Positions 1-49,951 of a DNA stretch of 49,951 nt are shown here, one piece after another. Position numbers and translations under genes: made by a program. How positions within the stretch are numbered: the first letter of the stretch is position 1; the number at the start of each line of letters is the position of its first letter. The notes beneath the pieces are model-generated. The model saw only the letters and a program-made list of their open reading frames with translations, did not search any database and had not been told where the DNA came from. The stretch spans positions 1-49,951 of the IMG/VR virus record IMGVR_UViG_3300021403_000003. The stretch is one strand, 5' to 3'. Source of the stretch: a virus.

Positions 1-5
1 GGTAA

Positions 6-131
6 GGTTACTACAAGAGTGTAGATTTCGCTCGCAGCATCGCGGTAGCTCGCAACCCGAGTTCCAATCAGCTCAGGTGGGTTAACAAGCTGATCGCAGA
101 TACCAACAACTTCCACAGCGGAGCAACAAAC
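6..131 (+). other. protein-like open frame upstream of the first annotated start
   Basis: The reading frame of the next gene stays open from base 6 back from its GTG. It translates into a plausible helical segment (contains FARSIAVARNPSSNQL and WVNKLIAD). A TAA lies in the same frame at 3-5, and I see no ATG, GTG or TTG in frame between 6 and 131. The downstream protein may therefore really be longer, with its 5' part disrupted or separated at the window edge (frameshift, intron junction or an unusual start). Because the window begins here this cannot be settled. Confidence 0.4.
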
Positions 132-683
132 GTGCAGACAAACACCAATATCCTGAAGGTTGATTTCAGTCGAGTGGTTTCGATGTTCTCGAATGCCAAA
201 CAACATTTGAAGCGTCCTAAGATCACTTTGATGTTGGATGCTTCTGCTCAGACCGACAGTCCACTTCATGGTAAAAAGGTTCGCTTTAGCCTTGACAAGT
301 TCGGCTCGTACATGAATATGTATGGTTCTGAGTGGGGTGTCAATTATGGTAAAATTGACATCAACACTGGTGTCATAATCCTCCGTCGAGATGGTCGCGA
401 TAATCAGGTTGCCCTGATGAAACTCCTTGAAGAGTTTTGTGCTGAGCCACGCAAGACTGCGATCCTTCATGGTAAGTTGACTGGTAATTGCTGTTATTGT
501 TCACTGCCTTTGAGTGATCCTCGCAGCTTGCTGGTGGGTTATGGTCCATACTGTGCGGATCATTGGCATCTTCCTTGGGGAGAAAATCCCAAGTTCACCT
601 CCGAAGGTGAGTGGATTGGGATTGCTCCGATTGGAACTCAGGAAGGTTCAGCTGAAGATCCGACTGGTGAGGATTACCAATGA
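132..683 (+). CDS. DUF6011-type zinc-binding protein
   Basis: Protein of 183 aa from a GTG start; function unknown. The C-terminal half carries a treble-clef-like zinc site, C120-x2-C123 with C141-x2-H144, in the context SLPLSDPRSLLVGYGPYC. This pattern of a short CxxC, a 'LxDPxS' stretch and 'GxGPxC' is typical of DUF6011 domains found in many phage and plasmid proteins. The N-terminal part is basic and may bind nucleic acid (inference). The frame is open upstream as far as base 6, so the start is doubtful. The stop overlaps the next start (ATGA), suggesting translational coupling. Confidence 0.7.
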   Translation: MQTNTNILKVDFSRVVSMFSNAKQHLKRPKITLMLDASAQTDSPLHGKKVRFSLDKFGSYMNMYGSEWGVNYGKIDINTGVIILRRDGRDNQVALMKLLEEFCAEPRKTAILHGKLTGNCCYCSLPLSDPRSLLVGYGPYCADHWHLPWGENPKFTSEGEWIGIAPIGTQEGSAEDPTGEDYQ

Positions 684-937
684 GTACGGTGACGAAGTTC
701 GAGCAACTCAAAGCTTACTGGTGGAATGGTAGTAAGAAAACTCAGAACATCGAAATGAGGATTCGTGATCTGCGACCACGCAATGACAAATCTTCTCAAT
801 TAATTCTACTTTTGAGGTTGGCAAATAAAGCTTTAGAGGTCGCTGAGAGAAAATGCGACAAGAAGGAAATGAAATTTCAAGAATCTGTTCTTGAAAATCT
901 GATGATTCAGGCGGAGAATCTTATAGAAAGGATTTGA
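680..937 (+). CDS. hypothetical small helical protein
   Basis: Protein of 85 aa that I do not recognise. It looks alpha-helical and charged, with many Lys, Glu and Arg and regularly spaced Leu in the second half (around LLRLANKALEVAERK), consistent with a short coiled coil. It starts inside the stop codon of the zinc-binding protein (ATGA overlap) and is followed 2 bases later by the next start. Position in a tight operon supports that it is translated. Confidence 0.6.
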   Translation: MSTVTKFEQLKAYWWNGSKKTQNIEMRIRDLRPRNDKSSQLILLLRLANKALEVAERKCDKKEMKFQESVLENLMIQAENLIERI

Positions 938-939
938 TT

Positions 940-1164
940 ATGACCAAATCATGGAAGATACCAAAAACCAACAAGGTGATTTCAATCACCTTGTTGGAGA
1001 CTTTACTTGGTGATTGGGGATTCATTATACTGGATCTTGAGATTGATTTGTTACTGAAAGGTGATCATTCCCCGAGTTTCAGAATTTGTTGGATTTTGAT
1101 GGAAATGGAGATGTTTGAATTTCGAATATACGACATAAGACAAAAGGAATATAACATCACATGA
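940..1164 (+). CDS. hypothetical protein with a hairpin in its 5' coding end
   Basis: Protein of 74 aa. I chose ATG at 940 because a GAAAGGA sequence lies 8-14 bases before it; a TTG six bases earlier is in frame. No recognisable domain; it is rich in Leu, Ile and Met in the middle. The coding sequence begins with a perfect 14-bp inverted repeat (968-997), which would fold into a strong mRNA hairpin just behind the initiation site and may limit translation. The stop overlaps the start of the kinase gene (ATGA). Confidence 0.5.
   Translation: MTKSWKIPKTNKVISITLLETLLGDWGFIILDLEIDLLLKGDHSPSFRICWILMEMEMFEFRIYDIRQKEYNIT
968..997 (+). repeat. perfect 14-bp hairpin inside a coding sequence
   Basis: Bases 968-981 (CCAACAAGGTGATT) are the exact reverse complement of 984-997, with only two bases between them; a 13-bp stem with a four-base loop is the likely fold. 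No T-run follows, so it is not a normal intrinsic terminator. It lies about 28 bases after the start codon of the 74-aa gene and upstream of the RNA-repair pair, where it could act as a translational brake or an RNA-processing site. Confidence 0.8.
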
Positions 1165-1637
1165 GTCACTTGTATATCATCCGTGGTTTGCCTGGTAGTG
1201 GTAAGAGCACCCTGGCAAAGAAATTAGCTCAACGTTTGCCAGCTGAACACTGGGAAGCTGATATGTACTTCATCAAGGATGGGGTCTATCAGTTTAATGG
1301 GGCTAAGATCGGGGAGGCTCATGACTATTGCATCCGTAATGCCATTGATGCGATGTATAACAATCAGAAAATTGTCGTATCAAATACATTTACTCGTTGT
1401 ATTGAGATGACGGAATATTTAGAGACAGCTGAGAAATTGACAATCCCGATTACCGTGATAGAGTGTATCAATAATTATGGTAGCATTCACGGTGTTCCAG
1501 AAACTGTCATGGATCGTATGAAGCAACGTTGGCAGTCCAACGATGACATCAAAGCACCGATGAACTTATTCTTTCCTGATTTGAAGATCATCTATCAAAA
1601 TTCTGAGGAATATGCAGATGAGCTTGTTAAAGCCTGA
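1161..1637 (+). CDS. P-loop kinase of the AAA_33/polynucleotide-kinase type
   Basis: Protein of 158 aa. Walker A motif GLPGSGKST at residues 9-17, then WEAD (Asp34), where polynucleotide-kinase-like P-loop proteins keep a substrate-binding acid. Further conserved features are a VVSNTFT strand near 75 and a C-terminal 'MDRMKQRW' lid helix. Such proteins transfer the ATP gamma-phosphate to a nucleic acid 5'-OH or a similar substrate. The length matches a kinase domain alone; the phosphatase half of T4 Pnkp is absent. It overlaps the RNA ligase gene by 26 bases, so a role as the 5' kinase of an RNA-repair pair is the best inference. A zeta-toxin-like small-molecule kinase is an alternative. Confidence 0.8.
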   Translation: MSHLYIIRGLPGSGKSTLAKKLAQRLPAEHWEADMYFIKDGVYQFNGAKIGEAHDYCIRNAIDAMYNNQKIVVSNTFTRCIEMTEYLETAEKLTIPITVIECINNYGSIHGVPETVMDRMKQRWQSNDDIKAPMNLFFPDLKIIYQNSEEYADELVKA

Positions 1638-2538
1638 AAACATCAAGGCTTTCGTTGAAGCGAACCCAAAGCTGGTGACTCGACGCGAGTCCACTCGTTA
1701 CCCTGGCTTGTATGTGTTGAAGTACACCAGGAAGGTGTTCTATGATGCGCTTTGGACAGAAGAACTCATGGAGATGAGAGGCTTGGTGTTGGATGTGGAT
1801 TACAACATTGTTTCCTATCCATTTACCAAAATTTTCAACCGTGGAGAAGCGGGAACAGATTTCCACCGCGATACTTGGGTAGATGCAGTTCGTAAAGTCA
1901 ATGGATTCATGGCTTGTGTCGCAAAATACAATGGTCGTAATATTGTTTCCACAACAGGTTCATTGGATTCTGATTTTGTGAAGATAGCTGAGAAGTGGAT
2001 TGGTCATCTTCAAATCATGCCAGAATTCACTTATATGTTTGAGATTTGTGATCCAACTGATCCTCACATTATCAAGGAAGATTCAGGTGCATATTTGATC
2101 GGAATGCGAAATTTGAGGACCCATCAATTGATGCGAGAAGATCAATTGGATGTTGAATGTCCAATTCTCAATCATAATTTGATGAACAACTTGATCAAAA
2201 GACCAAGATGGTATCGTTGTAACTTCTCAACCGCAGTGGATCTTGCTCATTGTGCAAAGCATGAAGGATTTGTTTGCCGTGATTATGTGAGTGGAAAAGA
2301 TCTGAAACTCAAGTCTCCTTATTACTTGACTACAAAGTTCTTGGCTCGGATGAGATATGAGAAACTGATTGAAAAATTTGCTGATGTGAAGAATCTTAAA
2401 CAGACAATAGATGAAGAGTTCTATGGGTTGGTTGATCACATTGCAAAACATTTTGATACGTTTCAACAGTTGGATGAGCAGAACCGAATCAGGTTGATTG
2501 AAAATTATTTCTTAATTCATGGGAGCCATCATGCTTAA
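1612..2538 (+). CDS. RNA ligase, T4 Rnl1 (RnlA) type
   Basis: Protein of 308 aa that seals 5'-phosphate and 3'-OH RNA ends through an enzyme-AMP intermediate. Nucleotidyltransferase motifs are visible in order: RG at 56-57 in the 'MRGLVLD' strand, motif I K95-V-N-G98 (adenylated lysine), motif III FTYMFE at 139-144, motif IV EGFV at 218-221, motif V LKLKS at 231-235. The 'EMRGLVLD...PFTKIFN' lead-in and motif order match T4 Rnl1; T4 Rnl1 has 374 aa, so this one is shorter at the C-terminus. Two ATGs (1612, 1618) are both possible. Paired with the upstream kinase it likely repairs tRNA broken by host anticodon nucleases. Confidence 0.88.
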   Translation: MQMSLLKPENIKAFVEANPKLVTRRESTRYPGLYVLKYTRKVFYDALWTEELMEMRGLVLDVDYNIVSYPFTKIFNRGEAGTDFHRDTWVDAVRKVNGFMACVAKYNGRNIVSTTGSLDSDFVKIAEKWIGHLQIMPEFTYMFEICDPTDPHIIKEDSGAYLIGMRNLRTHQLMREDQLDVECPILNHNLMNNLIKRPRWYRCNFSTAVDLAHCAKHEGFVCRDYVSGKDLKLKSPYYLTTKFLARMRYEKLIEKFADVKNLKQTIDEEFYGLVDHIAKHFDTFQQLDEQNRIRLIENYFLIHGSHHA

Positions 2539-3226
2539 CCAAATGGATAATCAAAGAGTTGCCAAATACGTCAAGAAAAAGGCAAAATCCAAAGGTATTC
2601 GTATTGTTTTGGATCACAAAAATAAGTACTTGGATGGCGACATCACAGTGGGTTCTGAAGCATATTTCAGTGATGATGGTGTTGCCAAAGTTTCAACTCT
2701 TCATGAAGATTGGGGATTGAATTTGTTACATGAATATTGTCATGGAGAACAATGGAAAGAAAACTGCAAAGTTTGGCGTAAGAGTTACATGATGGGTTCC
2801 GATGCTTATGATATTGCAGATCGTTGGATCAAAGGTGATATCGAATTGACTGTCGGGGAACGGTATGATGTTTTCTTTTCTTTGTACGATGTCGAACGAG
2901 ATTGTGAAGCTCGTGTAATCACTCACCTTTCTAACATTTTGATTGATGTTGATATATCATTGTATGTTCAACGTGCTTGGGCATATATCAATAGTTACAT
3001 GTATAGCTGCATGATTCGTGAATGGTTGCCTGCTCACATGCCACCTTATTCTCATCAAAAATTGGTTGGAATGATGCCAACAAATATGCATAAAGAAATT
3101 ATAATTTACAATCCTGAATGGTGGAAACTTTATGAGGAGGCTTATCCAAGTCTCAAGAAACCTAATCTCTCTTGGGGTCACAGAAATGGAATCAATGATC
3201 GCGTGTTAATTGATGATATTTGGTAG
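2531..3226 (+). CDS. HExxH zinc metalloprotein of unknown function
   Basis: Protein of 231 aa from ATG 2531, preceded by GGGAG; an in-frame ATG at 2519 lacks such a site. It has LLHEYCHGEQW with H67-E-x-x-H71, the classical zinc-metallopeptidase motif, and a later acidic segment 'DVERDCEARV' (Glu122, Glu126) that could supply the third ligand. This arrangement suggests an IrrE- or M78-like or minigluzincin fold, but the rest is not familiar to me. No signal peptide, so it probably acts in the cytoplasm. It overlaps the end of the ligase gene by 8 bases. Its TAG stop is followed two codons later by TAA. Confidence 0.65.
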   Translation: MLNQMDNQRVAKYVKKKAKSKGIRIVLDHKNKYLDGDITVGSEAYFSDDGVAKVSTLHEDWGLNLLHEYCHGEQWKENCKVWRKSYMMGSDAYDIADRWIKGDIELTVGERYDVFFSLYDVERDCEARVITHLSNILIDVDISLYVQRAWAYINSYMYSCMIREWLPAHMPPYSHQKLVGMMPTNMHKEIIIYNPEWWKLYEEAYPSLKKPNLSWGHRNGINDRVLIDDIW

Positions 3227-3229
3227 CGA

Positions 3230-3235
3230 TAAATA
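3230..3235 (+). promoter_or_regulatory. TAAATA late-promoter-like box
   Basis: TAAATA in the context GATAAATAG, four bases after the stop of the HExxH gene and 39 bases before the metallophosphoesterase start. It matches the box seen before several structural genes and resembles the T4 late -10 element. Confidence 0.45.
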
Positions 3236-3239
3236 GAGC

Positions 3240-3268
3240 TTTACTCCTATTTGAATTGAAGTTAACAT
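3240..3268 (+). promoter_or_regulatory. sigma70-like promoter with GCTTTACT -35 region
   Basis: TTTACT (3240-3245), 17-base spacer, TAACAT (3263-3268). The -35 region GCTTTACT is shared with the two promoters at 14425 and 14711, which supports it although the -10 is imperfect. Confidence 0.5.
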
Positions 3269-3274
3269 TTATCA

Positions 3275-3847
3275 ATGACAATATTTTTCACATCTGATAA
3301 CCATTTCTCTCACAAGAACATCAAGAAGTTTTGTCCAACAACTCGCCACGGTGAGACTGTTGAACAAATGAACCGAATGATGATCACAAATTGGCAAAAT
3401 CAAGTTCAACCTGCTGATACTGTGTATTTGCTTGGTGATGTATTCTTTTGTAATGCAGAAGAAGCAATCAATATCATTAAGCAACTGCCAGGTCAGAAGC
3501 ATCTGATTTATGGTAATCACGACAAAGTGATCCGTAGTAATTTTGATTTGAGGTTGCATTTTGAGTCATTATCTGAATGGAAGGAAATTTGGATTGACAG
3601 CAAAAAATTGATTTTGCATCATTATCCAACCTATGAATGGAAGGATATGCATAAAGGAGCATACCATTTGTATGGTCACATCCATTCCAGGTATGGAGAG
3701 ATAGAACATCCTGGCATTCCAGGCCGTTGTATGGATGTTGGTATTGATAGCAGACCAAAAGGTGATATGACTTTGTGGACATGGGAAGAGATTCATCAAG
3801 TCTTGAAGAAAAGGGATATCAGGGGTCACCATGAGAAGGAAATTTGA
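3275..3847 (+). CDS. calcineurin-type metallophosphoesterase
   Basis: Protein of 190 aa with all signature blocks of the metallophosphoesterase fold: D8-x-H10 in 'SDNHFSH', GD at 54-55, GNHD at 80-83, HH at 115-116 and GHIH at 134-137. These ligate a dinuclear metal centre that hydrolyses phosphomono- or diesters. Similar small phage enzymes belong to the 'SDxHFxHxNI...GNHD' group; the substrate is unknown. It is the first gene after a promoter region, so it may head a transcript. It could supply the phosphatase activity missing from the kinase at 1161 (inference only). Confidence 0.88.
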   Translation: MTIFFTSDNHFSHKNIKKFCPTTRHGETVEQMNRMMITNWQNQVQPADTVYLLGDVFFCNAEEAINIIKQLPGQKHLIYGNHDKVIRSNFDLRLHFESLSEWKEIWIDSKKLILHHYPTYEWKDMHKGAYHLYGHIHSRYGEIEHPGIPGRCMDVGIDSRPKGDMTLWTWEEIHQVLKKRDIRGHHEKEI

Positions 3848-3986
3848 GAAGGAATTTAAGAAGTTCCTTTGCTTCATCGGATTTCATCATTGGAAATCAG
3901 TGATCCGTCACAAACTTGATGATGGATCAATTGTTTTGAAAGTGACCTGCCATGATTGTCCGCACCTGGATTATATCATATTTTGA
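3831..3986 (+). CDS. small Cys/His-rich protein
   Basis: Protein of 51 aa starting at ATG 3831 after AGGGGT and overlapping the phosphoesterase gene by 17 bases. It is basic at the N-terminus. It has LCFIGFHHW near residue 17 and TCHDCPH near 42, which could form a small zinc ribbon like those in short phage proteins of the DUF1660 kind. The stop lies just before the phosphatase start. Function unknown. Confidence 0.65.
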   Translation: MRRKFEKEFKKFLCFIGFHHWKSVIRHKLDDGSIVLKVTCHDCPHLDYIIF

Positions 3987-3995
3987 GGTTTGTTC

Positions 3996-4439
3996 ATGGG
4001 TAATTTCAATCGTCTTTGGAACATTAGTAATACTGCTCAACAATTTGATCGTTATAAGAGGGTACTTTGTCTTTGCTCTGCAGGCCTCCTTCGTTCTCCA
4101 ACAGCAGCTATTGTACTAGCTGGCGAACCATTTAATTTCAATACTCGGGCTGCTGGAACAGGCAGAGAGTATGCTTTGATTCCAGTTGATGATGTTCTTA
4201 TCAACTGGGCAGATCAAATAGTTTGCATGTCTAAAGGTCATCGCACTGATCTACAAGAACATTTTGAAGATGAGGTCAATGGAAAAGACATTGTGGTTCT
4301 TAACATTCCAGATGATTATCAATATAGGGATGAAAAGCTAGTATCTCTGATTAAAGAGCGCTATATTGAAGCTACGGGCTGGGCTAAAAATCCTGAGCCT
4401 CGTGGGGTTCTCGTTAAGGAGAAAATACAAGAGGAGTGA
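3996..4439 (+). CDS. protein-tyrosine-phosphatase-like protein (CX5R)
   Basis: Protein of 147 aa from ATG 3996, with GAGG 8 bases upstream; an earlier in-frame TTG is less likely. 'VLCLCSAGLLRSPTAA' contains C27-x5-R33-S, the catalytic P-loop of cysteine phosphatases, placed near the N-terminus as in low-molecular-weight PTPs. 'PVDDVLINWADQIVCM' fits the following helix and strand of that family. The general-acid 'DP' motif of classical LMW-PTPs is not obvious, so activity is uncertain. Substrate unknown; possibly a host phosphoprotein or an RNA/nucleotide phosphate. Confidence 0.72.
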   Translation: MGNFNRLWNISNTAQQFDRYKRVLCLCSAGLLRSPTAAIVLAGEPFNFNTRAAGTGREYALIPVDDVLINWADQIVCMSKGHRTDLQEHFEDEVNGKDIVVLNIPDDYQYRDEKLVSLIKERYIEATGWAKNPEPRGVLVKEKIQEE

Positions 4440-4445
4440 GTCATC

Positions 4446-4583
4446 ATGGCCCTCATATTGGGGATAATCAGTTTGATCATGTTTGTAGTTTTTGTTGGTT
4501 GTTTTATTCGAGTGGGAGCGACAGACAATGAAACTGTATTTGATTGCAGAAGGGACTCGTGGAGTGTTGAGGGATTTGAGTAA
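4446..4583 (+). CDS. 45-aa single-pass membrane protein
   Basis: Starts at ATG 4446, with GAGGAG about 10 bases before it, inside the end of the phosphatase gene region. Residues 2-20 (ALILGIISLIMFVVFVGCF) form one strong transmembrane helix, followed by a short polar tail. Its 3' part overlaps the next gene in another frame by 56 bases. Size and topology would fit a small membrane effector or holin-like peptide, but nothing proves this. Confidence 0.55.
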   Translation: MALILGIISLIMFVVFVGCFIRVGATDNETVFDCRRDSWSVEGFE

Positions 4584-4734
4584 GTTTTGCTCATTTGCAC
4601 CATGGGCAGCACCGAGTCTGTTCGTTTTTGACGAACAGGAATTGACAAGTATAGATGGGGATAGATATTCATTTAAGCTCGGCAGCAATGAATATACTGT
4701 TCCTGTTGGAAACATAACGCTGATCAATGGATGA
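4528..4734 (+). CDS. hypothetical 68-aa protein
   Basis: ATG at 4528 is preceded by GGGAG about 9 bases away. The product (begins MKLYLIAEGTRGVL) looks like a small beta-rich globular protein with a 'DGDRYSFKLGSNEYTVPVG' hairpin at the C-terminus. Family not recognised. Its stop overlaps the next start by a few bases. Confidence 0.6.
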   Translation: MKLYLIAEGTRGVLRDLSKFCSFAPWAAPSLFVFDEQELTSIDGDRYSFKLGSNEYTVPVGNITLING

Positions 4735-4906
4735 ATACTCAAAGGAATTTTTGAGTTCTCTTGCTGAGAATTTACAACAAATAACGGAAGATTCGTTGGT
4801 GTCAGCTTGCGAGGTATACAACTTGGTCGCACAAGTTGATCGAGCAAGATTGATTTTACTTGATTATGGTCGCAAGTTGTCCACATTGAGGAATTCAATG
4901 TGCTAG
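4727..4906 (+). CDS. hypothetical 59-aa helical protein
   Basis: Starts at ATG 4727 within the end of the preceding gene (8-base overlap) and stops at TAG 4904-4906, nine bases before the HTH gene. The sequence (MDEYSKEFLSSLAENLQQI...) is predicted mostly helical with a basic C-terminus. No family recognised; it is supported by tight packing between two genes and an uninterrupted frame. Confidence 0.5.
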   Translation: MDEYSKEFLSSLAENLQQITEDSLVSACEVYNLVAQVDRARLILLDYGRKLSTLRNSMC

Positions 4907-4915
4907 GGGTCGAAA

Positions 4916-5398
4916 ATGTCAGAGCCAAAGGTTACCCAGATCTATAAACTATTCAAGCTTTTGGAATCCGGTGAGCCAGTTCGAATTGATGAAATAGCAA
5001 AGCAGCTCGGTATCAAATACTGGAGCGTAGAGTGTTATGTTCATCAAATGCGTCACCTCAAACCAGTTGCTGCAGAATTAGAGCATCTCAAGGAAGGAAG
5101 GAAAGCGTACGCAATTAAATTACTGAATGCAAAGGATATTGATACTAGAACCTTCATGTATCGCAGTAATAATTCTGTGTATGTGAAACCAGAGTCAATA
5201 TCGAAGGTCAAAGTTGAACCCACCAAGCTTGAACCAAAAAAGGTTCATTCTGATAGATCAGGTATCTGGGTTGAAGGAGACGATGATCTTGCTGAACCAG
5301 TTGTTGAGAAATACAATGAAAAAGAGGTACTAGATACTATGGAGTCTCTTGGTATTGATAATGATCATTTCACTGGGAATTGGTCAAGTGAGATCTGA
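4916..5398 (+). CDS. winged helix-turn-helix DNA-binding protein
   Basis: Protein of 160 aa. Residues about 8-65 have the wHTH pattern 'IYKLFKLLESGEPVRIDEIA' followed by 'KQLGIKYWSVECYVHQMR', recognition helix and wing (AAELEHLKEGRKAYAIKL). The C-terminal 90 aa are low-complexity and acidic, with 'ISKVKVEPTKLEPKK', probably a flexible tail. Likely a phage transcription regulator or DNA-binding accessory factor; target unknown. Preceded by GGGGTCG and followed by the next start after 3 bases. Confidence 0.7.
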   Translation: MSEPKVTQIYKLFKLLESGEPVRIDEIAKQLGIKYWSVECYVHQMRHLKPVAAELEHLKEGRKAYAIKLLNAKDIDTRTFMYRSNNSVYVKPESISKVKVEPTKLEPKKVHSDRSGIWVEGDDDLAEPVVEKYNEKEVLDTMESLGIDNDHFTGNWSSEI

Positions 5399-5401
5399 TG
5401 C

Positions 5402-5683
5402 ATGACGTATGTTTTTAAAGTAATCAAGGCATTTGATGATTTAGAGGTTGGCGAAATTATTGAAGTCAACCTTGGCATCAATGACTATGAAAGATTCAAA
5501 ATGGCACATCCAGAATTGGAACGCTATTTTGATGAAGCACCAGCTTTTCAATTTGTAGATATGATTGGTAAACGTGGTCCAGATGGAAAGGTTTTGGATC
5601 GCCTGGATCATATCCGCCGCACTTATCCAGGTGCAAAAAATATGCTGGATGATGCAAGGTGGAAACCAAAGCGTGAGTTTTGA
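5402..5683 (+). CDS. hypothetical 93-aa protein
   Basis: Not recognised with confidence. The sequence has a beta-rich start (YVFKVIKAFDDLEVGEIIEV) and a C-terminus with 'RRTYPGAKNMLDDARWKPK', a pattern I associate with small conserved phage proteins. Its TGA overlaps the TTG start of the nuclease gene, so the two are probably co-translated. Confidence 0.6.
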   Translation: MTYVFKVIKAFDDLEVGEIIEVNLGINDYERFKMAHPELERYFDEAPAFQFVDMIGKRGPDGKVLDRLDHIRRTYPGAKNMLDDARWKPKREF

Positions 5684-6357
5684 TCAAAACCTTTACGCAT
5701 CAATTAGTTGATGTTCCAAAACTCGTTCTTGAAGAGGACGATAAGGGTCGAAAATATGTGACTCCAGGAGGGAAGAAATATCCTTCCGTCACTACAGTCC
5801 TAGGTGAACTTCCTAATAAAGCCCTTGCAGCTTGGAAGAAACGTGTTGGTAAAGATCAAGCTGCTAAAATTTCAAAGGCTGCAACAAATCGTGGTTCAGC
5901 TTTACACAAACAGATTGAATTCTATTTGCGCAATGAGAAATTGGACATGTCAAATGATCCATTTACAGCATCATTGTTTGGGAAAGTTCAATCAACATTG
6001 AATGGTATTGATTATATCAAAATCATTGAATCTTCTTTATATTCTGATAGACTTAGGATGGCAGGAACTCCTGATTGTATTGCTGAATATGGAGGAAAAC
6101 TTTCTGTCATCGATTTTAAGACATCAACTGATTTAAAAAAGGTTGATTGGATCAATGGGTACTTTTCTCAGGCAAGTGCTTACGCTATAATGTATGAGGA
6201 ACATTTTGTTGTAAGGCCAGAACAGTGTGTGATTATCATAGCGGTTGAGAATGCCAATATACCACAAGTGTTTGTGAAGTCTATAGATGAAAGCTTTCAG
6301 ATGCTTAAAGAGTATGTTGGTAAATTAATTGAATATCGCAAAGGAATATCTACATGA
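5680..6357 (+). CDS. PD-(D/E)XK (RecB/Cas4-like) exonuclease
   Basis: Protein of 225 aa. 'RGSALHKQIE' (71-80) is the alpha-helical motif with His76 and Glu80. E117 is followed by 'GTPD' (Asp132) and 'VIDFKTS' (Asp145, Lys147), the D...D-x-K metal site of RecB-type nucleases. The N-terminal 'KYPSVTTVLG' block is typical of phage members. The start is TTG at 5680, overlapping the previous stop; the N-terminal part fits the family, and there is no ATG until residue 90. Likely a DNA end-processing exonuclease for recombination or host DNA degradation. Confidence 0.85.
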   Translation: MIKTFTHQLVDVPKLVLEEDDKGRKYVTPGGKKYPSVTTVLGELPNKALAAWKKRVGKDQAAKISKAATNRGSALHKQIEFYLRNEKLDMSNDPFTASLFGKVQSTLNGIDYIKIIESSLYSDRLRMAGTPDCIAEYGGKLSVIDFKTSTDLKKVDWINGYFSQASAYAIMYEEHFVVRPEQCVIIIAVENANIPQVFVKSIDESFQMLKEYVGKLIEYRKGIST

Positions 6358-6956
6358 GACGTCTGACTATCCTGGTTGTACCATTTGCTTTTTATGTAAC
6401 TTTGGTTGCTATACAACCAAAGAAAATGATACAGAAACCAACAGCTCAAATATCTTCAGAAAAGAATCAAGTCGCCATATTGAACTTGAGTAAGCATTAT
6501 CAACCAATATACAGAACTTATAAAAAGCTTTCTGAGAAAAGAATTCATCAGGAATTCATAGCTTCTGAGTTACAATGTTTGGCAGATAACGTATATCAAG
6601 AGGCAGCATTTGAACCTGAAGAAGGTCAACTTGCTGTTGCTATAGTTACTATGAATCGTGTACATGATCCAGAATATCCAAAGACCATTTGTGGTGTTGT
6701 GTATGAACGTCATTTGAATCCACATAATCACAAAATGACTTGTCAGTTTTCATGGACTTGTAAGCACAGAAATCAAATTGTTCATTCGAAATATTTGGAA
6801 GCTCGAGAAGTTGCTCGTAAAGCATTTCTCAAGCATGTACAGGTTGCTGAATTAGAAGGTGTGACACTATATCATGCTTCTTATATAGATACACCAGATT
6901 GGGCAGCAAGAAGTCAATACGTGACCAAAATTGGTCAACATGTCTTTTACAAATAG
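6354..6956 (+). CDS. SleB-type cell-wall hydrolase (candidate endolysin)
   Basis: Protein of 200 aa. A hydrophobic N-terminal helix (residues 4-20) acts as signal anchor or signal peptide. The Hydrolase_2 (SleB/CwlJ) domain begins near 72: 'LADNVYQEAAFEPEEGQLAVAIV' style with catalytic-type Glu83, then 'MNRV', 'YPKTICGVVYE' and 'CQFSW' (130-134). The family cleaves the glycan strand of peptidoglycan. As the only free cell-wall hydrolase in the window it is the best lysis enzyme candidate; the N-terminal helix suggests a signal-arrest-release or exported form. ATGA overlap with the nuclease gene. Confidence 0.82.
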   Translation: MRRLTILVVPFAFYVTLVAIQPKKMIQKPTAQISSEKNQVAILNLSKHYQPIYRTYKKLSEKRIHQEFIASELQCLADNVYQEAAFEPEEGQLAVAIVTMNRVHDPEYPKTICGVVYERHLNPHNHKMTCQFSWTCKHRNQIVHSKYLEAREVARKAFLKHVQVAELEGVTLYHASYIDTPDWAARSQYVTKIGQHVFYK

Positions 6957-6963
6957 GTGAATT

Positions 6964-7554
6964 GTGATCAGTTTTGACATCGAAACTCTTGGAGTAAGCT
7001 CAGAAGTTGTTGTGCTTTCAGTTGGTATTGTGAAATTTGAGCTTTTCAATGCCAATACTGCTTGGCAACAGACTGATCCAAATGCATTAAACAACATCTA
7101 CAAGAAGATGTTGGATGATGCTTTGTTTGTCAAATTTGAGGTTGATGAACAGGTCGCGAAATATGGCCGTAAGGTTGAAAAGGAAGCGATTGATTTCTGG
7201 AAAGATCAATCTACAAGAGTAATCGAAAAAAGCTTTCGTCGTAATTTTAACATTGATTGTAAAATAATAGATGGAGTTATTAAAATAGCAGAATTTGTTA
7301 ATGGTGATCCAAATTTTTGGGCTCGTGGATCACTGGATCAGATTGTATACGATAGCCTTTGTCGAGCAGCTGGAAAACCCCTCGTAACTGAATACTGGTG
7401 TTGGTCAGATTATCGCACAGCTATCAATTTGACCAAAGAGACAGCCCGTAGAGGTTATTGCGACATCCCTGGTTTTGATCGTTCTTTGGTTGTGAAGCAT
7501 GACCCTGTTCACGACGCAGCCTATGATGTGATGATGTTGTTGTACGGTAAATAA
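6964..7554 (+). CDS. dexA: DexA-like DEDDh 3'-5' exonuclease
   Basis: Protein of 196 aa from GTG 6964, preceded by AGGTGA. Metal-binding residues: D5-x-E7 in 'SFDIETLG', D125 in 'RGSLDQIVYD', and H183 with D188 in 'HDPVHDAAYDV'. The sequence also matches T4 DexA (227 aa) outside the active site: 'KEAIDFWKDQS' corresponds to its 'STIEWWKNQS', and 'KHDPVHDAAYDVMML' to its 'HDSIHDCAKDILMM'. It likely degrades host DNA or trims DNA ends. An RNase T-like role is possible but less likely. Confidence 0.85.
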   Translation: MISFDIETLGVSSEVVVLSVGIVKFELFNANTAWQQTDPNALNNIYKKMLDDALFVKFEVDEQVAKYGRKVEKEAIDFWKDQSTRVIEKSFRRNFNIDCKIIDGVIKIAEFVNGDPNFWARGSLDQIVYDSLCRAAGKPLVTEYWCWSDYRTAINLTKETARRGYCDIPGFDRSLVVKHDPVHDAAYDVMMLLYGK

Positions 7555-7568
7555 TACAAGGATATATC

Positions 7569-8009
7569 ATGATTCAGTTGAATAGAAAATCTTGGCATTT
7601 CTGGCTTGCATCCAAATTTGGTGACTATTGTTATAGTGAACCTGAATATCAAAACGTGTGTACATATACACGTTGCTTCCTTAAGGGATTGATTGTATTC
7701 ATAATTTCTACAATTTTGACTGTCTTTATGGGTGCAATATTCCTGGGATTGCCACTTTTTGCCTTGGGTTGGTTGATCGGTTACATGTTTGGATTTTTCT
7801 CACTATTTGATCCAAAAAGTCGATTGGCAGACACAGTCTTTTCTGGATTTTTGTTGTCCCTGATGTGGATTGTTTTTGGTATCATTTTTGGGATTGTGAA
7901 ATTTTGGAAAAATGGTAAGAAATTTGCTGCCGTTAAACAACCATCATTTCTGAAAGTTGCGTATAGGTCTTGGAAGGATAAATATTGTATCAAGGTTGAA
8001 TTTAAGTGA
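7569..8009 (+). CDS. multi-pass membrane protein
   Basis: Protein of 146 aa. At least three hydrophobic segments are visible: about 37-58 (FLKGLIVFIISTILTVFMGAI), 60-80 (GLPLFALGWLIGYMFGFF) and 93-112 (GFLLSLMWIVFGIIFGIV). Both ends are hydrophilic and basic. Family unknown to me. The next gene begins within its stop (GTGA), so the two membrane proteins may work together. A lysis or superinfection-exclusion role is possible but not shown. Confidence 0.7.
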   Translation: MIQLNRKSWHFWLASKFGDYCYSEPEYQNVCTYTRCFLKGLIVFIISTILTVFMGAIFLGLPLFALGWLIGYMFGFFSLFDPKSRLADTVFSGFLLSLMWIVFGIIFGIVKFWKNGKKFAAVKQPSFLKVAYRSWKDKYCIKVEFK

Positions 8010-8299
8010 TTTCACTGTTTGATTTGATGAATGGATGTTTTGAAGGGTATGGTGCCTTCGGAGCTTGGTTAAACGTTATCAAGCTTCGAAAAGATAGAGA
8101 AATCAAGGGAATAGTTTGGCAATTGATGATAGGATGGTGGGCTTGGGGAATTTTCAACCTTTTCTATTACCCACATCTCGATCAGTGGTTTTCATTTAGT
8201 GCAGGTTGTGTGTTGGTTACAGGTAATGCAGCTTGGTTGATTACATGGCTAAAGATTCTGAAGATACGCGCACGTAGCTTAAATGTGAAGAGCGGCTGA
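8006..8299 (+). CDS. small membrane protein, C-terminus overlaps a tRNA
   Basis: Protein of 97 aa from a GTG start. It contains 'YGAFGAWLNVIKLRKDREIKG', then two to three transmembrane stretches with the pattern 'WWAWGIFNLFYYPHLDQWFSF', which I recognise as a conserved phage membrane-protein family of unknown function (PQ-loop-like layout). The last 11 codons (RARSLNVKSG plus stop) lie inside the candidate tRNA at 8268-8341; this tail is probably a by-product of the overlap. Confidence 0.7.
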   Translation: MISLFDLMNGCFEGYGAFGAWLNVIKLRKDREIKGIVWQLMIGWWAWGIFNLFYYPHLDQWFSFSAGCVLVTGNAAWLITWLKILKIRARSLNVKSG

Positions 8300-8341
8300 C
8301 TCTAAATCGGCGAGATGTGGGCACTCAATCCATCGTGCGCT
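8268..8341 (+). tRNA. candidate amber-reading tRNA, anticodon CTA
   Basis: A full cloverleaf can be drawn. Acceptor stem GCGCACG (8268-8274) pairs perfectly with CGTGCGC (8334-8340). D stem GCTT/GAGC encloses a 9-base loop starting with A14. Anticodon stem GCTGA/TCGGC has one T-G pair and loop CTCTAAA (8300-8306), giving U33, anticodon CTA (8302-8304) and A37. There is a 5-base variable region, and T stem GTGGG/TCCAT has two G-T pairs. Weak points: the T loop CACTCAA does not match TTCRANT, G19 is missing, and no CCA is encoded (TTCA follows). The anticodon would read UAG. It could also be a decayed tRNA. Confidence 0.55.
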
Positions 8342-8357
8342 TCAATAGAGGGTGATC

Positions 8358-8762
8358 ATGATAAACAAGTTGGTTGATAAATTTCTTTCCTGGCCATTGC
8401 CAAAAAGTGTTTGTTCTGACTTGTGCGTCAGTGATTCTAATTACAAGTTCCCAAGATATGGGACAAGTCTGCTTTCGGCTGAGGAAGCTAAACAGATGCT
8501 AGAATATGTATTACAGGAGAACAACGTGAGTGAAGTGAATTTGAAGAAGGGTGATCTGACTGACGAAGTTTGGAGAGAATATGATTTCTCAGGCCGAGTC
8601 TATCGTATTGAAGAGCCAGTGGAACTTTATTTTCGTCCAGGTGGTTCCACTCATCGAATCGTTGATGGTAAGGGAGTGGTTCACTGTGTTCCAGCTCCTG
8701 GTGTCAATGGTTGTGTTGTTCGTTGGAGAGTCAAACCTGGTAAAACTCATGTTCAGTTCTAA
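8358..8762 (+). CDS. conserved phage hypothetical protein
   Basis: Protein of 134 aa from ATG 8358, preceded by AGAGGG; a GTG six bases earlier is in frame. The N-terminal block 'DKFLSWPLPKSVCSDLCVSD' followed by 'NYKFPRYGTSLLSAEEAKQM' is one I recall from many unrelated phages. The C-terminal half looks like a small beta domain (YRIEEPVELYFRPGGSTHRI). Function unknown. It follows the tRNA candidate directly. Confidence 0.72.
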   Translation: MINKLVDKFLSWPLPKSVCSDLCVSDSNYKFPRYGTSLLSAEEAKQMLEYVLQENNVSEVNLKKGDLTDEVWREYDFSGRVYRIEEPVELYFRPGGSTHRIVDGKGVVHCVPAPGVNGCVVRWRVKPGKTHVQF

Positions 8763-8771
8763 GAGGTAATT

Positions 8772-9359
8772 ATGTGGTCTAAACTAAAAGCTTGGATAGT
8801 TGCTCATGCACCATTCAATTTGGCACCAGGAGCAATTGCTGCCGTGTTGTTCCTTATTTTCTTGATTCTTGTTGGTTTGTGGTTTGGTAAAGCACATGCT
8901 GCAACTGTGTTTGATGAAAAACCATATGTTCAATTTAATGTTGGTTCAACAGTGGTTCGTGGTGTTACACCAACATTTGGAATTGATTTGGTAGAACCAA
9001 CGAACCTTATCAAAGGTTCTGATATTGTTGTTGGGATGTTTGCTGTAGGTCGTTCTACTTGGAAGAACTGTCCAATTGATGGTAAAGGAAATCCTCAGTG
9101 TGAATCCAATTTGGTTTGGAGAGCAATTTTTGAAGATACAGTTTATGGAAATTCCTTTGGTGCTGTTCGTGCTGGAATTGGTATTTCTTACATGACCAAT
9201 TATCTTCCTTACAATGGCGGAAATGTTAATGCCAATCTTCAATTGGCTTATGAATTCTATAGAATCCCTATCACACTGACATATACTCATTTCTCATGCG
9301 GCGGATCTTGTAGTCCAAATGCTGGTAGAGATTTGTTGTTGTTGGGTTGGAGATTCTAA
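8772..9359 (+). CDS. outer-membrane beta-barrel, PagL (lipid A deacylase)-like
   Basis: Protein of 195 aa. A long N-terminal region ends in a hydrophobic helix (about 20-37) and 'KAHAA', fitting a signal peptide. The mature part has alternating beta-strand pattern and ends 'LLLLGWRF', the aromatic end typical of outer-membrane barrels. 'THFSCGGSCSPNAG' near the C-terminus resembles the PagL active-site segment (HxSNxG...PNxG), including His and Ser; the catalytic Glu is not evident. It may remodel lipid A or mask a receptor during infection (inference). If the Glu is truly missing it may be only a structural barrel. Confidence 0.6.
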   Translation: MWSKLKAWIVAHAPFNLAPGAIAAVLFLIFLILVGLWFGKAHAATVFDEKPYVQFNVGSTVVRGVTPTFGIDLVEPTNLIKGSDIVVGMFAVGRSTWKNCPIDGKGNPQCESNLVWRAIFEDTVYGNSFGAVRAGIGISYMTNYLPYNGGNVNANLQLAYEFYRIPITLTYTHFSCGGSCSPNAGRDLLLLGWRF

Positions 9360-9605
9360 TTGTGGAAGTTCTTTGGACGCAAACCTGAAAAACCTTCTGG
9401 GAAATTTCAGTATCTTGGTCATTCTGTTCAAGCAAATAAGATTGATCTTTGGGTGAAATTTCCTGATGGTTCTACAGATTTGTTCCGTATTCCACTTGAA
9501 AAAGGTCTACTTGATCAATTTGAGATTGCGAAACAAGCAGAAAGACAAGGTATTAGAGTTATTGGTGAATTTATTGATGCCCAACTGCGGTTGGGAATTA
9601 TATAG
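9360..9605 (+). CDS. hypothetical 81-aa protein
   Basis: Starts at TTG 9360, right after the barrel gene's stop. Residues 15-55 form a likely small beta fold (FQYLGHSVQANKIDLWVKF) followed by helices. Family not recognised. It ends in TAG; the frame beyond TAG leads without another stop into the start codon of the next gene (9615), so amber read-through would fuse the two. Confidence 0.55.
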   Translation: MWKFFGRKPEKPSGKFQYLGHSVQANKIDLWVKFPDGSTDLFRIPLEKGLLDQFEIAKQAERQGIRVIGEFIDAQLRLGII

Positions 9606-9614
9606 GAGATTGAA

Positions 9615-10007
9615 ATGAAATTGTTACCATGGGTTACAGCTCTATTTTTGACGACAGCATTTGCTCAATCACAGAGTGATGAGCCACCAACAAGTCCGAT
9701 TCAAGCACAAATCTTGGGAAAAATTTTGTCAGGTAAAAAGATTGAATCAGATCCAGCACATAAAGTGCCAAATCAAGACGATCAACCTTTGACAGCTGTG
9801 ATTGTTACACAATGCAATCAAGTTGTTGCTGTATATTTCACAATGTCAAGTGGGAAATTGCTTCGTTTTGGAAAGGAAGCAGGAGTATCAGCCGAAACCC
9901 TTGTTGATTTGGCCTACAAGTCAGCTAAGTACAGTGAAAGAATTGAAGTTTCCTGTAATGGACTTGGTGAAACAGCCAGAGAACCACATTCCAGAAATGA
10001 CACATGA
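9615..10007 (+). CDS. exported hypothetical protein
   Basis: Protein of 130 aa preceded by GGAGATTGAA. It has a clear signal peptide (MKLLPWVTALFLTTAFAQS, cleavage after about residue 17), then a Pro/Gln-rich stretch and a domain from about 55 with 'TAVIVTQCNQVVAVYFTM' and a second Cys near 118, possibly a disulphide. Likely periplasmic. No family recognised; located with the barrel gene among envelope-directed genes. Confidence 0.65.
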   Translation: MKLLPWVTALFLTTAFAQSQSDEPPTSPIQAQILGKILSGKKIESDPAHKVPNQDDQPLTAVIVTQCNQVVAVYFTMSSGKLLRFGKEAGVSAETLVDLAYKSAKYSERIEVSCNGLGETAREPHSRNDT

Positions 10008-10014
10008 GATTTAA

Positions 10015-10092
10015 ATGAAAGAAGATTACGAAGGTTTGTAGATTCCTGACACATATGTTCATTATGTTGCACGTGGTCCGCCATTCCCTTAA
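10015..10092 (+). other. micro-ORF interrupted by one in-frame TAG
   Basis: ATG at 10015 opens MKEDYEGL, then TAG (10039-10041), then IPDTYVHYVARGPPFP and TAA at 10090-10092. The sequence on both sides of the TAG looks like protein, and the otherwise unexplained gap (10008-10135) contains nothing else I can name. A chance open frame of this length is quite possible. It is listed because a candidate CTA tRNA lies 1.7 kb upstream. Confidence 0.25.
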
Positions 10093-10135
10093 ACTATTGA
10101 GCATCCCGTTCAAATCAAGTTTAAGGAGTCGAAAA

Positions 10136-10852
10136 ATGTTGGATTATAAGAAAGTTTGGTCTCACTTTCGTGTAGAAGGAACAGTGACACCATCACATGT
10201 TGTTGAGTTTTGTATCGTCAAGGCTGTATATGCATCTCGAGGAAATGAAAAGAAAGCCGAGAAGCTTCTCATTCAGTATCTATCAAAGGCTTTCACGCCC
10301 ATCACCCGTAAAAATAGGTTGGAAAATGGAGAGCATGAGTATTCATGCTTACAAAGAGCTATTCAAGGTATAAACAAATCATATGTTCTTGGAGTGCCAT
10401 CAATAGCACTCGAAAATTATGAGCTTCTTTATCATAACCTTCTTGATCATTTGACGTATCGTAAAGTTGCAGAATACAGTAAACGTAAGTACATGTATTT
10501 CTTTGTTCGTCAAGATATACCTAGAGAATATCAATTGGTTCAAACTGCTCATGTTGCATTGGTGAATGGTTGGCAAATCGCATTGGATAAAAGTATGGAT
10601 CCTGTTGATCCAAACAATATCTATTTCACTGTTGTTGGTGTACCTAATCTTGCTGCATTGAAGAAAGTAAGAGAAGATTTGCGTCATTTAGAAATTACTC
10701 ATAGTTTGTTTATAGAGCCTGATTTAGGAGATGAAGCAACATCTATTGCAACGTATCCTATCAAGGTTAATGAAAGAGGAAGACTTTTGACTTACAAGTT
10801 ATTGAGTTTTACTCTTACTGAGTTAGACCCTAAGATAGATCAAGTGGCCTAA
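10136..10852 (+). CDS. PTH2-like (peptidyl-tRNA hydrolase 2 fold) protein
   Basis: Protein of 238 aa from ATG 10136, preceded by AAGGAG; the frame is open 81 bases further upstream but without that site. The N-terminal 115 aa are helical and unfamiliar. From about 118 the pattern 'YMYFFVRQDIPREYQLVQTAHVALVNG', 'YFTVVGVPNLAALKKVREDL', 'EITHSLFIEPDLGDEATSIA' and 'TYPI' follows the Pth2 fold. That fold has a first strand with 'R.D...', a 'Q.AHA' helix, a 'V..V.....L' strand and a final 'EPD....T.IA' segment. Such proteins cleave or bind peptidyl-tRNA. Its TAA forms part of a TAAATA box, and the tmRNA gene follows. Confidence 0.65.
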   Translation: MLDYKKVWSHFRVEGTVTPSHVVEFCIVKAVYASRGNEKKAEKLLIQYLSKAFTPITRKNRLENGEHEYSCLQRAIQGINKSYVLGVPSIALENYELLYHNLLDHLTYRKVAEYSKRKYMYFFVRQDIPREYQLVQTAHVALVNGWQIALDKSMDPVDPNNIYFTVVGVPNLAALKKVREDLRHLEITHSLFIEPDLGDEATSIATYPIKVNERGRLLTYKLLSFTLTELDPKIDQVA

Positions 10853-10855
10853 ATA
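10850..10855 (+). promoter_or_regulatory. TAAATA late-promoter-like box before the tmRNA
   Basis: CCTAAATAGGTCAC; the TAA is the stop codon of the PTH2-like gene. The same extended sequence, TAAATAGGTCAC, occurs at 35961 before a structural gene. It would start a transcript near 10862, just ahead of the tmRNA acceptor piece. Confidence 0.55.
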
Positions 10856-10927
10856 GGTCACGAAATGGTAGTAAACTGTTGATTAAAGGTGTTCAAGACG
10901 CGGGTGCAATTCCCGCCAGGTCCACCA

Positions 10928-11003
10928 ACAGCACACTTGGCCAGAGGTCATGACTGGTCGTTTCTTGATGATGCCGAAAGGCTAACTGGAGTGTGCTTCT
11001 GAT
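10928..11003 (+). other. tmRNA intervening segment removed on maturation
   Basis: The 76 bases between the encoded CCA and the mature 5' end GGGCCTG. AGCACACT (10930-10937) pairs exactly with AGTGTGCT (10990-10997), bringing the two processing sites together. In known permuted tmRNAs this segment is cut out by tRNA-processing nucleases, leaving two RNA pieces. Confidence 0.8.
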
Positions 11004-11087
11004 GGGCCTGACTAGCTTCGATTGGGCAAGTAATAACCCAATAGCTACCGGATTGGTGACTGCCCTAAGCAGCACAAAACGTTAAAT

Positions 11088-11147
11088 GCAAACGATACTG
11101 CATTCGATGAAGATGAAGGCTTTGTAGAGCTCGCTCTCGCTGCCTGA
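11088..11147 (+). other. tmRNA proteolysis-tag reading frame
   Basis: From the resume codon GCA (11088) the frame reads ANDTAFDEDEGFVELALAA and stops at TGA 11145-11147. AND at the start and LALAA at the end are hallmarks of bacterial tags, the end being the ClpXP/ClpAP signal. The middle is unusually acidic (DEDE) and the tag is rather long at 19 encoded residues. The bases TTAAATGCAAACGA around the resume codon resemble bacterial tmRNAs. Confidence 0.9.
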
Positions 11148-11217
11148 TTCTGAATCTGGGGTTTTGGTGGCTGTCCTTATCACCCAATCAGCCACCACTT
11201 ATATCATGAGGAAGTTA

Positions 11218-11445
11218 ATGGCTACAAGTGCTGATAAAGATCAATTTTCAATCATGATTGAAACAAGGGCCATCAATGATAAATGTAGTCATATTGATGC
11301 CATAATTTCTCATTGTGAGGAAACTGGGTTAGAAATTGAAGTAGTAAAATCTCTTATCAATATTCAACTAAAAAAGAAGATCGAAGCAGAAGCTCGTACC
11401 TTGAGGATGATCAAGGGAGGAAATGCTTCGAGGTTGCCAGTATGA
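11218..11445 (+). CDS. gp33-like late-transcription coactivator
   Basis: Protein of 75 aa. ATG 11218 is chosen because GAGGAAG stands just upstream; ATG 11206 and a GTG at 11164 inside the tmRNA 3' hairpin are also in frame. The pattern 'CSHIDAIISHCEETGLEIEVV' followed by 'KSLINIQLKKKIEAEARTL' and a C-terminal 'ASRLPV' matches the short gp33-type late promoter coactivators of T4-like phages outside the enterics (helical core and a hydrophobic C-terminal clamp-binding tail). It would link the sliding clamp to RNA polymerase at TAAATA late promoters. Confidence 0.65.
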   Translation: MATSADKDQFSIMIETRAINDKCSHIDAIISHCEETGLEIEVVKSLINIQLKKKIEAEARTLRMIKGGNASRLPV

Positions 11446-11783
11446 TTGAATTTGAACCAGAAAATCCTTTCAAAACTACATATGGCTTTGAAAGAAGACA
11501 AAATCCGAGGACAAGAGCAAATCTCAACGTTTATTTGGTCACAACTGATCAAAAAAAGAATGAAAGAAAGATAATCAAATTTCAGTCAATAAATATCAGT
11601 CGTTCTGGATTGCTGATTGATAGTGGTGATTTTCCATTCAGAAAGAACTCTTTTGTTGATTTGGCGTTTATGGCACCAATACAAGAAAATGTAAGTCGTT
11701 TGTATTACATGGATGCTTTTGTTCAACATACTGGCAATGGTAAGACAGGTTTCTCGATGACCAAGAAAGGTCCGAAGCCTTGA
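11442..11783 (+). CDS. PilZ-domain protein (c-di-GMP binding motifs)
   Basis: Protein of 113 aa consisting of one PilZ domain. The two c-di-GMP signature motifs are present: R19-QNP-R23 (RxxxR) in 'FERRQNPRTRANL', and N51-I-S-R-S-G56 ([D/N]xSxxG) in 'NISRSGLLID'. The rest fits the PilZ barrel, with a late strand near 'YMDAFVQHTG'. Bacterial PilZ proteins sense c-di-GMP and control motility, exopolysaccharide or transcription. It is embedded in a phage replication operon (ATGA overlap upstream, TTGA overlap downstream) and not beside host-like genes. Its phage role is unknown; it may read or sequester host c-di-GMP. Confidence 0.82.
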   Translation: MIEFEPENPFKTTYGFERRQNPRTRANLNVYLVTTDQKKNERKIIKFQSINISRSGLLIDSGDFPFRKNSFVDLAFMAPIQENVSRLYYMDAFVQHTGNGKTGFSMTKKGPKP

Positions 11784-12406
11784 GAGAAGTTTCTACTCTT
11801 CAAGAAAAAGCAGGTGGATTTGTTGCTTGGAAATTATTCACAGCTGTAAGAATCCACTATATGAGTGATTCTTATGACTTCTTCAAGTATAATGGTGAAA
11901 CTAAAGCAGCAGCTTCTTGGGAAGTTTTCAAGAATCATCGAGACAAATACAGTTTTGTGAAACTTGGTAGGATGTATGTCAGGGAGGAAATGATCTATTT
12001 CCTTGGAATAAATTTTTATCATAAACCAAACCTTTGGATTCATGATTTGTTCTTTGATGAAGCTATCCAAATTTATAAATCATGGAAAGAACGACAAATA
12101 CAAAACAATCGATTGCAAGAACTTACAAAGCTTGTATCAAGTGGGTTTAAGGAACTGATTGCAATCCATAAAGAGGAGCACCCAAAACTTTTGGGAAGGA
12201 TGTTGGTGAATGATGTTCACCATGATATCATTTGTTTGGTTGATAAATCAGTGAAATTTACAGATGAATGGTTGAATGCATATCCAACTGATCCAATCGT
12301 TCATGGTACAGTTAACAGATTAAAGAAATATAGCAGATTTGTTCAGAACATTATACATTACGATACAACAGCATACGACAAGATAATTGAGGAGTATTAT
12401 AAATGA
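11780..12406 (+). CDS. 59: gp59-type DNA helicase loader
   Basis: Protein of 208 aa (T4 gp59 has 217). The N-terminal signature 'WKLFTAVRIHYMSDSYDFFKYNG' and 'FKNHRDKYSFVKLGRMY' correspond to T4 'KLYLMIKQHMNGKYDVIKYN' and 'KRRDKYFFQKLSEKY'. A central 'PNLWIHDL' block follows, then a helical C-terminal half. In T4 it loads the gp41 helicase onto gp32-coated forked DNA. Start TTG 11780 overlaps the previous stop; no ATG is available before the conserved region. It lies two genes before gp32, as expected for functionally linked genes. Confidence 0.85.
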   Translation: MREVSTLQEKAGGFVAWKLFTAVRIHYMSDSYDFFKYNGETKAAASWEVFKNHRDKYSFVKLGRMYVREEMIYFLGINFYHKPNLWIHDLFFDEAIQIYKSWKERQIQNNRLQELTKLVSSGFKELIAIHKEEHPKLLGRMLVNDVHHDIICLVDKSVKFTDEWLNAYPTDPIVHGTVNRLKKYSRFVQNIIHYDTTAYDKIIEEYYK

Positions 12407-13377
12407 CAAGAGTATCACCAGCTAAGTCAAGACCAAGATCGTCTTTGTTTAATAGTGGAAGTAATGCAGCAGATGGTTATGCAGATGATCATTCAGTCGA
12501 AAATGATGTTTTGTTTGGTGATCAACGTATGTGGTCTGTTTCTGGTGATAGTTATTATGCTTGTGATAAAGCTGAAGATTCTTTGCCAGCAGGTCAGTAT
12601 CTACCTGTATACAGCGAACAAAGAGGTATCTATGTTGTCAAAAAGCAAGTGAATTTGGATGATTTGCTTGTCCTCCCTGATAACAAAACAACTTATGTAT
12701 TAGACGCAATTAATCATTTTTGGTCCAAGCAGGATAAATTCCGTCAACATGGATTCCTTTGGAAGCGTGGTATGCTTTTGTGGGGTCCTCCTGGTTCAGG
12801 AAAAACTAGCTGTATTCAACAATTGTCCAAACAAATTATCGACAAGGGTGGCATTTCTGTTTACTGTACTGTTCCTAACGTGACAGCTGAAGCACTCCGT
12901 ATTATTCGCCGCATTGAACCAACACGTCCAATTGTGGTGATGATTGAGGATATCGATGCTGTTATTTCACGTCATGGTGAACCTGATTTATTGGCATTAT
13001 TGGATGGTGAACTTCAGATTGACAATGTTGTGTATATTGCAACAACCAATTATCCAGAGGAATTAGATCCTCGTTTTGTTCAACGTCCATCTCGTTTTGA
13101 TGAAGTTATCTGTATTGATATGCCAAGCAAAGAAGCACGTAAGACTTACTTGGCTGCAAAGAATCCACGATTGATTGTTAATCCAGAAGAATTGGATCGT
13201 TGGGTTGAATTGACTGAAGGTTTCTCTATAGCAGCAATGAAGGAAGTTGTCGTTGCCGTTGAGTGTTTGGATCGTACAGTTGAATCGACAGTGGAACGTA
13301 TTAAAGAAGTGATGGCCAAGAGACCAACTTCTGAAGATGCACAAAATCCTTTCAAAAAGAAAGTTGGATTTAGCTGA
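12403..13377 (+). CDS. AAA+ ATPase (BCS1-like core)
   Basis: Protein of 324 aa. Residues 1-80 are low-complexity and likely flexible. The AAA+ core follows: Walker A GPPGSGKT at 128-135, Walker B VVMIEDID at 178-185, sensor-1 'IATTNYPE', and a 'DPRFVQRPSRFD' arginine-finger/second-region-of-homology block. The order is that of BCS1/FtsH-type AAA proteins and not of clamp loaders. It sits between gp59 and gp32, where T4 has no such gene, so a role in replication-complex or protein remodelling is plausible. ATGA overlap with gp59. Confidence 0.85.
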   Translation: MTRVSPAKSRPRSSLFNSGSNAADGYADDHSVENDVLFGDQRMWSVSGDSYYACDKAEDSLPAGQYLPVYSEQRGIYVVKKQVNLDDLLVLPDNKTTYVLDAINHFWSKQDKFRQHGFLWKRGMLLWGPPGSGKTSCIQQLSKQIIDKGGISVYCTVPNVTAEALRIIRRIEPTRPIVVMIEDIDAVISRHGEPDLLALLDGELQIDNVVYIATTNYPEELDPRFVQRPSRFDEVICIDMPSKEARKTYLAAKNPRLIVNPEELDRWVELTEGFSIAAMKEVVVAVECLDRTVESTVERIKEVMAKRPTSEDAQNPFKKKVGFS

Positions 13378-13472
13378 AAGTTTAGCTTATTCCATACTAA
13401 ATAATCCACTATATAATGATATATTGAATAAAACATACAGCACATACGACAAAGCATACGAGGTATATAACA
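13378..13472 (+). promoter_or_regulatory. gp32 leader with late-type box
   Basis: A 95-base AT-rich gap before gp32. It holds CTAAATAAT (TAAATA at 13398-13403), the recurring late-type box. It also holds TATAAT (13412-13417) without a convincing -35, so gp32 may be transcribed from its own promoter. No further gene is seen here. Confidence 0.5.
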
Positions 13473-14420
13473 ATGAGCGATTTCGCAAAACTCCGTCAAA
13501 AATCTTCCATTCAAAATTTGACAACTGCACTGAATTCACAGAACAAATTCAGCCGTGATGAACGTTATTGGGAACCAACTGTTGACAAGGCTGGAAATGG
13601 CTTTGCTGAGATTCGTTTCCTTCCAACACCTCCACAAGATAATGCAGATGGTGATGCACCATTTGTCACAATGTTCAGTCATTCTTTCAAAGGACCAACA
13701 GGTCAGTGGTACATTGAAAATTCATTGACCACCATTGGTTTGGATGATCCTGTTTCTGAACTGAATAGCAAACTCTGGAATAGTGGAGTTGAAGCAAACC
13801 AAAACAAAGCACGTGATCAAAAACGTCGCCTCGGTTACATCAGTAACATTCTTGTTGTGAATGATCCAGGCAATCCTGCTAATAATGGAAAGGTGTTCTT
13901 GTTCCGTTATGGTAAGAAAGTCATGGATAAGATTAAGGACAAGAATGGAACTGGAAGTGAAGTTAAACCAGAGTTTCAAGATCCAGATGATATCAAATTC
14001 AATCCATATAACCCATGGGAAGGTGCCAATTTTAAATTGAATATTCGTCAGGTTGATGGTTTCCGTAACTATGACAAGTCTGAGTTCCGTACCCCAAGTC
14101 AACTTGCAAAGACTGATAAGGAAATTGAGGTAATTTGGCGTCAACAATACAGCCTGAAAGCTGAAATTGCATCTGATAAATTCAAGAGCTACGATGAATT
14201 GAAGAAGAAATTAGAACGTGTTTTGGGTCTCACTAGCACAGGCACTTCATCTTCTACATCAAGTGCTCGTAGAACTGCAGAAGAAGTCAGCCATGAAGAT
14301 TCTGATCGTGAAGAACCTTTGGCAGCTTCTGTTGCAGCTGAAGTAAATACTGCAACAAAATCAACTACGAGTTCAGATGACGATGAATTCGCAGATTTTG
14401 CAAAATTGGCAGATGCTTAA
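13473..14420 (+). CDS. 32: gp32-type single-stranded DNA-binding protein, zinc site lost
   Basis: Protein of 315 aa (T4 gp32: 301). Matches across the core: 'GQWYIEN' and the 'ILVVNDPGNPANNGKVFLFRYGKKVMDKI' region, then 'PWEGANFKLNIRQVDGFRNYDKS', equivalent to T4 '[23 protein letters not shown]'. The N-terminus has the basic LAST-like motif, and the acidic C-terminus (DDDEFADFAKLADA) recruits partners in T4. The zinc residues are gone: T4 CPVC reads DPVS (91-95 region), and the first Cys is Ser84; only His70 remains. It coats ssDNA in replication and repair. Confidence 0.92.
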   Translation: MSDFAKLRQKSSIQNLTTALNSQNKFSRDERYWEPTVDKAGNGFAEIRFLPTPPQDNADGDAPFVTMFSHSFKGPTGQWYIENSLTTIGLDDPVSELNSKLWNSGVEANQNKARDQKRRLGYISNILVVNDPGNPANNGKVFLFRYGKKVMDKIKDKNGTGSEVKPEFQDPDDIKFNPYNPWEGANFKLNIRQVDGFRNYDKSEFRTPSQLAKTDKEIEVIWRQQYSLKAEIASDKFKSYDELKKKLERVLGLTSTGTSSSTSSARRTAEEVSHEDSDREEPLAASVAAEVNTATKSTTSSDDDEFADFAKLADA

Positions 14421-14424
14421 AAGC

Positions 14425-14453
14425 TTTACTTCTTGAAATGGTCAGCTTATAAT
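14425..14453 (+). promoter_or_regulatory. strong sigma70-like promoter for the post-gp32 RNA
   Basis: TTTACT (14425-14430) in GCTTTACT, 17-base spacer, perfect TATAAT (14448-14453). Transcription would start near 14460 and run through the minigene and folded RNA to the terminator at 14682. Confidence 0.72.
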
Positions 14454-14483
14454 GAAACTGTAGGTTGAGTTGTAAGCTGACCA
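14439..14483 (+). repeat. 11-bp inverted repeat spanning promoter and leader
   Basis: TGGTCAGCTTA (14439-14449) and TAAGCTGACCA (14473-14483) are exact reverse complements 23 bases apart. The left arm touches the -10 box and the right arm lies just after the predicted start, so it may be an operator. In RNA reading from gp32 it would be a hairpin; no T-run follows. Confidence 0.7.
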
Positions 14484-14498
14484 AACGAGGAGTCTAAC

Positions 14499-14516
14499 AT
14501 GCTTCCACGTAAGTAA
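14499..14516 (+). other. five-codon minigene MLPRK
   Basis: GAGGAG (about 14486-14491), a 7-base gap, ATG, then CTT CCA CGT AAG and tandem stops TAA TAA (14514-14519). The good ribosome site and double stop suggest real initiation. It could be a leader peptide for the downstream folded RNA or a minigene that ties up ribosomes or tRNA. Confidence 0.4.
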
Positions 14517-14639
14517 TAATTGAAATTTTCAAATTAAATATATAGTTGAACGCAGATAAAATGGGCATTCTGCTTACTATAACAAAAGTTGAAACCTTCT
14601 GCGGGTGAATTTTGTTATAGCTCAGAATGGAATAGATAG

Positions 14640-14682
14640 AAATGGGCCACGGCACGTCAGGGTGAGTGGTCCATTTATTTTT
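14640..14682 (+). terminator. intrinsic terminator of the small RNA
   Basis: AAATGGGCCAC (14640-14650) pairs with GTGGTCCATTT (14666-14676), 11 bp with one G-T pair, 15-base loop, followed by ATTTTT. Confidence 0.8.
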
Positions 14683-14710
14683 GGCATTGATTTTCTTGGA
14701 AATTCTCCGC

Positions 14711-14738
14711 TTTACTTTTAGAATTCTTACAGTATATT
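14711..14738 (+). promoter_or_regulatory. sigma70-like promoter for the 102-aa gene
   Basis: TTTACT (14711-14716) in CGCTTTACTTTT, 16-base spacer, TATATT (14733-14738); 27 bases before the start codon at 14766. It shares the GCTTTACT box with the promoters at 3240 and 14425. Confidence 0.65.
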
Positions 14739-14765
14739 GATGTCTACTGAAAAGAGGAGACTATC

Positions 14766-15074
14766 ATGTACGACCGCGACACCAAGTACTTTTATCTGAT
14801 TCATGGTAATACTGATATTTGTCAGGTCAGTGAATTCACTACCGATTTGACAGATGAACAGGCTCTGGAAGTCATCTATGCATTGAGTCAGAATCTGGAA
14901 GATGATAATTGGACAGTTGATGTCAAATACAAATATGGTTGTAAAGTCATCATGCGGGATTCAGTCCCACATCGTTCAACGGCTGTTGGTGATATGGTTT
15001 TGGTCAAACAAGGTGAGCATGAGAAGTTGTATCGGTGTGAAGTTGCGGGTTGGTTTCTTTTGCGCAACAAGTAG
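14766..15074 (+). CDS. hypothetical 102-aa protein
   Basis: Preceded by AGAGGAG. The N-terminal half (KYFYLIHGNTDICQVSEF, then 'DEQALEVIYALSQNLE') resembles small plasmid and phage proteins that pair a beta hairpin with a helix. The C-terminal half has 'RSTAVGDMVLV', a short SH3-like pattern. Function unknown. It stands alone behind its own promoter, converges with the tape-measure gene and ends in TAG. Confidence 0.65.
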   Translation: MYDRDTKYFYLIHGNTDICQVSEFTTDLTDEQALEVIYALSQNLEDDNWTVDVKYKYGCKVIMRDSVPHRSTAVGDMVLVKQGEHEKLYRCEVAGWFLLRNK

Positions 15075-15076
15075 AT

Positions 15077-16873
15077 TTACAATCTTGAGATGTTTGAATA
15101 TCCAGCTGGATCATCAAACATCTGACTTGTCAATCGACTGATACTGGATTCTGGGTTCCTGGTTGAAATTTGAACAGCCAGGGATCCACTTTTCTTTGAT
15201 GATGGCATCACTTTTGTCGTGTTACCTCCCTTTATAACCAATACATTTGGTTGTGATTGCTGAGCAGATTTCATTTCAGTGTTCTGAGCACTTGCTGCTG
15301 CAACCCTTTCAGGAAGTTGTTTAGGAACAGGTGCAACCTGTGGGGTTTTGATTTCAAGTTTTTTGTATAGATCAGAATGTTCTTTAACGTATTCTTGTTC
15401 TTTTTTGGAGTACCCACCACGCGTATCACCTGTCATTGCACCAACGAGATGCTTATAATCATCAGGTAATTCATCATATGTTGTTTGTTTGCCATTAAGA
15501 ACAAATTTACCTTGACCCAAAGCTTTCAAACCATATTTCTGTAATGCTTCGGCAGGTTTCATTGCGCGATCTGTTTCATACTTGGCCAGTCTATCAATAC
15601 CATAGGCTCCAGCTGCTGTGATGGCAACAGCACCTGCACCAGCTACAACTTCAGCAGTCCCAACTCCTTCGAGCAGGTTTTTACCAAGACCCTTCAATGT
15701 ATCACCGATTTTTACACCGAGCTTTGCAGCAAAACGAGCCATTGTTGAACCAAATCTCTTCAATACATCCCAAATTTTACCAACACTGTTGAGAATGGTT
15801 TTGACTGTGTCGAAGATTGGTTTTATCTTTTTCCATAATCCAGCAATAGCAGCTGAGATCATTCCTAATATTCCCATGCCCATACCACCATGCTGCTTAT
15901 GCTTTATATCATCCAGTTCCTTCAATATTAGATCAAGTTTGTCATTGATTGCCTTTGCTTCTTTTTCGTGTACGACTTCTGTTTGAACAGTTTGAGCCTT
16001 TTCTTGATCTTCATTTTTCTGAGGAACAGGGAGTTTTTCCTGTGGACTTGTTTGAATTTGTGGTTGAGAGAACTTCTCATGAAGATCAGCGGCCATAAGT
16101 GGAGCAATTTGTTTTGGAACCTTATCTACAGTTTCTCCCTTTATTTTCTTTGGTTTTTCAATTTTTTCAGCTTTTGGCCTCTCAAACTTATAACCAAGCT
16201 TCTCTAATGGTTTTACAGCCGTCCTCTTGAATGAGCTTGCGAATGCAGAAGTGAATTTTTTGACAGCAGAAGATTTACGTTGAAGTTTTTCAGGAATTTT
16301 CTTACCTTGAGCTTCAAGTGTTTTCTTAAGATCTTCAAGAGTGAGTTTTACAGCCTTGATATCTTTACTAGTTGTTTCTTCTCGTTGATCTTCTTTCTTA
16401 GATTCAACAGATGATCTCTTTATCAACTTAGCCGCAAGATCTTTACCAACGAGGTTCTTGATAAAATTTCTAGCAAATCCTGTATTAGGCTTGGATGGAA
16501 TACCTGCGTTCGTAGGTTTTTCTTGATCTGTTACTGGTTTTTGTTCTTGGGAGCCTGCGATCGTAGGTTTTTGTTCTGGTGTAGTTGATACTGTGCTCTC
16601 AGTTGCAGGTGCAGGAGTTTGTTCCTTGGCTTCAGGTGTAACAGATTTTTGTCCTACAGCTTGTTTTGCTCTTTGTACAGATTGTCTCTTGTTGTCATTA
16701 TTCTTTGTCAAAGCATTTTTGGCAACTGGAACTGATTTTGCAGGCATATGTTCATCTAACAGTTTTTGAACTGATGGGGGTACTTCCTTGCCTTGCTTTT
16801 TGAAGTTATCTGCAAGCTCAGTTAATGAAACACCACCTGGAGTTTTGCCTGTTGGTCTTGATTTCTTTGCCAT
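15077..16873 (-). CDS. tape-measure/hub protein, gp29-like position
   Basis: Protein of 598 aa; T4 gp29 has 590. Residues 1-310 are low-complexity, rich in Lys, Pro, Gln, Thr and Glu, with repeated 'EQKP' and 'KPTxAG' units. 'HKQHGGMGMGILGMISAAIAGLW' (near 340) and 'VVAGAGAVAITAAGAYGI' (near 425) are hydrophobic, as in tape-measure proteins that contact the membrane. The C-terminus is polar. Identity rests on length, composition and place after gp26 and the gp51-like gene (T4 order 26-51-27-28-29), not on clear sequence match. It overlaps the previous start/stop (TAATG). Confidence 0.55.
   Translation of the reverse strand: MAKKSRPTGKTPGGVSLTELADNFKKQGKEVPPSVQKLLDEHMPAKSVPVAKNALTKNNDNKRQSVQRAKQAVGQKSVTPEAKEQTPAPATESTVSTTPEQKPTIAGSQEQKPVTDQEKPTNAGIPSKPNTGFARNFIKNLVGKDLAAKLIKRSSVESKKEDQREETTSKDIKAVKLTLEDLKKTLEAQGKKIPEKLQRKSSAVKKFTSAFASSFKRTAVKPLEKLGYKFERPKAEKIEKPKKIKGETVDKVPKQIAPLMAADLHEKFSQPQIQTSPQEKLPVPQKNEDQEKAQTVQTEVVHEKEAKAINDKLDLILKELDDIKHKQHGGMGMGILGMISAAIAGLWKKIKPIFDTVKTILNSVGKIWDVLKRFGSTMARFAAKLGVKIGDTLKGLGKNLLEGVGTAEVVAGAGAVAITAAGAYGIDRLAKYETDRAMKPAEALQKYGLKALGQGKFVLNGKQTTYDELPDDYKHLVGAMTGDTRGGYSKKEQEYVKEHSDLYKKLEIKTPQVAPVPKQLPERVAAASAQNTEMKSAQQSQPNVLVIKGGNTTKVMPSSKKSGSLAVQISTRNPESSISRLTSQMFDDPAGYSNISRL
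15088..15123. repeat. inverted repeat between convergent genes
   Basis: AGATGTTTGA (15088-15097) and TCAAACATCT (15114-15123) are exact reverse complements, and the loop contains the palindrome TCCAGCTGGA (15101-15110). It lies in the last codons of the tape-measure gene, just past the stop of the facing gene. Neither side has a T-run, so it is at best a weak two-way terminator or an RNA-end stabiliser. Confidence 0.6.
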
Positions 16874-17094
16874 TATTTCTTATTGATCCTAGATGGTTTT
16901 CTACCTTTATTTTTGTTAGATATTGCTTCCAATTGCATTCTCAAATTTTCTTCCTCAACCTCTTTTGCTAACAAATTCAAAAGAATATCCCTTTCCCAAG
17001 GGATCATATCATCAAAGACTCTTGGATCTTTGTTATGATGATGGAAGAGCGTGAATGTTGTGAGAAAGTATTGCCTTAGCCCTTCGTCGGGCAA
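16873..17094 (-). CDS. small hub-assembly protein, gp51-like position
   Basis: Protein of 73 aa from TTG (17092-17094); no ATG precedes the conserved part. 'YFLTTFTLFHHHNKD' and 'DDMIPWERDILLNLLAKEVEEEN' have the look of small T4-type tail/hub assembly factors, where a '(I/M)P(W/F)ER(D/E)I' helix is common. T4 gene 51 lies directly after 26, as here. The basic C-terminus (KNKGRKPSRINKK) is unusual. A role as chaperone for hub assembly is inferred from context. Confidence 0.55.
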   Translation of the reverse strand: MPDEGLRQYFLTTFTLFHHHNKDPRVFDDMIPWERDILLNLLAKEVEEENLRMQLEAISNKNKGRKPSRINKK

Positions 17095-17099
17095 TACTG

Positions 17100-17849
17100 C
17101 TAGGTAAAATCCTCAAGACCCTCCAATGTTATTTTGTGATGAAATCCACACTTTGAACAAGTCTTCTCAACTTTTTGTTGGATTACGGGACAGTTTTCGA
17201 AGAATTTTTCAACCTGTGCATATTTATCTTGACTGAGTGATTCTATGAAATTGATCATTTCATCCAAACTCACATCATCGCCTTTGGTGATAGTGTCATT
17301 ATCAAAGACATAATCAACACACATTGCGGCCAATTTGATATCTAAATCACCAGTTGATTTCGCCAATTGTTGAGTCATCTCGAATGTTGGTAATTTCATT
17401 ACCATTCCAATGTTTTCCCCTTCCAAGAAGATTTTCTTATTGACATCTTTGTTGATTACAGGAACTTGTAACAAATCAATATCGAATTCCAAAAGCATGC
17501 CACATTCTTCGCTTTGTGGGACATTTGGATTCTTTGGTGGATTGACCGGTATTTTATTGTTGCATTTGAAAAATAGAGGTGTTTTTTCACCACTAGAACG
17601 AGCCCAAATGTTCAGGAATAACCATTCCAGATCAACCATAGGGAGTTGATCAACATCTATTTCTTTGTTTACCAGGCAATTTCTCAGAATTTGTTTGAAT
17701 GCATCAACAATTGATTCTGTTTCTTTGCTTTCCTTGGCCATCATCAAAATCTTACTTTCCTTTACACTGAAAGGAACAAATGATATAGGTTCAGAACGGG
17801 AAAGGACATTAGCCTTATAGATTGGCCGGTCTATCACTGGCAATGGCAT
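17100..17849 (-). CDS. 26: baseplate hub subunit gp26-type
   Basis: Protein of 249 aa (T4 gp26: 208). 'LPVIDRPIYKANVLSR' and 'ISFVPFSVKESKILMMAKES' followed by 'VDAFKQILRNCL', 'DVDQLPMVDLEWLFLNIWARSSGE' style blocks match the T4 baseplate hub family. 'CSKCGFHHKITL' near the C-terminus plus 'LFFKCNNK' near residue 95 provide Cys pairs that may bind metal. In T4 gp26 helps build the central hub. ATG with CTGAGG upstream on the minus strand; TAG stop. Confidence 0.82.
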   Translation of the reverse strand: MPLPVIDRPIYKANVLSRSEPISFVPFSVKESKILMMAKESKETESIVDAFKQILRNCLVNKEIDVDQLPMVDLEWLFLNIWARSSGEKTPLFFKCNNKIPVNPPKNPNVPQSEECGMLLEFDIDLLQVPVINKDVNKKIFLEGENIGMVMKLPTFEMTQQLAKSTGDLDIKLAAMCVDYVFDNDTITKGDDVSLDEMINFIESLSQDKYAQVEKFFENCPVIQQKVEKTCSKCGFHHKITLEGLEDFT

Positions 17850-17864
17850 AACGAAAACCTCAGA

Positions 17865-18581
17865 TTACAATGTGATATTATTGAGAAGATTTTGAGCAGT
17901 TCTTGCGGATTGCTTAACAATTTGAGCTTGACCTGGTGTTAACTTCGATGAAGATTCCAATACTCCAACCAAAGCATTAGTGAAATTGTTGATCAATCCT
18001 CCACCTCGTTGAACAGGTGTTGATGCACCCACTGCACCATCTGCAGCTGTCAACCATTTGGTGTAAACCATTGTGACTGTGACTCGATGAATACTATCAT
18101 CACTCCAGTTTAGGTTCAATGCACTAACAGAAATTGGCCATGCTTCATCAAGTTGGGCGAAATATGTACGATTACCAACTTGATCATATTGGTTGACAGT
18201 CACACTGGATTCATATTGAGGATTACCAAGATTATCAAGACGGTAATTGACTAGTCCTGTAGCTTTTGGAATACAAAAATCAGTCCACATATCAAAAAAC
18301 TGTTTTTCTAACATTTGACCTGTGCAATAAAAAGTGAAAGTCACAGGACTGTAGGAGATGTGATGAGGAATACGTTTAATGAAAGCATGATGACGATATT
18401 CAATTGGAGTGATATCAATCCCTGGTAACTCAGAAGCTTCGCATGTTAATGCCAATTCTACTGGGCCATAAGGACCCGTCAATTGTTGAGGAAGAGCAAA
18501 CACAACATCGAATTTGTCTGCTTTTGCAACTTCATTGGCATTCTCAATGTTTGATAAGAAATCATAAACGTTGAAAGCCAT
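17865..18581 (-). CDS. tail-tube-fold protein (gp54/gp19-like)
   Basis: Protein of 238 aa. The pattern 'KADKFDVVFALPQQL', 'LALTCEASELPGIDITPIEYRHH', 'YSPVTFTFYCTGQM', 'FFDMWTDFCI' and 'EAWPISVSALNLNWSDDSIHRVTVTMVYTKW' follows the tail-tube fold of T4 gp19 and gp54: beta strands and 'W' near the ends of strands. It is longer than gp19 (163 aa) and shorter than gp54 (320 aa). Its place among hub genes argues for the baseplate tube initiator (gp54 role) over the main tube subunit. The last 50 residues are a helical tail. Confidence 0.68.
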   Translation of the reverse strand: MAFNVYDFLSNIENANEVAKADKFDVVFALPQQLTGPYGPVELALTCEASELPGIDITPIEYRHHAFIKRIPHHISYSPVTFTFYCTGQMLEKQFFDMWTDFCIPKATGLVNYRLDNLGNPQYESSVTVNQYDQVGNRTYFAQLDEAWPISVSALNLNWSDDSIHRVTVTMVYTKWLTAADGAVGASTPVQRGGGLINNFTNALVGVLESSSKLTPGQAQIVKQSARTAQNLLNNITL

Positions 18582-19097
18582 TTATTTTGCACCTTTGTAA
18601 GGAGTTGATTTTTGCCATTGTGCGGTAGGCATTTTGATCACTTTGTAATAGTTGACAGGATTTATCTCCAAGAACCTTGATCGCACGTGATCTAAAAGAT
18701 AATGTTTGATGCATGGTTTTATATCATCATAAATGCTAAGTTTCTTCATGAAACCATAACTGGCTTGTAAACGTTTTTGTGGTTCGTATTCCATATATTT
18801 GAATAATTCATCAAGAATGATTTTACGAACACGTTGCGTGACATAGTGAAGATTCCATCCAAGGAAACCTCCTTTGGCAGAATCAGCTGGAATACACAAT
18901 GGGAACTTGTCCCAATATGGTAATTGTGCTTTCAATTTAGCATCATAATAAAAATGACAAAGTACACCTAAATGAGGAGTAGTGCTGTAGGTTCCGAGTT
19001 TTCTTGTGTCTTTGAACATAAATACAACCATGAGAAATGCGTTGTATTTAGTGTGATTCGCAGATGCCAACTTATCATCAAGGAAGGTTCGTTCCAT
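18582..19097 (-). CDS. conserved T4-type structural-region protein
   Basis: Protein of up to 171 aa. 'CHFYYDAKLKAQLPYWDKFPLCIP' and 'GGFLGWNLHYVTQRVRKIILDEL', 'LQASYGFMKKLSIYDDIKPCIKHYLLDHVRSRFLEI' are typical of a protein found in the structural region of many non-enteric T4-like phages ('Y.PK.K..LPYYD.FPL.IP'); its role is not known to me. ATG 19097 has AGGGTG upstream but overlaps gp4. ATG 19031 (149 aa) would place the start 13 bases after a TAAATA box and remove the overlap. It starts the minus-strand tail cluster. Confidence 0.7.
   Translation of the reverse strand: MERTFLDDKLASANHTKYNAFLMVVFMFKDTRKLGTYSTTPHLGVLCHFYYDAKLKAQLPYWDKFPLCIPADSAKGGFLGWNLHYVTQRVRKIILDELFKYMEYEPQKRLQASYGFMKKLSIYDDIKPCIKHYLLDHVRSRFLEINPVNYYKVIKMPTAQWQKSTPYKGAK
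19045..19050 (-). promoter_or_regulatory. minus-strand TAAATA late-promoter-like box
   Basis: CACTAAATACAAC on the minus strand, at the head of the leftward tail cluster. It would transcribe the structural gene from ATG 19031 with a very short leader. Confidence 0.45.
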
Positions 19098-19498
19098 CAC
19101 ACCCTGAGAAATATCAAGGGGATCCTAGCAATATCTTCTATAGATCAAGTTGGGAATTTAAACTCATGATTCGATTTGATCATGATGTAAATATTGTTCA
19201 ATGGAGCAGTGAGGAATTGATCATTCCATATAAATCACCTGTTGATGGAAAATTTCACAGATATTTTCCTGATTTTAAGATCAAAACATCTCTTAATAAG
19301 ATCATTCTCATTGAAGTTAAACCTCTTTGCAAAGTTCAACAACCTGTTAAACCAAAGAAAATTACTAAGAGATTTCTGAAGGAAGTAATGGAGTGGGGTG
19401 TGAATGATGCTAAATTTAAAGCTGCAAAGGAATATTGTGCGGAAAGAGGATGGTTATTTTTGATCATGACAGAAAAAGAGCTTGGTATAGTAACATAA
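19064..19498 (+). CDS. 4: gp4-type head completion nuclease-like protein
   Basis: Protein of 144 aa (T4 gp4: 150). The opening 'GRFVPSHPEKYQGDPSNIFYRSSWEFK' and 'VQWSSEELIIPYKSPVDGKFHRYFPDF', then 'ILIEVKP' match the gp4 family; the D...E-V-K residues form a PD-(D/E)xK-like core. In T4 gp4 completes the packaged head before tail joining. The conserved N-terminus fixes the start at 19064, although this lies inside the divergent gene's 5' end and has no clear ribosome site. Confidence 0.88.
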   Translation: MPTYHQGRFVPSHPEKYQGDPSNIFYRSSWEFKLMIRFDHDVNIVQWSSEELIIPYKSPVDGKFHRYFPDFKIKTSLNKIILIEVKPLCKVQQPVKPKKITKRFLKEVMEWGVNDAKFKAAKEYCAERGWLFLIMTEKELGIVT

Positions 19499-19501
19499 AT
19501 A
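19496..19501 (+). promoter_or_regulatory. TAAATA late-promoter-like box
   Basis: ACATAAATAGT; its TAA is the stop codon of gp4. It lies 23 bases before the gp48-like start. Confidence 0.6.
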
Positions 19502-19524
19502 GTTGACTCAACATCGGTAACCTT

Positions 19525-20772
19525 ATGGCTGCACCCGGCACACCACAAAATCCAATCATCAATTCTGACACACAACCAACCAGTGAAGTCACTGTTTTAG
19601 GTTCTAGTGGATATGATATGAATTTCCTTCGTTATCCCGATGAAGTGGGTTCTCCAGATGTACCAAGCTATGTTGTCTTCAACATCTATGTTCCTGCGTC
19701 AGTTCAATACGATACAAAGTCTAATCCAAGTTTGCAATCAGTTCAGAGCCGTTCTCAAAACAATAGTGATTATTTGGCTTCAACTGCAGGTAAACCACAG
19801 AACCTTGGTGCATCACAAACAGGTGTTGGTGTAGTTGCTGGATTGTCTGCTGCAAAGGCAGGATTTTCAGCAAGTGATGGGGGACCCCTCAGTGCGGCTG
19901 GTGCTGCTACAGGGGCTGGATTGGCAACTACAGCAACTGCAGAGCTTGTTTCTGCTGCAGGCCAGAACCTTATCTCATTGAAACCAAAACTCCGTAGAAT
20001 CAATCAGAGCGTTGCAATTTACATGCCTGATACTGTGATGACTAGTTTCAATCATGATTATGGAACTGTCAGTGCAACAGAAGCTATGGGTAATCTTGGG
20101 TTGGCAACAGCAGCAGGTAATGCGATCAAGGATTCGTTTTCATCTTTCTGGAATGCCCTGAAAAACACAAGCTTATCAGATGTAGCTCATCCAGAAACCT
20201 ATGCATCGGGAATTTTTAAACAGCTTGGTGCAGGTGCATCAAATCTTGCAAACAGTCCCGCAGGTCGTGAAGTTCTTGGTACATTAGCACAAGCATCAGG
20301 ATTGGTTGGTAGTGGATTCACTGAATTGGCTTTGAGATCTGCTGGTGTTGCAGTGAATCCACAAGTAGAATTGTTATATAGAGGAACTCAAAATCGTTCT
20401 TTCATTTTTGAATTCAGATTTCAACCTCGTTCTCAGAAAGAAGCCAAGAATATCAAGAAAATTATCCAGACATTCAAATATTTCTCAAGTCCATCAATTC
20501 AAACGAATACGAATGGCCGATATTTTATTGTACCTGGTCAATTTGATATCACATTCAAATTTCAGAATACAGACAACCCATACATCAGTCAAATATCAAC
20601 TTGTGTTCTTGAAGCCGTTGATGTGAATTATTCTGGTGCCGGTCAATTTGCTACTTTTGTAGACGGTTCTCCAGTTGAGATCACTATGCAATTAAGATTC
20701 AAGGAAGCCGAGATAATGTATCGCGAATTGATGTGGAACCCGGTAACGGGTGATAAGAATCAGGGATTCTGA
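19525..20772 (+). CDS. 48: gp48-type tail-tube cap/baseplate protein
   Basis: Protein of 415 aa (T4 gp48: 364). The N-terminal 170 residues are Ser/Ala/Gly-rich with low complexity. The C-terminal part has 'VELLYRGTQNRSFIFEFRFQPRSQKEAKNIKKIIQTFKYFSSPS', matching T4 'RSMYGGAENRTKVFTWDLTPRSTEDLMAIINIYQYFNYFS', and ends with 'PVEITMQLRFKEAEIMYRELM', as in gp48 'STFTLEITMREIITLNR'. It closes the baseplate hub and starts the tail tube; gp54 shares the fold, so exact assignment is tentative. Confidence 0.75.
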   Translation: MAAPGTPQNPIINSDTQPTSEVTVLGSSGYDMNFLRYPDEVGSPDVPSYVVFNIYVPASVQYDTKSNPSLQSVQSRSQNNSDYLASTAGKPQNLGASQTGVGVVAGLSAAKAGFSASDGGPLSAAGAATGAGLATTATAELVSAAGQNLISLKPKLRRINQSVAIYMPDTVMTSFNHDYGTVSATEAMGNLGLATAAGNAIKDSFSSFWNALKNTSLSDVAHPETYASGIFKQLGAGASNLANSPAGREVLGTLAQASGLVGSGFTELALRSAGVAVNPQVELLYRGTQNRSFIFEFRFQPRSQKEAKNIKKIIQTFKYFSSPSIQTNTNGRYFIVPGQFDITFKFQNTDNPYISQISTCVLEAVDVNYSGAGQFATFVDGSPVEITMQLRFKEAEIMYRELMWNPVTGDKNQGF

Positions 20773-20773
20773 T

Positions 20774-21361
20774 ATGAACCAATATTACACATACATGTAT
20801 TTTGATCCGAGATCTGGTGATCCATTTTACGTCGGAAAGGGTAAAGATTCTAGAATGGATGTTTGTAGAAAAAGCAACAAACAAGTCCTTGGTAGGGCAA
20901 TGAAACTTCAAGAATTGGGATTGAAACCAATTATAGAAGTGATTAATACAACAAATGAGTTGTCTGCTTTTTGGTTGGAAAGATGTTTGATCGCTGCATA
21001 TGGTCGCAAAGATAATGGAACTGGGATTCTGTTCAATCATACTGATGGCGGAGAAGGATCAAGTGGCAGACACGTGACATACAAAATGTCAGAACAAGGC
21101 AAATTGAATCATAAACTTGTTTGGACTCCTGAAAAAAGAGAATCAAGAAGTTTGTTAGCAAAATCTTTGAATCAAAAGCCTCCAGTGGGAACACCTGAAA
21201 GCGCTAAACGAGCTAGATTGTTATTGAAAGGTCATAAGAAACCAGTTGGCTTCATGTTGGGAAAAACTCATGCTAAAGGAAAGAAACAATCTCCTGAACA
21301 TATAGCAAAAAGAGTGGCTTCCAGGAAATTAACATTGGAGGAGAAAAATGTCTTACTTTGA
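20774..21361 (+). CDS. free-standing GIY-YIG homing endonuclease
   Basis: Protein of 195 aa from ATG 20774. The GIY-YIG domain is visible as 'YTYMYFDPRSGDPFYVGKG' (residues 5-23) with a basic residue following (R27) and a helix with Glu in 'AFWLERCLIAAYGRK'. The C-terminal part has NUMOD-type repeats (GKTHAKGKKQSPEHIAKR). Such genes cut cognate DNA lacking the insertion and spread by repair. It is inserted between gp48 and gp53 and overlaps gp53 by 14 bases, so the GGAGGAG ribosome site of gp53 lies in its last codons. Confidence 0.88.
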   Translation: MNQYYTYMYFDPRSGDPFYVGKGKDSRMDVCRKSNKQVLGRAMKLQELGLKPIIEVINTTNELSAFWLERCLIAAYGRKDNGTGILFNHTDGGEGSSGRHVTYKMSEQGKLNHKLVWTPEKRESRSLLAKSLNQKPPVGTPESAKRARLLLKGHKKPVGFMLGKTHAKGKKQSPEHIAKRVASRKLTLEEKNVLL

Positions 21362-22010
21362 TAATTTCCCTTGCATTTTATACACAATGGACAATCCTGC
21401 TAATAATCAATTCAGGCAGGTTGTTGATATATTTTGTCGTGTTAAAATGTTAGATTCAATCATTAACAATATCACTGCATATTTCACGTATGCAGTAAAG
21501 GACAGCGATACACCAGAAATCATTGCAGCCAAATATTACAATGATCCAAATAAACATTGGATTATTTTGTTCACCAATCAAGTTTTGGATCCATATTTTC
21601 AGTGGCCATTGAATCAAGAAGAATTCACTCAATTTTTGATCAACAAATATGGCAGTGTTGCAAACTCACAGTCAACAATTGATCATTTTGAAAAAAGAAC
21701 CAATGTAACCATAACTCAAAATTATAAAGTTTCAACGAATGTATATGTCAGTTTGATAGGCACGAATGTATCATCAGTAGATGGTGTTAATGCCTTTCCG
21801 AACATTGCAGATCCAATTCTACAATTGTCTCCAAATAACGTTGTGAGTTTTTCTGATGGTTCCCTTGTTGATACAAGTTCCCAATTGGTTTGTGTCGATG
21901 CATATACCAATGCTGTAATCAACAATGATGGACTTAGGAATATCAAATTGGTCAAAAGTGATTATGTCAATCAAATAGAGGCTGAACTTCAACAGTTGTT
22001 GAGTTCATAA
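21348..22010 (+). CDS. 53: baseplate wedge protein gp53-type
   Basis: Protein of 220 aa (T4 gp53: 196). 'SYFDNFPCILYTM', 'IFCRVKMLDSIINNITAYFTYAVKDSDTPEIIAAKYYNDPNKHWIILFTNQVLDPYFQWPLNQEEF' type blocks are diagnostic: a LysM-like 'DTPEIIA.KYY.DP..HW.I' segment and the 'DPY..WPL' motif. It connects wedge subunits to the hub in the baseplate. The C-terminal third is less conserved. Strong GGAGGAG site 5 bases before ATG. Confidence 0.9.
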   Translation: MSYFDNFPCILYTMDNPANNQFRQVVDIFCRVKMLDSIINNITAYFTYAVKDSDTPEIIAAKYYNDPNKHWIILFTNQVLDPYFQWPLNQEEFTQFLINKYGSVANSQSTIDHFEKRTNVTITQNYKVSTNVYVSLIGTNVSSVDGVNAFPNIADPILQLSPNNVVSFSDGSLVDTSSQLVCVDAYTNAVINNDGLRNIKLVKSDYVNQIEAELQQLLSS

Positions 22011-22014
22011 ATCA

Positions 22015-23331
22015 ATGACTAATCCAAGTTCTGTTATACCATCAGATTCAGGGACTGTAGACCCAGGTCTTTTAACTGCTTCTGATTATAAAATCACAAC
22101 TCTTTCACTTATAACCAGTGATGGAACTGTTGTTGATATCAAAACATTGGCTGTAGAAATCAATATTTACGAAGATTTATTTTCTCCTTGTATGTCTGGT
22201 TCTATATTGATGGGTGATGCACTTGATTTGATAGCAAATTTCAAGATTCATGGACACGAATGGTTAATCATGGAGATAGATAAACCCACCCTCGGATTGA
22301 GTTTGAAAAAGGTTTTCCGTGTTTACAAGGTAAGTGATCGAGAGTTGAAATCTCAGTCTCTCCAAAACTACATCTTACATTTTTGTTCTGAAGAATTGAT
22401 ACTTTCTACTCAAAGATTTGTAAGTAAGAGTTATAAAGGTATGGTCATTTCGGAGATGATCAATGATATGCTTACAAATCAACTTGCTGTAAATCCGAAG
22501 AAATTGGGGTTGATGGATAAGACAGAAGGTATTTTTAACATCATTGTGCCTCGTATGCAACCAATTGAAGCAATCGAATGGTTGTCCAGCAGAGCATATT
22601 CTTCTAATGGTACATTGTTTATGTTCTACGAAAACAGAGATGGATATAATTTTCAATCATATGAAACTCTTATCAGTCGACCTGTGTATCAAACCTATTA
22701 CAAGAGACCAAAACTGGATACAGATCCTCAATTAAATTGGAACAGTTTGAATGTAATGAAGATTGTTCAGGATTTTGATTTGATTGCATCTGGTCGTTAT
22801 GGTGCATTCAATTCAACTCTGATGACATTTGATTTTGTGAATCGTAAGGTACAGAACTCACAATATGTTGCTGGTCAAGGGGTTATGTTGAATAGCTCTG
22901 TACCATTCAATTCAACATTGAACCGATTCAAAACACCTTTGAATCAAAATCCAGATTATTTCCTAAAGTTTTATCCAACATTTGATTCTGATCCCAAGAC
23001 TAATGCTTCTCATCCTGAGAACTGGTTACACAAAAAAGCTTCTCGTCTTGCTCAGTTGAGTAGTTTCAAAATGGTTTGTACAATCCCAGGTGATATTGCA
23101 TTAAAAGTAGGTTCGATTGTTAAAGTTGAAGTACCACAAGCTGTACCTCAAGGCGACAAATTACAGATCAATCAACTCCGAACTGGTAAATACCTTGTTA
23201 GTGCTGTCCATCACATCTTTTTTAATGATGTGATGTCAACTGTTTTTGAACTTCTGAGCGACAGCATCAACGGAACAATGAATCCTTCTTCTGATAGTTC
23301 ACAAGGCATGATTGCAATCAAAGGTTCATAA
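22015..23331 (+). CDS. 27: baseplate hub protein gp27-like
   Basis: Protein of 438 aa (T4 gp27: 391). 'LAVEINIYEDLFSPCMSGSILMGDALDLIANFKIHGHEWL' is the standard first tail-tube-like domain of phage hub proteins. 'QRFVSKSYKGMVISEMINDML', 'RMQPIEAIEWLSSRAYSS' and a C-terminal beta domain ending 'YLVSAVHHIFFNDVMSTVFEL' complete the gp27/GpD-like layout. It forms the trimeric ring that holds the gp5 spike, which is encoded next (the genes overlap by one base). Confidence 0.8.
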   Translation: MTNPSSVIPSDSGTVDPGLLTASDYKITTLSLITSDGTVVDIKTLAVEINIYEDLFSPCMSGSILMGDALDLIANFKIHGHEWLIMEIDKPTLGLSLKKVFRVYKVSDRELKSQSLQNYILHFCSEELILSTQRFVSKSYKGMVISEMINDMLTNQLAVNPKKLGLMDKTEGIFNIIVPRMQPIEAIEWLSSRAYSSNGTLFMFYENRDGYNFQSYETLISRPVYQTYYKRPKLDTDPQLNWNSLNVMKIVQDFDLIASGRYGAFNSTLMTFDFVNRKVQNSQYVAGQGVMLNSSVPFNSTLNRFKTPLNQNPDYFLKFYPTFDSDPKTNASHPENWLHKKASRLAQLSSFKMVCTIPGDIALKVGSIVKVEVPQAVPQGDKLQINQLRTGKYLVSAVHHIFFNDVMSTVFELLSDSINGTMNPSSDSSQGMIAIKGS

Positions 23332-25178
23332 TGATAGAACGTAACTTTATGGGTCTAGACGGATTTGTCTGGTGGATTGGGGTCGTTGAAAGTAGGCAAG
23401 ATCCATTGGCAATTGGACGTGTGAAATGTCGTGCATATGGTGTTCACAGCTCATCATTGACAGATATTCCTTCTGATGACCTTCCTTGGGCAATTGTTGC
23501 TCAAGCAACTAATTCTGATAGTTCTCCTTGGTTGAAAGAAGGAGATACTGTCATGGGAATGTTTGCAGATGGTCGATCATGTCAAGTTCCAATTGTTATG
23601 TTCAAGCTTCCTGGATTTCAGGTTGTTCCTGCAAATGGTGCAGGATTTATGGATCAACGTTCAAGTGCTGATTTGCAAAATGCTCCTCGTAAGCCCACAT
23701 CATTGACTTACAAGTCTGATGGATCAGGTATCAATGTTTCTAATCCATCAACTGCCGTGACTTATCCGTTGCCTCAGGAGCTGGGTAAACCCACATTAAG
23801 TGGAGCAACTCGTTATGATATTGCAAATACAGTCATTCAAGCTCGTAAAACCAATTTAGATAAGGGAGTCGTGACTGCAACAGGATTGACCTGGGATGAA
23901 CCATATCCTTCCTATAATCCATTATATCCGTATAACAAAGCCACAGAAACGGAATCCGGTCATCTTATTGAATTCGATGATACTCCAGGTAATGAGCGTA
24001 TCACATTTACTCATCGTGCGGGTGGATTCATTGATATGTATCCTACAGGTACACGTGTAGATAAGATCACCAAGTCTAAGTATGAAATTGTTATGGGTGA
24101 TGATTATGTTCATATCATGGGACGTGTACTTGTCACAGTTGGAGAAGGGGTCTATATAAAAGCTCTCGGTAATGTAAACATTGAAGCTGATAACGATCTC
24201 AACGTAAGTGTTGGTGGAAACATGAATGTGGCAGTGAAGAAACAATTTAATCTTCAAGCTGCTAGTGCATCTTGGAATATTAAAGGTGATTCTAATATGG
24301 TTGTTGGTGGGAAATCATTCATTACATCCACGGGTGATTTACATTTGGATGCTCAAGGAACGGGCTTCTTTACTTCACAAGGTCAATTGGAATTCTTGGC
24401 AACAGGGACGATTGACTTGATGGGTTTGGAGATTAATTGTGAAATTGGTGCACAATCTGCATTACAAGGATCAGCTGTATCATTACCAGATCCAAATACA
24501 GGTCAACCAAATCAAGGATTGGCTGGATTAGAATCAACACCGAACCCTTGGCAACAGAATTTCATCTATTTGGATGCTTACACAGGTACAGCAGCAAAAC
24601 ATGCTATGTTGCTTACTGCAAATGGTGCACCACCAGATAAAAACACTTCAAATGTTACTTGTAATTTTGATGCCAATACTAAGACATTTTTGACATCAGA
24701 TCAATGGACTATCAGTGATGCTGGATTACAATCATTACAACAACGTGAAGGTTTTGCTAAGGCTTTGGCAAATGGATCATGTGTTGCTTATCCAGACCCA
24801 GTTATTGGCCCAGCATTGCTAACTATCGGATATGGTTGCACTCAGGTTGTATTGCCGTATACATTGACAGCAAATACAGTCAGGACAAAGGAAGAAGCAG
24901 TGCAAGACCAATTGAGTGCAATCAATAATATTTTCCTTCCAAAGATTAAAGAATATGTCAATGTTGATCTAACTCAGAATATGATAGACGCATTGATTTC
25001 ATTTGTTTTTAATGTGGGTGTACCAAACTTCTCCACCAGTACTTTGTTGAAAGATATCAATGCACAAAACTGGTGTAAGGCAAAAATAGACTTTTTGGCA
25101 TGGAATAAATCAGCTGGTAAAGTAATTTCGAATTTGGTGAAGAGGCGTCAAGATGAGGCTAATCAATTCATATCATGA
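23331..25178 (+). CDS. 5: gp5-type tail spike with C-terminal lysozyme domain
   Basis: Protein of 615 aa (T4 gp5: 575). Residues 10-95 are the OB fold ('GFVWWIGVVESRQDPLAIGRVKCR'). Residues about 205-240 carry the conserved 'SGHLIEFDDTPGNERITFTHRAGGF'. Residues 255-370 are beta-helix repeats of the VgrG/gp5 kind. Residues 460-615 are a GH24 lysozyme domain with E473 (QREG), D489 (YPDP) and T498 (LLTIGYG), the E-D-T catalytic set. In T4 the lysozyme lies between OB fold and beta-helix; here it is at the end. The spike pierces the outer membrane and the enzyme cuts peptidoglycan during entry. Confidence 0.88.
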   Translation: MIERNFMGLDGFVWWIGVVESRQDPLAIGRVKCRAYGVHSSSLTDIPSDDLPWAIVAQATNSDSSPWLKEGDTVMGMFADGRSCQVPIVMFKLPGFQVVPANGAGFMDQRSSADLQNAPRKPTSLTYKSDGSGINVSNPSTAVTYPLPQELGKPTLSGATRYDIANTVIQARKTNLDKGVVTATGLTWDEPYPSYNPLYPYNKATETESGHLIEFDDTPGNERITFTHRAGGFIDMYPTGTRVDKITKSKYEIVMGDDYVHIMGRVLVTVGEGVYIKALGNVNIEADNDLNVSVGGNMNVAVKKQFNLQAASASWNIKGDSNMVVGGKSFITSTGDLHLDAQGTGFFTSQGQLEFLATGTIDLMGLEINCEIGAQSALQGSAVSLPDPNTGQPNQGLAGLESTPNPWQQNFIYLDAYTGTAAKHAMLLTANGAPPDKNTSNVTCNFDANTKTFLTSDQWTISDAGLQSLQQREGFAKALANGSCVAYPDPVIGPALLTIGYGCTQVVLPYTLTANTVRTKEEAVQDQLSAINNIFLPKIKEYVNVDLTQNMIDALISFVFNVGVPNFSTSTLLKDINAQNWCKAKIDFLAWNKSAGKVISNLVKRRQDEANQFIS

Positions 25179-25273
25179 ACAAATGCAAACAATGTAACAA
25201 ACATTTACCAGGTTGGTCATTTAAATTCTGTTCTACATGGTGCAGATCGGTTTGGTTCTCATTGAAACACTAA
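25175..25273 (+). CDS. 32-aa zinc-finger microprotein
   Basis: ATG 25175 overlaps the gp5 stop (ATGA); TAA at 25271-25273 is also the start of a TAAATA box. The product begins MNKCKQCNKHLPGWSFKFC and has CxxC (4, 7) with C19-x3-C23, a small zinc knuckle. The same 'C..C.K......KFCS..CR' finger is found at the ends of HNH and homing endonucleases, so this may be a leftover of a mobile gene or a real microprotein. Confidence 0.5.
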   Translation: MNKCKQCNKHLPGWSFKFCSTWCRSVWFSLKH

Positions 25274-25276
25274 ATA
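25271..25276 (+). promoter_or_regulatory. TAAATA late-promoter-like box
   Basis: CACTAAATAAC, overlapping the stop of the microprotein and 23 bases before gp25. The following leader CATTGAGAAAGCAATG resembles that before gp8 (CATTGAGAAAACAACATG). Confidence 0.6.
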
Positions 25277-25299
25277 ACTGATAACCCATTGAGAAAGCA

Positions 25300-25704
25300 A
25301 TGTCAGCTCCAATTCAAACTCAAGTCACACCTTACAAGGATTTTAACATCAATTTCACCCCACATCCGATAACAGGAGATTTGTTATTGATCAAAGGTGT
25401 TCAATCTGTTGTTCAATCTGTTGTCAATTTGATCATGACCAATCACTATGATAGACCATTTCATCCTGAAATTGGTGGTAATGTTCAAAGATTGTTATTT
25501 GAATTGTCTGATCCTACGACAGCTAGTCTTTTGAGTGATGAAATCACTAATGTGATTTTGAATTTTGAAAAGAGAGCTCAGATCATTAGTGTGAATGTGA
25601 TAAGTGATCCAGATAATAATGGTTACAATGTGACTATCACTTTTTCAGTTGTGAGTAATGCCACCCCAATAACAATATCTTTCTTCCTTGAAAGATTGAG
25701 ATGA
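25300..25704 (+). CDS. 25: baseplate wedge protein gp25 (GPW family)
   Basis: Protein of 134 aa (T4 gp25: 132). 'GDLLLIKGVQSVVQSVVNLIMTNHYDRPFHPEIGGNVQRLLFELSDP' contains the GPW/gp25 signature: the helix before 'PF.PE.G....LLFE'. It is a core wedge subunit that starts sheath polymerisation and is lysozyme-like only in fold. It follows a late-type promoter and precedes gp6, the usual order in T4-like phages. Confidence 0.93.
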   Translation: MSAPIQTQVTPYKDFNINFTPHPITGDLLLIKGVQSVVQSVVNLIMTNHYDRPFHPEIGGNVQRLLFELSDPTTASLLSDEITNVILNFEKRAQIISVNVISDPDNNGYNVTITFSVVSNATPITISFFLERLR

Positions 25705-25709
25705 TATAA

Positions 25710-27773
25710 ATGAGTTCAGCTAACAACGAAAAAATTGTCATTTCAAGCCTAGATTTCGATAGCATCAAGGCGAATTTCATCCAGTACATGCAAAGTCAGA
25801 ATACATTTCTAGACTTTGATTTCACTGGTTCAGCAATCAATCAATTGATTGATATTCTTTGTTTGAATACTCATTATCTTTCATTTTATTTGAATATGGC
25901 AGTCAATGAAGCGTTTTTAGATACAGCAGTCCTTAAGCCGAACATTATTTCTCATGCAAAATTGCTATCATATACCCCTCGTTCAATGACTGCTTCACAA
26001 GCGACAATCAACGTTGCAATAACAAAATCAAATGGTGATTCAACAACAATATTGACGATGCCAAGGTTCACAGCTTTCACTTCTCAAGCTCTTAATGGTG
26101 TTTCATATAATTTTGTAACTGTTGATTCAGCAACGGTATCAAATACAGGAAATCAATTCAATTTTACAGGTGTACAAATCAAAGAAGGTCAACCTGTTGT
26201 CAAAACATTTGTTGTTGATAGCACCACCAATCCAACACAATCATTTGATTTGGCTGATAGTTCTATAGACACAAGTACATTACAAGTTGTAGTTCAGACT
26301 AGCAACACAAATCTGAGTCAAAACACATTTACGTTGGCAGAAAATGCAACTGAAGTCACAGGCGATACTAACGTCTACTACATCGACATCGGTCAATCTA
26401 GTAACTATCAGATATATTTTGGTGATGGTATTTTAGGAACTCAATTACAAGATGGTAATCTTGTGATAGTGAGTTATTTGTCCACTTCTGGTACACCGGC
26501 CAATCAAATTCAGACATTCAAACTTCAAACTGCTTTGTTATCTGGGTCAACTGCTAATGTTACAACAGTGATTCCTTCCTCTGGGGGTTCTGACGCAGAA
26601 TCTAGTGCTAGCATTAAACTCAATGCACCAAAGAGTTATCTTTCCCAAAATCGTTGTGTTACTGTAAATGATTATATCAATCAGATCAGTAAACGATATC
26701 CATTTTTCCAATCTGTTACTGTTTGGGGAGGAGAGAAAAATATTCCTCCTGTTTATGGTAAAGTGTTCATCAGTGCACTACCGTTGAATGGATTTACTGT
26801 AACAGAAGCACAAAAGCAGGTATTGATCAATACTGTTTTGCAACCAATTGGTGTGCTTACAGTTATTCCGCAATTTGTTGATGCAGATGAAACATTTTTG
26901 AATTTTCGTGTTGATGCATTTTACGATCCAAAACAGACTTCAAGTACAGCTACACAAATGCAAAGTATTGTGGCCAATAGTGTTATTTCCTGGGCAAATG
27001 GAAATTTGAATCAGTTCAACAATGCATTTCGTCAAAGTAAACTTCTTCGTGCAATAGACGATTCTGATCTTTCCATAACTGGATCTGCATGTAATATTTT
27101 TTTACAAAAGAGGTTTGACCCAATACTGAATACAGAAGTCACTTATACATTGAATTTTGGTATCCCATTACAGGTAGGTTCTGGACAAAATAGGGTTTAT
27201 TCATCTCCTACTTTTGAACAAACTGATCAAACCGGAACTCTTCGTCAATGTTTTATTGAAGAAGTACCATTATCAAGCACTGGTGTAGAATCTATTTCGG
27301 TTTTGACCCCTGGTTCTGGTTACACTTCTGTTCCAACTATCACTATTCTGGGGGATGGTACTGGAGCAAATGCATTTGCAATTATCGTTAATGGGAAAAT
27401 TGCTTCTGTTGTTGTAGATCAACAAGGTGCAGAATACACAACTGCAACTGTTGAAATTTCAGGAGGCGGAGGATCGGGTGCCCTTCTCGAAGCTATTACA
27501 CAACAAACAACAGGAACTTTGCGCAGTTACTATTTTGATCAAAATAACATCAAAACAGTGTTGAGTAACAATATAGGAACTATTGATTATACGAATGGGA
27601 TATTGGTTCTGAATGATTTCACAACATCAAATGTGTCTAATCCGAGTGGAACCTTGTCAATATATGCTCCACCAAGTGCTGATAATTTTGCATCAAAGCT
27701 TAATAACATATTGACATTTGATTCTGGTGATGTTGCTGCTGTTACTGTTAACATGAATGTTGATAAGAGCTAA
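25710..27773 (+). CDS. 6: baseplate wedge protein gp6
   Basis: Protein of 687 aa (T4 gp6: 660). The N-terminal block 'LDFDSIKANFIQYMQSQNTFLDFDFTGSAINQLIDILCLNTHYLSFYLNMAVNEAFLDTA' is typical: it anchors the gp6 ring. A 'PKSYLSQNRCVTVNDYINQISKRYP' and 'VWGGEKNIPPVYGKVFISALP' region is also conserved. An inserted domain near 530-600 has a 'PGSGYTSVPTITILGDGTGA' beta unit that recurs in neighbouring baseplate proteins. gp6 forms the outer baseplate ring that rearranges on contraction. Confidence 0.92.
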   Translation: MSSANNEKIVISSLDFDSIKANFIQYMQSQNTFLDFDFTGSAINQLIDILCLNTHYLSFYLNMAVNEAFLDTAVLKPNIISHAKLLSYTPRSMTASQATINVAITKSNGDSTTILTMPRFTAFTSQALNGVSYNFVTVDSATVSNTGNQFNFTGVQIKEGQPVVKTFVVDSTTNPTQSFDLADSSIDTSTLQVVVQTSNTNLSQNTFTLAENATEVTGDTNVYYIDIGQSSNYQIYFGDGILGTQLQDGNLVIVSYLSTSGTPANQIQTFKLQTALLSGSTANVTTVIPSSGGSDAESSASIKLNAPKSYLSQNRCVTVNDYINQISKRYPFFQSVTVWGGEKNIPPVYGKVFISALPLNGFTVTEAQKQVLINTVLQPIGVLTVIPQFVDADETFLNFRVDAFYDPKQTSSTATQMQSIVANSVISWANGNLNQFNNAFRQSKLLRAIDDSDLSITGSACNIFLQKRFDPILNTEVTYTLNFGIPLQVGSGQNRVYSSPTFEQTDQTGTLRQCFIEEVPLSSTGVESISVLTPGSGYTSVPTITILGDGTGANAFAIIVNGKIASVVVDQQGAEYTTATVEISGGGGSGALLEAITQQTTGTLRSYYFDQNNIKTVLSNNIGTIDYTNGILVLNDFTTSNVSNPSGTLSIYAPPSADNFASKLNNILTFDSGDVAAVTVNMNVDKS

Positions 27774-27783
27774 GGTGATCTGA

Positions 27784-30456
27784 ATGGCTGTTTTAACAAA
27801 CACAATCAGTTCTCATGTATCCTCTCAATTTCCTACATACATCAAGGATTCCTATCCAAATCTTGTAACATTTGTCAAAGCATACTATCAATGGCTTGAG
27901 GATAGCACTCAAGGCAACAGTATCTATCAATTATATAACTTGTTGAATTACAGGATGATTGATACAACAACTGATCAATTTTTACAGATTTTCAAGAAAG
28001 ATTATCTCCCTTACTTTCCAAATGAAATATCATTGGATTTGAAAAAGCTTCTTAAGGTTGCAACTCAATTTTATCAAACTAAGGGAACAGAAAATTCCAT
28101 AGAATTTCTATTTCGTGCTCTTTACAACCTTGATGCTCAGATTTATTATCCGAAACAGAACATTCTTCGTGTTAGTGATGGAAAATGGAATTTACCACAA
28201 TCATTGAAAGTTACCTTAACAGGGAATGATACTACATTTGATATTTCTCTTCTTCCTGGAAGAAGAGGGGTTGGTGTAGAATCAAACACAACCTGTGTTG
28301 TTGAAAGCGCAACACTATCAATTGATCCAACATTGAATAGGGAAATATTGGAAATATTCATTTCCAATGTGTCTGATAATTTCATTCCTGGAGAACAACT
28401 CAAAATCATTTGTGGTAATGATAATATAGGACAACCTATTGTTTTTGAAGAGAAAATTATTGGTTCCTTGTCTGGTATAATTGTTGATCCTAATAATCAA
28501 GGTTTGAAATATGTAGGAACAAAATTCAACACAGACGGAACAATTTCCTATCCAGGAGATCCTGTTTCCATTATTGGCGGTTTAGCATCATCGAATGATG
28601 TTATTCAAGCTGTTGCATATGTTGGTAACGTCACTGTTGGTTCTTTGCAATCTGTTGCAGTCACCAGTGGTGGTTATGGATTTCGTTTGCAACCTAACAC
28701 GGAAGTCAATGTTGTTGCGGCACCTGGTGACACAGGTGTTGGTGCAAATGTGATTGTTGATGGTGTTGATTCATCAAATCAAGTGTTTTTGTTCTTGAAT
28801 ACCGACAGTATTGAATTCAAAGCCAATGTTCAACTTGGTTCTAATAATTATGCATTCAGCAACACTGTGAATGCAAATATACACACTGTTCTTGGTAATG
28901 CCTTTAGTTTTGCGAACATATCAGTTGCTCCAATTTCTCACATGAATGTGATTAGTGGTGGGTCTGGTTATGGTCAAATTCCAACGTTGAATCTTTTGTC
29001 AGTGTTCGAAAGCGATCTTAGTCAATCATTGTTAGCAGTATATCAAGCTGTACCAACTCAGAATAATTTGATCCTATATCTACAATCAAGACCAGCTGTA
29101 CAAGATCTAGGCCGTATTGCTGCTGTTCAAGTTCTTAATGGTGGTTCTGGATACTCTAATGTAACAGATACAATTAGAGTTGATAGTTCAATAGGTTATG
29201 GTGCTACATTTGATTTTATCACTGGTGCAAATGGTACTATCACCAAGGTTTTGGTCACTAACAGTGGATTTGGGTATGCAAGACCAAAGCCACCTGTTTT
29301 GTTAGCAAACAGTGCAAATGGTGCAGCAAATTCAAATGGTACTGGAGCAGTATTACAAGCTTTTGGTGACAATGATGGAGAAGCTTTCTCTTTGTCCGTA
29401 TCTGCGATTGGTCGTGTTCAAACGATTCGAATGGTTAATAGAGGATTCGATTATATCAATACACCTCTGGTTTCTTTGAAGAATCAAGATGTAACAATTC
29501 AACCGATATCCAACAATGTGTTCTACACCCAAAGTGAAAAAGTATTCCAAGGTGCAAATGTTAATACAGCAACTTTCATTGCATTTGTAGATCAATATGA
29601 TAGAGGTAACAGTATACTCAGATTGTACAATTATACTGGAGTTATCAATTTGTCCCAGCAATTGATTGGGGCAAATTTGAATGCAATTCCTGTTTCTGTT
29701 CACGTTTATGGTAATGGTAAAGCAAAAGCTAATGCACAATTCTTTGGAGGATTGATCAAATATCCTGGATTTTGGATCAGCACTGATGGTCAATTAAGTG
29801 CTGATCAGTTTCTTCAAGACTCGGTCACATATCATAACTATAGTTATCTTGTTCAAGTAGAGAAAGCTCTTGAACAGTATGAAGATACCATCACGAAGAT
29901 ATTACATCCTGCTGGCATGAGAATGTTAGGATTGATGACAATAACAGATAATCAACATCAGGGTGATGTGATAACCGCAAAAGCAATTCAATTGTCTAAT
30001 ACTGCAAACCTTTCTGGTATTGTCAATATAAATGCATTCAGCAATGGTATTTTGTTTGGCAGCAATACTCATTTTGTTGGGAACGTAAATCCAGGAGATT
30101 TGTTCACTATTTCTTATCTTGATGGACGTTCACAGACTAAGGAAGTCAAAACAGTTATCAATGCTACCGCTCTTTTGTTGGATAGTAACACTGTATATTT
30201 TGGTCAAGACACACTCAGTACAACTAATGGTTCTAATCTGATGATATCATCAGGTCACACAAGTAATCTGGTTGCAAATGATATAATCGTTACAAATATC
30301 AGTGGCAATGTTCAAACTTCTATTGTGATTTTGGTAGATGACAATGTTGGTAATGTCACAGTCAACACATTGTTCACATCCAATACAACCAATGTTTATT
30401 ATCAAGTCTATCCGAACATGAATAATGAGGTTTACATCGTTGATACTGATGCCTAA
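27784..30456 (+). CDS. 7: baseplate wedge protein, gp7-like
   Basis: Protein of 890 aa. The N-terminus 'SSHVSSQFPTYIKDSYPNLVTFVKAYYQWLED' and 'YRMIDTTTDQFLQIFKKDYLPYFP', 'LLKVATQFYQTKGTENSIEFLFRALYNLDAQIYYPKQNI' define a protein placed after gp6 in marine and other non-enteric T4-like phages and called gp7 there. T4 gp7 has 1032 aa. The middle has several 'GGSGYxxxP' beta units (near 400, 455 and 495). The C-terminus has a domain with 'SGIVNINAFSNGILFGSNTHF'. Homology to T4 gp7 is by position and family naming, so moderate. Confidence 0.68.
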   Translation: MAVLTNTISSHVSSQFPTYIKDSYPNLVTFVKAYYQWLEDSTQGNSIYQLYNLLNYRMIDTTTDQFLQIFKKDYLPYFPNEISLDLKKLLKVATQFYQTKGTENSIEFLFRALYNLDAQIYYPKQNILRVSDGKWNLPQSLKVTLTGNDTTFDISLLPGRRGVGVESNTTCVVESATLSIDPTLNREILEIFISNVSDNFIPGEQLKIICGNDNIGQPIVFEEKIIGSLSGIIVDPNNQGLKYVGTKFNTDGTISYPGDPVSIIGGLASSNDVIQAVAYVGNVTVGSLQSVAVTSGGYGFRLQPNTEVNVVAAPGDTGVGANVIVDGVDSSNQVFLFLNTDSIEFKANVQLGSNNYAFSNTVNANIHTVLGNAFSFANISVAPISHMNVISGGSGYGQIPTLNLLSVFESDLSQSLLAVYQAVPTQNNLILYLQSRPAVQDLGRIAAVQVLNGGSGYSNVTDTIRVDSSIGYGATFDFITGANGTITKVLVTNSGFGYARPKPPVLLANSANGAANSNGTGAVLQAFGDNDGEAFSLSVSAIGRVQTIRMVNRGFDYINTPLVSLKNQDVTIQPISNNVFYTQSEKVFQGANVNTATFIAFVDQYDRGNSILRLYNYTGVINLSQQLIGANLNAIPVSVHVYGNGKAKANAQFFGGLIKYPGFWISTDGQLSADQFLQDSVTYHNYSYLVQVEKALEQYEDTITKILHPAGMRMLGLMTITDNQHQGDVITAKAIQLSNTANLSGIVNINAFSNGILFGSNTHFVGNVNPGDLFTISYLDGRSQTKEVKTVINATALLLDSNTVYFGQDTLSTTNGSNLMISSGHTSNLVANDIIVTNISGNVQTSIVILVDDNVGNVTVNTLFTSNTTNVYYQVYPNMNNEVYIVDTDA

Positions 30457-30459
30457 ATA
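30454..30459 (+). promoter_or_regulatory. TAAATA late-promoter-like box
   Basis: GCCTAAATAAT; its TAA is the stop codon of the gp7-like gene. It lies 18 bases before gp8. Confidence 0.6.
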
Positions 30460-30477
30460 ATTCATTGAGAAAACAAC

Positions 30478-32085
30478 ATGATATCAGAAAAGAATCTCCT
30501 AACAGTCAATCAACGTATTTCCCTAGCTAATGGTTTTACCCAAGCCATTACAGCAGCCAATGTGTATTTGACAATTGGTCAAGAATCTCCATATACTGCA
30601 AATGATTTATTGATCCCTGTTCCTAATCAAAGCACAGACTATATCAACAATATTTGGCGTAACATGGTTGCATTGAAGCGTGTTACAGCAGCTGATGTCG
30701 CATTTGTCGTACCTCGTGTGGATTGGCAATCTGGTGTTGTGTATGATATGTGGGACAATCAGGTTGATATGTATTCAACTATCGATTTGGCTGCACTCCA
30801 AGGTACTGTTAATGTATCAAATTCCAGGACAGTTATCGGAACTAACACGACTTTCCTTTCCCAATTGACCAATGGTAATTTATTGTATCTGGGTGGTGAT
30901 GGTGAAAATACTGCACCACAGATACTTCAAGTCACAGATATATTATCTAATACCTCTTTGAATGTTAATACATCGTTTTCTGGTTCATTCATTCAAAATA
31001 CACCTTATCTTGTTACAGATACTTCACCAAATTACGCAACCAATTTTTATGCTCGTAATTCAATGGATCAAGTTTTTATCTGTTTACAGAATAATAATGG
31101 TGTAACATCAACTGTCATGCCACAATTGTCTATCGGTGGTCAATTGCCAATCAATCCATTCATCATTACAAGTGATGGATATAAATGGAAATATCTTTAC
31201 ACCATTCCTTCTGGACAGAAACAATTGTTTTTCTCTAAAGATTGGATGCCAGTGTTCAGAGATCCTTCTGTAGTTGCAGCCACGGTTGACGGTGAAATTG
31301 ATATTATTGTGATCAACAATGGTGGTTCTGGATACAATCAGAACGTCGCATCTAACTCTGCTTCAATCATCACTATCGTGGGTGATGGTGTTAATGCAAA
31401 TGCAACAGCAAAGGTTGATGCCAATGGTTCAATTTTTGATATCAACCTATTGAATGGTGGATCAGGATATACAACAGCAAATGTTGTTCTTAACGCTGGA
31501 GTTAATGGTGCTGGCGCAAACCTACGTGTGATTATTGGTCCTCAGGGTGGTCATGGATATAATCCTGTTTATGAACTTGGTGCAACTTCTGTTATGGTAA
31601 GCCTAAAGCTTTCTGGAACAGAAGGTGGAACTTTACCAACAGGTGCATCAGTAGGAACAGGCTTGTTTGAATATAGACAAATAGGTCTTATTTTGCAACC
31701 GTTGTTGGTATCTGGTAGTTTCGCAACCAATACAAATTATGGTACAATAACTACAGTGACTGTACAGCCTCTCCCAGCTGGTCAGTTCTTCAACATAGCT
31801 GAAACTGTATACCAAGGATCAAGCCTTGCTCAGGCAACCTTCGTTGGTACTGTAGTGTTTTGGGACGATACAAATGACATTCTGTGGCTAAATAACATCA
31901 ACGGATCATTCTCACCACAATCTCCTATTATTGGAACTATACAGACTACTCCAGTGACTGCATTTATATTGACTCCATCTGTAGTTAAAAAATATAGCGG
32001 TAGGATTTTATATGTGAACAATGTGTTGCCAGTTATTCGTGGTGCTAACCAGACTGAACAAGTTAGATTGATATTGAGTTTCTAA
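30478..32085 (+). CDS. 8: baseplate wedge protein gp8
   Basis: Protein of 535 aa (T4 gp8: 334, so this one is longer). 'ANGFTQAITAANVYLTIGQESPY' and 'DYINNIWRNMVALKRVTAADVAFVVPRVDWQSGVVYDMWDN' are strong gp8 signatures. Later 'NFYARNSMDQVFICLQNNNG' and 'TSDGYKWKYLYTIPSGQKQLFFSKDWMPV' continue the match. The extra length is a 'GGSGYNQN...GGSGYTTA' insertion (about 280-350), also present in gp6 and gp7 here. It is a dimeric subunit of the baseplate wedge. Confidence 0.9.
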   Translation: MISEKNLLTVNQRISLANGFTQAITAANVYLTIGQESPYTANDLLIPVPNQSTDYINNIWRNMVALKRVTAADVAFVVPRVDWQSGVVYDMWDNQVDMYSTIDLAALQGTVNVSNSRTVIGTNTTFLSQLTNGNLLYLGGDGENTAPQILQVTDILSNTSLNVNTSFSGSFIQNTPYLVTDTSPNYATNFYARNSMDQVFICLQNNNGVTSTVMPQLSIGGQLPINPFIITSDGYKWKYLYTIPSGQKQLFFSKDWMPVFRDPSVVAATVDGEIDIIVINNGGSGYNQNVASNSASIITIVGDGVNANATAKVDANGSIFDINLLNGGSGYTTANVVLNAGVNGAGANLRVIIGPQGGHGYNPVYELGATSVMVSLKLSGTEGGTLPTGASVGTGLFEYRQIGLILQPLLVSGSFATNTNYGTITTVTVQPLPAGQFFNIAETVYQGSSLAQATFVGTVVFWDDTNDILWLNNINGSFSPQSPIIGTIQTTPVTAFILTPSVVKKYSGRILYVNNVLPVIRGANQTEQVRLILSF

Positions 32086-32096
32086 GAGGAACATAA

Positions 32097-35000
32097 GTGC
32101 CTAATTATCAAAATTCCAGTCCATACTTTGATGATGCAAATGAAGCTATCTCAAAGGATTATGTCCAGATCTTATTTCGTCCGGGATTTGCTGTCCAAGG
32201 CCGTGAACTTACGCAACTTCAATCATTGTTGCAATATCAGATCAGTCAAATGGGAGATTTCCTATTCACAGATGGATCTCCTGTTGTTGGTGGACATATC
32301 ACTTTTGATAACACTGTTACATCTTTATTGATTCAGGCAAATGATAACATCAGCCTTTCTGATTTTGCTGGCACTCTTCTTATCAATTCTGTTGGTCCTG
32401 TAACAACTCGTGCAGTTTGTATTTCTGTTGATGATACAGTTTCATCCAACACTGTGGAAGGTGCATTGGTTGTGAAATATCTCTCAGGATTTGAGTTCAA
32501 TCCTGGTGATACACTTCAGATTGCAACAAATACAACAGAAACCGCAAGTCTATTAACATCTAACGCAGTGACGAAAGGTTCTATCGTTTCCATTAATGAT
32601 GGTGTTTTTTATGTCAGTGGATATTTTGTTGCTGTTTCTAAGCAGACTATTGTTTTAGATTCTGAAGATCAGTTTCCATCATACCGTGTTGGATTGGAAA
32701 TTGATGATAGTATTATTGATGAATCAACAGATTCAACTTTATTAGACCCTGCACAAAGCTCCTTTAATTATCAGGCTCCAGGTGCAACTCGTTATCAATA
32801 CAAGCTTGTATTGGCAAAGCGTTTGTTGAATAGTACAGATGACAGTAAGTTTTTTGAATTACTCCGTATCGAAAATGGTGTAATTACTAGTCAGGTTGAA
32901 TATCCTGTTCTTGGAAACATTGAGCAAGTTCTGGCTCGTCGCACATATGATCAATCTGGTAACTTTACAGTTGATCCTTTCATCGCATCAACTGTAGATG
33001 ATGCAAGTAATGCAAACAACATGATTGTGAGTGTTGGTCCAGGTAATGCATATATTGAAGGATTTCAATTCCAAACAATCGCCCCTGTAAAATTGAACAA
33101 TCCAAAAGCTCGTTCAACCAATACGGCAACAGATTTCCAATTGTCACTTGAATTTGGCAACTATGTCACTGTAACAAATTTGTTCTCAGGAAACACGACC
33201 GGATTTGCTACTGACAATTTTGGTCAAGTGGATCTCCACATTGTTTCCTCTTCAAGTATCAACACTGCTAATGTTCAATCTTATGGAAATACTAAGATTG
33301 GAACAGCTCGTGTTCGCGATATTGAATTTGATGGTACTAATACTTGGTTGGCTTATCTATTGGATGTGACTTTAACACCTATTGTTATCAATGCAAATGG
33401 TGTTTCTGCAAATACGACATCGATCAGACTACCACAAAGTTTCACAGGGACAACGAATGCATTCGCAAATGTTACCATGACTGTGTTGTCTGGTAATTCC
33501 TCTGGTGATATTCGTACCATTGTGAGTTATGATTCTGTTAACAAGATCGGTTTCTTGGATCGAGCAACAACACAATTATTGGATAGCACGTCAAATGTTT
33601 CTATCAATTTCGGCATTAAAGACATCGATGCTCTAGTTGCACACCCAACAGTAGTTGCAGCAAATGTGTTTGGTACCCAGAATACAACTTCTGCTTTGTT
33701 TGCTTGCATGGATATTTCAGTACAGGGTAAGGATGCATCTGGAAATACCATTCTTTTCAATACGAATTTCAATCGTCTTGATTTTGAATTACCACAGAAC
33801 TATATTGCCCAAAATAGTTTCTCCAATGTGACATTCACGAATCGTAAGACATTGGATACAGTGCAGTTTACTTCTGGTAACACAACTATTGGTACAGGTT
33901 CTGGTTTGGGAACAGCTGAACAATTCACATTTGGATTCAGTAATCAATATTTACCTGACACGATTTCTCGAAACAATTTCTTTGTTGTAGTTCGCGATAA
34001 GCAGACATCTAATCTTGCAAATGGTCAGGTCATTACTTGGGATTTGGGAAGTAATCCAGCTGGTAATGGTGTGTATCAAACGGATTCAACCCATGTTACA
34101 TTGAAAACTGTAACCACAGGAAATTTCTTGGGTGATATCTTAGTCACTGTTCAAGATACCAACGCATCAGTGAACTTCCGTCGTACCAAAACATTGATTG
34201 GTAACACATCCAATACAACTCTTTTGACAACTGACAAATATATCAATGGTCAAGCTGTGATTGGCACAACCAATGCAAATAGTCATTATATCGATGCAGC
34301 AAATGGTTATGTTTGGTTCACTAACTGGAATGATATCAAGAAAGTTCCTGGTCAAAAACAAGGTCTTGCATTAGCAGATGTTGTACAGATTATCAAAATT
34401 TATGATTCAGGTTCTCCATCACAAGCACCAAATACCATAAACTCAATTGATATTACAGATCGTTATTTGTTTGATAGTGGTCAACGTGATAACTATTATG
34501 ATCATGGTGGCATAATCCTACGTGATGGTCAGGCTCCTCCTGTTGGTCAGACAGTTGTGATTTTGCAATATTATTCACATGATTCAACGACTGGATTTTT
34601 TAGTGCTGATTCATATAGTGCATCTGCTTATGCGAATGGTAGCATTCAAGTTTATTCTTCTGAAAGATTTGGTGCAACCAGTCTTCGTGACACGATTGAT
34701 TTTCGACCAACTCGCACAATCGGCACAACGGCAAACATCCAGTCTCTTAACCTGACTGGATTGCGTTTGCCACAACCAGATAATGCAATGACTTTGTCAT
34801 ATGCATACTATCTTCCTCGTATTGATAAATTGGCAATCACTGCAAGCAAGCAATTTCAGATCATTCAAGGAACACCTGCACTTGTTCCTCAGGTCCCAGC
34901 AGATGCTCCTGACTCAATGACAATTTATGTCATCAATGTCCCTGCATACACTTCCTCTGCTTCATTGGTAGCAATGCAGTATATTGAGAATAAACGTTAC

Positions 35001-35957
35001 ACAATGTCTGATATTGGTGCATTGGATCGTCGTATTCAACAGCTTGAATATTATGTATCATTGAGCCAATTAGAACAACAGACAATGCAACAAACTGTTC
35101 TGTATCAAGATGGTACGACTGCAAAGGAACAATATGGTATTGTAACAGATAGTTTCGTCGATTTCAGTGTTGCTGATTCTAGCAATCCAGATTTGTTTTG
35201 TAACATCAATAATGGAATCCTTGGACCTTATATTCAAGCCAATCCAATTGGATTCATGTTTAGCAGTGCAACTGGACCTGCACAAACCAATGATCGTACA
35301 TATTCATTGAGTTATAGCGAAACTCCATGTATTGTTCAGAATACAGCTTCTGATTTCACGCAAGTTCAACCATATGCATTTGGTCAGTTCCGGGGTGATG
35401 TGTATCTATACCCTCAATCAGATTTCTGGTATAGTGATGATTTGGTTCCTCAGATTATCGGTCCTCCTGTCGAACCAGCTCCTCCTCCTGCGCCTGCTCC
35501 TGTCGTTCCACCAAGTACAACTGGTGCTACAACAGACAAGAACAATGCAAATTTGACTCCAACAACAACAACAACAACTGCACCAGCACCAACTCCACCA
35601 GCAGCAGGTGCAACACAGCCTGCTGCACCTACACAATTCACTTATTGTTATCCATTGAACAATTGGTTTTATGGATATAACTTCTTGAATTACACTTATC
35701 TATCAAGTGTTGGTATTGGTTATGGTATCGGTGGTGTTTGGTACTATGGAAGTTATTGTGTTAGAATTAGAAAGACTCCAACCGGATATGGTATCATGAT
35801 ACCAGATGGTTATTGGTACACTGTACCAGCTGCTGGTGTACAAGCCATAACAAATTTGATAGCATCAGGAGCTGCAGCTCCTGTTAACAGCACTGTTGGT
35901 AATGGTATAGTGTTGTCTGCTCATTCAAGCATTGGAGCAATCAATCGTTTCCTCTGA
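32097..35957 (+). CDS. very large structural protein, DUF4815-type
   Basis: Protein of 1286 aa from GTG 32097, preceded by AGAGGAAC. The N-terminus 'YFDDANEAISKDYVQILFRPGFAVQGRELTQLQSLLQYQI' is the DUF4815 hallmark of large baseplate/tail proteins in non-enteric T4-like phages, where they may take the place of gp10. Near 1120-1180 is a Pro/Thr/Ala linker (several PAP and a run of six Thr). After it comes a Tyr/Gly-rich C-terminal piece (NWFYGYNFLNYTYLSSVGIG) that may be a tip or attachment domain. Confidence 0.75.
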   Translation: MPNYQNSSPYFDDANEAISKDYVQILFRPGFAVQGRELTQLQSLLQYQISQMGDFLFTDGSPVVGGHITFDNTVTSLLIQANDNISLSDFAGTLLINSVGPVTTRAVCISVDDTVSSNTVEGALVVKYLSGFEFNPGDTLQIATNTTETASLLTSNAVTKGSIVSINDGVFYVSGYFVAVSKQTIVLDSEDQFPSYRVGLEIDDSIIDESTDSTLLDPAQSSFNYQAPGATRYQYKLVLAKRLLNSTDDSKFFELLRIENGVITSQVEYPVLGNIEQVLARRTYDQSGNFTVDPFIASTVDDASNANNMIVSVGPGNAYIEGFQFQTIAPVKLNNPKARSTNTATDFQLSLEFGNYVTVTNLFSGNTTGFATDNFGQVDLHIVSSSSINTANVQSYGNTKIGTARVRDIEFDGTNTWLAYLLDVTLTPIVINANGVSANTTSIRLPQSFTGTTNAFANVTMTVLSGNSSGDIRTIVSYDSVNKIGFLDRATTQLLDSTSNVSINFGIKDIDALVAHPTVVAANVFGTQNTTSALFACMDISVQGKDASGNTILFNTNFNRLDFELPQNYIAQNSFSNVTFTNRKTLDTVQFTSGNTTIGTGSGLGTAEQFTFGFSNQYLPDTISRNNFFVVVRDKQTSNLANGQVITWDLGSNPAGNGVYQTDSTHVTLKTVTTGNFLGDILVTVQDTNASVNFRRTKTLIGNTSNTTLLTTDKYINGQAVIGTTNANSHYIDAANGYVWFTNWNDIKKVPGQKQGLALADVVQIIKIYDSGSPSQAPNTINSIDITDRYLFDSGQRDNYYDHGGIILRDGQAPPVGQTVVILQYYSHDSTTGFFSADSYSASAYANGSIQVYSSERFGATSLRDTIDFRPTRTIGTTANIQSLNLTGLRLPQPDNAMTLSYAYYLPRIDKLAITASKQFQIIQGTPALVPQVPADAPDSMTIYVINVPAYTSSASLVAMQYIENKRYTMSDIGALDRRIQQLEYYVSLSQLEQQTMQQTVLYQDGTTAKEQYGIVTDSFVDFSVADSSNPDLFCNINNGILGPYIQANPIGFMFSSATGPAQTNDRTYSLSYSETPCIVQNTASDFTQVQPYAFGQFRGDVYLYPQSDFWYSDDLVPQIIGPPVEPAPPPAPAPVVPPSTTGATTDKNNANLTPTTTTTTAPAPTPPAAGATQPAAPTQFTYCYPLNNWFYGYNFLNYTYLSSVGIGYGIGGVWYYGSYCVRIRKTPTGYGIMIPDGYWYTVPAAGVQAITNLIASGAAAPVNSTVGNGIVLSAHSSIGAINRFL

Positions 35958-35960
35958 GCC

Positions 35961-35966
35961 TTAAAT
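35961..35966 (+). promoter_or_regulatory. TAAATA late-promoter-like box
   Basis: CCTTAAATAGGTCACAAGG, three bases after the stop of the 1286-aa gene and 29 bases before the next start. The TAAATAGGTCAC part is identical to that before the tmRNA gene. Confidence 0.6.
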
Positions 35967-35995
35967 AGGTCACAAGGAATCAACTAAGGTAGAAC

Positions 35996-38896
35996 ATGGC
36001 AAATACGACAATCTCAACTTCAATTGGAACAAATGTTGTTAACAACGCTGTTGTTCCATACATGCGTTCACGTGAAATTGAATTTGGTGCGGACAATCTT
36101 CGACCAGATCGCCTTGCTCAATTCTTTTTTGGCGATACAAATGTCACTCGTTTTGTTCAACGTGCATCCAGATTACTTCCAGATATAGCTAATGCTGCTG
36201 TAGCAACTGCTGGTGTTCTTGTTGGTGAAAGATTCTACTGTAACACAACTCATGGGTTTGCTACTGCAATTGGTAAATCCATGAGTAATACCATTTATCT
36301 CAATGAAAACTACACAACAGTCAATGTTGCTGCAATCGGAGCAAATACACTTGGCGTAAGTGATTATGCTGTTGGTGATGTGGTTTATCAAGCCGTTGGT
36401 AATGTTGTTCCAACTCCTGATAATGCGACGTTTGAAGGTCGTGTGTTTTATTGGAATAGCAGTGATGGTGTAATGGCAATTGAGCCTATTACTGGAACAT
36501 TAACTGTTAATAGTTCTGCAAATATCCAAGCAACCATATATAAATCTGGGTCTGCTTTGACTGTTCGTGCAGCTAGCCTTGTTCAGGGAAACAGATTCCC
36601 TTTGAATTCAATTGTTTCTTCATTGGACAATGTTTCTAAACGATTTCTCGTTAATACGTATGATCATCGTCATGGTTCTGTTGGTGGAGTGAATCCACCA
36701 AATGCAAACTGTGTGATTGTTTCAGGAACAGTACCTTCTGATGCAGTTGGTAATATCGTTTTCATCACAGGACAAACTGGTCTCGGTCAAGCAGGATTAG
36801 TTCTTGCAGTCAATGGGAATGCCGTTTACACCAATACAACCTTTAATCCATATCCAACAGGAAATAGTTATTACAGTTTGGGTTTAAATTCAGTTGATGA
36901 TAGCGGTCATCTGTTTGGCGTGTTCAATTTACCTGAAACATCAACTGTTCAATTTTTGACTGGTTCCCAGAAATTCACAATCAGCGACTCTAATATTGTT
37001 GATGATCCAAATGCAACAATGATGGCTGATGCTCAGTATGTATCACAGGGATATCTGGGTGCTGGTAAATCTACACCTGCAACCCCTGTTGTATCTCCGA
37101 TTACTACTCAACCTTCTATTGCACCACCAATTAATCAACCAGGGCCATCATCAAGTCAGTATGTGTCAACTCCGCAAACAGCACTTGCATCACCTGGTCC
37201 AAATACCACATATTCAGGTGTTTTGTCACAATTGGCTGCAAATTCTTCAGCAAATGGTATCTATAATGGTGTAGATCTAAGTCAGCTGGGTGGGACATTT
37301 TCAGTCAATCCAATTGCTCAAACATTTTTCACTCCTCCACCAAAAAGTCAGAAATCTAATTATGGTATTTTTGTCAGCAGTATCGATATTTGGTTCAATG
37401 CTAAGCCAGTTGGAAGTTCACCACAATTTCCTGTGCAATTAAAAATTGTTCAGGTTCAGAATGGTTATCCAACACAAAACGTCGTAGCATCTTGTTCTGT
37501 TGATTATGGAAGCATTCAAGTTAGTACAACTCCTGATAGCATAAACATCGGTTCTTCTATCATCAATAACACAACTTCCACCAAGTTCAAATTTTTGGAT
37601 CCTGTATATTTGCAACCATCAACTGAATATGCAATCGTCCTGTATACAGAAAATCCAGACTACGAAGTTTACATTGCGAACGTTGGTTCTAATGATATAA
37701 GCAATGGTGGTAATGGTATTCGTCGTATCAGCAGTCAACCTTCTGTTGGTTCTTTCTTCAAGTCTCAAAATGCTTCTACTTGGACAGCTGTACCAAATGA
37801 AGCTTTGATGTTTGTTTTGAATAAGGCTGTTTTTAGCACAGCTCCTGTCAGTTTCAATTTTGTAATGCAACCATTGACAAGTCTCACGCCTTATGATAGC
37901 TTGTTGTTGCATTCTAGTGATTTGAATTTCCCTCCATGTCAATTGACTTACAAAGTTTTGACAACCCTTGCAAATACATTTGCTCAAGAACCTGGATACA
38001 CACAGGTTCTTGTTGATACACCATGGAATTTTGGTCATGATTTGAAGGTTTCATCTATCAATAGTACTCGTCGTCGCGTTATCATTCCAGGTAACAATCA
38101 GAGCCTATTGTGTCAGGTCTCTATGCAGACTAATGATCCAGATGTTTCTCCTATGTTCAATGGTGAATTGTTGTCTGCAATTGCAACAACCAATATCATC
38201 AACAGTGGACAGATCAATCCTGAAAATATTACTGTAACAAATGGTGGAAATCACATCAATGCTAACAACATCATTGTAACAATTTCACCACCAGATCTTG
38301 CAGATGGAGTTCAAGCAACAGCAAATGTTATGGTAATGAGTGGTAATTCTGTTTCCTTCATTACCGTTATCAACCCAGGTGCTGGGTATAGTGTATCTCC
38401 AACGATCACTATCAGTGAAGCAGGTGCTCCAGTCAATGCAACAGCAGTTGTATCTGGTGAAAATGGTCAAATTGGTGGAAATGGTATCACTCGTTATGTG
38501 ACTCGTAAGATTACATTGGCAAATGGATTTGCAGCAGGTGATCTTCGAGTTTATTTGAATGCAATCCGTCCAGTTGGATCAGATGTTTGTGTATATTACA
38601 AAGCTCTATCATCAACTGACACACAGAGCTTTACTGATCTGCCATGGGTTAAGATGACATTGATCAATGATGTTAACTCAGCAGATCAAAATACACCTGT
38701 TGGATTACAATTTTGTCCAGCATTAGGATCAAATGGTTTGCCTTCAGGTGTGTTGCAATACACTGTGAATGGTGTACAATATCCACTTGGTGGATCATTC
38801 CAATACTTTGCAATCAAGATTGTTCTGTTTGCAGATGATCAAACTGTTGTACCAACTGTAAGTTCATTACAGGTGACAGCACTCCCTGCCGGATAA
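35996..38896 (+). CDS. large baseplate/tail structural protein
   Basis: Protein of 966 aa. 'VVPYMRSREIEFGADNLRPDRLAQFFFGDTNVT' at the N-terminus is a conserved block of the protein that follows the DUF4815 gene in related T4-like phages ('P.IRSR.I.F...GL.P......F.G..V'). The middle has a Pro-rich hinge (around 365-400). The 450-700 region has an Ig-like beta domain. Another 'PGAGYSVSPTITISEAGAP' unit is near 800. Likely part of the outer baseplate or a fibre anchor. Exact T4 counterpart not known to me. Confidence 0.7.
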   Translation: MANTTISTSIGTNVVNNAVVPYMRSREIEFGADNLRPDRLAQFFFGDTNVTRFVQRASRLLPDIANAAVATAGVLVGERFYCNTTHGFATAIGKSMSNTIYLNENYTTVNVAAIGANTLGVSDYAVGDVVYQAVGNVVPTPDNATFEGRVFYWNSSDGVMAIEPITGTLTVNSSANIQATIYKSGSALTVRAASLVQGNRFPLNSIVSSLDNVSKRFLVNTYDHRHGSVGGVNPPNANCVIVSGTVPSDAVGNIVFITGQTGLGQAGLVLAVNGNAVYTNTTFNPYPTGNSYYSLGLNSVDDSGHLFGVFNLPETSTVQFLTGSQKFTISDSNIVDDPNATMMADAQYVSQGYLGAGKSTPATPVVSPITTQPSIAPPINQPGPSSSQYVSTPQTALASPGPNTTYSGVLSQLAANSSANGIYNGVDLSQLGGTFSVNPIAQTFFTPPPKSQKSNYGIFVSSIDIWFNAKPVGSSPQFPVQLKIVQVQNGYPTQNVVASCSVDYGSIQVSTTPDSINIGSSIINNTTSTKFKFLDPVYLQPSTEYAIVLYTENPDYEVYIANVGSNDISNGGNGIRRISSQPSVGSFFKSQNASTWTAVPNEALMFVLNKAVFSTAPVSFNFVMQPLTSLTPYDSLLLHSSDLNFPPCQLTYKVLTTLANTFAQEPGYTQVLVDTPWNFGHDLKVSSINSTRRRVIIPGNNQSLLCQVSMQTNDPDVSPMFNGELLSAIATTNIINSGQINPENITVTNGGNHINANNIIVTISPPDLADGVQATANVMVMSGNSVSFITVINPGAGYSVSPTITISEAGAPVNATAVVSGENGQIGGNGITRYVTRKITLANGFAAGDLRVYLNAIRPVGSDVCVYYKALSSTDTQSFTDLPWVKMTLINDVNSADQNTPVGLQFCPALGSNGLPSGVLQYTVNGVQYPLGGSFQYFAIKIVLFADDQTVVPTVSSLQVTALPAG

Positions 38897-38899
38897 ATA
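38894..38899 (+). promoter_or_regulatory. TAAATA late-promoter-like box
   Basis: GGATAAATAGT; TAA is the stop of the 966-aa gene. It is only 4 bases before the next ATG (38904), too close to drive that gene in the usual way; it may serve the fibre genes behind it or be chance. Confidence 0.35.
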
Positions 38900-38903
38900 G
38901 TCC

Positions 38904-39122
38904 ATGTTGTTTCGTATCACTGATCATCCAGACCTTGTAAAAGACTCAAACAGTAAAGCAGTGTTGAATACTGATCTTTCAGCTGTCAGACGTCATGAAG
39001 AAAGATTGACAAAGGTCAACAAAGAAGTGCAGAGGGAAAGAGATATAAATCAGCTGAAAGGTGATGTTGGAGAACTCAAGAGCATGTTAAGAGCACTGTT
39101 GGAGAAGGTAATAAGCCTGTAG
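38904..39122 (+). CDS. small coiled-coil virion protein
   Basis: Protein of 72 aa. 'FRITDHPDLVKDSNSKAVLNTD' then 'LSAVRRHEERLTKVNKEV' and a coiled-coil end ('INQLKGDVGELKSMLRALLEKV'). A short protein with this layout (I..P.LVRD..S.A.LN.D..AL..Y) is common in the structural modules of T4-like phages, mostly annotated as a virion protein. It ends in TAG, directly joined to a homing-endonuclease remnant. Confidence 0.7.
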   Translation: MLFRITDHPDLVKDSNSKAVLNTDLSAVRRHEERLTKVNKEVQRERDINQLKGDVGELKSMLRALLEKVISL

Positions 39123-39214
39123 GTAAATATCCTTGGAATGAATCCATGAAACAAAAAATGAGCTTATCAATGAAACGAAGTTGGAATGACAGAAGAAATG
39201 AGGCAAGGGTATGA
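39122..39214 (+). pseudogene. remnant of a homing endonuclease C-terminus
   Basis: Between the small coiled-coil gene and the fibre gene one frame reads GKYPWNESMKQKMSLSMKRS followed by WNDRRNEARV and TGA at 39212-39214. Short basic repeats with 'K.K.S.S.K' are typical of NUMOD3 tails of GIY-YIG endonucleases such as the one at 20774. No start codon or catalytic domain is left. The TGA overlaps the ATG of the fibre gene, so the end of an old insertion still supplies its leader. Confidence 0.55.
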
Positions 39215-40971
39215 GTAACGCGAATATTTCGCTAATCACTACAGCAAATGTGTTTCAAGATTGGTTGATCCAGACCAACAATCTTGCCAACAGTGTCAAT
39301 GAACTCCGTAATGGAAATTATTTTAAGGACCAAAATGGTATCACGATCGCAAATGGATCACTTACGATTTCTGGTACACTCGGAACTTTGCTTTCTGTTT
39401 CTGGTAATACAACGATCTCTCAGCAGCTAACCGTTGGTTCTATCCTTGATTTCGGTGATCATACTGTTCAAGGTAATAATCTGATCATGACAGCAGTTGC
39501 AGGGTTGTTGCAAGCTGCAAATGGTATCCAAGCCAAATATATTGTTGCAAATACTGGGATGGGAACCCAGAATTTGAATGCTGCTGGTTATATCGTTTTC
39601 AGCGGTATAAATTTGAACCCGAATGTATCACCTAATGTACCATTTTGGGGTGGATTAGCAATGATCAACATTGCTAATAAGATATTCATGTCCAATACTG
39701 GCAACACATACATGAATGCTAATGTATGGATTGCGAATGCAAATGTTCAGAATCTTATTGCTCAGTCATTGCTTGTGCTTGGAGAACTGGATGCTTATGA
39801 TATCATCCTAGATCCAACCAGATCATATAGTATTGTTAATGGTAATGCTGTATTCAACAATTTGACGGTTCAGGGTAACACAATCATTGTTGGTCAGACC
39901 CTGAATACTACAGATACTTTACAGCTCCGTTCTAATACTGCTTCTGATGGTGATGGTAAGATTTTGGTTTATCGTGGTTCTGGATTGAACCAGAACGCAA
40001 GACTTTCCTTCAACCACACATCAAATGTTTGGCAGGCTGGAGCAAATGACACTAATGGTTTGTCAACCATTCTAACAACTGCAAACATCACTGATAGCTT
40101 CTCAAGTAATAGTGTCATCAACGTCGCTTCTGCAAATGCTGTGAATGCTGTGTATGCAGCATCTATTAGTAATGCCACAGCTGTGGTTGCAAATAGTGGT
40201 GTGTTTGTTGCACAACGTAAAGGATTGAACTTTTCTGCGAATAGTGTTTTGTCTTTGAATGTTTCTGCAAATGGTGCAAATGCGAACCTCGTCGATATCG
40301 TCATTCAAGCGAATGTAATTGACACCTATACAAGCAATAGTACGACAGCTGTTGCAACTGCAAATGCTGTTAATGCTGCATATGGGGCTGCAATAACACA
40401 GGCTGTTGGTAATGCTAAAGCTGTATTTGCCAACAATGGTGCATTTGTTGCTCAACGTCAAGGTTTGGATATCATTGCCGGGAATAACATAACCATCAAT
40501 GTTGCATCTAATACAGCAAATGCAAATCTGGTTGATGTGAAGATTGATTTGTCATCAAATATCACGTTACAAGGTACCGTGACTGCTGCAAATAATTTGA
40601 TTGACAAACCAACAATCAAAGCTCAGCGTCAATCATATGTGAATGTTGGATCAGTGACTGGAGCCACAACAATAAATTTGGCACTAGGTGACTTTTTCGA
40701 TTTGACATTGGTTGGCAATATTACGTTGACATTCCAAAATGCTGCAACATCAGGAACAACATCAACAGTCCAATTGATGCTTCGTCAAACTGCAAATGGT
40801 GGCAACACTGTCACATTTGTTAATAATGTTCATTGGTCTGATAATATTACACCTGTTCTTACAACGACTGGTAACACCATGGATGTTGTTCAATTGTTCA
40901 CTTACAATAATGGTACAATTTATTGGGGTGCACAAGTATTGGCAAATATTGCTGGGGCAAATAACTACTGA
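39211..40971 (+). CDS. tail fibre protein
   Basis: Protein of 586 aa. The N-terminus has a short helix ('NVFQDWLIQTNNLANSVNELRNG'), typical of fibre proteins in this group, then beta-rich repeats ('SLTISGTLGTLLSVSGNTTI'). From 285 come repeats of the type 'TSNSTTAVATANAVNAAYGAAI' followed by 'AKAVFANNGAFVAQRQGLDI'. The C-terminal 120 aa form a likely trimeric tip ('LALGDFFDLTLVGNITLTFQNA'). It would bind or extend towards the receptor. T4 fibre number not assignable. Confidence 0.72.
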   Translation: MSNANISLITTANVFQDWLIQTNNLANSVNELRNGNYFKDQNGITIANGSLTISGTLGTLLSVSGNTTISQQLTVGSILDFGDHTVQGNNLIMTAVAGLLQAANGIQAKYIVANTGMGTQNLNAAGYIVFSGINLNPNVSPNVPFWGGLAMINIANKIFMSNTGNTYMNANVWIANANVQNLIAQSLLVLGELDAYDIILDPTRSYSIVNGNAVFNNLTVQGNTIIVGQTLNTTDTLQLRSNTASDGDGKILVYRGSGLNQNARLSFNHTSNVWQAGANDTNGLSTILTTANITDSFSSNSVINVASANAVNAVYAASISNATAVVANSGVFVAQRKGLNFSANSVLSLNVSANGANANLVDIVIQANVIDTYTSNSTTAVATANAVNAAYGAAITQAVGNAKAVFANNGAFVAQRQGLDIIAGNNITINVASNTANANLVDVKIDLSSNITLQGTVTAANNLIDKPTIKAQRQSYVNVGSVTGATTINLALGDFFDLTLVGNITLTFQNAATSGTTSTVQLMLRQTANGGNTVTFVNNVHWSDNITPVLTTTGNTMDVVQLFTYNNGTIYWGAQVLANIAGANNY

Positions 40972-40986
40972 TAAGAGACTAGCAAA

Positions 40987-42441
40987 ATGTTACTTCGTGC
41001 AAGAGCTCATCCAACTTCTGTTACTTTTAATAGCACAGCTAATATCCGTGTACCATTCAATGTACGTAAGGTTGTTATTGCTGGAGTAGGAACCGTCGGT
41101 AATCCTGGTACAGTAGGAAATTCCGGTACACCTGGGAATTCTGGTACAAATGGTATTGGCGGACCTGGTGGAGCTGGTGGTAATGCAGGAGCTGCAGGAA
41201 ATCCTGGTAACACTGGTGCTACAGGAAACTCTGGTACCAATGGTCCTGGAGGAACGGGAGGATCTGGAGGTAATGGTGGTCAAGGAGGAGGAGGAGGAAA
41301 TCCTTCCTTGGGCGCTGGTAACAACAATGGTAATGGTGGGGCTGGTGGAACTGCTGGAACTGGAGGCACACCAGGTAATGCTGGTGGACCTGGTGTATCA
41401 GGTGCTAATGGTGGTGGTGCAGGAAGTGGTGGTCCAGGTGCCGGTAATGGAGGAACCGGTGGAATTGATGCTGGTGGTCCAATCGTTAATGGTTCTCCAG
41501 TTATTCAAGGAGGTGGCGGTGGAGGTGGTGGAGGTGTAGGTCCAGGCAATGCAGGAAATCCAGGCAATGCAGGATCAAATGGAAACACCGGTGTGGCTGG
41601 AAATGCAGGAACAGGAGCCACCAGCGGAAATGCAGGTAGTGCTTCCCCTACTTCTTGGTCAAGTCAAAATGGTACATCAGGAAATCCTGGATCATCAGGA
41701 AATCCAGGTTCACCAGGTAATGTTGGAAGTTCTTCTAGTTTCAATGGTGCAGCGAATCCTGCATCATTTTCTGGTGGTAATGGTGGTGTAGCAGGCCCTG
41801 GGGGTTCAGCAGGTAATGCAGGTGGTGCTGGAAATCCTGGTAACAGAGGTGCATCAGGCAATGCAGGAAATCCTGGATCAAATGGTAATGGTGGAGCTGG
41901 TGGTAATGGAGGAACAGCAGGGAATCCAGGTGGTGCTGGAAATAGCGGTACATCAGGAGGAGGTGGTGGTGGAGGTGGTGGTGGAGGAAACGTTGCTACA
42001 TTAGGAGAGCCAACATCTCCAGGAAATCCAGGTAATGCAGGAAATTCTTCTGGTGGAGGATCAAATGGTAATGGTGGAGCTGGTGGTAACACCCCAAACA
42101 TAAATCCTAATTCTCCACGTGCAGGAACACCAGGTAATGCAGGTGGTGCTGGATTATCAGGAAACCCAGGTTCTGCTGGATCTGGCGCAACAGGTGGAAA
42201 TGCGGGAACTCCAGGTAATGCTGGTTCTAATGGGTCTGTAGGTAATACTGGTGGTAGTGGTAGCGCCGGAACAGGCGCAACAAGTGGTGGACCAGGTGGA
42301 TCAGCACCAAATTCTTGGTCAAGTCAAAATGGTAATCCTGGATCACCAGGCAATATAAATAGTAACATCAGACCATACACAGTTGGATTAGCTACAGTTC
42401 CAGCAGGTGGTCAAATCATTGTTTCTTGGACAAATCAGTGA
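40987..42441 (+). CDS. collagen-like Gly-X-X tail protein (candidate adhesin)
   Basis: Protein of 484 aa. After about 37 residues of beta-rich start come roughly 410 residues with Gly at every third position, dominated by GNP, GNA, GTS and GGN triplets and two runs of ten or more Gly. A unit 'SWSSQNG' preceded by 'GTGATSG' interrupts the pattern twice (near 220 and 440). The last 30 residues return to a beta segment. Such arrays form collagen-type triple helices or polyglycine-II bundles, as in glycine-rich phage adhesins (S16 gp38 type). It lies between two other fibre genes and near a PKHD-type dioxygenase. Confidence 0.75.
   Translation: MLLRARAHPTSVTFNSTANIRVPFNVRKVVIAGVGTVGNPGTVGNSGTPGNSGTNGIGGPGGAGGNAGAAGNPGNTGATGNSGTNGPGGTGGSGGNGGQGGGGGNPSLGAGNNNGNGGAGGTAGTGGTPGNAGGPGVSGANGGGAGSGGPGAGNGGTGGIDAGGPIVNGSPVIQGGGGGGGGGVGPGNAGNPGNAGSNGNTGVAGNAGTGATSGNAGSASPTSWSSQNGTSGNPGSSGNPGSPGNVGSSSSFNGAANPASFSGGNGGVAGPGGSAGNAGGAGNPGNRGASGNAGNPGSNGNGGAGGNGGTAGNPGGAGNSGTSGGGGGGGGGGGNVATLGEPTSPGNPGNAGNSSGGGSNGNGGAGGNTPNINPNSPRAGTPGNAGGAGLSGNPGSAGSGATGGNAGTPGNAGSNGSVGNTGGSGSAGTGATSGGPGGSAPNSWSSQNGNPGSPGNINSNIRPYTVGLATVPAGGQIIVSWTNQ
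42354..42361 (+). promoter_or_regulatory. perfect T4-type late promoter sequence TATAAATA
   Basis: TATAAATA lies in the last codons of the collagen-like gene, 96 bases before the start at 42458. It matches the T4 late consensus exactly but is within coding sequence. Confidence 0.35.
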
Positions 42442-42457
42442 GGATTTGAGGATAATC

Positions 42458-42796
42458 ATGAGTGAGAAAAAATTAGTCAAGATCAAAGATGTGCATTTGT
42501 ATACTGCATTCAATGAGGATGTTGCTGATTGTTATACAGCATCCAAATTACTTAAAGATGCAGGTGTAGAATTCAAATTCTTGAATTTTGCTGATCAAGT
42601 TGATCATTACACCCAGACACTTGATGCGTTGTCTTCTTGGCCATTAGGTGTAGATGGTCATAATAAGAAGTGTACAAATTTTCCAATTTTGGTTTGGGAT
42701 GAATGCTTCGATGATTGGAGTTCTTACCGTCGTATTGCTCATGGATTGAGCGAAATCAAAGTTTGCGATGTCTTAAAAAAGACAAAACTTTTGTAA
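42458..42796 (+). CDS. thioredoxin/glutaredoxin-fold-like protein
   Basis: Protein of 112 aa from ATG 42458, preceded by GAGGAT. 'VKIKDVHLYTAFNEDVADCYTASKLLKDAGVEFKFLNFAD' resembles the beta-alpha-beta opening of glutaredoxins, but the CxxC is not present (EDVADC leaves one Cys), and the later 'NFPILVWDE' stands where the cis-Pro strand should be. So probably not an oxidoreductase. Related small proteins occur in tail-fibre regions of T4-like phages. Function unknown. Confidence 0.6.
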   Translation: MSEKKLVKIKDVHLYTAFNEDVADCYTASKLLKDAGVEFKFLNFADQVDHYTQTLDALSSWPLGVDGHNKKCTNFPILVWDECFDDWSSYRRIAHGLSEIKVCDVLKKTKLL

Positions 42797-42811
42797 AAGA
42801 TTGATTATATT

Positions 42812-43558
42812 ATGAAATTATTGAAATCTTGGTTAAAAACAGAAGAAGTTGAATTTCTTTGTGAACAGGAAGATTTCGGTGTTATATCCGAACCTATCCC
42901 TGCTCGTAAGTTTATGCCTGAATGGTTTAAACAGCTTCACCCCAAAGTGGGTAATGAAGACAAATTGAACAATGCCACGATAAAACGTTGTGCTCCTTTC
43001 TTGGATGCAATGAGTGTTGGTTGGATTATCCCATTGGCTGCTGATGTCGAATTCATTACAAACGAAGATGGATCTGGTGTTTCTTATAAATGGATGCATG
43101 GTAAGATAATGGTTGAGAATCACCAACAGAATCAACTTAATCCTGAAAAAGGACCAATGCATCCATCGATGCCTAAACCTCCCATGAAATTTTTGAATTA
43201 TTGGTACATCAAGATACCAAAAGACTACAGTGCATTATTTGTTTCTCCATTGAATAGGCCAGATCCAAGATTTCAATGTATTTCTGGTTTAGTTGATGAT
43301 GGATATATGGGAAATGATGCACTTGAATATATCAATTTTCCTTTCTTCTTTACACAAGTAAATTACACAGGAATCATCAAAGCAGGAACTCCTTTAGTTC
43401 AAATGATTCTGATAAAAAGAGATGACGTGTTGACGAGCTCTAGGAAAACCAATGTGAAGATTGTTGATAAACAAACTTCTGATTTGATAGGTTTGACCCG
43501 CCGCAGACGTGCAGCACAACCGAGTTATTACAGAGAAAAACTCTGGCAAAGGAAATAA
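42812..43558 (+). CDS. hypothetical protein, DUF6065-like
   Basis: Protein of 248 aa. 'ARKFMPEWFKQLHP', 'TIKRCAPFLDAMSVGWIIPLAADVEF', 'KFLNYWYIKIPKDYSALFVSPLNR' and 'FPFFFTQVNYTGIIKAGTPLVQMILIKRDD' give a cupin-like beta fold; I associate this pattern with a phage/bacterial family of unknown function (DUF6065). It often lies beside oxygenase genes in phage tail modules, as here. Could be a partner of the next gene's product. Confidence 0.6.
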   Translation: MKLLKSWLKTEEVEFLCEQEDFGVISEPIPARKFMPEWFKQLHPKVGNEDKLNNATIKRCAPFLDAMSVGWIIPLAADVEFITNEDGSGVSYKWMHGKIMVENHQQNQLNPEKGPMHPSMPKPPMKFLNYWYIKIPKDYSALFVSPLNRPDPRFQCISGLVDDGYMGNDALEYINFPFFFTQVNYTGIIKAGTPLVQMILIKRDDVLTSSRKTNVKIVDKQTSDLIGLTRRRRAAQPSYYREKLWQRK

Positions 43559-43559
43559 A

Positions 43560-44174
43560 ATGAGTTTCTATTCTCTTCAACCATTTGCAGACGTAGCATG
43601 TAAGGAATCATTACATGCATATTGGGAAAACGGATTCAGTGAGGATGAACTCAATAAAATCATTAGCATTGGAGAAAATAAAATCACCACACAAGGTGAA
43701 GAAGCGATTGTTGGATTGATGGAAGGTTCTGGTGTGAATACGGAAATTCGTCGTAGCAGAGTAGCTTGGTTTAACTCTGACGAAGCTAGTTGGCTTTATC
43801 AAAAATTAGGATGGATTGCTCGTCAATTGAATGGTCAATATTTTCAGTGCGATGTTTCTGGTTTTAGTGATGATCTTCAATATACCATATATGATCATAC
43901 TGTTGAAGGTCACTATGATTGGCATATGGACAAGGGTTATGCATCTGATGGTTCTCCACCTAGAAAATTATCATTGGTTTTATTGTTGAGTGATCCAAAT
44001 GAATATGAAGGTGGCGATTTAGAATTGTTTGCTGGTAATCAAACAGTGAAAGTCCAAAAAACGAAGGGAATCGTTCATGCATTCCCTTCGTATGTTATGC
44101 ATAGAGTCACACCCGTAACCAAAGGGACTCGCCGTTCTTTGGTTGTTTGGTTATGTGGACCTAAATGGCGCTAA
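43560..44174 (+). CDS. PKHD-type 2-oxoglutarate/Fe(II) dioxygenase
   Basis: Protein of 204 aa from ATG 43560, preceded by AAAGGAAA; the frame is open upstream but the start is set by that site. The facial triad is visible: HMD in 'GHYDWHMDKG' (first His and Asp) and the distal His in 'SYVMHRVTPVTKG', with R in 'TRRSLVVW' for 2-oxoglutarate. 'LLLSDPNEYEGGDLEL' matches the PKHD/YbiX group (FLSDPQSYDGGELV). It hydroxylates protein or small-molecule substrates. Position close to the collagen-like gene suggests a tail protein as substrate. Confidence 0.87.
   Translation: MSFYSLQPFADVACKESLHAYWENGFSEDELNKIISIGENKITTQGEEAIVGLMEGSGVNTEIRRSRVAWFNSDEASWLYQKLGWIARQLNGQYFQCDVSGFSDDLQYTIYDHTVEGHYDWHMDKGYASDGSPPRKLSLVLLLSDPNEYEGGDLELFAGNQTVKVQKTKGIVHAFPSYVMHRVTPVTKGTRRSLVVWLCGPKWR
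44056..44091 (-). terminator. minus-strand intrinsic terminator inside the dioxygenase gene
   Basis: ACGAAGGGAAT (44061-44071) and ATTCCCTTCGT (44081-44091) are exact reverse complements with a 9-base loop. Read leftward, the stem is followed by TTTTTT (44061-44056). It lies 70 bases beyond the stop of the leftward gene 44161-44661, so it should end that transcript although it lies in sense-coding DNA of the dioxygenase. Confidence 0.75.
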
Positions 44175-44661
44175 CAGGATCACCATCACTTACTTCACCT
44201 TCAGTTATCAAATGGTGTTTGATTTCCTTGCTGGTCTTACCAGGAGTATATCGAAGCACCCTGGATTTTGATTCGTTGATTACAGCAATATAACTAACCC
44301 AGCTTTTATCATCAGCAAATTTTACATCTGAAGAAGAGAAAATATCACTATTGAATCCTGGTGGGTGAGTGTGATATAGTCCCACAACTTTACTACCTTT
44401 GTAGAAAGCAATCCTGAAAGTCCCGATTTCCTTATCAGACTTACTTGTGATTGGGTTAGTGAAGTAGAACTTCCCATTCCATTCTAGGATCACACCACCA
44501 TATTCAAATTTGGTGGATAGTTTGATACATTCCTTTAAAGCTTCTGTCGCAGCCATATCCATTGTATCAAACCCATTTTGATTCGGGATTGGTTGTGTAA
44601 GTGGATCTGCTGCAAACGCGACTCTGATAAACAGAAGCGCAAGAATCATAATTTTATTCAT
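44161..44661 (-). CDS. secreted JAMM/DUF4329-like metalloprotein
   Basis: Protein of 166 aa. Signal peptide MNKIMILALLFIRVAFA with cleavage before AD. The core has 'GLYHTHPPGFNSDIFSSSD', an HxHP...S-x-x-D motif like JAMM/MPN metallopeptidases (two His and one Asp as zinc ligands), with two more residues than usual between His and Ser. DUF4329 domains in secreted proteins have this form. The upstream strand 'FRIAFYKGSKVV' fits. It may act in the periplasm, for example on peptidoglycan peptides or host envelope proteins. Own leftward unit: GGAGAC before ATG, terminator at 44056. Confidence 0.72.
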   Translation of the reverse strand: MNKIMILALLFIRVAFAADPLTQPIPNQNGFDTMDMAATEALKECIKLSTKFEYGGVILEWNGKFYFTNPITSKSDKEIGTFRIAFYKGSKVVGLYHTHPPGFNSDIFSSSDVKFADDKSWVSYIAVINESKSRVLRYTPGKTSKEIKHHLITEGEVSDGDPVSAI

Positions 44662-44706
44662 TAATGTCTCCTTTTAAATCAGACTTTCAACTGGGAAACA
44701 TTGTAC

Positions 44707-44748
44707 TAAATATGACACATAATTCTTTACTTATGTTTCATGTATAAT
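44707..44748 (+). promoter_or_regulatory. promoter region of the coiled-coil gene
   Basis: The 112-base gap between divergent genes holds ACTAAATATG (TAAATA 44707-44712), the late-type box, and TATAAT at 44743-44748 without a clear -35. One or both may drive the gene at 44774. No gene is seen in the gap. Confidence 0.4.
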
Positions 44749-44773
44749 CAAATACTTATATAAGAGGTTACTT

Positions 44774-45157
44774 ATGCAAATAACATTGGATGGTAAGATT
44801 GTCGAAGCAATCAATCGAATTGGCAGTGAAATTTGGGATTTCGCTGATGGTGAAGTCCGTCAACTCAAGCAGGACTATTCTGCTGGTTCTTCTGTATTCA
44901 CAACATACAAGGTTTTGAAGGAAGCAGAGGTGAAGGTAGAAACCAAAGTTGACGAGGTCGTAAATACTGTTGAATTAGAAGTCAGTAAGGTCGAACAAGA
45001 AGCAAAATCAGAAATCGTCATTGAAGAACCAAAGGTCAAAACATTCTTTGAGAAAGTTTCTGATAAAGTGAAGGAACTTGAAAAAGATGTGGTTGATGAA
45101 GTTCACAATCTAGAACAGGGAGTTGCGCATCTGTTTCAGAACAGTGACCCTAAATAA
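44774..45157 (+). CDS. hypothetical coiled-coil protein
   Basis: Protein of 127 aa with AGAGG upstream. From residue 50 it is a highly charged helix with Val/Leu heptads ('VETKVDEVVNTVELEVSKVEQ' and 'FFEKVSDKVKELEKDVVDEVHNLEQGVAHLF'), so a parallel coiled coil is likely. No family recognised. Placed at the head of the second fibre block. Confidence 0.6.
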   Translation: MQITLDGKIVEAINRIGSEIWDFADGEVRQLKQDYSAGSSVFTTYKVLKEAEVKVETKVDEVVNTVELEVSKVEQEAKSEIVIEEPKVKTFFEKVSDKVKELEKDVVDEVHNLEQGVAHLFQNSDPK

Positions 45158-45165
45158 GGTAAATA
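45151..45165 (+). promoter_or_regulatory. two TAAATA boxes in tandem
   Basis: CCTAAATAAGGTAAATAGG holds TAAATA at 45151-45156 (overlapping the stop of the coiled-coil gene) and at 45160-45165. The second is only 3 bases from the next ATG, so one or both may serve genes further on. Confidence 0.35.
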
Positions 45166-45168
45166 GGA

Positions 45169-45501
45169 ATGGGTGTTGATCTATACATAAACCAAGGTAC
45201 TGACTGGGCTAATACAGTCACTTTTCAGAATGATGATCAAACTCCAGTGGATTTGACTGGATTCACATTTGCTAGTTCTTTTAGGACTTCCTATTACACA
45301 GCAAATACATCCGGAAATCTTTCGATATCTGTTCTTGATGCAGTAAATGGTAATGCATTGATTTCGATGAATTCTGCCGCGAGTTCTAATGTAGCATCAG
45401 GAAGGTATTACTACGACGCAATCATGATTGATACATTTGGTAATGTTACAAGAATTTTGGAAGGTATTTTAACAATCAAACCAGGTGTAACAGTAACATA
45501 A
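45169..45501 (+). CDS. small beta-rich tail-fibre-associated protein
   Basis: Protein of 110 aa. 'YINQGTDWANTVTFQNDDQTPVDLTGFTF' resembles the N-terminal sandwich of baseplate-upper/fibre proteins; later strands end in 'ITRILEGILTIKPGVTVT'-like sequence. It is followed with no gap by the large repeat fibre (TAA then ATG), which suggests that it is the fibre's N-terminal connector or a chaperone. Confidence 0.62.
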   Translation: MGVDLYINQGTDWANTVTFQNDDQTPVDLTGFTFASSFRTSYYTANTSGNLSISVLDAVNGNALISMNSAASSNVASGRYYYDAIMIDTFGNVTRILEGILTIKPGVTVT

Positions 45502-47958
45502 ATGGCTATTAACGTAATCCTCGGTAACAATGGTGCATTGATTGTTGCAAAACTCGCTGAGAATATTGCAAACAATGCTAATGCAACTGCACAATCAGCA
45601 TTCGTATTAGCGAACCTTGCGTTTGCTGCAGCAAATGGTTTGCTTGTTGAAGAAGCATTATCTATTGCAAACAGTGCAGCAAACACTGCTAACGCAGCCA
45701 ATAGCCTTTCTAACATAGCATTCAATACTGCTCAAACAGCTGTTACTATATCCACATCTGCTAACTTAGTCGCTCAATCTGCGCTCTTATTGGTTGCAAA
45801 TGCGAATATAACTGGTCAGACTGGTATCATTCTTGCATTGTCTGCAAATGTGGAAGCACAGAGTGCATTTTTCCTTGCTAACACTGCCAACAATAATGCA
45901 GCGAATGCCAATGTTACGGGTCAAACTGCATTCACACTTGCAACAAATGCCAATAACAATGCTGCCAATGCCAATGTAACAGCACAAACAGCAATTTCTC
46001 TTGCTCTCTCAAGTAACACCTTTGGTCAAAGTGTTTTTATCCTTGCAAACAATGCTAATAACACAGCCAATGCAGCATATCACCAAGCCAATTTGGCTTA
46101 TGCTGCAGCAAATGTTGCAAATGTAACAGGCCAGACTGCATTTACTCTTGCTACGACAGCTAATAACAATGCGGCTAATGCAAATGTCACTGGGCAAACC
46201 GCGATCACATTGGCAACAAATGCAGATAATGATGCTGCCAATGCTAATGTCACTGGTCAGACAGCAATTATTTTGGCAACAACTGCCAATGTAACAGGTC
46301 AAACCGGAATTACTCTTGCAATTTCTGCCAATACTCAAGCACAAGCTGCATTTACGCTTGCAAACACAGCGAATACAACAGCAAACCTCGCATATAATCA
46401 AGCCAACAATGCTGTTAATAATGCAGCAAACGCAAACAGTGTAGCACAAACTGCATTAACGTTGGCAATAACTGCTAACAGTAACGCAGTTAACGCAAAT
46501 GTGACTGGTCAGACAGCTATATCACTGGCTATTACAGCAAACATCAATGCCACAACAGCGAATGCTACCGGGCAAACAGCATTCTTGTTAGCAAACACAG
46601 CAAATAACAATGCAGCTAATGCAAATAGTGTAGCCCAAACGGCTTTTTCTTTAGCGATTACAGCTAACAACAATGCTGCCAACGCAAACGTTACCGGCCA
46701 GACAGCGTTCACTCTTGCGACTACTGCGAATGTTAATGCAACAACCGCTAATAATAATGCGGCGAATGCCAATGTGACAGGACAAACAGCGTTTACGTTG
46801 GCTAATACGGCAAACAATAACGCTGCCAATGCTAATGTCACTGGTCAAACAGCAATTATTATCGCTACAGCTGCGTATGGCCAAGCTAATTTGGCTTATG
46901 CTCAAGCTAACAGTGCTGCACAAACAACTGTTGCATTGTTTTCCACTGCAAATACTACTGGTCAAACAGGCATATCATTAGCTGAATCTGCAAATGTAGA
47001 AGCTCAGGCTGCGTATTCATTAGCCCAAACAGCTTATTCAGCAGCGAACAATGCTGCAAATGCTGTATCAGTTTCTGAAAATGGATCTTTGATCATTGCA
47101 GCCGGAAACCTAAATTTCAACAACAGTGCAACAATCAATGTTTCTGTTACAGCCAATGGAACAGGTCAAGCAAATGTAGCCTTTTCTGTCAATACTGCTA
47201 TTTTGTCAAATAGTGGTGGAGCAAATGGTACTGTAAGTTCTATTGGAACAGGTTTAGGATTGAGTGGTGGGACCATCACTACATCTGGTGTGATTTCTGC
47301 CAATATTGCAACAACAACGAATCAGGGTATTGTTCTTCTTGTAGATTCTGTAACATCTACAGATAATGCAAATGCGGCCACAGCAAACTCTGTATCAACT
47401 GCATGGAAATTAGCCAACACAGCTAATAATACTGCAACATCTGCTTACAATCAGGCTAATACCGCAAATGTAGTTGCTCAATCTGTCTTTTCATTAGCTA
47501 ATACAGCCAACAATACTGCTACAGCTGCTTACGCTCAAGCAAATTCTGCTTTTGCTCAGGCAAACAGTGGTGTTAACTTAGCAATTGTTGCTAATTCGCA
47601 AGCTCAAATAGGAATTACCCTTGCAAATACAGCAAACAATAACGCTGCCAATGCAAACGTTACTGGTCAAACAGCAATTTCATTGGCTATATCTGCCAAC
47701 GTTGAAGCACAAGCTGCATTCACTCTGGCGAATACTGCAAATACAACAGCCAATACTGCTTTGTACAAGACCATTTATGTCAATGGGACGCTGGTTGGCT
47801 CTGAGAAAAATCTCAGCATAAATAGCGGAAACACGAGTAATTTGTCCATCGTAGGATTTAATGACTCAACGAATGGTAATGTTGTCATAACGATTGACAC
47901 GAGACTTGGTAACGTTTCTGCAGGTTACCCACCACAATTAGGATACTCAGGAATATGA
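45502..47958 (+). CDS. repeat tail fibre, Asn/Ala/Thr-rich
   Basis: Protein of 818 aa. Residues 10-520 are a long run of a degenerate unit of about 18-20 residues, 'NNAANANVTGQTAFTLATNA', with more than ten copies of VTGQT or close variants. After 530 come 'NSATINVSVTANGTGQANVAF' and a phage-fibre repeat ('TTNQGIVLLVDSVTSTDNAN'). It then returns to Asn/Ala repeats and ends in 'GNVSAGYPPQLGYSGI'. The Ala/Asn heptad-like pattern suggests a trimeric fibre shaft. The copies differ mainly at synonymous codon positions. Confidence 0.75.
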   Translation: MAINVILGNNGALIVAKLAENIANNANATAQSAFVLANLAFAAANGLLVEEALSIANSAANTANAANSLSNIAFNTAQTAVTISTSANLVAQSALLLVANANITGQTGIILALSANVEAQSAFFLANTANNNAANANVTGQTAFTLATNANNNAANANVTAQTAISLALSSNTFGQSVFILANNANNTANAAYHQANLAYAAANVANVTGQTAFTLATTANNNAANANVTGQTAITLATNADNDAANANVTGQTAIILATTANVTGQTGITLAISANTQAQAAFTLANTANTTANLAYNQANNAVNNAANANSVAQTALTLAITANSNAVNANVTGQTAISLAITANINATTANATGQTAFLLANTANNNAANANSVAQTAFSLAITANNNAANANVTGQTAFTLATTANVNATTANNNAANANVTGQTAFTLANTANNNAANANVTGQTAIIIATAAYGQANLAYAQANSAAQTTVALFSTANTTGQTGISLAESANVEAQAAYSLAQTAYSAANNAANAVSVSENGSLIIAAGNLNFNNSATINVSVTANGTGQANVAFSVNTAILSNSGGANGTVSSIGTGLGLSGGTITTSGVISANIATTTNQGIVLLVDSVTSTDNANAATANSVSTAWKLANTANNTATSAYNQANTANVVAQSVFSLANTANNTATAAYAQANSAFAQANSGVNLAIVANSQAQIGITLANTANNNAANANVTGQTAISLAISANVEAQAAFTLANTANTTANTALYKTIYVNGTLVGSEKNLSINSGNTSNLSIVGFNDSTNGNVVITIDTRLGNVSAGYPPQLGYSGI

Positions 47959-48287
47959 GCGGAAATTTTACAAGTAAATCGCTTTCTGCTGGATATGTTG
48001 CTAACACGACAACTATCATCTATAAAGCTCCTAGTAATGCTGTGGGATATCTAAGAGCCCTACACATTAAGAGCAATACTCCAAACATTCAACAGATCAG
48101 TTTGTCTCAGAACATTTCTGGTGTCATTTATCCATGGTATTCATTTGTTTTGGGAAATGGTGATTTGGCTGATGTTTTGGAAAATCAAACTCTTACATTC
48201 AGTCCAAATGACTCTATCATAGGAACAACAAATGTTGCAGATACTAATGCTGCAGCATATCTATCTCACGGTGTTGAGGAACAATAA
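47955..48287 (+). CDS. small fibre-module protein
   Basis: Protein of 110 aa, ATGA overlap with the repeat fibre. A beta-rich sequence with 'YVANTTTIIYKAPSNAVGYLRALHI' and 'DVLENQTLTFSPNDSIIGTTN' looks like a jelly-roll or Ig-like fibre tip domain found alone in several phage tail operons. Function unknown; likely a tip or head-fibre-like decoration. Confidence 0.6.
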   Translation: MSGNFTSKSLSAGYVANTTTIIYKAPSNAVGYLRALHIKSNTPNIQQISLSQNISGVIYPWYSFVLGNGDLADVLENQTLTFSPNDSIIGTTNVADTNAAAYLSHGVEEQ

Positions 48288-48291
48288 CCCA

Positions 48292-49695
48292 ATGAAAATT
48301 ATCACAGTTACTGGCGATCAAAGACCTGTTGCAATTGTCGATTATCAAGTCGATGTATATGCTAATGGTGCATTGGGCCTTGCAAATGCCAATCTCAATT
48401 TTGTTAATTCTGCAACAATCAATGCATCCGTCATAGCCAATGGCACAACACAAGCGAATGTTTCATTCAGTGTTAACACTTCTGCTGTAGGTGGTGGAGC
48501 TGTAGGAAACTATGAAGTAGATGTATTTGCCAATGGTACTTCTGTTCTCGCAAATGCAAAACTCAATTTTGTAGATTCAACAAACATCACCGTTCAAGCT
48601 GTTGCTAATGGAACAGCTAATGCAAACATCTCATTTGTTGCCAACACTGCTCTGATATCTAATGCTGCTTACTTTGCAGCGAATGCTGCAAATGTGACTG
48701 GTCAGACAGCATTCACTCTTGCAAACACGGCGAACAACAATGCAGCCAATGCAAATGTAACGGCACAAACTGCTATTACTCTTGCAATTGCAGCTAATAC
48801 AGAAGCTCAGACAGCATTCAACTTGGCAAATAGTGATGTTATTTGGGCTAATGGTACTTCAAGAGTCAATACTGGCAACATAAACTTTGTTAATACTGCT
48901 ACTGTAAATGTTACCGTTACTGCAAATGGTACAACTCAAGGTAATGTTGCATTCACAGTTAATACTTCTGCCGTTGGTGGTACATCAGCTAACGCAAGCA
49001 CAACTGTTCGTGGTATTACTCTCTTAATTGATAGTACAGGGTCTACAGACAACGCAAATGCAGCGACTGCAAATGCAGTCAATCAAACTTTCTTGGTTGC
49101 AAATTCAGCCAACACAACTGCACAAGCCGCAATTGCTTTGGCAGCAAATGCATATGTGTTGGCAAACAGTGATTCTGTTTATCAAAATGGTGTTTTGGGT
49201 CTTGCTACAGCAAATCTGAATTTCAATAATTCAGCTACTGTGAATGTTACTGTTACCGCGAATGGCACAACTCAAGCTAACCTAGCATTTAGTGTCAATA
49301 CTTCTGCCGTAGGTGGTGGAGGTGGTAACTATCAAGCTGATGTGTTACTTGGTGGTTCTTCTATTTTGACAAATGCAAAAATCAATTTGATCAACACTGC
49401 CACAGTAACAGTTTCTGCTGTTGCGAATGGTACGACACAAGCCAACATATCATTCAATGTCCCTATTGGTTCTAACCAACAGGTTCTATTCAGTAATGGT
49501 ACTGCAATTAATGGTCAGGCAAATCTATTGTACAATGTTGCATCAAACACTGTTCATGCAGAAGCCAACATCAAATTGGCTAATGCAACAGCATTGATAT
49601 TCGGTGGTCAACAATCCAATTCAAGTGTGAATTCACATTTTGCAATGGCATACAATGCCACAGCTAACTCTGTTGATATCACCTTCTTAGGATAA
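48292..49695 (+). CDS. repeat tail fibre
   Basis: Protein of 467 aa from ATG 48292 (the frame is open for 60 bases before, overlapping the previous gene). Three or more units 'NGTTQANVSFSVNTSAVGGG', each preceded by 'YxVDVxANGxxxLANANLNF'. A 'VRGITLLIDSTGSTDNANAAT' fibre repeat and a 'VTGQTAFTLANTANNNAAN' stretch are close to the 818-aa fibre. So the two fibres share modules, likely by duplication and recombination. The C-terminal 'ALIFGGQQSNSSVNSHFAMAYN' may be the tip. Confidence 0.7.
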   Translation: MKIITVTGDQRPVAIVDYQVDVYANGALGLANANLNFVNSATINASVIANGTTQANVSFSVNTSAVGGGAVGNYEVDVFANGTSVLANAKLNFVDSTNITVQAVANGTANANISFVANTALISNAAYFAANAANVTGQTAFTLANTANNNAANANVTAQTAITLAIAANTEAQTAFNLANSDVIWANGTSRVNTGNINFVNTATVNVTVTANGTTQGNVAFTVNTSAVGGTSANASTTVRGITLLIDSTGSTDNANAATANAVNQTFLVANSANTTAQAAIALAANAYVLANSDSVYQNGVLGLATANLNFNNSATVNVTVTANGTTQANLAFSVNTSAVGGGGGNYQADVLLGGSSILTNAKINLINTATVTVSAVANGTTQANISFNVPIGSNQQVLFSNGTAINGQANLLYNVASNTVHAEANIKLANATALIFGGQQSNSSVNSHFAMAYNATANSVDITFLG

Positions 49696-49698
49696 GAG

Positions 49699-49951
49699 AT
49701 GAGTAATTCTCTCTTCGTTCTAAATTCTTGTAATATCAATGTTGCATCATATGTAAATGCTTCACAAACCATTGTATCATTCAATTGTGCGAATACACTT
49801 GCTAATGTAACTCAGAATTTGGTTGCAAATACCACGACATTCAATCTGAATACGATAGCTGCTGTTATTACTGTACCAAGCACCAATGGTATCAACATAA
49901 CAATGAATGGTGTATCAAACACATACACATTCAATATAACCTCTTTTGGTT
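49699..49951 (+). CDS. fibre-module protein, truncated by the window end
   Basis: Starts at ATG 49699, after AAGAG and 3 bases past the previous stop. The 84 codons seen (MSNSLFVLNSCNINVASYVN...) are rich in Asn, Thr and Val and beta-like, in keeping with the preceding fibre genes. No stop before the window edge. Confidence 0.6.
   Translation, partial: MSNSLFVLNSCNINVASYVNASQTIVSFNCANTLANVTQNLVANTTTFNLNTIAAVITVPSTNGINITMNGVSNTYTFNITSFG

Follow-up and report, generated by a model that had tools for sequence, protein, structure and literature searches.

Evidence for a circularly permuted, two-piece tmRNA gene of the beta type upstream of gp33 in a T4-like phage

tmRNA is an RNA that releases ribosomes which have stalled and marks the incomplete protein for destruction. 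Several forms of its gene have been described in phages. Bacillus phage G and mycobacteriophages such as Bxz1 carry tmRNA genes too, but these are one-piece and not permuted as listed (PMC4131195). Two-piece tmRNAs, on the other hand, were counted by Buchholz et al. (2022), who found 53 of them among 18,146 phage genomes (PMC9004378) and described one adjacent to gp33 in the phage Melnitz (PMC9004378). Moreover, a tmRNA database of 2025 holds 79 unique phage tmRNA sequences (PMC11915505).

Here, we analysed a locus in bases 1-49951 (hereafter the window, 49,951 nucleotides) of the 176,865-base virus record IMGVR_UViG_3300021403_000003. Using Infernal, we found that the permuted tmRNA model of Rfam, RF04321, matches positions 10867-11147 with 125.3 bits against a cut-off of 47 (E 3.5e-24), the match spanning model positions 1-213 of 213. 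The beta_tmRNA model RF01850 matches positions 10815-11201 with 93.3 bits against a cut-off of 84 (E 4.6e-27); it outscored the other models of the same clan, which were dropped as lower-scoring overlaps. Both models thus recognise what a sequence-only reading had taken for a tmRNA. ARAGORN, run over the window, made no tmRNA call at the locus and no call anywhere, which could suggest that the resemblance is fortuitous or that the locus is what remains of a tRNA; given the E values obtained with two models, the covariation and the conserved synteny described below, the probability of either is negligible. These data support reading the locus as a complete and structurally intact tmRNA gene of the beta type, encoded by the phage and circularly permuted into two pieces.

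All features of the locus lie on the plus strand. The acceptor piece (approximately 10867-10927), delimited by the RF04321 and RF01850 alignments and by covariation, has an approximate mature 5' end and comprises the 5' strands of P2 (10867-10871) and P2a (10890-10896), the T arm (10900-10916, T stem GCGGG/CCCGC) and the acceptor 3' strand CAGGUCC (10917-10923), which is followed by an encoded ACCA (10924-10927). Next comes a spacer of 76 nt (10928-11003), which would presumably be cut out of the precursor and is closed by an 8-bp inverted repeat, AGCACACT at 10930-10937 and AGTGTGCT at 10990-10997. The coding piece (11004-11201, aligned by RF04321 to 11147 and by RF01850 to 11201, its mature 3' end being approximate) starts with the acceptor 5' strand GGGCCUG (11004-11010) and contains the D-loop UUCGA (11017-11021) and the 3' strands of P2a (11022-11028) and P2 (11045-11049). 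The tag reading frame, placed by the sequence and the RF04321 alignment, runs from the resume codon GCA to TGA (11088-11147) and reads ANDTAFDEDEGFVELALAA. A 3' terminal hairpin, UGGUGGCUG / CAGCCACCA (11165-11197), was located from the sequence and the RF01850 alignment.

The CCA-bearing acceptor piece therefore stands upstream of the coding piece, which is the permuted order, and the acceptor stem between the two pieces forms 7 of 7 pairs, G3-U70 included. The sequence-only reading had described this order with the CCA ending at 10927, the 76-base joining segment and its inverted repeat, the perfect acceptor stem and the tag; all of these hold, and its coordinates were right almost to the base. 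The tag is a 19-residue, acidic, open frame ending in the degradation signal ALAA. The T loop, UGCAAUU, is non-standard when compared with UUCRANU, and the T loops of relatives read UGCRAUU or are more divergent. The precursor folded better than shuffled sequences (z -3.2), fold energy being weak evidence, and the stability of the spacer on its own was not unusual.

To describe the conservation of the locus, relatives were gathered through gp32 and gp33 and then scanned with RF04321, which gave a copy over the cut-off in 26 of 50 records and in 7 of 46, many of the negatives being short fragments. Moreover, at least 119 viral contigs matched a DNA pattern describing the acceptor piece of the beta type, and 80 of them were analysed. 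The partner strand paired at 7 of 7 positions in all but three of these 80 contigs, a result that is partly circular as the partner-strand search demanded full pairing; the three exceptions end within 175 bases. As an independent check, a UUCGA/CUCGA motif was found 13-15 bases from the partner-strand start in 54 of 54 distinct copies.

Pairing in the acceptor and T stems reaches 100% across the 54 distinct phage copies of the beta type, and five of the pairs show two-sided changes; shuffled partners pair at 86.7% and 78.0%, respectively, in shuffles that ignore kinship among the sequences. G3-U70 is invariant (54/54). P2a is 99.7% paired, which taken alone is weaker evidence because shuffles already average 96.5%; in the subgroup of the window, two of its pairs are fully compensated. 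The sequence-only reading had staked its proposal in advance on a match to a tmRNA model and on acceptor-stem pairing in related genomes; the model matches are strong, and the pairing holds across relatives in every distinct copy. The comparison indicates that tmRNA pairing is under selection in the phage relatives. In the tag and stem set, the extraction script mis-registered the stem of L127 and the tag of L137.

This conservation bears on whether the gene is a recently captured host ssrA or a decaying copy, functionless in infection. Phages acquire host genes, gene exchange was suggested by Buchholz et al. as the origin of the Melnitz copy (PMC9004378), and the tag ANDTAFDEDEGFVELALAA, sought in viral contigs, was absent from all others and hence private to this phage, all of which would suit a capture. 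Against it, the stems are kept by two-sided changes across many phage lineages and the neighbourhood is conserved. The acceptor-piece pattern gave zero matches in bacterial genomes taken at one per species, and neither this pattern nor its P2a variant revealed a two-piece bacterial gene in that set, which makes it unlikely that the gene was captured recently from a host among those sampled. Overall, we regard a captured or decaying copy as improbable. Three clostridial contigs matching the P2a-variant pattern were set aside, as they have no permuted partner. Among 50,697 phage records, a blastn search with the locus found nothing at 1e-5 and, at a looser limit, short tRNA-domain pieces only; plasmids gave one marginal piece only.

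The tags of most relatives begin AND- or ANE-like and end in LAA or IAA, many phage relatives having 10-residue tags that resemble ANDERFALAA. These tags matter for a further alternative, in which the tRNA-like part would serve as a decoy that ties up host SmpB or disturbs host trans-translation. The gene of mycobacteriophage DS6A has little beyond the tRNA-like domain, unlike the window copy, and this tRNA-like-domain-only tmRNA resembles a tmRNA-inhibiting molecule (PMC4131195). A decoy, however, needs no tag frame, and the frame with its hydrophobic LAA-type ending is kept in nearly all relatives whose tag is readable; we thus hold a decoy to be quite improbable.

Some relatives depart from the common form. 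Ten loci (L139, L149, L186, L190, L215, L225, L227, L228, L275 and L276) have the tag ANDNSYRMVA, which ends in MVA rather than in the usual LAA and is possibly degraded less well. In L108 (NC_015287.1 21008-21227), L126 and L193, the script placed the two pieces only 2-5 nt apart, compared with 29-247 nt elsewhere, and these copies may be processed differently. L108 is Synechococcus phage S-SSM7, whose copy is also without an encoded CCA.

The nearest relative is one locus present in two records (L151, IMGVR_UViG_3300025928_000054, and L217, 3300005436_000140). It shares with the window the acceptor, a similar tag (ANVSAFEEVELALAA), a spacer of 75 nt, and the order of upstream gene, gp33, PilZ-like ORF, AAA ATPase and gp32, while it differs in its diverged sequence and in one extra short ORF before gp33. 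The spacer-closing stem is retained with a different sequence, and the terminal hairpin is retained by compensatory change (GGUGGGUG / CACCCACC).

The gene downstream of the window copy encodes a homologue of gp33, the late-transcription coactivator (11218-11445, plus strand; PF16805 1.6e-16 and phrog_254 5.4e-17 on ORF 11164-11445), its likely ATG start at 11218 having been chosen by eye. Of the 111 tmRNA loci examined, 83 have a gp33 match, and the loci without one mostly have little downstream sequence. In 81 of these 83 loci, gp33 follows the tmRNA on the same strand, at a distance of 59 nt to ~5.7 kb past the tag stop; in the other two it lies upstream. Although many of the 111 loci were gathered via gp33 or gp32, the arrangement is the same in the pattern-based set (L138-L217), whose collection did not depend on either gene. 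Judging from these contigs, the beta-type tmRNA is common in environmental viral contigs and usually located upstream of gp33. Between gp33 and gp32, the window also contains a PilZ-domain ORF (11442-11783, plus strand; PF07238 1.4e-05) and an AAA ATPase (12403-13377, plus strand; PF00004 1.3e-15). A different setting was seen in Stenotrophomonas phage vB_SmaS-DLP_6 (KU682439.2 102838-103059; L105, L277), which has an unannotated permuted tmRNA (136.8 bits) with the tag ANDDSFAPMAIAA and a spacer of 31 nt; this copy occupies a gap next to tRNA genes, away from gp32.

The sequence-only reading had assigned the DNA to a T4-type phage, in agreement with profile matches that place homologues of gp33, gp59 and gp32 next to the locus. 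Given these homologues and the more than 30 tRNA genes in the record, the source is, by its gene content, a large T4-like phage. ARAGORN called 31 tRNA genes in a ~8-kb part of stretch L007 (8688-16504, about 158.6-166.5 kb of the record), and one further tRNA gene in L008. A tRNA-like match (Rfam RF00005, 37.7 bits) also occurs in the window at 8268-8341 on the plus strand. With an anticodon loop of CUCUAAA, it has the anticodon CUA and would decode UAG stops; it may be degenerate, as it has no encoded CCA and no ARAGORN call, has an odd T loop and overlaps the ORF 8006-8299. TAG terminates 17 of ~213 ORFs in the record, in which no clear case of UAG readthrough was found. Amber readthrough fusing ORFs 9360-9605 and 9615-10007 was considered and rejected, since the second of these comes with a ribosome-binding site of its own, which overlaps the stop.

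As for timing, a late-type promoter box, CTAAATA, lies on the plus strand at 10849-10855, where it overlaps the upstream ORF's stop codon and precedes the P2 helix by 11 nt. Of the 29 CTAAATA sites in this phage, 12 are just upstream of ORF starts, against 3.7% expected (~11-fold), while AT-rich control words reach 1.7-6.9%. The enrichment, which the controls do not share, shows CTAAATA to be a genuine signal of this phage. The sequence-only reading had spoken of a late-type box of the gene's own: the box is present and enriched, and from this we infer that it drives the tmRNA gene. For the tmRNA of the window, the search for a sigma-70 site gave no good candidate. A sigma-70-like promoter was seen in about one third of the relatives' tmRNA loci, and the Melnitz gene was assigned to an early promoter by its authors, so late timing is not general; the L151/L217 locus, unlike the window, has no TAAATA box in front. 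At the other end of the gene, the 3' hairpin has no downstream U run and is thus no obvious terminator. With gp33 starting ~20 nt after this hairpin, co-transcription of the tmRNA and gp33 is possible.

We therefore favour, with a probability of about 0.86, the view that the phage has a functional two-piece tmRNA of the beta type, which would be transcribed late, processed by the host and used in rescuing ribosomes. One precursor would be made, with the CTAAATA box probably directing its transcription in the late phase, and the spacer would be removed by host tRNA-processing enzymes, with RNase P acting at 11004 and a 3'-processing nuclease at the CCA (10927). The acceptor, P2 and P2a helices, whose pairing is supported by covariation, would keep the two pieces joined. 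As in the rest of the family, host alanyl-tRNA synthetase would charge the RNA with alanine via G3-U70, and host SmpB would bring it to ribosomes that have stalled on broken mRNA; translation would then resume at GCA and add ANDTAFDEDEGFVELALAA, directing the product to ClpXP-type proteases. No match to SmpB or SspB was found in the phage record, which may be incomplete, and host factors are thus the likely partners.

The likely benefit would be to keep ribosomes free for virion-protein synthesis while mRNA is being degraded. Host SsrA stays abundant during T4 infection and, as the authors of that work suggest, maintains a supply of available ribosomes (PMC9697503); this fits a benefit from a phage copy, although it also means that T4 manages without one. 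Late rescue, replacement of host tmRNA and an altered tag, all raised by the sequence-only reading, may each be among its functions. More tentatively, and with the odds somewhat against it, T4-like phages of many hosts might keep their own tmRNA by gp33, some of them, including this one, under late control, and so take over ribosome rescue with their own tag during virion-protein synthesis.

The usual placement upstream of the late coactivator gene makes the tmRNA a candidate for a routine role in translation takeover. Such genes are overlooked by ARAGORN as run here, and the copy in the published phage DLP_6 is an example without annotation. The sequence-only reading had considered the gene unusual in a T4-type phage; such a phage gene is real but less unusual than supposed, given the published 53 in 18,146 genomes and, whereas the earlier phage two-piece tmRNAs were mainly marine, the beta type in at least 119 viral contigs here.

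Among known systems, Methylophilales phage Melnitz EXVC044M and Pelagibacter phage Mosig EXVC030M are also T4-like and carry a permuted tmRNA directly upstream of gp33, with tags that differ from that of the window. The Melnitz tmRNA was grouped by its authors with alphaproteobacterial tmRNAs (PMC9004378), whereas the window copy follows the beta model; it was described with an early promoter and a glutamine riboswitch, whereas the window copy has a late-type box and no riboswitch match in the Rfam scan. Compared with the betaproteobacterial tmRNA (RF01850), the window copy exceeds the curated cut-off over the full model length, but scores below its RF04321 match and has compensatory A-U pairs in P2a, the UGCAAUU T loop and a 19-residue acidic tag. 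Phage two-piece tmRNAs are thus already published, and the copy in the window is a new, diverged and well-supported example.

Follow-up and report, generated by a model that had tools for sequence, protein, structure and literature searches.

In phage T4, genes e, soc, 49 and I-TevI are controlled by hairpins that occlude the ribosome-binding site (PMC3014915; PMC2988022). In these genes a promoter is located in or beside the hairpin, and long transcripts hide the Shine-Dalgarno sequence while short internal transcripts expose it; the internal promoter is late and a full protein is produced. I-TevI, moreover, possesses an operator that covers its own promoter (PMC2988022), and RNase E acts on the T4 gene 32 mRNA, one of the processing sites being near the stop codon (PMC3014915). 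The pseudoknot involved in gp32 autoregulation is situated in the gene 32 leader, some 67 nt before the start of gp32. In addition, T4 encodes in its tRNA region two small RNAs of unknown role, RNAC and RNAD. In bacteria, small RNAs derived from 3′ untranslated regions (3′ UTRs) and possessing an internal promoter have this promoter within the 3′ UTR and share a terminator.

In this work we analyzed the region behind gp32 of a phage of the T4 superfamily. The virus record is 176,865 bases long, and the window is its initial 49,951 bases; positions outside the window are those of the whole record. The gp32 ORF has matches in 2398 phage records. Its closest named relatives (about 53% identity) are those of Stenotrophomonas phage DLP6, Sinorhizobium phages phiM12, phiM7, phiM19 and phiN3, and Methylophilales phage Melnitz; the best IMG/VR locus shows 56% identity among the searchable records, from which very near ones may have been left out. 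A non-coding gap of 345 bases separates the gp32 stop codon (14418–14420) from the next ORF (14766); in it, P1, hairpin A, a Shine-Dalgarno sequence with the MLPRK ORF, an AU-rich linker, element C, a terminator and P2 follow one another (Table 1). The sequence-only reading had described this stretch as encoding no normal protein, and indeed no normal ORF was found in it.

Table 1. Features of the gp32 region (window coordinates)
Feature	Position	Strand	Details
Late promoter CTAAATAA upstream of gp32	13397–13404	+	Score 12.3
gp32, single-stranded DNA-binding protein	13473–14420	+	PHROG 224, E 7.8e-100
P1, sigma-70-like promoter TTTACT-17-TATAAT (probable)	14425–14453	+	TTTACT 14425–14430, TATAAT 14448–14453; predicted start near 14460
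Hairpin A	14428–14493	+	22-bp imperfect stem; overlaps P1; outer 14428–14435/14486–14493, inner 14439–14453/14470–14483
Shine-Dalgarno AGGAG of mini-ORF	14488–14492	+	Inside 3′ arm of hairpin A
Five-codon ORF MLPRK, then second stop	14499–14516	+	From sequence
Possible pseudoknot CGCAGA/TCTGCG	14551–14603	+	14551–14556/14598–14603; P about 0.10 by shuffling
Element C, nested helices	14566–14629	+	7 bp 14566–14572/14623–14629; 11 bp 14577–14587/14610–14620
Intrinsic terminator	14640–14682	+	Stem 14640–14650/14666–14676, T-rich tail to 14682; z −5.5
P2, early-type promoter TTTACT-16-TATATT of 102-aa ORF	14711–14738	+	Leave-out score 15.7
102-aa ORF	14766–15074	+	Next ORF after gap; no known relatives found

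Hairpin A is the strongest feature of the region and lies far outside chance. It begins 7 nt 3′ of the gp32 stop codon, and its fold of −34.1 kcal/mol (z −8.8) was matched by none of 500 shuffled sequences. An energy this low was reached by 11 of 58,932 windows of the genome (top 0.02%), which fall within six 100-base bins. Neither this hairpin nor the five-codon ORF with its standard ribosome-binding site had been noticed in the sequence-only reading. The motif AGGAG[AT]CTANN[ATG]TG, to which this site conforms, occurs four times in the genome, and the other three occurrences open ORFs of 78–800 aa behind early-type promoters. When the fold includes the sequence preceding the P1 start, the Shine-Dalgarno sequence is unpaired with a probability of 0.02, as against 0.32 without the 5′ arm; shuffled upstream sequences paired it equally well in 8 of 200 cases. 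Pairing with the mini-ORF would still occlude it to some extent in the P1 transcript (unpaired probability 0.32).

P1 contains the perfect TATAAT reported previously, 17 nt 3′ of TTTACT. With a promoter matrix rebuilt without P1 and P2 as seeds (leave-out test), P1 scored 11.9, whereas the maxima of simulated genomes were 15–19. This moderate score is not exceptional genome-wide; in a gap of comparable size it is expected 0.01–0.02 times. The two halves of the promoter differ: the −35 block is identical to the family consensus GCTTTACTTC, equalled at only two places of the genome and expected 0.0006 times per gap, while the −10 block scores negative with the leave-out matrix and its flanks do not fit the family. 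We regard P1 as a probable, not an established, promoter. By comparison, P2 attained about the maxima of simulated genomes.

The promoter family to which P1 and P2 were compared is characterized by the motif GCTTTACTT-N-TAT(A/G)(A/C)T, which recurs 5′ of genes, mostly at 64–82 kb and beyond 158 kb. We call it early-type, assuming its function from its likeness to T4 early promoters, and by this analogy P1 would be active early. A different motif, C[CA]TAAATA, defines the late promoters of this phage and is common to 31 upstream regions, including that of gp32, and many of these precede structural genes. Its T4 form, TATAAATA, is present just twice in the record. The late promoter at 13397 would yield transcripts running into the unit behind gp32. 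P1 itself lacks a CTAAATA-type motif, and the best late-type score in the gap is 6.4, as against 8–16 for the family. A late promoter directly 5′ of element C was considered and discarded, the scores there being weak (3.8 and 6.4).

The sequence elements, folding energies and promoter motifs found here can be combined as follows. Tentatively, and at somewhat less than an even chance, we propose that the 3′ UTR of gp32 contains an early-gene start cassette (P1, the phage-standard ribosome-binding site and an ATG), which is insulated by hairpin A in gp32 read-through messages. In these messages the 5′ arm would be present, fold onto the 3′ arm of hairpin A and hide the Shine-Dalgarno sequence. 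Transcripts from P1 would start within the hairpin loop, at about 14460, and would lack the 5′ arm, so that hairpin A could not form in them. Because only gp32 messages contain this arm, translation of the mini-ORF would be confined to the early P1 transcripts, and late gp32 messages would leave it silent. The P1 transcript would be about 220 nt long, end at the terminator common with gp32, and carry only the MLPRK ORF and element C. A further probable role of hairpin A is to protect or mark the gp32 mRNA at its 3′ end. From the sequence we thus infer transcription from P1, its early timing, silencing and mRNA protection.

Comparison with the T4 genes e, soc, 49 and I-TevI revealed both the common feature, a stable hairpin pairing with the Shine-Dalgarno sequence, here at a probable promoter with a predicted start in the loop, and clear differences. 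Here the internal promoter is early-type and not late, the incoming message is probably late, and no protein-coding gene other than a five-codon ORF is found under hairpin A. The unit resembles the T4 gene 32 leader in its structured RNA near gp32, in which a pseudoknot is possible and an A+U-rich single strand is present; here, however, element C and the possible pseudoknot are situated behind the gene, 131–209 nt from its stop codon, and the pseudoknot is at chance level. RNAC and RNAD resemble the putative P1 RNA in being small phage RNAs, but they are encoded in the T4 tRNA region. The bacterial 3′-UTR-derived small RNAs would resemble the proposed unit in their promoter and shared terminator. 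If the proposed mechanism is correct, hiding of ribosome-binding sites in read-through messages, as in T4, also serves early promoters, with two candidate places in this genome, and a replication gene with a promoter inside its 3′ UTR becomes accessible to testing.

The second candidate place is an early-type promoter at 176226–176300 (+) of the record, with a 13-bp hairpin covering the Shine-Dalgarno sequence of a 95-aa ORF. There, TTGGGCAGTCTCC between the −35 and −10 elements pairs with GGAGACTGCCCAA over the Shine-Dalgarno sequence; the layout is the same as that of P1, and the sequence is unrelated. The Shine-Dalgarno sequence is unpaired with a probability of 0.16 with the upstream region and 0.33 without it, and 10 of 200 shuffles performed as well. 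Since ten other early-type promoters showed no comparable Shine-Dalgarno pairing relative to shuffles, such hiding is not general among the promoters of this phage. Two of 12 tested promoters at about 4–5% are suggestive, a hint and not proof, and the main weight of the argument is carried by the hairpin energies at P1 and 176226 (z −5.8 and −5.1). Two further hairpins were observed in the record. At 67555–67606 (+), a perfect 14-bp hairpin lies shortly upstream of the Shine-Dalgarno sequence of a 111-aa ORF, which recalls seg43 of Aeromonas phage 25, where the hairpin is non-sequestering; at 968–1030 (+), an early-type promoter is located immediately 3′ of a perfect 13-bp hairpin without a T tract.

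The nested double stem of the sequence-only reading is element C. Both stems of element C, 7 bp and 11 bp, are indeed free of mismatches, and this nest is the sole one of its kind in the genome, with none in four simulated genomes. Thermodynamically the nested helix is unremarkable: its energy of −21.0 is reached by 3.5% of genome windows, and its z of −3.3, obtained on hand-picked bounds, becomes −2.2 on the wider interval 14546–14640. The terminator was confirmed, and it probably also serves gp32. For the whole RNA from P1 to the terminator (14460–14682) z is −1.9, barely better than shuffles. As element C and this RNA are weak relative to shuffles, most of the structural signal in the region is due to hairpin A and the terminator. 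The complementarity of the loop to the upstream CGCAGA, proposed to form a pseudoknot, is exact but arises in about 10% of shuffles; the alternative GCAGA/TCTGC pairing also exists (14552–14556/14569–14573) but only at chance level. With both at chance level, the suggested switch-like RNA was not supported, and in place of a ligand or replication switch the strongest structure, hairpin A, suggests that a read-through transcript is insulated from translation. An upstream copy of AAATGGGC (14559–14566) was considered as an antiterminator and rejected; it would pair with the 3′ arm of the terminator, leaving a stem before the T tract.

The search for relatives agreed with the earlier statement that no known family is recognizable: Rfam gave no match in 14380–14780 at gathering or relaxed thresholds. 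A blastn search against phages returned one 30-base chance match and nothing else. Exact-pattern scans of IMG/VR gave 7 hits for the loop, 17 for the upstream segment, 31 for the inner stem irrespective of its loop, and none for the mini-ORF or hairpin A; the nest with its outer stem was absent from all of the hits that were read. For gp32 itself, 29 of 80 loci were listed and their downstream stretches read where long enough, and none in this selection resembled the unit. Many of the relatives read have a plain terminator right behind gp32, often followed by an apparent convergent gene. These relatives lack the rest of the unit.

We take the intergenic unit to be real, ordinary in some respects and curious in others. 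A variation on a known phage control device seems to us the likeliest explanation, and a gene relic comes next. The insulated start cassette is supported by the −35 consensus with TATAAT, a ribosome-binding site of the type used by long ORFs, hairpin A, the parallel at 176226, the late promoter before gp32 and the precedents in T4; weighing against it are the ordinary genome-wide score of P1, the partial pairing of the Shine-Dalgarno sequence in P1 RNA, most promoters being without such pairing, and the failure of the searches to yield relatives that would show conservation. Besides, regulation of five codons has no obvious benefit. The layout, as at long early ORFs yet with five codons only, could also be that of a relic: an early gene would have lost its coding part, and its promoter, ribosome-binding site, ATG and a few codons would remain in front of the old gp32 terminator; element C would then be an incidental or leftover inverted repeat, and the RNA functionless. 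The bare terminator in many relatives agrees with this, and so does the 102-aa neighbour, also without relatives, as expected at a spot of gene turnover. We nevertheless consider it rather unlikely, since no coding remnant resembling any other gene of the phage was found behind the mini-ORF, and one would expect the perfect 11+7 helix and the strong hairpin A to have decayed.

It is less probable still that P1 drives a trans-acting or switch-like structured RNA gene with element C and the pseudoknot as its working part. A non-coding stretch of 220 nt flanked by promoter and terminator and the unique perfect nest speak for such a gene, but the fold of the P1 RNA, the rank of element C within only the top 3.5%, the chance-level pseudoknot and the absence of relatives by patterns, blastn or Rfam speak against it. 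Of the claimed self-contained RNA unit, the sequence supports a promoter and a terminator with no normal gene between them. Support for a new structured RNA family is lacking at present, and in that capacity the unit would matter only given relatives or a transcript. We see little probability in a mini-gene or regulatory RNA in the gp32 3′ UTR that is switched on early by P1 and off late in gp32 messages, in reversal of the T4 device, with element C as a functional small-RNA domain. A 22-bp imperfect stem such as that of hairpin A has the size of ribonuclease III substrates. This and the position of hairpin A just past the gp32 stop codon would suit a plain gp32 3′ UTR, in which hairpins A and C serve as mRNA stabilizers or as processing sites of ribonuclease III/E and P1 is unused; processing of the T4 gene 32 mRNA by RNase E is a precedent (PMC3014915). 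We think this improbable, as it leaves a standard ribosome-binding site, an ATG and a consensus −35 in one place unexplained. Finally, the inverted repeat around P1 might act at the DNA level, binding a repressor that shuts the promoter off; the repeat does overlap the −10 element, and T4 I-TevI offers an example (PMC2988022). This we consider very improbable: the 14-bp arms, the long distance between them and the match of an outer arm to the Shine-Dalgarno sequence fit RNA pairing better, and the hairpin at 176226 is unrelated in sequence, hence there is no shared operator.

Matches to known RNA genes were also found elsewhere in this genome. At about 159–166 kb of the record (L087, 9071–16501) there is a cluster of 28 tRNA matches, some of them partial. 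A tmRNA gene missed by ARAGORN is located in the window at 10867–11147 (+); it is a permuted two-piece gene matching RF04321 with 125 bits, and its tag frame, determined by eye, reads ANDTAFDEDEGFVELALAA followed by a stop. Aquatic phages, Melnitz among them, are known to carry tmRNA genes in two pieces (PMC9004378).
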